Shown here in pieces: positions 1 to 34,099 of a stretch of 34,099 bases of DNA. Position 1 is the stretch's first letter. Each line of letters opens with the position of its first letter. Location: positions 1-34,099 of the IMG/VR virus record IMGVR_UViG_3300042691_020264; one strand, given 5' to 3'. The notes under the pieces are model-generated. The model was not told the origin of the DNA, ran no database searches, and was given only the letters and a program-made list of their open reading frames with translations. The stretch comes from a virus. A program made the translations under genes and the position numbers.

Positions 1-3000
1 ACATCGATACTCCAGCTGAAAAAGCCGCTAGAGCAGCAAAACAGCCAAAAGATGCGCTGGGAAGATTTGCTAAAGTTGGAACTAAGGTTGTTATTGCTGA
101 CGATTTTGCTCGTGGCAAGGGAGAAATCACTGCCATAAATACTGACGACGGTACCGTAGACGTCTTGCTTGAAAATGGCGAGGTAGTCACTGTCCCATCT
201 AACACCGTTAAGGGTCAAGACGAAGAGCTAGAGGGACTAAAAGTCCAAACCCGCCCAATGGGTGCTCCACTAGACATGTCTGGAATTTTGGGAGAACCTA
301 GAACTCCTTCAAACAGGCCAAAGGCTCACCTACCCGGAACTCTTCCCCCTATGACCAGGGACGAGCTCAGGTCAATGATGTACAACTGGGACTCTTGGGT
401 AATTAGCCAAAGAAAGAAGTTTAAGCCGCTAACTTCTGCTGGCGAGCCGACTGGTAAGACCCAAACTCCAGAAACGTCTGATATTCCTGCAAAATATTTG
501 GCTCTAGTCTCTCCGGATGACAAGACTGCCGTTATGGATATTGTTGCTCTGGTTCCAGAGACAAAAGAAACTACTACTCCAGTTCTTTATGAAAGAAAAG
601 ATGGAACTTGGCAGAGAAATGACCAGATTCTTATGGATCTTAAGTCTTCAACTCCACCACCAGTAGTAGAGCTAGATGATAAAGAAGTTCTAAACGATGT
701 TCTTGTTCAAGCAGACCAAGGTATGACTTCTTCAGCCTACAATTTCCACATTTTCTGGGAAACAGTTGTAGAACCACTTCTATCAGCTGGCGGTGTAGAT
801 CGTAACCGTGGAAACGCCGAAGCACTTCGCCGCTACTGGACTCGTGGTAAGGGCGCTCTCAAGATCCGTTGGGGCACCCCTGGCGACTGGACCCGCTGCG
901 TCCGCCAGCTTTCCAAGTACATGGGACCTCGTGCAAAAGGCTATTGCCAGCTTCGCCACAAGGAAGTTACTGGTGTATATACCGGAAGCAAGTTCAATGT
1001 CGGTAAAAAGCGTGGTCGTCAAGCTTCAGCTAGCCTTTTTGCCAGTGAGCAAGAGTTTGACACTGCAATTGTTCAACGTGCAGAGCTAGCAGCTAGAGCG
1101 GCCGATGCCAGAGAAAAAATTGGTCTAGTAGCAGCTGCCCCTAAGCCTGCTCATGGAGCGAGATTCTTTATTCCAATGCTTATCCCGGAAGAAGTAGAGT
1201 CGGGAGACGGTCGCAGGTTTGACAAAGGCGCTATCTCGATGAGGGAGCTACCAGTTCCACTACTTTGGCAGATTAAGACTGGCCAGGGACACGATGGCTC
1301 AGTTGTGGTTGGTAGAATTGACTACATCGAGCGTGTAGATGGCGGAATGGGGAATGCTTACGGAGTATTTGACAGCGGTCCATACGGACGTGAAGCAGAG
1401 CGTCTAGTCCGTCACGGATTCCTGCGTGGAGTTTCTGTTGACCTTGACCAGTTCGAGGCAAAAGAAGACAAGAAGCCATCAAAAGAAACTGCTGATGATG
1501 GTCAAGAATACGGCAAAGACAAACTAACTATCAATAAGGCCCGAATCATGGCTGCTACAATTGTAGCTAAGCCCGCATTCCAAGAATGCTCTATTCTCAT
1601 TGAAGAATCAGGGGATCAGGAGGATATTGTGACCCCAGAAGACGGCGTTTACGAAGAGTCTCTAGAGACCTTTGCTGACGTCGAGCCAATCATTGCTTCA
1701 GGATATCTGGAATCAGAAATTCCAGTTACTCCTCCAGCTTCATGGTTTGAAAACCCGAAGTTGACAAAGCCAACTCCACTAACCGTGGACAAAGATGGTC
1801 GTATCTACGGCCACATTGCAGCATGGCACGTCAGCCACATCGGTCTACCACGCTCGACTAAGCCACCACGCTCAAGAAGCAAGTACGCTTACTTCCACAC
1901 AGGCGTAATTCACACTGCCGAGGGAATGGACATTCCTGTAGGTCAGCTAACCCTTGCTGGCGGACACGCCCCACTAAACGTAGATGCTGCCGCAGCTGCT
2001 AAGCACTATGACGACACCGCCTCTGCAGTAGCAGACGTTCACATGGGAGAAGACGAGTACGGCATTTGGTGCGCTGGATCCCTCCGTCCAGACGTAGATG
2101 AGATGCAGGTTCGTGCACTTCGTGCTTCTGCCCCTTCTGGAGACTGGCGTCCAATCAACGGCTCTTTGGAGCTCGTTGCAGTTTGCCAGGTGAATGTTCC
2201 AGGATTCCCGATTGCTCGTGCAATGGTTGCTTCCGGCAAGATTATGGCTCTTGTTGCCGCCGGTGCCTCTGAGCTTGCAATTATGAAGAGTCGTGCAGTT
2301 GGAAACCTGGTTGCACAGGCTGACATGCTTGGTCAGCTAGCAGCTAGCGCACCTAACCTAAAAGATCGTGTCAGGGAAGCAAAAAAGAAAATGCGTGAGG
2401 CAAACCTAGAGGCTATTACCGCTAGTGCTGCTGAAATGCGTGAAAAAGCCTTAACTGCAGCAGCTGTTGCAGAGCTTGCCAAGATTTCTGAAGAAGAGCG
2501 TATGGCTCTTGCTAAAGAAGGTAAGGCAATGCCAGATGGCGCATACCCAATTCGCAACGTTGAAGATCTGAAGAATGCTATTCAGGCTTATGGTCGTTCT
2601 AAAGCTTCCGAGCGCAAAGCTGTTCGCAAGCACATCATCAAGCGTGCTCGCAAGCTGCGCCAAGCTGATTTGATCCCTAGCCACTGGCTACACGCTGACT
2701 CAATGGAAGCTGCAGAGAAGGTCGCTGCTATGCGTGCAGCAATCACTGCAGCTGCAACTGGCGAGTTTAGAGACTACTCGGAAGAGACCCGCGAAAAGTA
2801 TGCAGAAGAAGGGCTTGCTCTTCCAGATGGATCATTTCCAATCGAGAATGAGGAAGATCTAAAGCGTGCAATCAAGGCTCATGGTCGCGCAAAAGACATC
2901 GAGCTTGCTAAAAAGCATATCGTTAAGAGAGCAAAGGCTCTAGGTAGAGAAGATCTGATTCCAGAAGAATGGACTTCTAAAACTGCCGCTGCCTATGTTC

Positions 3001-3683
3001 GAGAGGTGGTGGTGGCTGCCGGCCCAAAAGCCGAGGAGATCTCTGATACAGAGCTTAAGAAGCTTAAAGAAGCTAAAGAAGAAGCTGATAAGCAAACTGA
3101 GGAAGAGATCAAAGCTGCCGAAGAAGTAGAAAAAGCTAAGTCTGCACCTATTCGCGATGAGGAAGGCCGAGTTAAATATATCTCTGGCGTTAACCAGCCT
3201 CGCGACGCTAAAGGCAAGTACCGCAAAGTTCTAGCTCGACTAAAGCAAGACCTAGGGGTTGCTGGTTTGTCTCGTGCTCTGAAGAAGGTAGAAGACGCTG
3301 AAAACCTAGACTTTGCAGGAGACTACGCTGCATCTGCAGCTGCTAGCTCTGAGCTTCTAGGGATGATCGATCGACTCGACGCTCAAGCGCTTAACCCGGA
3401 AGCTCTAGAGAATGTCCGTCTCACCGCAGCTGAGCTAGGAAAAACTATTGCAAATCTACCTCTACCTTTTGGTAAAGAAGCCCAAAAAGTTAGATATAGC
3501 GATCTGCCTGTAGGTCTTAAAGACCTAATAGAGGGCATGATTGACAGGGTAGAATCAAAGATTGGTAAGGAAGACGCAGATATAGCTACCCAAAAGCTAA
3601 AGTCTTACATGTCAGGTGCTGATGTCTTTTCTCAGGGAGAGGTTCAGTCCGAGATGAGTAAGCTACTTCGACTACTTACCTAA
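1..3683 (+). CDS. Capsid maturation (prohead) protease, multidomain, 5' partial
   Basis: The reading frame is open from base 3 with no stop, so the gene starts left of the window; TTG 165 is only an internal codon. Residues below count from 165. An SH3/KOW-like stretch (about 95-210) leads to a domain with YWTRGKGALKIRWGTPGDW (about 225-275) that recurs in actinophage head proteins. The HK97-type (U35-like) serine protease lies at about 330-480, with likely catalytic His376 (GHDGSVVVGRI) and Ser424 (LRGVSVDL), spaced as in the family. A second conserved domain follows (about 535-710, VNVPGFPIARA), then two tandem copies of a DUF6582-like repeat (774-841 and 868-936), charged helices and a C-terminal helical region. 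The protease should cut scaffold and capsid N-termini during head assembly; the major capsid gene follows 118 bases downstream. At over 1170 residues it is far longer than the roughly 200-residue stand-alone proteases. Protease call firm; roles of the other domains unknown. Confidence 0.85.
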   Translation, partial: IDTPAEKAARAAKQPKDALGRFAKVGTKVVIADDFARGKGEITAINTDDGTVDVLLENGEVVTVPSNTVKGQDEELEGLKVQTRPMGAPLDMSGILGEPRTPSNRPKAHLPGTLPPMTRDELRSMMYNWDSWVISQRKKFKPLTSAGEPTGKTQTPETSDIPAKYLALVSPDDKTAVMDIVALVPETKETTTPVLYERKDGTWQRNDQILMDLKSSTPPPVVELDDKEVLNDVLVQADQGMTSSAYNFHIFWETVVEPLLSAGGVDRNRGNAEALRRYWTRGKGALKIRWGTPGDWTRCVRQLSKYMGPRAKGYCQLRHKEVTGVYTGSKFNVGKKRGRQASASLFASEQEFDTAIVQRAELAARAADAREKIGLVAAAPKPAHGARFFIPMLIPEEVESGDGRRFDKGAISMRELPVPLLWQIKTGQGHDGSVVVGRIDYIERVDGGMGNAYGVFDSGPYGREAERLVRHGFLRGVSVDLDQFEAKEDKKPSKETADDGQEYGKDKLTINKARIMAATIVAKPAFQECSILIEESGDQEDIVTPEDGVYEESLETFADVEPIIASGYLESEIPVTPPASWFENPKLTKPTPLTVDKDGRIYGHIAAWHVSHIGLPRSTKPPRSRSKYAYFHTGVIHTAEGMDIPVGQLTLAGGHAPLNVDAAAAAKHYDDTASAVADVHMGEDEYGIWCAGSLRPDVDEMQVRALRASAPSGDWRPINGSLELVAVCQVNVPGFPIARAMVASGKIMALVAAGASELAIMKSRAVGNLVAQADMLGQLAASAPNLKDRVREAKKKMREANLEAITASAAEMREKALTAAAVAELAKISEEERMALAKEGKAMPDGAYPIRNVEDLKNAIQAYGRSKASERKAVRKHIIKRARKLRQADLIPSHWLHADSMEAAEKVAAMRAAITAAATGEFRDYSEETREKYAEEGLALPDGSFPIENEEDLKRAIKAHGRAKDIELAKKHIVKRAKALGREDLIPEEWTSKTAAAYVREVVVAAGPKAEEISDTELKKLKEAKEEADKQTEEEIKAAEEVEKAKSAPIRDEEGRVKYISGVNQPRDAKGKYRKVLARLKQDLGVAGLSRALKKVEDAENLDFAGDYAASAAASSELLGMIDRLDAQALNPEALENVRLTAAELGKTIANLPLPFGKEAQKVRYSDLPVGLKDLIEGMIDRVESKIGKEDADIATQKLKSYMSGADVFSQGEVQSEMSKLLRLLT

Positions 3684-3687
3684 AAAA

Positions 3688-3706
3688 TACGGTAAAATTA
3701 TCCGTA
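3688..3706 (+). promoter_or_regulatory. Intergenic TACGGTAAAATTA element inside a TACGG/CCGTA inverted repeat
   Basis: Directly after the protease stop lies TACGGTAAAATTA, flanked by TACGG and CCGTA arms (3688-3692 and 3702-3706). The same 13 bases recur exactly at 29923-29935, also between genes. TAAAAT would serve as a -10 box for major capsid transcription, but no convincing -35 box is seen. It could be a promoter or a regulator binding site. Confidence 0.4.
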
Positions 3707-3716
3707 GGTGGAGCGC

Positions 3717-3736
3717 CTCGCGCCATGAGCGCGGAG
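3717..3736 (+). other. GC-rich hairpin in the capsid gene leader
   Basis: CTCGCGC and GCGCGGAG pair (one bulged base) around a CATGA loop. No T run follows, so it is not a classic terminator. It lies in the untranslated region between the protease and the major capsid gene and may affect mRNA stability or ribosome access. Modest structure, no known match. Confidence 0.3.
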
Positions 3737-3801
3737 TCCCTCAACCTTGACTGTAATCACGGGCGTTTGACGTCCAAAAACTAACTGGCCTAGGAGGTAC
3801 A

Positions 3802-5886
3802 GTGTACGACCAAATCAAAACTCAGCTTGATACTATCGCTGAGCTTGGCGACGAGCAAGTCGCAGAGCTTCAGGCAGAGATTATCAGCCAGTTTGAAATG
3901 GTCGAGGGTGAAGACCCTACTCCTGAGACAGTTGATGCTATGACGTCGCTAGCCGACTCTCTTGACATTGTTCGTGGCGAGCTATCTCGTCGCGAAGCTC
4001 TTGCTGCAGAGCTTGCAGCAAAGGCCGCTGAAGCAGCTGCCCGTGTCAAGGGCGAGGGCTATGGCGACAAGGGAGAAGAAATGGCTATGACCGAAGACGA
4101 GGCTATGAAGGAAGAGTCTCCAGCAGAAGACATGCCAGCGGAGGAAGCTCCAGCTGAAGACATGCCTGTGGAGATGGAACCAGAAGCCGAAATGGAAGAG
4201 CCCATGGAAGAGTCCGAGGAAGAGGAAAAGAAGGAGGATGAGATGTCAATTCAGGCATCCGCCGAGAACGAGGCCGCAACCGAGGAAGTTTCTAGTGAGC
4301 CAGCCGCTGAGGTAAGTGCAGATGCAACTCCTGTTGCAGAAGCCGAGCTATCAGCAGACGTAGAGGTTGCAACTGAGGCAGTAGCCGAAGTTGTAGAGGA
4401 GTCTGCAAACGAAGCATCAACCGATCAGGAAGACGGTTCTGAACTATCGACCAATACAGAAGAGGCAACTGAGCTTTCTACCGAAGAGTCTGCAGAAGCA
4501 GCCGTAGAGGTAGAACCAGCAGCAGAGCTTTCTTCTGAAGAAACAATTGAAACATCAACCGCTCTCGTAGAAGAGCAGAAGGAGCAGGCACTAGTGAGCG
4601 CCGCAGAAGAGAAGCCTTTCGAGGCTCCAGCTGACCGCCAGCCTGTAGTTCAGGTTACCGAGGCTCCAGTGGCAATCACCGCTGGTGCTGACATCCCTGG
4701 CTACACCGCGGGAAGCACAATTCAGGACATGGCAGAGGTTGCTCGCGCCATGGAGAAGAGACTACACTCTCTTCGTCGTGTAAACGGTGGAGACGGAGAG
4801 CAGCACATTGTTGCTTCCTTCACCACTCAGTACCCAGAGGAGAGATTCCTCGGTACTGACGCAGAGGCAAACGCCGCAAAGATCGAGGCAGTTGTAGGTC
4901 AGGAAGCACTTACCGCTTCTGGTGGCCACGCAGCTCCAGTCGAGGTTCGCTACGACATCTTCGGCATTGGCTCAACCACTGTACGTCCGGTACGCGACGC
5001 TCTGCCACGTTTCCAGGCAGACCGCGGCGGTATCCGCTTCGTAACCCCACCAAGCTTCGCAGCTGGAACCTACGCTAACGCAGTTGGCGTATGGACCGCA
5101 GCTACGGATGCAGCCCCATACTCAAACACCAAGACCAGCCTGACTGTTTCAGCTGCTGCCGAGAACACCGTCTCAACTGACGCTGTAACTCTACAGCTGC
5201 AGTTCGGTAACCTCATGACTCGTGCATACCCAGAGTTGATTGCTCGCCACAACGAGCTAGCTCTCGTACAGCACGCACGTGAGGCAGAGCAGAACCTGCT
5301 CAGCAACATTGCATCTGGCTCTACCGCTGTTACCACTACTTCCCTAATCGGTTTTGGTCGTGACTTCCTGGTACAGCTTCGTCGTGCAGCTGCTGCTTAC
5401 CGTTCACGTCACCGTCTAGCTCCAAACGCCGTACTCAAGGCAATTATTCCTGCCTGGGTATACGACGCAATGGCAGCTGACTTGACTCTGGCAATGCCAG
5501 GAGACAGCACTCTGTCTGTATCACAGGCCGAGATCAACGGCTACCTGTCAACCATCAACGTTGACCTAGTAGCTTCTCCAGACGCAACTCCGTTTGGTTC
5601 TCAGGGTGCAACTGCACTCGTAGAGTTCCCAGACAGCTTCGTATGGTACTTGTTCGCAGAGGGAACCTTCCTATTCCTGGACGGTGGAACTCTCGACCTA
5701 GGTATCATCCGCGACAGCTCCCTCGTAGGAACCAACGACTACAAGATGTTCGTTGAGACCTTCGAGAACGTTGCCAAGGTTGGTATCGAGTCTCTAGCAA
5801 TCACCTCGACCATCTCGGTCAACGGTGTTGCTGCTGCTCTACGCGACACCACTGGTGGCGCAACCGCAGCTGCTATCGAGCTCTAA
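3802..5886 (+). CDS. Major capsid protein with N-terminal scaffold-like domain
   Basis: The start is GTG at 3802, set by a strong Shine-Dalgarno AGGAGG at 3792-3797. The 694 residues split in three: a helical, probably coiled-coil N-terminus (about 1-85); a long Glu/Ala/Pro/Val low-complexity acidic stretch (about 86-285); and a folded C-terminal part (about 291-694) that reads like an HK97-fold capsid protein (RYDIFGIGSTTVRPVRDALP, GGIRFVTPP, FVWYLFAEGTFLFLDGGTLD). HK97-fold capsid proteins usually need only 300-400 residues. No separate scaffold gene is seen between protease and capsid, so the N-terminal 290 residues probably act as a fused scaffold (delta domain) removed by the upstream protease. 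Codons are richer in C-ending forms (TTC, TAC, GAC, AAC) than in the tail genes, as expected for the most abundant virion protein. The main uncertainty is the cleavage point. Confidence 0.8.
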   Translation: MYDQIKTQLDTIAELGDEQVAELQAEIISQFEMVEGEDPTPETVDAMTSLADSLDIVRGELSRREALAAELAAKAAEAAARVKGEGYGDKGEEMAMTEDEAMKEESPAEDMPAEEAPAEDMPVEMEPEAEMEEPMEESEEEEKKEDEMSIQASAENEAATEEVSSEPAAEVSADATPVAEAELSADVEVATEAVAEVVEESANEASTDQEDGSELSTNTEEATELSTEESAEAAVEVEPAAELSSEETIETSTALVEEQKEQALVSAAEEKPFEAPADRQPVVQVTEAPVAITAGADIPGYTAGSTIQDMAEVARAMEKRLHSLRRVNGGDGEQHIVASFTTQYPEERFLGTDAEANAAKIEAVVGQEALTASGGHAAPVEVRYDIFGIGSTTVRPVRDALPRFQADRGGIRFVTPPSFAAGTYANAVGVWTAATDAAPYSNTKTSLTVSAAAENTVSTDAVTLQLQFGNLMTRAYPELIARHNELALVQHAREAEQNLLSNIASGSTAVTTTSLIGFGRDFLVQLRRAAAAYRSRHRLAPNAVLKAIIPAWVYDAMAADLTLAMPGDSTLSVSQAEINGYLSTINVDLVASPDATPFGSQGATALVEFPDSFVWYLFAEGTFLFLDGGTLDLGIIRDSSLVGTNDYKMFVETFENVAKVGIESLAITSTISVNGVAAALRDTTGGATAAAIEL

Positions 5887-5904
5887 AAACTAAATAGCAA
5901 CAAA

Positions 5905-5945
5905 GGGTTAGCTCCTGGGGCTTCGGCCCCGGGGGCGCCCAACCC
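5905..5945 (+). terminator. Strong UUCG-loop hairpin after the capsid gene
   Basis: An 11-base-pair stem (GCTCCTGGGGC with GCCCCGGGGGC, two G-T wobbles) closes on a TTCG tetraloop, and outer GGGTT/AACCC arms extend it. It starts 18 bases after the capsid stop codon. No T run follows, so termination may be partial, or the hairpin may protect the 3' end of the capsid message. Confidence 0.55.
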
Positions 5946-5970
5946 CTAAAAGATTTAAGTTAGGAAAAAG

Positions 5971-6846
5971 ATGGCTTTCCCCAATAACGGCGTAGTAGAG
6001 GCACCACTAATTCTGCCCTCCGCCTTTGGTCTACTTGCTGTAGTCAAGCCAGAAAACTCAGCCGACGAGGACCGCTGGATCCGAGGATTTGCCCAGGAAT
6101 GGGAAACCACTGTTCAGAATGTGTCAAACTGGGATGACACTGACACTACAGAAGCACAACTTGTAAATGGCGCTACTGTCAACTATTACGATGACATCAA
6201 GCCATTTTTCATCGAGGTCGAAGAGACTCGCTCAACTCTAGGTTTTATCGGACTTGACCGAATTGCAAGAATCACTCGTCAGCTCGAAGGCGTCACTCAG
6301 AAATCTATAGAAGCTGAACTCTGGGACGGAGCAGTCCGTAAAGGAGAGAGCCACGACAACAAGGCTCTCACCTCTAACACTGTTACGGTTCTAAACTCTG
6401 GAACAGCTCTTTCAGCAAAGCGTGCTTTGGCTCTGCTTGAGTACACAATCGGTTCAGTCTCTCACGGTGGAGAGCAGGGAATCATTCACATGACCCGAGA
6501 CGTTGCTGCGATCCTTTCTAGCAACTCAAACATGCTTTTCCACGACAAAGGAAAAGAGCACCTTCAGACTCTTGGAGGCACTCCTGTTGTTGTCGGTTCT
6601 GGTTATTCAGGTACCGGACCAGACGGAGACGCTGGAGCTACCGCTTCCGCTACTAACAAATGGATTTACGCGACCGGCACTGTTAAGACATATGTAGGCA
6701 ATGTCGATATCGTAAACGACAACTTAAGCCAAGCTTTTGATGTCAATGGTAACCAAAATGACATGCGTCTCAAAGCAATCCGCCCAGCCGCGGTTTACTT
6801 TGACACATCCATCCACCTCGCTGTCCGGGTAGACCTGACAGCCTAA
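5971..6846 (+). CDS. Second capsid-like structural protein (putative minor capsid)
   Basis: A 291-residue protein with ATG at 5971 and a weak AGGAAA ribosome site. Motifs such as GLDRIARITRQLEGVTQKSI, ELWDG, a helix with AKRALALLEYTIG, GIIHMTRDVAAILSSN and LGTPVVVGSGY-like text (here LGGTPVVVGSGYSG) resemble proteins of HK97-fold type next to the major capsid gene in other actinophages. It has no N-terminal scaffold region. Placed between the major capsid and tail-tube genes, it could be a minor capsid or vertex protein, or another head component. The fold is inferred from pattern, not shown; structural role likely, exact role uncertain. Confidence 0.5.
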   Translation: MAFPNNGVVEAPLILPSAFGLLAVVKPENSADEDRWIRGFAQEWETTVQNVSNWDDTDTTEAQLVNGATVNYYDDIKPFFIEVEETRSTLGFIGLDRIARITRQLEGVTQKSIEAELWDGAVRKGESHDNKALTSNTVTVLNSGTALSAKRALALLEYTIGSVSHGGEQGIIHMTRDVAAILSSNSNMLFHDKGKEHLQTLGGTPVVVGSGYSGTGPDGDAGATASATNKWIYATGTVKTYVGNVDIVNDNLSQAFDVNGNQNDMRLKAIRPAAVYFDTSIHLAVRVDLTA

Positions 6847-6868
6847 TAAACATAAGGAGAATAGCTAG

Positions 6869-7999
6869 ATGGCTACTCAAGAATATGCAGCCAGCATTCA
6901 GGGTGTGTCGATCCGTGTCACCCGCCTAGATGCTGCTGGAAATCTACTAACGGGAAGCGCTGACAGCTACACCACTTCCGCCTTCATGCGACTCTCGTTC
7001 ACCCCTGAATACGAAGAGGGCGACGAGATCACAGAGAAGGGCGCTAATGGTGTCGTTTGCGTCACTTACAAGGCTCCCGATACACTAAAGAGAATCACCA
7101 TGGAGCTTGCTATTTGTGAGCCAGACCCAGAGCTATCTCAGCTGCTCTCCGGTGGTCTTCTTCTTCGCAAGAACCTAGGAACCTCATCCGACCCGAACAA
7201 CAAGTCAATCGGTTGGGCTGCTCCTGGCGTTGGCGATGACCCAGCTGGTAACGGTGTTGCCATTGAAGTTTGGTCACACGCAGTTAAGAATGGTAAGAAG
7301 TCTGCGGTTCTTCCTTACTTCCACTGGATCTTCCCATTTGTAAAGATGCGTCAGTCCGGTGACCGCGTTATTGAAAACGGTCTACTTGCTAACACCTTCG
7401 AAGGCTATGGTCTAGGAAATCCTAACTTCCAGTCAGGTATCGATGGCCGCTGGGAGTTCCCAGTTGCTGCAGAGCGTCCATATTCTTATGCACGTGCAAG
7501 CTGGGCTCCATCCGGACTCAACGGATTCTACACTTGGACTGACAACAGCACTGACCAGGTAATCTTCACCTCGCCAACTGCTCCTCTGTCAAGCCGTTCA
7601 ACTGTTACTGTTAACAGCGCTGCTGCTACCCTGACCAACACTCTTGCAACCCTTACCTTCAGCGCTGCACACAACATCGCTGCAAGCGACACGGTTTATG
7701 TACAGAATATTGGATCCCTGTTTAACGGTACTTGGACGGTTGCTTCGGTTACTACGAACACCATTAGCTACACCAACACGGCTGTCACCGCTGACGTTAC
7801 TTCGTTCAGCGTTGGGTCCTCGGCTCGTGTAACGGTAGCTAACTCTGTAACTGAGACCTACCCAAGCCCAGTTCCAGTTACCACTCTGGGCGTAACTAGC
7901 CCAGACACGGCTTACAACGTTCCAGGTAACGTAAACTACAATGCCGACAACGATATTGACTTTATCATTCAGGCAAACGAGAACCCAGCAGCTAGCTAA
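6869..7999 (+). CDS. Major tail (tail-tube) protein with a C-terminal beta module
   Basis: ATG at 6869 follows AAGGAG at 6854-6859 with good spacing. The N-terminal 240 residues match the actinophage tail-tube pattern: SIQGVSIRVTRLDAAGN, AFMRLSFTPEYEEGDEI, TYKAPDTLKRITMELAI and PDPELSQLLSGG. It should polymerise into the tube around the tape measure. Residues about 244-324 form an added module (a HNIA-DTVYV-FNGTWTVASV pattern) that recurs in two later tail proteins and would project from the tube surface. The gene sits before the head-tail connector genes, an order seen in some actinophages. Codon choice is close to that of the capsid gene, fitting high expression. Confident family call; the role of the added module is inference. 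Confidence 0.8.
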   Translation: MATQEYAASIQGVSIRVTRLDAAGNLLTGSADSYTTSAFMRLSFTPEYEEGDEITEKGANGVVCVTYKAPDTLKRITMELAICEPDPELSQLLSGGLLLRKNLGTSSDPNNKSIGWAAPGVGDDPAGNGVAIEVWSHAVKNGKKSAVLPYFHWIFPFVKMRQSGDRVIENGLLANTFEGYGLGNPNFQSGIDGRWEFPVAAERPYSYARASWAPSGLNGFYTWTDNSTDQVIFTSPTAPLSSRSTVTVNSAAATLTNTLATLTFSAAHNIAASDTVYVQNIGSLFNGTWTVASVTTNTISYTNTAVTADVTSFSVGSSARVTVANSVTETYPSPVPVTTLGVTSPDTAYNVPGNVNYNADNDIDFIIQANENPAAS

Positions 8000-8014
8000 G
8001 CTGTAGGCAGTTTT

Positions 8015-8056
8015 ACGGGTGGCCGCTTGAGCAAATTCGCTTGAGCTGCCACCCGT
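8015..8056 (+). other. Long hairpin between the tail-tube and connector genes
   Basis: ACGGGTGGC (8015-8023) pairs perfectly with GCCACCCGT (8048-8056). Inside, two copies of GCTTGAGC pair with each other through two wobbles, giving an 18-position stem (one mismatch) around a six-base loop. A T run precedes and an A run follows, the reverse of an intrinsic terminator, so mRNA processing or protection is more likely than termination. GTTAAAATTATAG follows immediately and may be a -10 element. Confidence 0.5.
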
Positions 8057-8076
8057 TAAAATTATAGAGAGGCAAA

Positions 8077-9183
8077 ATGACTAACTCTAATTTGTGGATT
8101 CAAGCCGATGAGCTTGGAGATTACGCTTACACGGAATATTCTGAAGAAGCGGTGCAGGTAGCCTCTAACTTGCTTTGGGCTATGTCTGGCCGTAAATACA
8201 CAGGAGTCACAACTGTCACCGAGCGTTATACCTGTACTCTCCGAAACAATCGGATGGGTCCTTCTGATCGCACCAACAGCCCTGTACTATTCGGTGGTGA
8301 TGTGTATAACATTCCGTCCGGAGACTATGACGAATATTCTGAGCTGGTTGCTGACGGTCTTTCCCCCGACGCAAGAATTAGACTCCGCGGACGACCAGTC
8401 ACAAAAATCCACGCTATAAGAAACAAAACTGGAACCGTACTAGACCCATCCAGCTACTATCTAGTAGATCACTCAACAATTCATGTGCGTGTTGGAACTC
8501 CTTGGACTCCTTGCAACGTTGAAATTACATATTCATACGGAATTCCAGTCCCAGTCGCAGGTAGGATGGCAGCTAGAAAACTAGCTATTGAGTTTGCTCG
8601 ACTTTGGGGCGGTGACGAAGCCTGCGAGCTTCCCCAGCGTGTAACGTCTGTCTCTCGTCAGGGAGTTTCTTATACCATCCTAGACAACCAAGAATTCATT
8701 GATGAGCTTCGTACAGGTCTCTACGAAATTGACCTTTTCCTTAAGACCGTCAACCCAGACAATGCCCGCCGTAAGTCTAAGGTGTTTTCTGTAGACACCC
8801 CAAGAGCACGTCGCTACACTCCAAAAGCTCCAGTACTGGCTGCTGACGCAGATTACGACATTACTGTTGTGAAGACTGCAACCTCTACCTGGAGCTCGGC
8901 TGGCACTGATGCTGACCTTAGCAACTTCTTCCCTGCAAGCGGATATACACCACTAGTTACACTCTACAACTACAGTGGAACGACTTCAGTAAACTTGGAC
9001 TCTAGCTATATAACACTAGACAGTGTCAACGAAACCCTGAGTTTCGACGTCCCTTATGAAAGGGCAATGTCTGCGTTAGGATTAGTAGATCCAGGAACAT
9101 GGACCCTATGGGCTGTAGACGATAGCGATGGGTCACTAACTTATATTGCTGCTGGAAATCTCCAAGTAGTGATGTACTCATAG
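8077..9183 (+). CDS. Head-to-tail adaptor with extra C-terminal beta domain
   Basis: ATG at 8077 follows AGAGAGG at 8066-8072. The N-terminal part is helical (EEAVQVASNLLWAMSGRKY), followed by a beta region with GRPVTKIHAIRNKTGTVLD and DHSTIHVRVGTPWTPCNVEI, then helices (AARKLAIEFARLWGGDEACE), the usual make-up of actinophage head-tail adaptors that sit under the portal. About 100 C-terminal residues (from KAPVLAADADYDIT) form an extra, probably beta-rich domain. Adaptors of this family are generally shorter, so the 368-residue length comes from that addition. The downstream genes are also connector and neck components, which supports the assignment. Confidence 0.65.
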   Translation: MTNSNLWIQADELGDYAYTEYSEEAVQVASNLLWAMSGRKYTGVTTVTERYTCTLRNNRMGPSDRTNSPVLFGGDVYNIPSGDYDEYSELVADGLSPDARIRLRGRPVTKIHAIRNKTGTVLDPSSYYLVDHSTIHVRVGTPWTPCNVEITYSYGIPVPVAGRMAARKLAIEFARLWGGDEACELPQRVTSVSRQGVSYTILDNQEFIDELRTGLYEIDLFLKTVNPDNARRKSKVFSVDTPRARRYTPKAPVLAADADYDITVVKTATSTWSSAGTDADLSNFFPASGYTPLVTLYNYSGTTSVNLDSSYITLDSVNETLSFDVPYERAMSALGLVDPGTWTLWAVDDSDGSLTYIAAGNLQVVMYS

Positions 9184-9198
9184 TAGAAAGAAGAAAAA

Positions 9199-9420
9199 AT
9201 GGCCAACATTATGACTAACTTTACAGCCGCTGACATGCCTGGCGGAGTAAAGTCTAAGCCTGTTGTAAAGCCTGCACCAAAGGTCGCTGCTCCTGCACCA
9301 ACTCCTGCTCCTGAGCCTGTAGTTGTTGCCGAGCCTGTAGTTGTTGCTGAGCCAGCTCCTGTAGCTGAGCCAGTAGCTGTTGCAGAGCCAGCACCAATGG
9401 CTGAGCCGAAAGCAGAGTAA
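9199..9420 (+). CDS. Small Pro/Ala/Glu repeat protein
   Basis: A 73-residue protein from ATG 9199 with a purine-rich ribosome site (GAAAGAAG). The first 20 residues have mixed composition; the rest is a low-complexity tract repeating EPVVVA, EPAPVA and EPVAVA. It resembles no enzyme. The position between adaptor and tail-terminator genes suggests a virion or assembly role, and the repeat would form an extended, disordered chain. It keeps the spacing and direction of the operon, so it is likely translated. Function unknown. Confidence 0.55.
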   Translation: MANIMTNFTAADMPGGVKSKPVVKPAPKVAAPAPTPAPEPVVVAEPVVVAEPAPVAEPVAVAEPAPMAEPKAE

Positions 9421-9424
9421 TTAA

Positions 9425-9934
9425 ATGGTCTCCACTTATATTGATCTATCTGGAGTTACGGAAGATGCAACAAATCTCCGTGACATGCTTGATGGCGTCT
9501 TGTATAGGTTGGAGTCTGTTTTTCAATCCTACAACGTTAACTTACCTGCTCGCCGTTACTGGACAATGGGTCAACCCGCCATTGATTGCGAGCAATTGGT
9601 AGTTTCCTTCGTACAGATGTACCTTGGAGCTCCTGGAGATGAAGCCTCTACTCCTCAGAGATGTAATGTCCCTAGAAGTGCAGTTCTATCAATCTCTATC
9701 GCTAGAGAGGTACCTACCGTTGGTCAAAACGGTAGGCCTCCTAGCCCCGAAAAAATTCAAGCAGCATCCGAGAGCTCGGCTATTGACGCATGGGTTTTAA
9801 TGGAGTCTGTAAGACTTTTTGACATGTGGGACGAAACCGGATTTGGTCCTGGAGTTATTGCAACAGTTGATGTAACACCTCCAGAAGGCGGCTTCCAAAG
9901 TGTCAACATGCAAATAACAATGGCGGTTCCATAA
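9425..9934 (+). CDS. Putative tail terminator / head-tail joining protein
   Basis: ATG at 9425 is 5 bases after the previous stop. The 169 residues include AIDCEQLVVSFVQMYLGAPG, PRSAVLSISIAREVPTVGQN, SPEKIQAASESSAIDAWVLM and a C-terminal beta region ending GGFQSVNMQITMAVP, a pattern common to small actinophage proteins coded between the adaptor and the gp10-like neck protein. Position and size (about 150-170 residues) fit a tail terminator or stopper that caps the tube where it meets the head. The exact family is not certain; a general connector role is well supported by position. Confidence 0.5.
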   Translation: MVSTYIDLSGVTEDATNLRDMLDGVLYRLESVFQSYNVNLPARRYWTMGQPAIDCEQLVVSFVQMYLGAPGDEASTPQRCNVPRSAVLSISIAREVPTVGQNGRPPSPEKIQAASESSAIDAWVLMESVRLFDMWDETGFGPGVIATVDVTPPEGGFQSVNMQITMAVP

Positions 9935-9935
9935 A

Positions 9936-10442
9936 ATGTATGGCCTTCCGGATTCAATTGCCGGATACTATGCTTTAAAATACTCTAGGTCATTTAGGAG
10001 AATAAGATCTTCTAGAGGCGGCTCTCGCGGGGTTGTATTTTCTTTTGCAGTATCTAATGTAGAGATATATCAAAACGCTCTTAGGGCTGAACTTCAAACT
10101 CCAGCCGGTGGTCTATGGAAGTACCTGGAAAAACAGGGAAGTAAAGCAGTAGCAGCCGCAAAAAGGCAAGTTGGAGTTAAAACCGGCGCTTTAAGACGGT
10201 CTATACATATGAAACACCTAGCAAATGCTAATGGGCAGTATCTCTGGATAGGTTCCAATAAAAACTATGCCTATATCCACCACGAGGGAACTAGACCACA
10301 CATAATTACACCGACAAAAGCTAAAGCTCTTAGATTTACTTCTGGAAGAAGAGTTATATACACAAGGATGGTCAAACATCCTGGAACAAAGCCAAATAGA
10401 TACTTGTCTAATCAGCTTAGATTTTTCATGATGAAGGTTTAA
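9936..10442 (+). CDS. HK97 gp10-like neck protein
   Basis: ATG at 9936 is one base after the previous stop. The 168 residues carry the gp10-like core: a helix with QNALRAELQTPAGGLWKYL, AKRQVGVKTGALRRSIHM, then YLWIGSNKNYAYIHHEGTRP and GRRVIYTRMVKHPGTKPNRY. The TGALRRSI, YIHHEGTRPH and HPGTKP elements are typical of this family, which joins head and tail. The N-terminal 35 residues are Arg/Ser rich and probably flexible. The next genes are the tail assembly chaperones, as is common in siphoviruses. Confidence 0.65.
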   Translation: MYGLPDSIAGYYALKYSRSFRRIRSSRGGSRGVVFSFAVSNVEIYQNALRAELQTPAGGLWKYLEKQGSKAVAAAKRQVGVKTGALRRSIHMKHLANANGQYLWIGSNKNYAYIHHEGTRPHIITPTKAKALRFTSGRRVIYTRMVKHPGTKPNRYLSNQLRFFMMKV

Positions 10443-10501
10443 TTTGTGGGGTAAAATATAGATGTCAAATGACCAAATAATGATAGAAAGAGTAAATATA
10501 A

Positions 10502-10837
10502 ATGACTGATCGTTTTAAAGACTTTGGTTCTGGAAATAAGTCCGAAAAAGCTGCAATTAAGTTCAAGCTCCACGATGAGGAGTTTCAGTGCGTTTCGGAA
10601 ATTCAAGGAAAAGTTCTTCTTGACATGGTTAGCAGATCCCAGTCGGATGACCCTGTAGTCGCAGCTAACGTTGTTACAGACTTTTTTGAAAGAGTTTTGA
10701 CCGATGAAAGCTTGGATAGATTCAACGCTTTGACATTGGACAAGGAAAGAATTGTTACGATGGAGACTTTGTCAGAAATCGTAGCATGGCTGATTGAGGA
10801 GTACACTGGACGCCCAAATCAGCAGCCAGAGGTTTAA
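10502..10837 (+). CDS. Tail assembly chaperone, short form (G-like)
   Basis: The 111-residue unshifted product starts at ATG 10502. It contains KFKLHDEEFQCVSEIQGKVL and a helical remainder (VVTDFFERVLTDESLDRFNA, IVAWLIEEYTGRPNQQPEV), the form of actinophage tail assembly chaperones coded directly before the tape measure gene. It should bind the tape measure before tube polymerisation. Slippery site CCCAAAT at 10813-10819 lies six codons before its stop; shifted ribosomes make the long form. A purine-rich stretch (GATAGAAAGAG) upstream may serve as the ribosome site, and GGTAAAATAT at 10450-10459 is a possible promoter element. Confidence 0.75.
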   Translation: MTDRFKDFGSGNKSEKAAIKFKLHDEEFQCVSEIQGKVLLDMVSRSQSDDPVVAANVVTDFFERVLTDESLDRFNALTLDKERIVTMETLSEIVAWLIEEYTGRPNQQPEV

Positions 10838-11226
10838 TTAGCTGGGCAATAGACCTCTGGCCATACGTTAATGGTAAAGCATTAACAAACAACTTAAGAT
10901 TGCCAGAAATGGAGGCATCAGACATGAGTGATGTTATTCATTTTTATTTTGAAGAGGACTCGAAATACGCCTCCGCTGAACAAGCAGAGTCGATAAGCAA
11001 GCTTAGGAACCAGCTGTACTTGATGTACAACCAAATATACAAGTACGGCATGTCTGGATCTAGGTCTAGCAGAGCTTACATGCCAAAAGGCTCTTCAGCA
11101 GACTACGGGTTCGATGATGACGGGCTAGGAGCAGTTGGAGAAAGTAAACCTTACATTCCTCCAACAGACTTCAATCCAGAGTCAGTGAATCCATTTGGTC
11201 CAGATCTTGATGCACCATTAAATTAG
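10502..11226 (+). CDS. Tail assembly chaperone, -1 frameshift long form (GT-like)
   Basis: Join of 10502-10819 and 10819-11226, giving about 241 residues. The second frame is open from before the slippery site, and its only early start (TTG 10900) has no ribosome site, so it is most likely reached by frameshifting. CCCAAAT sits in the zero frame as C CCA AAT, allowing both tRNAs to slip back one base. Five bases later comes a 9-base-pair hairpin (10825-10833 with 10853-10861), the classic arrangement of slip site, spacer and structure. The second-frame part has a helical segment (KLRNQLYLMYNQIYKYGMSG) and a disordered Gly/Ser/Pro C-terminus. The ratio of long to short form usually matters for tail assembly in siphoviruses. 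This is a strong sequence-based call. Confidence 0.8.
10813..10861 (+). promoter_or_regulatory. -1 ribosomal frameshift signal (slippery heptamer plus hairpin)
   Basis: Heptamer CCCAAAT at 10813-10819, spacer CAGCA, then stem GCCAGAGGT (10825-10833) with ACCTCTGGC (10853-10861) around a 19-base loop. A second perfect hairpin, GTTAATG with CATTAAC (10867-10873 and 10880-10886), follows directly and could add to the pause. Confidence 0.8.
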
Positions 11227-11238
11227 GAGGTGAATTAA

Positions 11239-13854
11239 TTGGCAGTTGTCGGCGAAGCGCATATTATTGTTCGCGCTATAACCACTGGAGTTGCCAATGA
11301 CATTCGCCGAGGGTTTAGTGGCTTAAGCGGGAACACCGACCGAATTGCAAGCCGCGCTGGTCAATCTCTTGGAGATGCTTTTCTAAAGGGCTTTAACAGA
11401 AGTGGCTCTAACGTATTTAGTAATCTAGCTAATCAACTAGAAGCCATAGTTCCAGATGCTGAAGCAGCGCGTCTAGGTTTTAGGCGTCTTGTTAGAACAA
11501 GTTTTACCCTAGGTCCAGCTATTGCTGGAATTATTGGTGGCATCTCGGCTCTAATTGGAGCTTTAGGAGCATTGGTTGGTGCTGCTGGAGGTGCGGCAGC
11601 AAGCCTACTTGGCGTTGTTAGTGCCGCAATACAGTTACGTGTTGGTTTTGCTTTAGCTGGCTTTGCTCTAAATGGAGTAAGTCAAGCAGTTTCTGCTGCC
11701 ACGGATGTAAATAGTACTTATTCGCGTAGCGTTAGGCAGGCTAGAGAAGAACTTCAACAACTCAAGTTTGAGGCAGAAGAAGCAGCTCTTTCCCAAGAAG
11801 AAGCAGCTATAAATCTAGAAAAAGCTAGAGAAGCACTTCTTAGGGCTCAAGATCTACCAATCAACTCTAGAGAGCGTCGAGAAGCAGAGCTTGCAGCAAA
11901 GCAAGCAGAGCTGGCTTATAGAAGAGCCAAGGATAGAAACCAAGACGTTGCTGAAGAGCTAGAAAAAGGCGCTAATGCAGGAGTAAATGACCCGTACGCT
12001 AACCTAACTCCTGCTCAAAAAGAGTTTGCAAAATTCCTTGTCAGTTTAAAAGGCACAATTGATGAGCTTAGAGACGCTGTTGCTAGAGGCTTCTTGCCTG
12101 GCCTCGAGAGAGGAATTACAACTCTTCAAAAGGCATTCGGGAATAGACTAGAGCCAGCTTTAGAGTCGTTTGGCAACAGTCTTGGCACTGCTATTGATAA
12201 CTTTGTTGCTGGATTTACTCGAGGCGGCGGTCCTGCCAAGGTCTTGGAATTTCTCGAGCTAGCCGGACCAAACATTGAAGAGTTTGGTCGAATTGCCGGA
12301 GAGCTTTTTGGAGTTGTAGTAGACCTTTTAGTAGAGGCAGAGCCCCTAACAGACGGCTTCATTGGGTTCCTTAGTGACTCAGTTGCAAGCTTTAAAACCT
12401 TTATTGACACTGCCAAAGGCGACGGTTCTCTACAAGAGTTCTTTACCAAGGCAATGGAAAGCGCCGACCTATTTGGTCAAATAATTGGAAATATTTTCAA
12501 CTTTTTCGGCGACATCATTGGTGCTAACGTTGGAGAAGACAGTCCTGGTGGAGAGCTGCTCAAATTCTTCAGAGATGCCACGGCAAATCTAGCTTCGCTG
12601 GGGGACAGCGCCGAGGGCGGCACTTCCCCCCTACAAGACTTTTTCAAGAGTGCTGTAGAAAACGCCAAGCCCGTCTTGTCGCTTCTTGGTGGAATCTTAA
12701 AAGCATTCCTAGACCTTGGAACTAACGAAAATATTGGAAAAGCATTCGAGACTCTTGCAGCTCCGGAAAACATAGAAACTTTCCAAAACTTCCTAAACGA
12801 GCTTGCTGACTCTGCCCCGACCTTGGCAGAGCTGGGGGTTGCACTTGGAGACATAATTGCGGCGCTCACGGATAGCGGCGCGGCTGACATTTTCCTAGGA
12901 ATTCTTAGAGATGCGTTTACGTTCATAAGAGACATTCTTCAAAATGAAGTAGTAATTGGATTCCTAGACTTTATTGGAAGAATTTTTGCAGCAGTTTCTG
13001 CTATTACATTCCTAATTGGAAGCTTCCGTCTATTTGGAAAGGTTATCATAGGCATCCTTATACAGGCTCTAAGAAATTTTGGTGGGCTCATAGGATTTAT
13101 AGGAAATCTTCAAAGCTTTTTCCTTAGGCTCATTCTTAGCGGGGGGCAGTTCCTAGGTCTAGTGGGGCGTATTGGAATGTTTTTAACCGGTCCGCTTGGT
13201 ATAGCAATAGGACTAATTACCACCGCTCTTACTTTTTTCTTTACTCAAACTGAGTTGGGTAAGCAAATATGGGAAGACTTCTCAAAGTTTATTGGTGACG
13301 CCTGGAACAAGACCGTAGAAAATATCAGTAAGGGCTGGGACCAAATCATTGGATTCTTCTCCAATATCGGCCCGAATCTAGGGAACATATTTAAGGGAAT
13401 TGTAAACTTTGTTCTTGATGTCTGGGAAGGGTTCATAAATAACCTAATTACTGGAATCAATACAGGAATTTTAGCTGCTATAAATAATATAAAAATTGAA
13501 ATTCCTCAATGGGTTAGGGATGGAGCTGCTTTACTGGGCTTCAATCTTCCAACTAACGTAGGCTTTAATCTTCCTCCTATAGCCGCATATAGAATTCCTA
13601 GACTTGCAGACGGCGGTATCGTGATGCCTTCTACTGGTGGAACGCTTGCCCAGATTGCAGAAGCCGGAAGGCCGGAGCGTGTAGAGCCTTTAGATCCAAG
13701 TGGCTTATCTCGAAGGGATAGAGCACTTATCGCTGAGCTATCAGGCAATGGTATGAACATCAACGTATACCCGTCTGCTGGTATGGATGAAAGAGAGCTA
13801 GCAGAAATGGTGTCTAGACGTATTGCATCCGAGATTAGAAAAGGAAGAATCTAA
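11239..13854 (+). CDS. Tape measure protein
   Basis: The start is TTG at 11239, fixed by AGGAGG at 11225-11230, which overlaps the chaperone stop codon. At 871 residues it would span a tail of roughly 130 nm by the usual 1.5 angstrom per residue rule. Features: a Gly/Ala hydrophobic segment (about residues 92-150), a coiled-coil Ala/Glu/Arg region (about 170-245, EEAALSQEEAAINLEKAREA), a long helical middle, and a second hydrophobic region (about 570-680) with likely membrane-active helices (FLDFIGRIFAAVSAITFLIG). The C-terminus carries RLADGGIVMPSTGGTLAQIAEAG, widely seen at tape measure C-termini. It sets tail length and probably helps DNA pass the host membrane. No lysozyme or peptidase motif was recognised. 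Confidence 0.9.
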   Translation: MAVVGEAHIIVRAITTGVANDIRRGFSGLSGNTDRIASRAGQSLGDAFLKGFNRSGSNVFSNLANQLEAIVPDAEAARLGFRRLVRTSFTLGPAIAGIIGGISALIGALGALVGAAGGAAASLLGVVSAAIQLRVGFALAGFALNGVSQAVSAATDVNSTYSRSVRQAREELQQLKFEAEEAALSQEEAAINLEKAREALLRAQDLPINSRERREAELAAKQAELAYRRAKDRNQDVAEELEKGANAGVNDPYANLTPAQKEFAKFLVSLKGTIDELRDAVARGFLPGLERGITTLQKAFGNRLEPALESFGNSLGTAIDNFVAGFTRGGGPAKVLEFLELAGPNIEEFGRIAGELFGVVVDLLVEAEPLTDGFIGFLSDSVASFKTFIDTAKGDGSLQEFFTKAMESADLFGQIIGNIFNFFGDIIGANVGEDSPGGELLKFFRDATANLASLGDSAEGGTSPLQDFFKSAVENAKPVLSLLGGILKAFLDLGTNENIGKAFETLAAPENIETFQNFLNELADSAPTLAELGVALGDIIAALTDSGAADIFLGILRDAFTFIRDILQNEVVIGFLDFIGRIFAAVSAITFLIGSFRLFGKVIIGILIQALRNFGGLIGFIGNLQSFFLRLILSGGQFLGLVGRIGMFLTGPLGIAIGLITTALTFFFTQTELGKQIWEDFSKFIGDAWNKTVENISKGWDQIIGFFSNIGPNLGNIFKGIVNFVLDVWEGFINNLITGINTGILAAINNIKIEIPQWVRDGAALLGFNLPTNVGFNLPPIAAYRIPRLADGGIVMPSTGGTLAQIAEAGRPERVEPLDPSGLSRRDRALIAELSGNGMNINVYPSAGMDERELAEMVSRRIASEIRKGRI

Positions 13855-14795
13855 TGTCTAACTACTACGAACCAACAACTAATCTTCCACAAGACTTACA
13901 AAAAGAAGAAAATAGAATTGTCAATAAGGCACTGTCGGCCTTGCCAATCCCATATTTGTCAGGTCTCAAGCTAGATGCTGACATCTCTCTAGGCAATCTA
14001 ACCCTAAACACAATAGACAACAATGACGTTGTTTGGGTGTGCACTGATTTAGAAGGTTGGTGGACCATCCCTGAGCCAGAGTTCCCAGATTTGACAAGAG
14101 GTTGGGGCGATGGTTCGTACGATGCTGTTGGTAGATACGCTTCAAGACTAATAACTTTAAATGGTTCCTTTTTAACTCAGTCGCCAAGTCAGGTAGAGGT
14201 TGCCAGGGCTACCCTAATTGATGCAATCAACCTGGTCTACGTCGGGGCCAAATTAGTAGTCGACGAATCTACTCCTAAGAGCTCTTTTGTTAGACTCAGT
14301 GGGCGTCCAGAGATTACATCAGTTAAAGCCAGGGGTCGCCACGACTTCTCTATTGGACTAAAAGCTCCGGACCCAATTAAGTATGAATACCTATCTGCTG
14401 ACTATAGAAATAGCACTTTGTCTAGTGGTGGATCGGTGACACTAACAAATGCTGGTAATACCAGAACACCTATTATTTTCGAGCTTTCTGGAACTATAAC
14501 AGGCGGCCAGATAACTAATACCTATACCAATCTAGCTGGGCAAACTCAGACAGACACCATCGGTGGCATAACTAAGTCAAGCTCTTCATATAAGACTGAG
14601 ATTGACACCTATAACCGATCGGTAATTAGAGTTGACGCAACAACCGGAGCATTTATAACCTCTTCAAGAGGAGACATTAACTCTTATGTTGACTGGATCC
14701 AACTATATCCAGGCACCAACTTAATTCAGTTCAGCACCACAGGCGGATCGTCGCAGTCTTGTAAGATTTACTACCGATCAGGCTGGATTGGTTAG
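13854..14795 (+). CDS. Minor tail protein, distal-tail (Dit)-like
   Basis: ATG at 13854 overlaps the tape measure stop (TAATG), pointing to coupled translation. The 313 residues begin with a mixed segment, then LDADISLGNLTLNTIDNNDV, WVCTDLEGWWTIPEPEFPDL, GSYDAVGRYASRLITLNGSF and a beta-rich C-terminal half (GRHDFSIGLKAPDPIKYEYL). This is the layout of siphovirus distal tail proteins, whose N-terminal barrel rings the tail tip. Its place right after the tape measure and before the gp37-like hub protein is the standard order. The C-terminal part (about 190-313) looks like a jelly-roll or carbohydrate-binding-like domain, but that is inference. Confidence 0.7.
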   Translation: MSNYYEPTTNLPQDLQKEENRIVNKALSALPIPYLSGLKLDADISLGNLTLNTIDNNDVVWVCTDLEGWWTIPEPEFPDLTRGWGDGSYDAVGRYASRLITLNGSFLTQSPSQVEVARATLIDAINLVYVGAKLVVDESTPKSSFVRLSGRPEITSVKARGRHDFSIGLKAPDPIKYEYLSADYRNSTLSSGGSVTLTNAGNTRTPIIFELSGTITGGQITNTYTNLAGQTQTDTIGGITKSSSSYKTEIDTYNRSVIRVDATTGAFITSSRGDINSYVDWIQLYPGTNLIQFSTTGGSSQSCKIYYRSGWIG

Positions 14796-14831
14796 TGTAA
14801 AATTCTAGTAATGACGAATTGAAGGATATAG

Positions 14832-17129
14832 ATGTCTCCAGTCTCTACGGGCTCCAGCACCGCGCTAAGCGTTGATTATAGATACATCTTTGTTGACACC
14901 CTTAGTGACGATGTAATTGCTGAACTTCCTTTGGTAGATGTTAATTTTTCTACCAAACTAAATGAAGCCGGGTCACTAAACGGATCCTTTCCAATTACTG
15001 AAGATGTTTCTGTACAGGAAGTTTACAAAAACACTTTGCCTGGTAAAACTTCACTATATGTTTTAAGAAATGGCGTATGCGTTTGGGGTGGAATCGTATC
15101 TGCCAGGTCTTACAACATTAAAGAAAAAATTCTAGATATTTCAGCTGATGAGTTCCTAAGCTACTTAGACAGAAGAGTTGTTTGGAAGACCTGGTCTACA
15201 GAATATGCCGTTGATATTGAAATATTTGCCGACCCCGCAAATTCAAGCAGAATAATTGGAAAAGCGACTCTAGCTGGAAATGCCACTCACGAAGACTTTA
15301 ACTTGGTTGCTGGTAAGAGCAAAGTTTGGTTTAGCTTTGCTGAAGAGCCTATTTCTGAGGCGGACGAGAATTCAGGTCAAACAACAGCTGGAACTGACAC
15401 TGATTCTAAAGACAAGCCAAGCACTCCAGTTAGAACATATGCCCAATATTCCGGGCAATACACGGTTCTAAACGATCCTACGTACGGTGTCGACACAACT
15501 GACTACAAGTTTTTTCACTTTGCGGGATTTTACAAACCAGCTAGTGCTAAAAACTTTAGGAAACTTGAAATAGGAAACATTGATTCTGAAATAGTTTCGG
15601 TTCGCTTTAGAATGGAGACTGACGACTACTTAAACAATTTACTTACCCGTCATTTCTCTGACGACTTACTAGACTTAAGCTTTGCAAATGAGTACATAGC
15701 TCCCGCCCGGTTTACTAGATACGAGGTTTACAGCTATTCTCGCTCAAATAACGTAGCAATAATAACAACTACTGATAAAAACTATTTCATTCCAGGGCAA
15801 ATAATTGCTGTAAGAGACTTACCAGGATTCAACACTTCTAGAACTAAAATTCTTTCTGTTGGCTCAGACAACAGGACGTTTACATTTGCATATACTGGTG
15901 CAAATGTTACTGCAAACACTATAGCAAGCCCTACAAATTACACGATAACTCACTATCAGCGATCAAACAACATAGTTTCTATTACTACTTCTGTGAACCA
16001 TGGCTTTGACGAAGGTGACATAGTAGAGATTGCTGGTCTAGACAATAGAATTGATGCTGAAGTAAAGTATTTGGTTACAAGGATAGGAACTAGCGCTGGA
16101 CCTAATCCAAAGGTTTTTCAGTTCTACTCACCCGGAACTGCCATACGTTTTAGTAAAGCTCCTTCTGGTGCTACAGCAACTAAACTTCCGATTGTTGAAG
16201 CTCTTACCGCGGGATCGTTTACAGACAATTCTGATATTGGAATAACTTTCAGCACTAATGCAAACGTGATAACTACCAGAGCATACCAAGATGCCATACG
16301 TGGAGCTGAGCTATTTACCTTTAAGGAAGTTATAGATAAATACGCTGGAGATGTCTTGGGATTTGACTACCGAATCGACTGCTCTTATGACTCTGTGACT
16401 GACACTTTTTCTAAAGAATTTAAGTTTTTACCGCTCAAGCCAGAATCTCTGACAGCTGCAATAACCAGCCTTCCTGGTGGAGTACTCCCACAAAACACGC
16501 TGCCATCCATCGAGTATTTTTCTGTTGATGGAAGAAATGCTCGCGGTATCTCATTCGAGTTTCCCGGGAATATCGAAAGTGTCGACTTCAACGAAACCCT
16601 AGAAGAAGGAGCTACAAGAGTCTTTGTTCAGGGAAAGACAGACGTAGATGCTCCGCCTCCTTATGCAGCATTCTCTGACTTTGACTTCCTTAGAGGAGAG
16701 CTTTCTGATGGAAGGCGTTGGCCAATTTTTGATAAAGTAGTTAAAAAAGATAAGATGTACTACAACGATGACTTGTATAGGGTGTCAAAAAGAATTCTTT
16801 CTGAAGCTCAACTACCAGTTGCTACCTTCTCTATAACGGTAAACGGGACTTTGAATCCTCAGGTGGGTAGCTACAAACCGGGAGACTGGTGCATAGTAAA
16901 CATTCAAGATCCGTTTATCGCTGAGCGTCTATCTAGTTACTATGAAAATAGCGGTGACACTACAAGAAACGTCTTTCTTAGAAAGATAACCTCTATAAAT
17001 GTTCAGCTTTCAAACAACCCGGCTCTGCCAGAACAGGTGTCATTGGAGCTCGTTACGGAGCCAGGTGTCGACATAACTGGTAGAGAAACCGAGTGGCGAG
17101 TTGAAGAAGAGAAACCGGAGACTGTCTAG
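14832..17129 (+). CDS. Minor tail protein, ReqiPepy6 gp37-like (tail tip hub)
   Basis: ATG at 14832 follows GAAGGA at 14821-14826. The N-terminus matches the gp37-like family: ELPLVDVNFSTKLNEAGSLN, LYVLRNGVCVWGGIVSARSY and ILDISADEFLSYLDRRVVWK. The C-terminal part also looks family-like (VNGTLNPQVGSYKPGDWCIV). Between them, residues about 297-445 hold two copies of the beta module also found in the tail-tube and fibre proteins (VSITTSVNHGFDEGDIVEIA). Family members form the hub or baseplate ring that carries fibres. No enzymatic motif was recognised. The 765-residue length exceeds the usual family size because of the inserted modules. The stop overlaps the start of the fibre gene. Confidence 0.7.
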   Translation: MSPVSTGSSTALSVDYRYIFVDTLSDDVIAELPLVDVNFSTKLNEAGSLNGSFPITEDVSVQEVYKNTLPGKTSLYVLRNGVCVWGGIVSARSYNIKEKILDISADEFLSYLDRRVVWKTWSTEYAVDIEIFADPANSSRIIGKATLAGNATHEDFNLVAGKSKVWFSFAEEPISEADENSGQTTAGTDTDSKDKPSTPVRTYAQYSGQYTVLNDPTYGVDTTDYKFFHFAGFYKPASAKNFRKLEIGNIDSEIVSVRFRMETDDYLNNLLTRHFSDDLLDLSFANEYIAPARFTRYEVYSYSRSNNVAIITTTDKNYFIPGQIIAVRDLPGFNTSRTKILSVGSDNRTFTFAYTGANVTANTIASPTNYTITHYQRSNNIVSITTSVNHGFDEGDIVEIAGLDNRIDAEVKYLVTRIGTSAGPNPKVFQFYSPGTAIRFSKAPSGATATKLPIVEALTAGSFTDNSDIGITFSTNANVITTRAYQDAIRGAELFTFKEVIDKYAGDVLGFDYRIDCSYDSVTDTFSKEFKFLPLKPESLTAAITSLPGGVLPQNTLPSIEYFSVDGRNARGISFEFPGNIESVDFNETLEEGATRVFVQGKTDVDAPPPYAAFSDFDFLRGELSDGRRWPIFDKVVKKDKMYYNDDLYRVSKRILSEAQLPVATFSITVNGTLNPQVGSYKPGDWCIVNIQDPFIAERLSSYYENSGDTTRNVFLRKITSINVQLSNNPALPEQVSLELVTEPGVDITGRETEWRVEEEKPETV

Positions 17130-20100
17130 TGTCAGTAGAAAGAACAAATAGCGTTTCTTCAGCTATATCAAAGCTAGACAGAAGACTTCACACTGTAGAA
17201 AGCAAGGCTTTAGGTCTGGCTTCTTCGGCTATTAGTTCTATATCCACTCCAAGCGACGTCGATCCGACCTCTAATAAGCCCGGCTCTGGGACTCAGCCGC
17301 CAAAGACATACAAAAAAGTTATTAAGGGTTACATTTACGGGGATCACGTAACTGGCAATGGATCGAGAATAGAGCTCTACTTTTCCGAGCCACTGGTTAC
17401 TGCTATTGATAATGACCCAGAAACCGGAACCGAGATCACTACTCCAATGCCTCCGGGGGATACCTTTAGAGTACAGGGTGTCCATGCCACTAGCGATGAT
17501 GATTTTGTAATTTCCCCGAAGAGCTTTACTGTTTTAGCCACGGACACTCCTCCTTGGACAGATCCAGATGTCCGAGTTGCAGGTACTTCCGGTCAAACTA
17601 GAAGAAGCTGGAGAAATACCCCCTCTACTGGAAACAATGGTGAAACCGTGGATTACACGGTGTTTTTCAATCCAGTTGTTGCTGTTCCAAAAACCTATAG
17701 CTCCACTTCCGGCCGAGAACTAATTACAACCAGAAGAATTGACACAGTTTCGGCTACTGGATCAACCGTCACCGTTACTTTTAACTCGACAAATAAATTT
17801 AAAGTTGGCGACATCATATACATAGATAATTTAGGGTCTTCATACACTGCCCTATTTGGTAGAGACGGTCTGTTTAAAGTTTCTGAGGTTGAATCAACAA
17901 ACATTATTAAGTATGAACTTGAAGCACCACTGTCAACGCCTATTTCCGCATTCACTCCTAGTACATTTAAGTACGTTTATCCGGTAGCCCAGCCTTACGT
18001 AGAGGAGGGCGAGGTTTGGATTGATAAGAGCGTTGAGCCAAATAAGGTATACGTTTGGAAAGAGTATCGTTGGTATGACACAGCCGACCCCATCGGGCAG
18101 GTAACTCCAGAAAAAGATGGCGTTGTTCCTTCCCCTGTAACTGACTTGGCTGGAACAAGCGAAGTTCCAGCAGGTTCAACAACTCCTGTTATAAACCTAA
18201 CATGGACAGCACCCACTACTAGAAGTAACGGAGATCCTATTTCGGGATTTTTGGATGGCTACGACATCTGGTATAAACGTTCTGGCGATCCCGTATTTAA
18301 AAAAGAATTTGTTAAAGACGGTGGCGCTGGTGTAAATAGCTACCAAATCAAAGATGCCACGCTAATACAGAATGCCACTTACAATATTAGAGTCTACACC
18401 GTTGACATTATGTCGCAGTATTCAACAGCTGCAACAGTAGATGTTTTAACTGCAAAGTACTCAGAAACTTTGAATCCTCCAAGCAAGCCACTAGTATCTT
18501 CCAGACTTGGAACAATTACCGTTACTTGGGATGGTAATGACTCTACTGGAAACCTGCCTGTTCGTGGAGTTATTTACGTCGAGTATCACCAATCTACAAG
18601 TTCTACGTTTACTCCATCTTCTTCAACACTTATAGGAACAACTCTTCCTACACTCGGCGGGGATTATCAAGTAGTTGCTGACTTAAACTACAGCACTAAT
18701 TATTACTTTAAATTAGTCTTTGTTAGAAAGCTTAGCGAAACTGAGCTTGACAAGTCTGATCCATCCGTTGTCTCTGATGCAATCCAAGTCGCCCCTCTTG
18801 TAAACACTGACATTATTGCAAACACAATTAGCGGAGCAAAGATCGAGCCGGGGTCAATAACTGCCTCTGACAAGATTATAGGTAACACAATTACCGGTGC
18901 TCTAATTCAAGCGCTAGCAATTGATGCTGGAAAAATTGCAGCTAATGCAATTACAGCTGACAAAATCGATGCTGGAGCTATTTCAGCAAAAATTATTAGC
19001 GGTGACGTAATTAGAACTGCTAATACAGGCGCTCGTGTTGAACTTAGAAATACTGGAATATACGCTTATAACTCTAGCAACGTTATTGCTCTTAGCTTTG
19101 ACACATCCACCTCTACTTTAACTGTTGGTGGTTATGCAACTGACGCTAGCGTTAGCGCTGTGTCAACTGTAGCAACTACTGCTAACACCACAGCAAACAC
19201 TGCCAACACCACCGCAAATAGTGCTAGCACTACTGCAACTACTGCCAACACCACCGCAAATAGTGCTTTAAGCACCGCAAATAGCAAGTTAGATCCAGGC
19301 AATGTAATATCGCAAATAAATGCAATATATACTCCAAGCGGAACAAGCACAACTACAACAATTGCTGGTGGTGCTATCAGGACTGGAACCGTAGATGGCG
19401 ACAGAATAACTGCAACTACTGCAATTATCTTCTCTGATGGGTCTTACTCATCAGTCATTGGTAATGGAGTGGTTAGCGGAATCCCTTTGACTACGGTTGG
19501 AATGAGCCTTAGAGCGGGAGCTACCACTCAAAGAGGATTTCTATCCTTATATCAAGATGGTAATGGAGTTATAGTCGGCAGAGATACTGGAAATAGAATT
19601 GCATTTTTTGAATCAGGTGGGTCCTACATGGACTTAACTAGTAATACTGTAAATATAAGTGGGGGTAGCCAGGTAACGTTAGGAAATAATTTAACTAGAG
19701 TTTTAAATAATTTTAGAATAGAATTGGGGGCACTCAGCACTACTTTTGATATTTTTCTAGATTTTAGCGCCGCTACTAGAGCATTTAGAGTCACTCAAAC
19801 TGGATTTACTTTAGTTGGAAATCCAAGTAACTCTTCTACTACAGCTACAATGTATGTTTTTGGTAGAGCGAATGCTCTTGGTATATTTGCAGACAACCAG
19901 CCAGTCCCATCATCTAAAAGAATGAAGACTGACATACGAGACTTTAAAGTTCCGGAATCTTTGTTTAATATAACCCCAAAACTATTTAAATATATAAACT
20001 CTATAAGATACGAGAGCTGGCCAGAAAAGCCAACAACTGAAGAGTATAGCAATGACTCTTTGGGGGCCATAGCTGAGGATTTTGTTGATGTTGGACTAGA

Positions 20101-20230
20101 CTATCTAGTCACTAGAAACGACTCTGGAAAGGTTGAAGGACTAGACTACTCTAGAATTTCAGTTCTTCTTCTTCCAGCAATAAAAGAGCTCCGAGACAGA
20201 GTGCAAAAACTAGAAAGAGAAAATAAGTAA
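17129..20230 (+). CDS. Tail fibre with FN3 domains and C-terminal S74 self-cleaving chaperone
   Basis: GTG at 17129 overlaps the previous stop. Domains in order: an attachment region (1-200); one beta module shared with other tail proteins (about 202-286); two fibronectin III domains (about 336-440 and 448-555); ladder repeats (TDIIANTISGAKIEPGSITA, ITADKIDAGAISAKIISGDV; about 558-635); a Thr/Ala/Asn repeat stalk (about 678-720); a receptor-binding region; and a C-terminal intramolecular chaperone of the peptidase S74 family (928-1033). The S74 motif reads SSKRMKTDI, so Ser928 and Lys933 are the expected dyad, with cleavage before Ser928 releasing about 106 residues after trimerisation. IAEDF and LLLPAIKELRDRVQKLE complete the domain. 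This protein is the best candidate for host receptor binding. Confidence 0.85.
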   Translation: MSVERTNSVSSAISKLDRRLHTVESKALGLASSAISSISTPSDVDPTSNKPGSGTQPPKTYKKVIKGYIYGDHVTGNGSRIELYFSEPLVTAIDNDPETGTEITTPMPPGDTFRVQGVHATSDDDFVISPKSFTVLATDTPPWTDPDVRVAGTSGQTRRSWRNTPSTGNNGETVDYTVFFNPVVAVPKTYSSTSGRELITTRRIDTVSATGSTVTVTFNSTNKFKVGDIIYIDNLGSSYTALFGRDGLFKVSEVESTNIIKYELEAPLSTPISAFTPSTFKYVYPVAQPYVEEGEVWIDKSVEPNKVYVWKEYRWYDTADPIGQVTPEKDGVVPSPVTDLAGTSEVPAGSTTPVINLTWTAPTTRSNGDPISGFLDGYDIWYKRSGDPVFKKEFVKDGGAGVNSYQIKDATLIQNATYNIRVYTVDIMSQYSTAATVDVLTAKYSETLNPPSKPLVSSRLGTITVTWDGNDSTGNLPVRGVIYVEYHQSTSSTFTPSSSTLIGTTLPTLGGDYQVVADLNYSTNYYFKLVFVRKLSETELDKSDPSVVSDAIQVAPLVNTDIIANTISGAKIEPGSITASDKIIGNTITGALIQALAIDAGKIAANAITADKIDAGAISAKIISGDVIRTANTGARVELRNTGIYAYNSSNVIALSFDTSTSTLTVGGYATDASVSAVSTVATTANTTANTANTTANSASTTATTANTTANSALSTANSKLDPGNVISQINAIYTPSGTSTTTTIAGGAIRTGTVDGDRITATTAIIFSDGSYSSVIGNGVVSGIPLTTVGMSLRAGATTQRGFLSLYQDGNGVIVGRDTGNRIAFFESGGSYMDLTSNTVNISGGSQVTLGNNLTRVLNNFRIELGALSTTFDIFLDFSAATRAFRVTQTGFTLVGNPSNSSTTATMYVFGRANALGIFADNQPVPSSKRMKTDIRDFKVPESLFNITPKLFKYINSIRYESWPEKPTTEEYSNDSLGAIAEDFVDVGLDYLVTRNDSGKVEGLDYSRISVLLLPAIKELRDRVQKLERENK
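19199..19267 (+). repeat. 27-base direct repeat within the fibre stalk
   Basis: Two exact 27-base copies (19199-19225 and 19241-19267) sit 15 bases apart and code for the Thr/Ala/Asn repeat of the stalk. Further imperfect copies lie upstream. Such repeats allow length change by recombination. Confidence 0.7.
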
Positions 20231-20557
20231 ATGAATTGGTCCTACAGAATAGAGCCGTCTTCCTCCGAAGTTTTGGCAAATCCATTTTATGGCTTTAAAT
20301 TCTATAAAACACTGACTGATGACACTGGAGCAGTAATACTAGACCAGGAGATTAGTGCAGAAGAGTTTAAAGACCTAGCAGATCCAGTCTTAGTTAGCGG
20401 ATTCAGAGTTTTTGCTCTTGACTATCTAAAAAACCAACTAGAAAAAATGCTAACTCCTTTAGATGAAACTGGAAATTTACCAACAAACATAGCACCTTAT
20501 TCTTTTGGTATAGCAGCTGATAAAACTGTCGACTCAGTTAGAACATTTTTAGAGTAG
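20231..20557 (+). CDS. Small protein following the tail fibre, function unknown
   Basis: ATG at 20231 immediately follows the fibre stop codon, so the two are probably translated together. The 108 residues are acidic with a helical middle (EISAEEFKDLADPVLVSGFR, LKNQLEKMLTP) and no cysteine, signal peptide or membrane segment. I do not recognise the family. A tail-fibre accessory or assembly protein would fit the position, but there is no motif to prove it. Confidence 0.6.
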   Translation: MNWSYRIEPSSSEVLANPFYGFKFYKTLTDDTGAVILDQEISAEEFKDLADPVLVSGFRVFALDYLKNQLEKMLTPLDETGNLPTNIAPYSFGIAADKTVDSVRTFLE

Positions 20558-20567
20558 GATATTAAAC

Positions 20568-20726
20568 ATGCAAAATGAAGAAAAGACCTTAGAAATTTTT
20601 ATGTCTAACCTATCAATCCAGCTTGGTAAACAAGCCTATAGAATTACCGAGCTAGAAACCTTAGTCGAGTTAAAAAATCAAGAAATAGAAAATCTTAAAG
20701 CCGAACTAGAGTCAAAAAAGAAGTAG
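20568..20726 (+). CDS. Short coiled-coil protein (52 residues), function unknown
   Basis: ATG at 20568 lies ten bases after the previous stop, with AGTAGGAT upstream as a weak ribosome site; TAG ends at 20726. Two bases later the next gene begins. The protein is highly charged, with heptad-like spacing of Leu and Ile (ITELETLVELKNQEIENLKA), so it probably forms a coiled coil. There is no membrane segment, so it is not an obvious holin. The tight spacing on both sides supports real coding. Confidence 0.6.
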   Translation: MQNEEKTLEIFMSNLSIQLGKQAYRITELETLVELKNQEIENLKAELESKKK

Positions 20727-20728
20727 AC

Positions 20729-21199
20729 ATGTTAGAAGTAAAAGACGGAGACCGCGTCCTCCAGTTCAACGGCACCCTGCTAGCTAAATCGAGCTCGCAG
20801 CGCAGGGGCGCTTTCCGCTGGATTGAGTTCGAGCTTTACAAAACCGAGTCGGGGTCATATATTCTCTCTCGTACTGGCGTCTCTTTAGTTTTTCACGGTG
20901 CAGCCTGCTCTCTAGTTAAGAAGTACGGTCTTTCCGAAAAGTCAAATACTCAGCTAGAAAATGGTGCAGTGCCGTGCGAACTTTGCGAGCCAGACGACAT
21001 GATTGACCTGGTATTTCCAGAGAAGTACCGCCACTGGGCACAGATAAGCGACAAAGCTGACGCTGTGCTAGAAGCCCTATACAAATATGATGACAACGGA
21101 GCACGCTACCTTACGGGCGTCGCTCAGCGGTTGATGCAGGAGGCAGCCATAGTAGACAAAAACATCGCTAACGTCTACAATTACGAAATCATCCCTTAA
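20729..21199 (+). CDS. Conserved-looking hypothetical with a CELC pair
   Basis: ATG at 20729 starts two bases after the coiled-coil gene. The 156 residues start with a beta-rich region (VLQFNGTLLAKSSSQRRGAF, SYILSRTGVSLVFHGAACSL), then VPCELCEPDDMIDLVFPEKY and a helical C-terminus. Cysteines at AACS and CELC could bind a metal or be structural, but a full zinc site is not evident. It lies directly before DNA polymerase and is richer in C and G than the tail genes, as the replication genes are, so it likely belongs to that block. I cannot name a family; function unknown. Confidence 0.6.
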   Translation: MLEVKDGDRVLQFNGTLLAKSSSQRRGAFRWIEFELYKTESGSYILSRTGVSLVFHGAACSLVKKYGLSEKSNTQLENGAVPCELCEPDDMIDLVFPEKYRHWAQISDKADAVLEALYKYDDNGARYLTGVAQRLMQEAAIVDKNIANVYNYEIIP

Positions 21200-21217
21200 C
21201 GACAACGAAAGACTTAA

Positions 21218-23038
21218 ATGACAAACGGACTCGATGGAGTGCAATTCACTCTGGTCGACAATTTAGACGCTGCCAATGACTTTATGCGTTGGCTGGGTGA
21301 GCGGCGTCCACTAAATGCAATCGCCATAGACACAGAAACTGGTGAGCTTCCTGGTAACGCTCGCTCACATGCCCTGTCTCCTTGGCACGGGCAACTACGC
21401 CTTGTTCAGGTTGGCGATGCTATGCATGGCTGGTCTATTCCTTGGGAAAACTGGAAGGGCGTTTTCTACGAAGCAATGAAAAAATTCGAAGGTCCTATTG
21501 TCTGCCACAACATAGCCTTCGAAGCCAAGTGGTTCGAGATTCAGTCCGAGTGGTCTATCCCTTGGCACCGCGCTCATGACACCATGATTATGGCGAAGAT
21601 TATCGATCCACTAGGCACTGGTGCTCTTAAGAAGCTCACCGAGCAAAAGATTGACCCACTCGCTGCATATCTGCAGGACGCTCTTGACAGAGGACTCACA
21701 GACAACGGCTGGACCTGGGGCACAGTTCCATACAAGTTCCAGCCCTACTGGGCTTACGGTGCTCTGGACACAGTCCTAACCATGAAACTGTTTCATCTGT
21801 TTTGGCAGGACTGCGCCCCTGGGCGGCCCTACAGCTATCCATACGAGCTAGAGATGAATACCCGTCGAATAGTTACGCAGATGGAGCTAAACGGAGCTCG
21901 TCTAGATTTAGAGTACTCCCAGAAAAAGCACGACGAGCTTGTTCAATACACTGACCAAGTTCGCGACTGGGCTAAGAGCACTTACGGAATTTCTATTGGA
22001 AGCAACCAGCAGCTAGTTCAGAAGTTCGAGCAGCTTGGCTTTGAAATATTTGACAAAACCGAGTCTGGCCAAAAGTCCGCATCAGCTGACCAGCTGAAGC
22101 TAATAGTTCGTGACGGTAATCCAGAAGTCAGGCAGCTAGCAGAGGCAACTCTTAACTACAGAAAAGCCGGAAAGCTAGCTAGCACCTACTTTGCCAACTT
22201 TATAAATGACAACATCAATGGATTTGTACACCCATCCGTCAACACGATGGGAGCACGCACTGGTCGTATGTCTATCCAGAACCCCGCTCTTCAGACCCTA
22301 CCTAAGGGCGATGACACTGTCCGCCGTGCATTCCTACCTAAAGATGAAAACCACGTAATTGTCACTTCTGACCTTGACCAGGTAGAGTTCCGTATGTTTG
22401 CTTCGCTTTCCGAAGACCCAAACCTTATTCAGCTTTTCTTAAAAGCCGATGCAACTGGCTCTGATCCATTCACAGAGATTGGTAGAGAAATCTACAGAGA
22501 TCCGACTATGCAAAAGTCTGACAAACGACGAGCACTAATTAAGGGCGTTGTCTATGGTCGTCTGTATGGTGCAGGTGTTGCTAAACAGGCACTTACTGCT
22601 GGTGTGCCAGAAGAGCAGATGCGTGCAGTATCTAATGCTTTTGATAGCAGGTTCCCTGGAATGCAGGTGTTCCAGAGAAAGATTGAAGAGCAGGGGAGAG
22701 TAACTCTAGAGACCGAGAACGTTGGCTATGTGAAAACGTGGACTGGGAGAAGACTCCCCTGCGATGATGACCGTGTCTATACACTTGTCAACTACCTAAT
22801 TCAGGGTGGCGCAGCCGAGGTCTTTAAGTCCAACCTTATAAAACTAGACCAACAGGACTTGACTGACTTGCTCATTGTTCCAGTTCATGATGAGATAGTG
22901 TTGAATGCTCCAAGGAACGAGGCCGAGGAAATTAAAAAGTTAGTTAGAGAATGCATGACCACCCGCAGGGGCTGGGCTGTGCCTCTGACCGCAGATGTGG
23001 ACGGTCCACTAGAAAGCTGGGGAGCGAAATACCAGTGA
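21218..23038 (+). CDS. DNA polymerase, family A, with 3'-5' exonuclease
   Basis: The 606-residue protein copies the phage genome. Exonuclease motifs: Exo I AIDTETGEL (Asp38, Glu40), Exo II VCHNIAFEAKW, Exo III YGALDTVLT. Polymerase motifs: NTMGARTGRMSIQNPALQTL, motif A SDLDQVEFR (Asp385), motif B RRALIKGVVYGRLYG (Lys442, Tyr446), motif C VPVHDEIVL (His557-Asp558-Glu559). No 5' nuclease domain is present, as usual for compact phage enzymes. Tyr446 aligns with E. coli Phe762; Tyr or Phe there has been associated with virulent phages and Leu with temperate ones. ATG at 21218 has only a weak purine-rich site (CGAAAG). The stop overlaps the start of the RuvC-like gene. Confidence 0.93.
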   Translation: MTNGLDGVQFTLVDNLDAANDFMRWLGERRPLNAIAIDTETGELPGNARSHALSPWHGQLRLVQVGDAMHGWSIPWENWKGVFYEAMKKFEGPIVCHNIAFEAKWFEIQSEWSIPWHRAHDTMIMAKIIDPLGTGALKKLTEQKIDPLAAYLQDALDRGLTDNGWTWGTVPYKFQPYWAYGALDTVLTMKLFHLFWQDCAPGRPYSYPYELEMNTRRIVTQMELNGARLDLEYSQKKHDELVQYTDQVRDWAKSTYGISIGSNQQLVQKFEQLGFEIFDKTESGQKSASADQLKLIVRDGNPEVRQLAEATLNYRKAGKLASTYFANFINDNINGFVHPSVNTMGARTGRMSIQNPALQTLPKGDDTVRRAFLPKDENHVIVTSDLDQVEFRMFASLSEDPNLIQLFLKADATGSDPFTEIGREIYRDPTMQKSDKRRALIKGVVYGRLYGAGVAKQALTAGVPEEQMRAVSNAFDSRFPGMQVFQRKIEEQGRVTLETENVGYVKTWTGRRLPCDDDRVYTLVNYLIQGGAAEVFKSNLIKLDQQDLTDLLIVPVHDEIVLNAPRNEAEEIKKLVRECMTTRRGWAVPLTADVDGPLESWGAKYQ

Positions 23039-23499
23039 TTCATTACGTTTTATCTGTAGACCCCGGGAAAGCAAGCGGAGTTTCTTTGTTTAGTCGGGAG
23101 AGGGATCAAGATCCAGTTCTAATTTGGTCTAAAGAGCTTCAGCAGGAAGAGGTAGCTGAGGTCTTTCGAGGAGCTCTCTGGGCACCAGAAAAGCGACACC
23201 ACATAGACGTAGTATGTGAGCGATTTACTATCAACGCCCAGACCGTTAAAAACTCCCAGGCTCCGTACTCGCTAGAGGTAATAGGAATTCTTAAGCAGTG
23301 CTTGAAGGACAACGGGCGTCCAATGGATGACATTTACTTTCAGTCGCCAGCCGACGCTAAAGCCATGTTTGACAACGAGAAGCTTAAGAAGCTAGAATAC
23401 TGGCATCGTGGAGGTGAGGGTCACGCTTTGGACTCAATCCGACACGCCCTACTGAGATTTGTAAAAACTGGCTGGAAACCAATAAAATTGCTGCAATAA
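23035..23499 (+). CDS. RuvC-like Holliday junction resolvase
   Basis: I choose GTG at 23035, which overlaps the polymerase stop as GTGA, over the longer reading from 22951 that would run 88 bases into the polymerase gene. The 154-residue protein begins with the RNase H-fold signature LSVDPGKASGVSLF (Asp9), followed by VCERFTI (Glu62) and a C-terminal GHALDSIRHALLRF (Asp133, His137), the spacing of acidic residues seen in phage RuvC-like nucleases. It should resolve branched DNA made during recombination and late replication, before packaging. Its neighbours (helicase, exonuclease, Sak4-like ATPase) support this role. Confidence 0.75.
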   Translation: MIHYVLSVDPGKASGVSLFSRERDQDPVLIWSKELQQEEVAEVFRGALWAPEKRHHIDVVCERFTINAQTVKNSQAPYSLEVIGILKQCLKDNGRPMDDIYFQSPADAKAMFDNEKLKKLEYWHRGGEGHALDSIRHALLRFVKTGWKPIKLLQ

Positions 23500-23505
23500 A
23501 AGTTA

Positions 23506-23545
23506 TTATCAAAAAATAGTCGCCTAGGCTAATTTTTTCTGATAA
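23506..23545 (+). other. A/T-rich hairpin between RuvC-like and helicase genes
   Basis: TTATCAAAAAATAG and CTAATTTTTTCTGATAA form a long stem with small bulges around a palindromic GCCTAGGC. The A run on the left and T run on the right give it the form of a terminator readable on both strands. GATAAT at 23541-23546 could also be a -10 box for the helicase gene. Confidence 0.45.
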
Positions 23546-23557
23546 TATAGAGACGAA

Positions 23558-23584
23558 ATGACGAACGGAGTTGAATGCCTGTAA
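23558..23584 (+). CDS. Possible 8-residue leader peptide (MTNGVECL) upstream of helicase
   Basis: ATG at 23558 opens eight codons and stops at TAA 23582-23584, overlapping the helicase ATG at 23575 in another frame. ACGGAG within it is the helicase ribosome site. Its first codons resemble the start of the DNA polymerase gene (MTNGLDGV). It could couple translation, or be chance. Confidence 0.25.
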   Translation: MTNGVECL

Positions 23585-25383
23585 AGGTAGAGCTAGACCC
23601 CTCTAGCAAAAAAATCGTTATTGATGCCCCCTGGAGACTTAAAGAGGTCTGCAGGGCACTTCCAGGCTCTAAGTGGAGCCAAGAAAATCAGGTTTGGACT
23701 ATCCCTCTGTCTTGGACTGGCTGCCTATCACTAAGGTCAACCTTTAAGGAAGACCTAGAAATCGGGCCAGTGCTAGCCGAATGGGCTAGAAACGAGAGAA
23801 TTAGCAGGATTGACCCCAGCAACAGCTTGAGGGACGTAGAAGTCTTAGAAGATGGCGACCAAGACCTTTTCCCACACCAAAGGGCAGGCGTAGAGTTCCT
23901 CTCTAAGGCCCGTAGAGCCCTTTTAGCAGACGAACCAGGTCTGGGGAAGACCGCCCAGGCTATAAGGTCTCTAAAGCGCTTATATGACCGCGGAGAGCAG
24001 GTTTTTCCGGCCCTAATTGTCTGCCCCAACACTCTAAAGAGCAACTGGCAGCGAGAATTTGATAAATGGTGGCCTGGAATAGATGTTCAGATTATTAAGG
24101 GCTCTGCCCTACAGCGCCGCAAGGTCTTCGAGCACGAGGCTCAGGTCTACGTCATCAATTGGGAGTCTCTCAGAGGTCACTCTAAGCTCAGCGGATATGG
24201 CTCTATAGCCCTAGCTCGCTGCCTAGATTGTGGAGGGCACGACTCCAGGGTTACAGAGGCCCGCTGCGAAGCGCACCCACGTGAGCTGAATGCTATTGGC
24301 TTTAAGTCAGTGATAGCAGACGAGATTCACAGGTCGAAGGACCCGAAAAGCAAGCAGACCAGGGCTCTCTGGGCAGCCAGTGGCCATGCAGACATTCGCT
24401 ATGCGCTAACTGGTACCCCGATTGCCAACAACGTTATTGATTTGTGGCCCATTCTTCACTGGCTTGACGAGACAGAGTGGCCTACAAGAACTAAGTGGAT
24501 TGATCGCTATGTAAACACCATGGTCAATGCCTTTGGTGGAATGCTGGTTCTAGGACTTAAGCCAGAAATGGAACAAGAGTTTTACGCTGGAATCAATCCA
24601 CGCATGCGTCGCATGCTTAAAGCAAGAGTTCTTCCTTGGCTGCCAGAAGTAATCAATTCACGGCGTGACGTTGAAATGGGTGCTAAGCAAGAGAAGGCTT
24701 ACAACCAGATGCTGGAAAACATGATTACCCTTCTAGAAAAAGATGGAAGCACAGACTCATCCGGAGATGTCGTGGTTGCTCCAAACCCTCTAACCCAGAC
24801 TTTAAGGTTGGTTCAGTTTGCCAGCGCTTACGCCGAGATTGAAGTTTCCGAAACAGGAGAGGAAAGCATTAAATTGTCTGACCCATCCTGTAAGGTCGAT
24901 GCTCTGATGGATGACATTAAAAACGGAGACTACGAAGGTGACCAGGTGGCTGTATGTGCAGTCTCTCGACAGCTGATAGAGCTTCTTAGTGCACGCATGG
25001 TTAAGGAAGACATCAAGCACGGTCTAATTACTGGTGCTCAGAGTGAGCTAGAGCGTCAGCAGGCTATTGACAACTTCCAGTCTGGAAAGATTAAGTGGAT
25101 TCTTTTCACTGCTCAAGCTGGTGGTGTCGGTGTCACCTTGACAGCGGCACGTCGACTTGTTATGCTTCAGAGACCATGGTCCCTTGTTGACTACAAGCAG
25201 GCTTTGGACCGAGTTCACAGGATTGGCTCTGAGATTCACGATTCGATTCTCATCACTGACTATGTGACTGAAGGAACAATTGAAGAAAGAGTTATAGAGG
25301 CTCTAGATGTCAAAGCCGACAACTTTGACCAAATAGTCAAAGACAGAGCCAAGCTTCTAGACATGCTAAAGAACGGACGATAA
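23575..25383 (+). CDS. SNF2/SWI2-type DNA helicase with zinc-binding insertion
   Basis: A 602-residue superfamily 2 ATPase. The N-terminus (1-60, IDAPWRLKEVCRALPGSKWS) resembles a HARP-like DNA-binding domain as in SMARCAL1-type annealing helicases. Then FPHQRAGVEFLSKARRALLA (Q-like motif), Walker A PGLGKT (Lys125), and motif II ADEIH (249-252). An insertion with Cys216, Cys219, Cys231 and His234 probably binds zinc. The second RecA lobe has TAQAGGVGVTLTAARRLVML and motif VI QALDRVHRIG. It likely remodels forks and joint molecules. ATG at 23575 is preceded by ACGGAG at 23564-23569. The stop overlaps the nuclease start (TAATG). Confidence 0.88.
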   Translation: MPVKVELDPSSKKIVIDAPWRLKEVCRALPGSKWSQENQVWTIPLSWTGCLSLRSTFKEDLEIGPVLAEWARNERISRIDPSNSLRDVEVLEDGDQDLFPHQRAGVEFLSKARRALLADEPGLGKTAQAIRSLKRLYDRGEQVFPALIVCPNTLKSNWQREFDKWWPGIDVQIIKGSALQRRKVFEHEAQVYVINWESLRGHSKLSGYGSIALARCLDCGGHDSRVTEARCEAHPRELNAIGFKSVIADEIHRSKDPKSKQTRALWAASGHADIRYALTGTPIANNVIDLWPILHWLDETEWPTRTKWIDRYVNTMVNAFGGMLVLGLKPEMEQEFYAGINPRMRRMLKARVLPWLPEVINSRRDVEMGAKQEKAYNQMLENMITLLEKDGSTDSSGDVVVAPNPLTQTLRLVQFASAYAEIEVSETGEESIKLSDPSCKVDALMDDIKNGDYEGDQVAVCAVSRQLIELLSARMVKEDIKHGLITGAQSELERQQAIDNFQSGKIKWILFTAQAGGVGVTLTAARRLVMLQRPWSLVDYKQALDRVHRIGSEIHDSILITDYVTEGTIEERVIEALDVKADNFDQIVKDRAKLLDMLKNGR

Positions 25384-26312
25384 TGACAGAACCAGTAAGG
25401 ATTTCTAACTCTGAAATCCAAACGTTTAAGGATTGCCGCCGACGCTGGTGGTTTACTTACTACCGCAGGCTGCAGCCAAAGGTTCAAGACTTCACTGGAG
25501 CACTGGCTCTTGGATCAAGAATCCACGAGGCACTTGACCAGTACTACTCAACAGGTAAGCCACTACTCCAAGCTCACGCTGATTTAGTGGCAGCCGATAT
25601 GAAGAAGATGAACGACTCTTTCCGAGACACATCTACTTTAGAAACCGAAGCCGAGCTTGGCCGAGTCATGCTAGAAGGCTACCTAGAGTGGGTAGAACTA
25701 GAGGGTATTGACGCTGAGCTGGAAATGATTTCTACAGAAGAGATTATAGAGCGCCCAATGATGGACGGCCGTGTGACTCTTCAGGGAAAGATTGACATGC
25801 GTGTTCGCCGCAAGATTGATGGCGTGCGTATGTTCCGTGACTTCAAGACTGTTGGTGGCTCGTTCGCCGACTTTGGATCGATTGCTCACATGAATGAGCA
25901 GATTCTTACCTACATGGTCTTGGAAGAGGCTCAGAACACTGGCAATGAGCGTTCCGAGGGTGGCATATTTACAATGCTCCGCAAGGTTAAGCGCGGCGCT
26001 TACGCTAAGCCACCGTTCTATGACCAGATTGAGGTCCGCCACAATCAATTTACGCTTCGCTCTTTCTTCCAGAGACTAGAAGGAACCCTAGAAGATATTC
26101 TCAAGGTTCGCAGTGCTCTAGATGCTGGAGAGAGCCACTACAAGCATGCATATCCACGTCCTACTAGAGACTGCAAGTGGAAGTGCCAATTCTTCGCTAT
26201 TTGCCCGTTGGTTGACGACGGAAGCGCCGCAGAGGCTGCAATTAGTGACGCGTTCGAGGTCGCCGACCCGTACGGATACTACAAAACCGAAGAGATGAAG
26301 GGAAGTGAGTAA
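25383..26312 (+). CDS. Cas4/RecB-like PD-(D/E)XK exonuclease with Fe-S cysteines
   Basis: The 309-residue protein has the nuclease core GKIDMRV (Asp138) and FRDFKTV (Asp153, Lys155), plus four cysteines in Cas4/AddB-like positions: Cys18 near the N-terminus (FKDCRRRWWF) and Cys264, Cys268 and Cys274 at the C-terminus (CKWKCQFFAIC), which should hold a 4Fe-4S cluster. The N-terminal SNSEIQTFKDCRRRWWFTYY is typical of the family. It is not next to any CRISPR array. Here it most likely supplies the 5'-3' resection that feeds single-strand annealing by the Sak4-like ATPase and SSB coded next. ATG overlaps the helicase stop. Confidence 0.87.
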   Translation: MTEPVRISNSEIQTFKDCRRRWWFTYYRRLQPKVQDFTGALALGSRIHEALDQYYSTGKPLLQAHADLVAADMKKMNDSFRDTSTLETEAELGRVMLEGYLEWVELEGIDAELEMISTEEIIERPMMDGRVTLQGKIDMRVRRKIDGVRMFRDFKTVGGSFADFGSIAHMNEQILTYMVLEEAQNTGNERSEGGIFTMLRKVKRGAYAKPPFYDQIEVRHNQFTLRSFFQRLEGTLEDILKVRSALDAGESHYKHAYPRPTRDCKWKCQFFAICPLVDDGSAAEAAISDAFEVADPYGYYKTEEMKGSE

Positions 26313-27080
26313 ATGTCAAACACAGTAGACCGCAGTTTAACAATTATGGTTTATGGCGAGTCTAAGGTTGGTAAATCAACCTTTGCTGTAACGGCACCAT
26401 ACCCACGTCTCATGCTCGACGTAGAGGGCGGACACAGATTCCTCCCAATCAACGTTAAGTACTGGGACCCCCTGACTCAGGAGCCGCCGCTGGCTGATGG
26501 AACTTGGGACACTGTTGTTGTCCAGGTTCGTGACTACGACGTAGTCATCAAAGCTTTCCAGTGGCTTCAGTCAGGTAAGCACCAATTCAAGTCCTTGATC
26601 ATTGACTCCATTTCGGAGCTACAGGTCAAGTGCATGGATAACATCGCAGGCACAGAGCAAATGAAGATGCAGCAGTGGGGCGAACTACTTCGCCACATGG
26701 GTGCACTCCTTCGTGACCTCCGTGACCTCACGATGCACCCAACCCAGCCGTTAGAGGCTGTGGTACTGACAGCTATGGCACGTAAGGGTCAGGATGGCGT
26801 TTACCGTCCTTACCTGCAGGGTCAGCTAGCTATTCAGGCCCCATATTTTTACGACCTACTAGGAGCCATAACGGTGGAGACGATGCCAAATCCAGACCCA
26901 CTGCAAGCCCCATACAAAGTACGCCGCATGTATGTTGAGCGTACTCCAGAGTATGAGGCTGGCGAGCGAGTTCAGGGTCGTCTAGGTAAGATTGTCGAGC
27001 AAGGTGATCTAGGAGTAGAGCGCATGCTAGACATGGTCTTCGGAGAGAAGAAGGCCTCAGCAACTAAGAAGGCAAGTTAA
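26313..27080 (+). CDS. RecA-fold ATPase, Sak4-like recombinase
   Basis: ATG at 26313 directly follows the nuclease stop. The 255 residues are a RecA-like AAA_24-type ATPase: Walker A GESKVGKST (15-23), a Walker B-like KSLIIDSISEL (Asp98) and a third conserved region RDLTMHPTQPLEAVVLTAMA. Sak4 proteins are short RecA/Rad51 relatives that anneal single strands and often need their own SSB. A DUF669/SSB-like gene follows 11 bases later, which fits exactly. The C-terminus is Lys/Ala rich (KKASATKKAS). This is the central piece of the phage recombination module. Confidence 0.82.
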   Translation: MSNTVDRSLTIMVYGESKVGKSTFAVTAPYPRLMLDVEGGHRFLPINVKYWDPLTQEPPLADGTWDTVVVQVRDYDVVIKAFQWLQSGKHQFKSLIIDSISELQVKCMDNIAGTEQMKMQQWGELLRHMGALLRDLRDLTMHPTQPLEAVVLTAMARKGQDGVYRPYLQGQLAIQAPYFYDLLGAITVETMPNPDPLQAPYKVRRMYVERTPEYEAGERVQGRLGKIVEQGDLGVERMLDMVFGEKKASATKKAS

Positions 27081-27091
27081 GGAGCCAACTT

Positions 27092-27652
27092 ATGTCAACA
27101 CTAAACTGGTCCGATCTGGTAGCTCAGGCCGGAGATGCTGGTTCAGCCAGCAACTATCAGCCACTACCAGACGGCGATTACAACCTCAAGGTGGTAGAAG
27201 CACAGGCAGTCACTTCACAGAGTGGCAAGCCTATGTTCAAAATCACTAACGAGGTCCAGGGTGGTCCACACGACCGCCGCCGCGTATGGGATCAGCTGGT
27301 AATTACAGCTGACAACCCAAAGGCACTAAACATGTTCTTTATGAAGGCATCAGCAATGGGCCTTGGTAGAGAGTTCTTCGGTGCCAACCCAACTAACGCT
27401 CAGATTGAGCAGGCTCTGTTAGGACGCACTTTCCGTGCGACCCTAGGAACCCGTACTTACAACGGAACTCAGAGCAACGAAATCAAGCGTTACTACCCAG
27501 TGCAGGTTGCACAGCCATCGGCTGCTGCAGCTCCTGCACCTGCTCCTGCACCAGCCCCTGTTGCAGCTGCTCCAGCTCCTGCACCTGCACCGGCTCCAGC
27601 TCCGGCTCCTGCCCCAGCTTCGCCAGTGTCAGATGTAAGCGAGCCCTTTTAA
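27092..27652 (+). CDS. DUF669 / SSB-like single-strand DNA-binding protein
   Basis: AAGGAG at 27079-27084 overlaps the previous stop and sets ATG 27092. Residues 1-145 form a beta-rich OB-like domain (LPDGDYNLKVVEAQAVTSQS, GKPMFKITNEVQGG, RRVWDQLVI, GRTFRATLGTRTYNGTQSNE). Then comes a flexible Ala/Pro repeat linker of about 35 residues and an acidic tail ending DVSEPF, much like the DDIPF-type tail through which bacterial SSB recruits partners. It should coat single strands for the polymerase and for the Sak4-like protein coded just before. An intrinsic terminator follows. Confidence 0.75.
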   Translation: MSTLNWSDLVAQAGDAGSASNYQPLPDGDYNLKVVEAQAVTSQSGKPMFKITNEVQGGPHDRRRVWDQLVITADNPKALNMFFMKASAMGLGREFFGANPTNAQIEQALLGRTFRATLGTRTYNGTQSNEIKRYYPVQVAQPSAAAAPAPAPAPAPVAAAPAPAPAPAPAPAPAPASPVSDVSEPF

Positions 27653-27663
27653 ATAAGTTAATA

Positions 27664-27693
27664 GGAGGGGCACCGAAAGGTGCCCCTTCTTTT
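27664..27693 (+). terminator. Intrinsic terminator after the replication block
   Basis: AGGGGCACC (27666-27674), GAAA loop, GGTGCCCCT (27679-27687), then TCTTTT. Two more pairs extend the base of the stem. The T run ends exactly where the next gene's Shine-Dalgarno AAGGGAG (27694-27700) begins. Confidence 0.85.
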
Positions 27694-27704
27694 AAGGGAG
27701 AATC

Positions 27705-28712
27705 ATGAAGGTTCTATTTACAGGCATGGGATCAAACCATTGCAATCGACCATCTAACACAACCTTCTTTACAGTTTTGTCTGACGCTCTTTCTGAGATT
27801 GCAGAAGAAGTAGTCTGGGCGTCTCCTAGTTTGTCTTGGACTAAAAAAGACTTAGATAAGTTCGATTTAATTATTTTTGGATTTATTGCACCAACCTCCC
27901 TGAGCGCAAATAAAATATTTGGAGCTCTCCATCTTTTAGGTTTGATGTCTGACTCACCTAAGCTCAAGCTAGTAGTCGACAGCCCACAGATGTGGCAATA
28001 CAAAAACAGCGTAAATGCTCTGAAGAGAGACGCTGGAATCTTATTTACCTCTTTCTACTCAAAGAGAGAGGGGTATGCACAAGCTTATGAAAATCGAGAG
28101 TTTATAGAACTAGCAGCTAATAATATGGACGCTGGAGTCTGGCCTCAAGTTGTGTATCCTTCTATGCCTTGGATTACCTCGGAGAAAGTTTCTAACATTC
28201 TCGGCTTTGTGAGCTCAGAGGACTTACTAGGGATTAACCTAGATGCGAATCTGATAAATCCAGAGCCACCGAGAATTGGTAGAAGAGATTTGTGGGCTGT
28301 AGAAAATCCCAAGAATTCGTGGCTTTCTGAGCTAGAGAAGATTTTGTCCTTCCCTAGGATTCCAACTAAAACCGGTCGTAAAACTGACGATGACTATGCT
28401 TTGGGTGTTCTCAGGAACAGCATCGGGCTAATCATCCCACCTCAGGAGCGCAAGGTCGGGACTTGGTGGAATTACAGGATGTTCCAAGCCATGAATACTG
28501 GAACCCCCATAGCCACATATTGGCAGGACACCTACAGATTTGACCCAAGCTGGGCAGCGCTGGCGTACGACATAGAAGACTACGATCCAGCAGCGCGTCA
28601 AATGTTGGCGAATTCTCAGAGATCGTCCTACCTCAATGCCATCCCTCAACGGGAAGAATCACTAGAAACCCTTAAGATAAATCTGCTAGACTCTGCGAAG
28701 GAGAAAATCTAA
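27705..28712 (+). CDS. Putative GT-B-type glycosyltransferase
   Basis: ATG at 27705 follows AAGGGAG at 27694-27700. The 335 residues start with a Rossmann-like MKVLFTGMGSNHCNRP and LDKFDLIIFGFIAPTSL. The C-terminal half has NSIGLIIPPQERKVGTWWNY and RMFQAMNTGTPIATYWQDTY, which closely follow the acceptor- and sugar-nucleotide-binding pattern of GT-B enzymes (R-x-FEAMAxGTPV). The donor and acceptor cannot be told from sequence. The gene is separated from the other sugar genes, which lie on the minus strand at 30741-33030, but may work with them. Family reasonably supported; substrate unknown. Confidence 0.65.
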   Translation: MKVLFTGMGSNHCNRPSNTTFFTVLSDALSEIAEEVVWASPSLSWTKKDLDKFDLIIFGFIAPTSLSANKIFGALHLLGLMSDSPKLKLVVDSPQMWQYKNSVNALKRDAGILFTSFYSKREGYAQAYENREFIELAANNMDAGVWPQVVYPSMPWITSEKVSNILGFVSSEDLLGINLDANLINPEPPRIGRRDLWAVENPKNSWLSELEKILSFPRIPTKTGRKTDDDYALGVLRNSIGLIIPPQERKVGTWWNYRMFQAMNTGTPIATYWQDTYRFDPSWAALAYDIEDYDPAARQMLANSQRSSYLNAIPQREESLETLKINLLDSAKEKI

Positions 28713-29146
28713 TGCCAGAAATTAACCGCGAATGGATTATAGAGCAGCTAGAAGCTGCCAAAGTTAAGGTTGGGTCAGGTAAGGCTATCCTAAAGCTACT
28801 GGATGCCTGGGCCGAGATTCCAAAGCTTAGCGACAACATGACAAATGAAGTTTTGACCGTGTTCCCCAAGCTTGCTCTTGGACACACTCTGAAAGTAGAA
28901 GAAAACGAAGATGACTACGTCTGGATCGACTTACAACCAGGACAAATCACAGTTGGAGATACTGTCCGTGTTAAGGCTGATGCCTTCACAGACAACCTTG
29001 GAACCTTGCACAATGGCCGCCGTGGAAAGGTTGTTGCAGTACGCTACGGAGACGTCATCTTCAACGACACCGACGGAAAAAAGCCAGAACTTAGGGGCGT
29101 CCACTACTCCCCATACAAACTAGAAAAGCGCTATAAGAAGCAATAA
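28712..29146 (+). CDS. Hypothetical protein with SH3/KOW-like C-terminal half
   Basis: ATG at 28712 overlaps the glycosyltransferase stop (TAATG). The N-terminal 70 residues are helical (REWIIEQLEAAKVKVGSGKA, ILKLLDAWAEIPKLS). The rest is beta-rich with VGDTVRVKADAFTDNLGTLH, NGRRGKVVAVRYGDVIF and YSPYKLEKRYKKQ, the pattern of a small SH3- or KOW-like barrel. Such barrels often bind nucleic acid or protein. A similar barrel seems present at the N-terminus of the capsid protease at the left edge of the window. No enzyme motif is seen; function unknown. Confidence 0.55.
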   Translation: MPEINREWIIEQLEAAKVKVGSGKAILKLLDAWAEIPKLSDNMTNEVLTVFPKLALGHTLKVEENEDDYVWIDLQPGQITVGDTVRVKADAFTDNLGTLHNGRRGKVVAVRYGDVIFNDTDGKKPELRGVHYSPYKLEKRYKKQ

Positions 29147-29385
29147 TGAGAGTAAATTTTGATCTAAAGATCTACGCTCAAACATACAAAGAGGCTAAGC
29201 TACAGGCTTACCAAGCGATTGCTAACTTCTTAAGCATTCCCATCGAAGGGGTGCCAGAAATGGTTGACGTAGAGCTTAGGGTTACCCAGGTAAAAGAAAA
29301 AGATGCTGCCAAATACAGTAACGAACTGGAAGTTTCTGTGTTTGCCAATGTGAAACAAAGCGTATTTAAACCTTTCAACAGCTAG
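29146..29385 (+). CDS. Small hypothetical protein (79 residues)
   Basis: ATG at 29146 overlaps the previous stop (TAATG). The sequence mixes beta strands and one helix: MRVNFDLKIYAQTYKEAKLQ, AYQAIANFLSIPIEGVPEMV and ELEVSVFANVKQSVFKP. It looks like a compact alpha/beta fold with no catalytic motif. The tight overlap with its neighbour supports real coding. Directly after its stop comes a consensus-like promoter for the next gene. Function unknown. Confidence 0.55.
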   Translation: MRVNFDLKIYAQTYKEAKLQAYQAIANFLSIPIEGVPEMVDVELRVTQVKEKDAAKYSNELEVSVFANVKQSVFKPFNS

Positions 29386-29414
29386 TTGACAAACTCTAAC
29401 TAACCTGTTAGCGT
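29386..29414 (+). promoter_or_regulatory. Sigma70-type promoter for a leaderless message
   Basis: TTGACA at 29386-29391, a 17-base spacer and TAGCGT at 29409-29414. The next ATG lies six bases after the -10 box, at the expected transcription start, so the message would have almost no leader, common in Actinobacteria. It begins right after the stop codon of the preceding gene. Confidence 0.65.
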
Positions 29415-29420
29415 GTAGGT

Positions 29421-29912
29421 ATGCAAACATTTGTACCGCTATTTGGCTCGGCGGACACCGCACAGGTTCTTGACCGCGCCCGTCTAAATAAGCAAGCCCT
29501 AGAGGGCTGGCAAATCCTAATGAATCTTGTGGAACTGGACCCACAGGGCAACCACCGCACAGCCAAGGGCTGGCGTAACCACCCCGCCGTTAAGATGTGG
29601 CGAGGTCACGAGGGCGCTTTGGTGTCCTACATTCTCAAGATGGTCATGGAGTGGGAAAAGCGTGGCTACAAGTCCACGATTGGTACCAAGACTTTGATCA
29701 CATACATACAGGCTGTAAAGCTTGGCCGTATAACTAGAGAAAGCCATCGCTATCCTGCTTGGATGAGAGATAGGGATCTATTCGGTCAGATAGCTTCTAG
29801 CCACCGCATGGCACTGCTCAACAAAGACTATGAGTGGTATAGCCAGTTTGGTTGGCCAGAAGACACTGGTGCTAGACCTGACAGTTACGACTATATTTGG
29901 CCCGTTAAGTAA
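29421..29912 (+). CDS. Pyrimidine-dimer DNA glycosylase-like (Pyr_excise) protein
   Basis: The 163 residues match the T4 endonuclease V-like / MSMEG_6728-type family: MQTFVPLFGSADTAQVLDRA, RLNKQALEGWQIL, GWRNHPAVKMWRGHEGALVS, MEWEKRGYKST and SHRMALLNKDYEWYSQFGWP. These enzymes cut ultraviolet-induced pyrimidine dimers, useful to a phage of sunlit water. Family members in Actinobacteria are mostly uncharacterised, so repair activity is inferred. ATG at 29421 has no ribosome site and sits at the predicted transcription start, so translation is probably leaderless. The gene has its own promoter and may be expressed independently of the genes before it. Confidence 0.7.
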   Translation: MQTFVPLFGSADTAQVLDRARLNKQALEGWQILMNLVELDPQGNHRTAKGWRNHPAVKMWRGHEGALVSYILKMVMEWEKRGYKSTIGTKTLITYIQAVKLGRITRESHRYPAWMRDRDLFGQIASSHRMALLNKDYEWYSQFGWPEDTGARPDSYDYIWPVK

Positions 29913-29914
29913 AA

Positions 29915-29953
29915 TTGTAATTTACGGTAAAATTACACGCTTGTAATTATAAA
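29915..29953 (+). promoter_or_regulatory. Promoter/operator region with repeated TTGTAATTA-type elements
   Basis: TGTAATTTA and TAAAATTACA form a near-palindrome around CGG, and TTGTAATT recurs at 29941-29948. TACGGTAAAATTA at 29923-29935 is identical to 3688-3700. TATAAA at 29948-29953 is a good -10 box for a start at or near ATG 29962. The combination suggests a regulated promoter. Confidence 0.5.
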
Positions 29954-29971
29954 ATCCTTCTATGAAGGATT
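29953..29971 (+). promoter_or_regulatory. Hairpin that encloses the start codon of the next gene
   Basis: AATCCTTC (29953-29960) and GAAGGATT (29964-29971) pair perfectly around TAT, so ATG 29962 lies in the loop and stem edge. The only Shine-Dalgarno-like bases (GAAGGA) are downstream of the ATG. Confidence 0.45.
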
Positions 29972-30318
29972 CAAGAATTGGCGAGTCGCTGTGGAGTGTG
30001 TGGGAAGGTGAAGGCCTTCCCATTACTCTATCTGAGGCAGAAGTTATATATTACACACACGAACACGTAGACATTGAAAACGAAGTAGTTAGGCGTGCCC
30101 TGGCATCTTCTATTCAACGAGATGGAATATCACTATCTCTAGGTCAAAGCTTCAGAATGATAGAGCAGTCGGTAGTGACGCTAGGGGCGTCTACCACTTT
30201 CCCAAGCGCAAGGATTCCCACCTACTGCGACGAGAATGGCGAGACCCTCTACGGAGATATGGTTGAACCAGAGGAACTAGTTCCTACTACTTTTGTAGAG
30301 GTTCCTTACGTTGATTAA
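29962..30318 (+). CDS. Hypothetical acidic protein (118 residues)
   Basis: ATG at 29962 is the first codon after a probable promoter and lies in a small hairpin. The protein is acidic and mixed alpha/beta: RIGESLWSVWEGEGLPITLS, EAEVIYYTHEHVDIENEVVR and GQSFRMIEQSVVTLGASTTF. There is one cysteine and no membrane segment. It overlaps the WhiB gene by 8 bases, so the two are probably co-translated, and it may act with WhiB in regulation, though this is only inferred from position. No family recognised. Confidence 0.55.
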   Translation: MKDSRIGESLWSVWEGEGLPITLSEAEVIYYTHEHVDIENEVVRRALASSIQRDGISLSLGQSFRMIEQSVVTLGASTTFPSARIPTYCDENGETLYGDMVEPEELVPTTFVEVPYVD

Positions 30319-30781
30319 TAATCCAGAGTGGCACGAAGACGCCGAATGTGCAAAGCCACAAAATAATGACAAGATAAATAACTTTTTTGCTAACAAGCCA
30401 TCTCAGCAGTGGGAAGCAAAAAAGCTTTGCAATGAATGCCCCGTAAGAAAGCAGTGCGTTCAGTGGGCACTTAATAACAAGCAGATTTGGGGAATTTGGG
30501 GTGGACTAACCCCAGAGCAAATTCGTAGAACGCTCTCTGTCAACTGGGAAGGTCAGGAGATGCGTCACAAGCGTTTTCCGTTGTGCCCTTACTGCAAAGC
30601 TAAAACTGAACATCTTAAGACTGCAACTATCGACAGACCTGATGGCGGCCGTTGGTCAACTATGAGAATTGTCCGCTGCGAGTCCTGCAAGTTCACTTGG
30701 CAGAGTAGAACCAGTGCTAACGCAGTGGATGCTTACCACACTATTCAGCAGAAGAAGCAGCAGCGGCGTGATAGTAAATAA
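30311..30781 (+). CDS. WhiB-family regulator fused to a C-terminal zinc ribbon
   Basis: The start is TTG at 30311, with GAGG at 30299-30302 as ribosome site, overlapping the previous stop. Residues 1-75 are a WhiB domain: four Fe-S cysteines Cys13, Cys40, Cys43, Cys49 (LCNECPVRKQC) and the GIWGG turn (61-65), followed by LTPEQIRRTL. WhiB proteins bind the primary sigma factor and redirect host RNA polymerase; phage copies can alter host gene expression and superinfection. Residues 92-126 add CPYC and CESC pairs (Cys92, 95, 123, 126), a zinc-ribbon arrangement rarely described with WhiB. The C-terminus is Gln/Lys/Arg rich. Its last 41 bases overlap the 3' end of the converging minus-strand gene. 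Confidence 0.88.
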   Translation: MINNPEWHEDAECAKPQNNDKINNFFANKPSQQWEAKKLCNECPVRKQCVQWALNNKQIWGIWGGLTPEQIRRTLSVNWEGQEMRHKRFPLCPYCKAKTEHLKTATIDRPDGGRWSTMRIVRCESCKFTWQSRTSANAVDAYHTIQQKKQQRRDSK

Positions 30782-31817
30782 GATTGTTTCTCAATCTTTC
30801 ATTTTCTGGATCTAGCTCTAATGCTTTTTCTCCGTACTCAATAGCTTCAGAAACCTTGCCTAGTCTAAAAGCGGAAATAGAAGCTAGGTCCCAAGGCAAA
30901 GCTCCCCAGGCGAAATCCTCGCAAAGATAGTCCAGAGGCTTCTCTTTTATTGCGAGCGCCGCAATCGCATTGTCATAGCAGGGCTTCCAGTTTCCATGCC
31001 CGTAGTGATGCATAGCCAGCTCGACCAAAGACTCCCTACGACCTGGGGACTGCTTTATAGCCTTCTCTAGCCACTCGGCTGCCTTGTCTGTCTCAAGCTT
31101 TGCCAGGTACCTCATAGAAGCGGCCCTCTCCGGGGCCCAGGTGGCCCTAGGAAGGCTTAAATGCCTCTTGAACTCGGAAATAGCCTGCTCCCTGTAATTG
31201 TAGAAGAAGAGCTCTCTGGCGTAATAGAAGGCATTTCTATCGTCGTCTGGGTCCTCTTCCACGGACATGGCCAAAAGCGGGAAGTACTGAGACCTTGGCT
31301 TGGATGTATCTGGGTGATGATGAATCTCTAGGGCTATCCAGCCCTGGCTCTCTTTGAGGCCACCATAGCCTCTCATAACTTCGTGGACTGGGTGTGTCCA
31401 TCTGTAGCCTGCTCTGGCGTGAATCTTATCTCCACCATATTGAAGACTTGGAATTGTCTCTTCTTCGTCTTTCCAGCTCCAGGTGTATGTGTAGCGAGGT
31501 CTGGTCCATCCCTGCTCGAAAGCCTTTTCTAGCTCTTCGCGCCAACCTGGAAGCAGCACTTCATCCATGTCTAGTGCAATGCAATAGTCAATATCGGCTG
31601 GTATTGAAGCCATTGATGCGTTTCTTGCAAGATCAAAGCGCCAAGGCTTAATTCTTATGTCAACTACATTTATTCCAAGAGAGCGTGCAGTTTCTTGAGT
31701 ACCATCTGTGCTGCCAGTATCTGCGATAAGCAAAAAGTCTGCGTCTTTGGCGCTTTCTGCCCAACGCCTTACAAACTGTTCTTCGTTAAGTGCGATTGTA
31801 TAAACTGCAACTTTCAT
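30741..31817 (-). CDS. GT2-family glycosyltransferase with C-terminal TPR repeats
   Basis: I take ATG at 31817, which overlaps the cytidylyltransferase stop (ATGA); the longer frame from 31880 would run across that gene. The 358 residues open with MKVAVYTIALNEEQFVRRWA, then the GT2 motif ADTGSTDGT (32-40) and the metal-binding DMD (83-85). YRWTHPVHEVMRGYGG and LEIHHHPDTSKPRSQYFPLL follow, then TPR-like helices (AERAASMRYLAKLETDKAAE, VSEAIEYGEKALELDPENER). GT2 enzymes with TPR tails often transfer sugars to protein or to a glycan. The acceptor is unknown. It is the last gene of the minus-strand cassette and converges on WhiB. Confidence 0.8.
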   Translation of the reverse strand: MKVAVYTIALNEEQFVRRWAESAKDADFLLIADTGSTDGTQETARSLGINVVDIRIKPWRFDLARNASMASIPADIDYCIALDMDEVLLPGWREELEKAFEQGWTRPRYTYTWSWKDEEETIPSLQYGGDKIHARAGYRWTHPVHEVMRGYGGLKESQGWIALEIHHHPDTSKPRSQYFPLLAMSVEEDPDDDRNAFYYARELFFYNYREQAISEFKRHLSLPRATWAPERAASMRYLAKLETDKAAEWLEKAIKQSPGRRESLVELAMHHYGHGNWKPCYDNAIAALAIKEKPLDYLCEDFAWGALPWDLASISAFRLGKVSEAIEYGEKALELDPENERLRNNLIYYHAAAASSAE

Positions 31818-32230
31818 TTTTGCTCTATCTTTCCGATGATCTCTGTTGTACTTATTCCCCAGGAATATGGTATGTAGCAAAGTGCTATTCCGTGCTCATC
31901 AAGCCAATCCTGAGTAAATCCCATCTGTAAATAATAATCCTTACGGGCCCAATCGGAGGCTACGACAATAATGTCAGGCTTTACTCTTAAAATAGTGGGT
32001 TTGCTATCCGCTCCGTCTGTATTTTCAACAACCTCTGAAACGTATTTGCAAGACTCGAGTACAGCTTTTCTATCTTCGAAACTCATTACTGGGCGTCTAT
32101 TTTTGTACTGAAAATTGAACTCATCTGTGTTTAGTGCAACTGTAACCGATCCAAACTCGGCACAGCGTCTAAGAAAATTTACGTGTCCTCGGTGGAAAAG
32201 GTCATATGTTCCTCCGGTATAGACCTTCAC
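31814..32230 (-). CDS. Cytidylyltransferase-family nucleotidyltransferase
   Basis: GTG at 32230 overlaps the stop of the gene before it (GTGA). The 138 residues have all marks of the glycerol-3-phosphate / small-alcohol cytidylyltransferase family (TagD-like): GTYDLFHRGHVNFLRR with HRGH (13-16), SVTVALNTDEF, KPDIIVVASDW and the C-terminal ISTTEII. Such enzymes make CDP-activated alditols (or, for relatives, activated heptose) for teichoic acid and capsule polymers. The length is right for the family. With two glycosyltransferase-like genes around it, it probably supplies an activated unit for a phage-directed glycan. The substrate is not readable from sequence. Confidence 0.82.
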   Translation of the reverse strand: MKVYTGGTYDLFHRGHVNFLRRCAEFGSVTVALNTDEFNFQYKNRRPVMSFEDRKAVLESCKYVSEVVENTDGADSKPTILRVKPDIIVVASDWARKDYYLQMGFTQDWLDEHGIALCYIPYSWGISTTEIIGKIEQK

Positions 32231-33030
32231 GCTTCTAACTCGCCTTTCAAGTTTGGGTACATAGTTTCGAGTAGGAGACCGTACTTCTTTCTTTGTCTAG
32301 CCTTAGCTAGAATATTTTGCTTCATAAGCTTCAAGGTCTCTACGTCCCACTTCTTTGTCGCAGCGTACTCGAAGAACATGGTCTCTATGAGAAGCATTTC
32401 TTTGCCAGCCTCATTCGCGTTGTAGTGGGACCCTTCCGGGTGGTCAACGTAGACTTCTTTGTCTCTGTAGATTGGCAGGTTGTTGTACATCGCCATCAAG
32501 CAATACACCGTGTCAAGCCCCCAGCCGGACTTCATTTTTGAGAAGTCTAAGTCTTTCATAAACCTCATCCAGAACATAAAATCAAACATCATAACCGCAA
32601 CGTCTTGGTGCATAAAGACGCAGATTCCGTTTGTCTGTGACGCTAGATACGAGTCTGGGTGCAGTTTAGATTCAGACAAATAAACGCCGTCTTCTGCAAA
32701 TAGATCACCTTCTATGTTTGGAGCATAGATTCCAGGGCGTTCTAAAACTTTTTCAGCCTTCTTAATTAGCGCTGGGTAGTCCGGATAAGCCGGGTCACCA
32801 GCGTTAAATCCAAAGACCAACTTGTCTGTTGTCATAAAGTCAACCAAGGAATTATAGAAATGACCGTAATATCTAATGTCCTTAGCTACTTCCCAGTTAG
32901 GGCGTTTATTTTTATCAGACGAGACATTCCAAAACTTATAGTCCAAATCCGATTCGCTTAGCTGCTTGTCAATATTTAAGCAGTTATCAAAAGCCTCATT
33001 CCAAGCAATTATGTAAGTCTTACTGGACAT
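32227..33030 (-). CDS. Putative glycosyltransferase (GT-A-like)
   Basis: ATG at 33030 overlaps the methyltransferase 3' end by 11 bases. The 267 residues begin MSSKTYIIAWNEAFDNCLNI and include VFGFNAGDPAYPDYPALIKK, PGIYAPNIEG and KSGWGLDTVYCLMAMYNNLP followed by YVDHPEGSHYN. The GWGLD stretch and the late YVDHP pattern resemble GT-A enzymes with an aspartate that binds the acceptor or metal. No classical DXD is obvious, so I rate this as likely but not certain. Context of cytidylyltransferase and GT2 genes supports a sugar role. Confidence 0.55.
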   Translation of the reverse strand: MSSKTYIIAWNEAFDNCLNIDKQLSESDLDYKFWNVSSDKNKRPNWEVAKDIRYYGHFYNSLVDFMTTDKLVFGFNAGDPAYPDYPALIKKAEKVLERPGIYAPNIEGDLFAEDGVYLSESKLHPDSYLASQTNGICVFMHQDVAVMMFDFMFWMRFMKDLDFSKMKSGWGLDTVYCLMAMYNNLPIYRDKEVYVDHPEGSHYNANEAGKEMLLIETMFFEYAATKKWDVETLKLMKQNILAKARQRKKYGLLLETMYPNLKGELEA

Positions 33031-33604
33031 TCCTCATCCACACCTGTGCGCCTTTTTCTATAACTTCAAACTTATCTGCATACGCTACCATAAGGGCGTC
33101 TATTGCAGGATATGGGTCGTAAGTAGCTCCACGTCCAGAACGCCACATGTAGTCGTCAAAAGCCACTATACCGCCTGGTGCGCAAACTTCCAAAGCGTTC
33201 ATTCCGTCTTTAAGAACGGCTCTGGCCGTGTGGTCGCCGTCTACATAGATAAAATCGTATTTTCTGCTTAGGAATCCAGAGGCCGAAAAGAAGCTGTCGC
33301 TGTCTCCACGAAACTTTATTAGTTTTCCCTCGGCAGCATACTTCTGGGTTTTATTAGAGTAGACAGTCTCGACGTCTTCCCAGTCGAAGCTCTTGTGTAC
33401 TTCTTCGTCAGAGCCTTTCCACGTATCTACGTCTGTGAGAGTTGAAGAAGGATGAAGCAGATAGTTTTCCAATAGCCAAACAGTGGCATCGCCAGTGTAT
33501 GCACCAATTTGAAGTGCGTTGAGTCTTCTATCTTCTACGGGAGAAAGGTGTCTTTTGAAATACCACTCGCCGGAAACTGCAAACCAGTTGGGGTAGTTAG
33601 TCAT
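33020..33604 (-). CDS. SAM-dependent methyltransferase (class I)
   Basis: ATG at 33604 is two bases beyond the stop codon of the phosphoesterase gene. The 194 residues contain LNALQIGAYTGDATVWLLEN (the SAM-binding glycine loop), KLIKFRGDSDSFF, RKYDFIYVDGDHTARAVLKD and CAPGGIVAFDDYMW. These are typical of the Methyltransf_24-type family, in which the DGDH step and a second acidic site often bind a metal. Members act on small molecules or sugars more often than on DNA; its place in a glycan-type cassette suggests sugar methylation, which is inference. Confidence 0.8.
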   Translation of the reverse strand: MTNYPNWFAVSGEWYFKRHLSPVEDRRLNALQIGAYTGDATVWLLENYLLHPSSTLTDVDTWKGSDEEVHKSFDWEDVETVYSNKTQKYAAEGKLIKFRGDSDSFFSASGFLSRKYDFIYVDGDHTARAVLKDGMNALEVCAPGGIVAFDDYMWRSGRGATYDPYPAIDALMVAYADKFEVIEKGAQVWMRNVQ

Positions 33605-33606
33605 AA

Positions 33607-34099
33607 TTACACCGCCAATACGCTGATGTGTTCTCTTGGCTCGTAGTCGCCGCCAACAACTAGAGTCAAAAGTCCTGGCTTGGAGTTCATTCCAGCCCGG
33701 TCTCTAAACCACTCGCTTCCCGGGTCTGTTGTCGGAGCCTGAATCCACAGCCTCTCGCCAACGTCCATAGTCTTGAAGTTGTGGTAGTGACCAGACAACC
33801 AAATGTCTGCTCCGCCAAGCGCGGTCTGTCCAGCTGCCTGCTGAGCTAAATACTTCAATGTATTGTTTTGACCAACTTGGTGTCCGTGAAAAAGTCCAAC
33901 CATAGTTCCGTTTACATCTACAGTCAGAGTTTGGTGCCCTGAGCTTGGGTAGCGAAACTCGACGTGAGCTAGCTCTGGGTTTTCTGCGCAAATGTCTTGC
34001 ACAGCAGATGCAATCTCAACGTTCCACCCGTCCGCCGGGTCGGTCACAACCTGGCGGGTAGCCTCGTCGTGGTTTCCATTAATCACTGGAATAATTACT
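33607..34099 (-). CDS. Metallophosphoesterase, 5' partial
   Basis: The frame is open to the right edge of the window (VIIPVINGNHDE), so GTG 34086 is not the start and the N-terminal metal motifs lie outside. Visible motifs are GNHDE, GLFHGHQVG and WLSGHYHNFKTMDVG, matching calcineurin-like phosphoesterase motifs III-V with metal-binding Asn and His. The C-terminal part (WIQAPTTDPGSEWFRDRAGM, GLLTLVVGG) closes the domain. The likely role is hydrolysis of a phosphoester or nucleic acid end; no substrate is implied. It is the first visible gene of the minus-strand group. Confidence 0.82.
   Translation of the reverse strand, partial: VIIPVINGNHDEATRQVVTDPADGWNVEIASAVQDICAENPELAHVEFRYPSSGHQTLTVDVNGTMVGLFHGHQVGQNNTLKYLAQQAAGQTALGGADIWLSGHYHNFKTMDVGERLWIQAPTTDPGSEWFRDRAGMNSKPGLLTLVVGGDYEPREHISVLAV

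Follow-up and report, generated by a model that had tools for sequence, protein, structure and literature searches.

In the IMG/VR record IMGVR_UViG_3300042691_020264, a programmed -1 frameshift very probably joins the two parts of a siphophage tail assembly chaperone, one G-like and the other T-like. The whole stretch analysed, positions 1–34,099 of that record (34,099 nt), is referred to here as the window. The frame anatomy is conserved among relatives, the -1 frame is under protein-like selection past the 0-frame stop, and the first stem 3' of the slip site is conserved and covaries. Taken alone, the signal in the window is unremarkable and of a well-known kind, whereas the surrounding family is out of the ordinary. 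We give about even chances to the reading that one orthologous site has switched repeatedly between a two-tRNA and a one-tRNA slip, with the stem moving about one codon along.

The upstream ORF (10502–10837; all features are on the plus strand) encodes 111 residues in the 0 frame and ends at the TAA at 10835–10837. The -1 frame is open from 10798 to 11226, across the gap, as the initial annotation had noted, and would provide the C-terminal extension of the fusion (137 residues from 10813). It ends just 5' of the tape measure protein gene (11239–13854), which matches PHROG tape measure families (best E 6.4e-34). G/GT chaperones are likewise encoded by two overlapping ORFs immediately 5' of a tape measure gene. 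Near the end of the upstream ORF, the slippery heptamer CCCAAAT (10813–10819) is phased C_CCA_AAT, and its C_CCA tetramer (10813–10816) overlaps a CGC_CCA core composed of an Arg and a Pro codon (10811–10816). The 5-nt spacer CAGCA (10820–10824) separates the heptamer from a putative stimulatory stem-loop (10825–10861), the 12-nt arms of which (10825–10836 and 10850–10861) are complementary at 11 of 12 positions (92%) and contain an unbroken run of 9 bp. The window thus carries a canonical X_XXY_YYZ tandem-slip arrangement of CCCAAAT, 5 nt, and stem. The frame of the heptamer, the spacer, and the 9-bp stem agree with the initial annotation; its core observation of a slip signal holds, and the annotation as a whole is partly confirmed.

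The segment 10813–10886 folds at -25.2 kcal/mol (z -4.2), and none of 200 shuffles folds as well. The stem region alone is not rare, as 49 of 1,174 tiled windows fold as well, and the 7-mer CCCAAAT alone is no more frequent in the window than chance predicts (3 occurrences, with 3.4 expected). In-frame X_XXY_YYZ motifs number 23 in the 8,642 codons of 18 window ORFs; therefore, about 0.03 is expected in the two-frame overlap of about 12 codons. An Rfam scan of 10400–11300 returned a single hit (E 0.99) under its gathering score, and no tRNA genes were found in the window.

In the proposed mechanism, most ribosomes would terminate at the TAA at 10835–10837 and yield the 111-residue short form. 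A minority would be held by the stem at 10825–10861; their Pro tRNA, on CCA, and their Asn tRNA, on AAT, would each move one base backward, onto CCC and AAA, and translation would continue in the -1 frame to 11226.

To collect related sites, IMG/VR was queried with the -1 product, its alignments, the upstream protein, and a seed from phage Mimi. The relatives taken were 11 of 11, the best 80 of 99, 3 of 3 (Mimi seed), and the best 80 of 452, 385, 214, and 300, and nine named phage records were added. The counts below describe the sites closest to the seeds, and many of the loci repeat a single contig. Over -30 to +90, 260 rows reduce to 140 distinct stretches and 408 rows to 182, and the distinct sites are not independent of one another. 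Positions with a sign are counted from the first base of the slip site (10813 in the window) as 0. Rows too near the contig start, rows with a match beginning after residue 6, L001 (a copy of the window), and L098 and L099, neither of which matches the -1 product, were dropped; the phages GMA2 and Phendrix drop out of the 182-site set. L097 was left out of alignment A5, and L097 and L263 were left out of the independent-pairs test below. A search of genome contigs with alignment A1 gave 21 stretches that fit the pattern, with no homolog confirmed among them.

The upstream protein is in the 0 frame and the -1 product is in phase at all 182 distinct sites. CGYCC is kept at all of them as well (CGC in 173, CGT in 9), compared with CGY at 31% and CGC at 13% of the other Arg codons of the upstream ORFs (140 sites). 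No site has A or G at the base before CC. After a -1 slip, a proline tRNA would be able to re-pair on CCC or, through a G:U pair in the first position, on UCC; only C or U would allow this. The canonical heptamer, in contrast, is not conserved, since X_XXY_YYZ occurs at only 25 of the 182 sites. The commonest 7-mers are CCCGGAA (61), CCCTACG (55), CCCAAAT (22), CCCTACA (7), and CCCTATG (5), followed by TCCTCAA (4), CCCAAAA (3), and fourteen others, and a tree of the 182 rows requires at least 47 changes of 7-mer. A purine after CC goes with a re-pairable next codon at 71 of 76 sites, compared with 1 of 64 otherwise (first 140 sites). Because CCCGAAC counts as re-pairable by G:U in this tally yet has the stem of the other class, the stricter grouping CCCAAAN/CCCGGAA was adopted for the re-pairable class. 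Outside this grouping are 96 of the 182 sites, 9 of them U_CCN. These relatives fit a Z_ZZN tetramer, which the window does not. The initial annotation had named relatives lacking both heptamer and stem as evidence against a frameshift signal. On this point the relatives give a mixed picture: the canonical heptamer is missing from 157 of the 182 sites, but CGY_CCN and its phasing are kept throughout, and of the first 140 sites 130 retain 5 or more of the 7 pairs in the core of the stem.

The 7-bp core of the first stem (+12 to +18 with +42 to +48) is fully paired at 98 of the 140 sites. In 62 divergent sequences, 88.7% of the cells of the first stem are paired, compared with 29–58% in slid controls, and the covariation score of the stem is matched by 1 of 500 shuffles of these sequences. 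Both arms are also coding; therefore, the encoded protein accounts for part of the stem conservation. The remainder is represented by codon bias and by double changes: CTC is the codon used for the Leu of the 3' arm at 110 of 140 sites, compared with 12% of other Leu codons, and double-sided changes are found in L065 and L239. RNAalifold on the 62 sequences did not recover the first stem and gave only three C-G pairs, between the CCC of the slip site and a GGG of the loop. This consensus was set aside because the slip bases are inside the ribosome at slippage, and explicit pair counts were used instead. At ten of the 140 sites, fewer than 5 of the 7 core positions pair; those of Cece, Pumpernickel, Zooman, and A3Wally, all Microbacterium phages, are among these sites. 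Other folds may serve there; of ten folds computed, one (L196) is no better than shuffles. Six CCCGGAA sites (L092, L093, L094, L096, L183, and L190), four of them in Microbacterium phage records, do without most of the common stem.

The initial annotation had proposed tandem hairpins as the stimulator. The second hairpin (10867–10886) is present in the window as described, with 7-bp arms at 10867–10873 and 10880–10886. Among the 140 distinct sites, however, all seven pairs form at only two, the window and the distant L092, and the pair counts are within those of shuffles. The second hairpin is probably incidental and was rejected as a stimulator, in contrast to the conserved and covarying first stem. 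The initial interpretation, a frameshift stimulated by two hairpins, is therefore supported in its first part.

A dnaX-type Shine-Dalgarno (SD) stimulator lies about 10 nt 5' of the slip site. The window has an SD-like GAGGAG at 10796–10801, 11 nt 5' of the heptamer, which we take to resemble the upstream stimulator of dnaX and which could be a 5' stimulator here. GAGGAG is found upstream of the slip site at 42 of 140 sites, and an SD-like 4-mer at 90 of 140, a raw count that is not controlled for the protein coded there. SD-like 4-mers are absent from all 9 T_CCN sites; an upstream SD is not general and was rejected as a required element.

The position of the first stem differs between the two classes of slip site. 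In the CCCAAAN/CCCGGAA class, the stem starts at +12, 5 nt past the heptamer, at 78 of 78 scorable sites, with 8 more sites unpaired. With the other motifs, it starts earlier at 78 of 95 sites (+7 to +11; +9 at 60 sites), with 1 more site unpaired. The earlier start is 1–5 nt, mostly 3 nt, upstream of +12, typically 5 nt after the bare C_CCN. The extension of the stem is accompanied by covariation between +10 and +50, the latter being the third base of a Pro codon, which is left free by the code. Given G at +11, +10 and +50 pair at 54 of 65 sites (36.8 expected) and in 21 of 25 divergent representatives (12.2 expected), while without G at +11 there is no excess.

The class grouping was chosen after the first 140 sites, of which 60 of 60 in the re-pairable class and 65 of 71 in the other class follow this rule, so that the 42 later sites are the sole held-out check. 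Among these, 18 of 18 in the re-pairable class follow the rule, and only 13 of 24 in the other class. The counts become 18 of 18 and 12 of 20 for the 38 later sites that are less than 90% identical to any earlier site. There are 17 exceptions in total. Fourteen fall within a single group of 22 rows (support 93), the other 8 rows of which follow the rule; the remaining ones are L100, L263 (phage Atuin), and L409. A set of 63 representatives with less than 82% identity gives the same picture, with the stem starting at +12 in 30 of 34 and at +13 in 4 of 34 in the re-pairable class, and at +11 or earlier in 25 of 28 in the other class. The 12 closest cross-class pairs listed, L240 and L228 among them, all agree with the rule, although several share branches. 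On supported branches there are 5 independent pairs, of which a mean of 4.7 differ the same way and none the opposite way (median p 0.06). When all branches of the best tree are used, 11 of 12 pairs differ the same way and 1 shows no difference (own script). L228 and L240 have near-identical chaperone proteins (0.06 changes per column) and different slip cassettes, CCCGAAC with the extended stem and CCCAAAA without the extension, as if the cassette had been exchanged or re-evolved as a unit. Far outside these sequences, Mimi and Atuin have C_CCT, and their main stem, of unrelated sequence, starts 6 nt after the tetramer.

A movement of the stem with the slip site could reflect the number of tRNAs that slip. 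According to the accessible text of a review, the usual spacer between heptamer and structure is 5–9 nt (PMC5009743). As far as the available part of PMC7282821 describes them, the dnaX and HIV stems hinder A-site tRNA binding when the P-site codon is 11–12 nt away. If Pro occupies the P site, the first base of its codon is 11 nt from a stem at +12; on account of this spacing, we propose that in the first class, which includes the window, two tRNAs slip while Pro is in the P site. A stem at +9 is 11 nt away when the Arg codon is in the P site, and on account of this second spacing we propose a one-tRNA slip with Pro in the A site for the second class. Where the next codon is re-pairable (C_CCA_AAW, C_CCG_GAA), both tRNAs would slip, with the stem 5 nt after the heptamer; where it is not, the Pro tRNA alone would slip on C_CCN, with a stem that usually extends about one codon more in the 5' direction and begins 5 nt past the tetramer. 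In this switching reading, the distance from the required A-site codon to the stem would remain 5 nt in either mode. Tetramer slippage of this kind appears in the accessible part of PMC4066793, where C_CCU and C_CCC shift as tetramers before a pseudoknot 5 nt on, and C_CCA and C_CCG belong to a group of four motifs that is only 1.8- to 3.6-fold above background. Sites with C_CCG and without a re-pairable next codon number 5 to 8 of 140, depending on how CCCGAAC is counted, and fit the ranking in that part of PMC4066793 poorly. The gene family may contain two interchangeable slippage modes, which the later-fetched sites support only partly.

The stem could instead be longer at its lower end for the reason that a poorer slip site needs a stronger stem, without the ribosome stopping any earlier, an account that we hold to be possible, if somewhat doubtful. 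It is consistent with a mean fold energy of -20.8 kcal/mol at non-canonical sites compared with -17.6 kcal/mol, and with a mean helix of 9.35 compared with 7.0 bp. The upper end of the stem, however, tends to retreat too, with +19 and +41 paired at 32 of 72 compared with 59 of 68 sites, and the commonest start is the tetramer plus 5 nt, as in the IS3 tetramer construct in the accessible part of PMC4066793. Both points speak against simple strengthening.

It is unlikely that the non-canonical relatives shift elsewhere in the overlap, for example on G_GGG (+9 to +12), instead of on CGY_CCN. GGGG is found at 9 of 9 T_CCN sites, compared with 38 of 131 C_CCN sites, and -1 re-pairing on GGG would be perfect. 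However, GGGG sits in the base of the extended stem, so that a ribosome there would already be inside the stem; CGYCC stays invariant; and no independent pair in the tree is informative for T_CCN against GGGG. GGGG is therefore disfavoured as an alternative slip site.

The -1 product is matched from residue 1, at the slip site, in 91 of 97 rows (the window and its copy included). Over +39 to +71, which is past the 0-frame stop at 137 of the first 140 sites (the other three stop at +55), pN/pS is 0.084 in the -1 frame, compared with 2.1 and 2.2 in the other frames; these and the following values are pooled counts over site pairs of 70–97% identity, which are not independent. The -1 frame gives 0.24 at +39 to +95 and 0.25 at +51 to +95, past the stem, and at +39 to +110 it gives 0.267, compared with 1.5 and 1.9 in the other frames. 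The upstream gene has a value of 0.280 in its own frame. An ATG is found in the -1 frame before +72 at only 3 of 140 sites, and ATG, GTG, or TTG at 0 to +71 at 32 of 140; therefore, a few relatives could start the -1 frame at a codon of their own there. Selection on the -1 frame ahead of its own start codons is again a property of G/GT chaperones. These observations are strong evidence at the sequence level that the -1 frame is translated as a fusion by frameshift, and the case for -1 frameshifting between the two chaperone ORFs, as initially annotated, is good: anatomy, conservation, and the selection acting on the -1 frame all speak for it.

The initial annotation had also stated that the second frame has no believable start of its own, which does not hold. 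The -1 frame has a TTG at 10900 and ATGs at 10909 and 10924, and the last is a plausible start that had been missed, preceded at 8 nt by GGAGG (10911–10915; the possible internal start spans 10911–10926). The downstream ORF would then be a separate gene read from ATG 10924 (or 10909) behind this SD, with no frameshift, which we consider very improbable. The anti-SD energy at ATG 10924 is strong (-9.3, compared with -2.4 at the upstream gene's own start), an ATG is kept at this place at 133 of 140 sites, and SD energy is -6 or lower at 33% of the sites with that ATG, compared with 11% of control positions. In addition, seven named phage records (Cece, Pumpernickel, Zooman, DSL-LC01, A3Wally, Mimi, and Atuin) annotate the downstream ORF as a separate hypothetical protein and leave the fusion unannotated, while in the GMA2 and Phendrix records the frameshift is annotated or the ORFs are joined. 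Against a separate gene, the -1 frame evolves as protein well 5' of these ATGs, as the value of 0.084 above demonstrates, and the best conserved residues of the -1 product (W11, A12, W16, P17, and G21) lie upstream of them. GAG, the codon that creates the internal SD, shows no clear enrichment: it is used for 31 of 75 Glu codons at this place and for 374 of 1,113 further on. An internal start could at most add a third product to the frameshift fusion, and such a T-only product from ATG 10924 is possible. Transcriptional slippage or sequencing error as the cause of the frame change has a negligible probability, since the run is only CCC, CCCC, or TCC and 182 distinct sites share the arrangement.

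The upstream protein is probably a tail assembly chaperone. All of its homologs, from 18 phage records (some of them duplicates), carry the label tail assembly chaperone or tail assembly protein. In BFVD, tail assembly chaperones of actinophages match the structure predicted for it, which has a mean pLDDT of 82.6 (for example Phendrix, E 1.9e-6). A PDB search with the predicted structure gave a weak match to the HK97 chaperone (E 1.2), and a PHROGs search with the upstream protein of the window gave no match at E 0.05. Despite these two results, homology and fold are shared with known chaperones, as for G/GT proteins. Neighbouring genes in the window match portal, major head, major tail, connector, tape measure, and Dit-like families, which identifies a siphophage structural operon. 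The named relatives infect mainly Microbacterium, Arthrobacter, and Gordonia; therefore, the phage is most likely an actinobacterial phage.

The -1 frameshift of lambda gpG/gpGT and its counterparts in other tailed phages were reportedly described by Xu et al. in 2004. The slip site of lambda is a canonical heptamer. In the G/GT kind, the fusion is produced in small proportion and tail assembly depends on it. The family here, unlike lambda, ranges from C_CCA_AAT to bare C_CCN, with the stem conserved in most members. According to the accessible text of PMC5009743, lambda gpG/gpGT and its tailed-phage counterparts have the same overlapping chaperone ORFs before the tape measure gene and likewise a -1 shift near the end of the first ORF, which puts a C-terminal extension on a minority product. 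For Z_ZZN tetramers, the accessible part of Sharma et al. 2014 (PMC4066793) describes a one-tRNA slip with the 3' structure 5 nt on in an IS3 construct, the measurements having been made in E. coli on synthetic motifs with a pseudoknot. The family here differs from what is described there in having a simple stem, C_CCG and U_CCN sites as well, and named relatives that infect Actinobacteria. CCCGGAA, the commonest motif here (61 of 182), is the 'threetwotwo' motif of PRFect in actinophage genomes, and G:U re-pairing at it has already been pointed out (PMC10885494). The accessible part of that paper does not trace CCCGGAA against C_CCA_AAT and C_CCT_ACG in one orthologous family, or relate it to stem position. 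Chaperone frameshifting, the CCCGGAA motif (PMC10885494), and tetramer slippage are already known. In literature outside subscription papers, we found no description of slip-site switching with stem movement in one orthologous family.

Since the textbook heptamer is the minority form here (25 of 182), tools that search for XXXYYYZ only would miss most family members. If the stem does move with the slippage mode, exchanging natural cassettes between close relatives would offer a test of an old question, whether one or two tRNAs slip and in which site of the ribosome; and if the switching reading is true, this phage family is a natural experiment on the codon held by the slipping ribosome.

The Gordonia phages GMA2 and Phendrix encode distant homologs of the upstream ORF (32% and 29% identity, respectively), and their sites are not C_CCN. 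In GMA2 the site is G_GGA_AAC, and a stem follows the heptamer at 5 nt; in Phendrix it is A_AAA_AAA, followed by only a weak fold. In L055, the upstream chaperone ORF (5684–6019) has an in-frame TAG at codon 20, and long neighbouring ORFs are open; the TAG may reflect an error, a mutation, or suppression. Elsewhere in the window, a 1172-residue ORF (165–3683) matches both portal (residues 332–771) and head maturation protease (residues 527–769) profiles and is possibly a portal-protease fusion.
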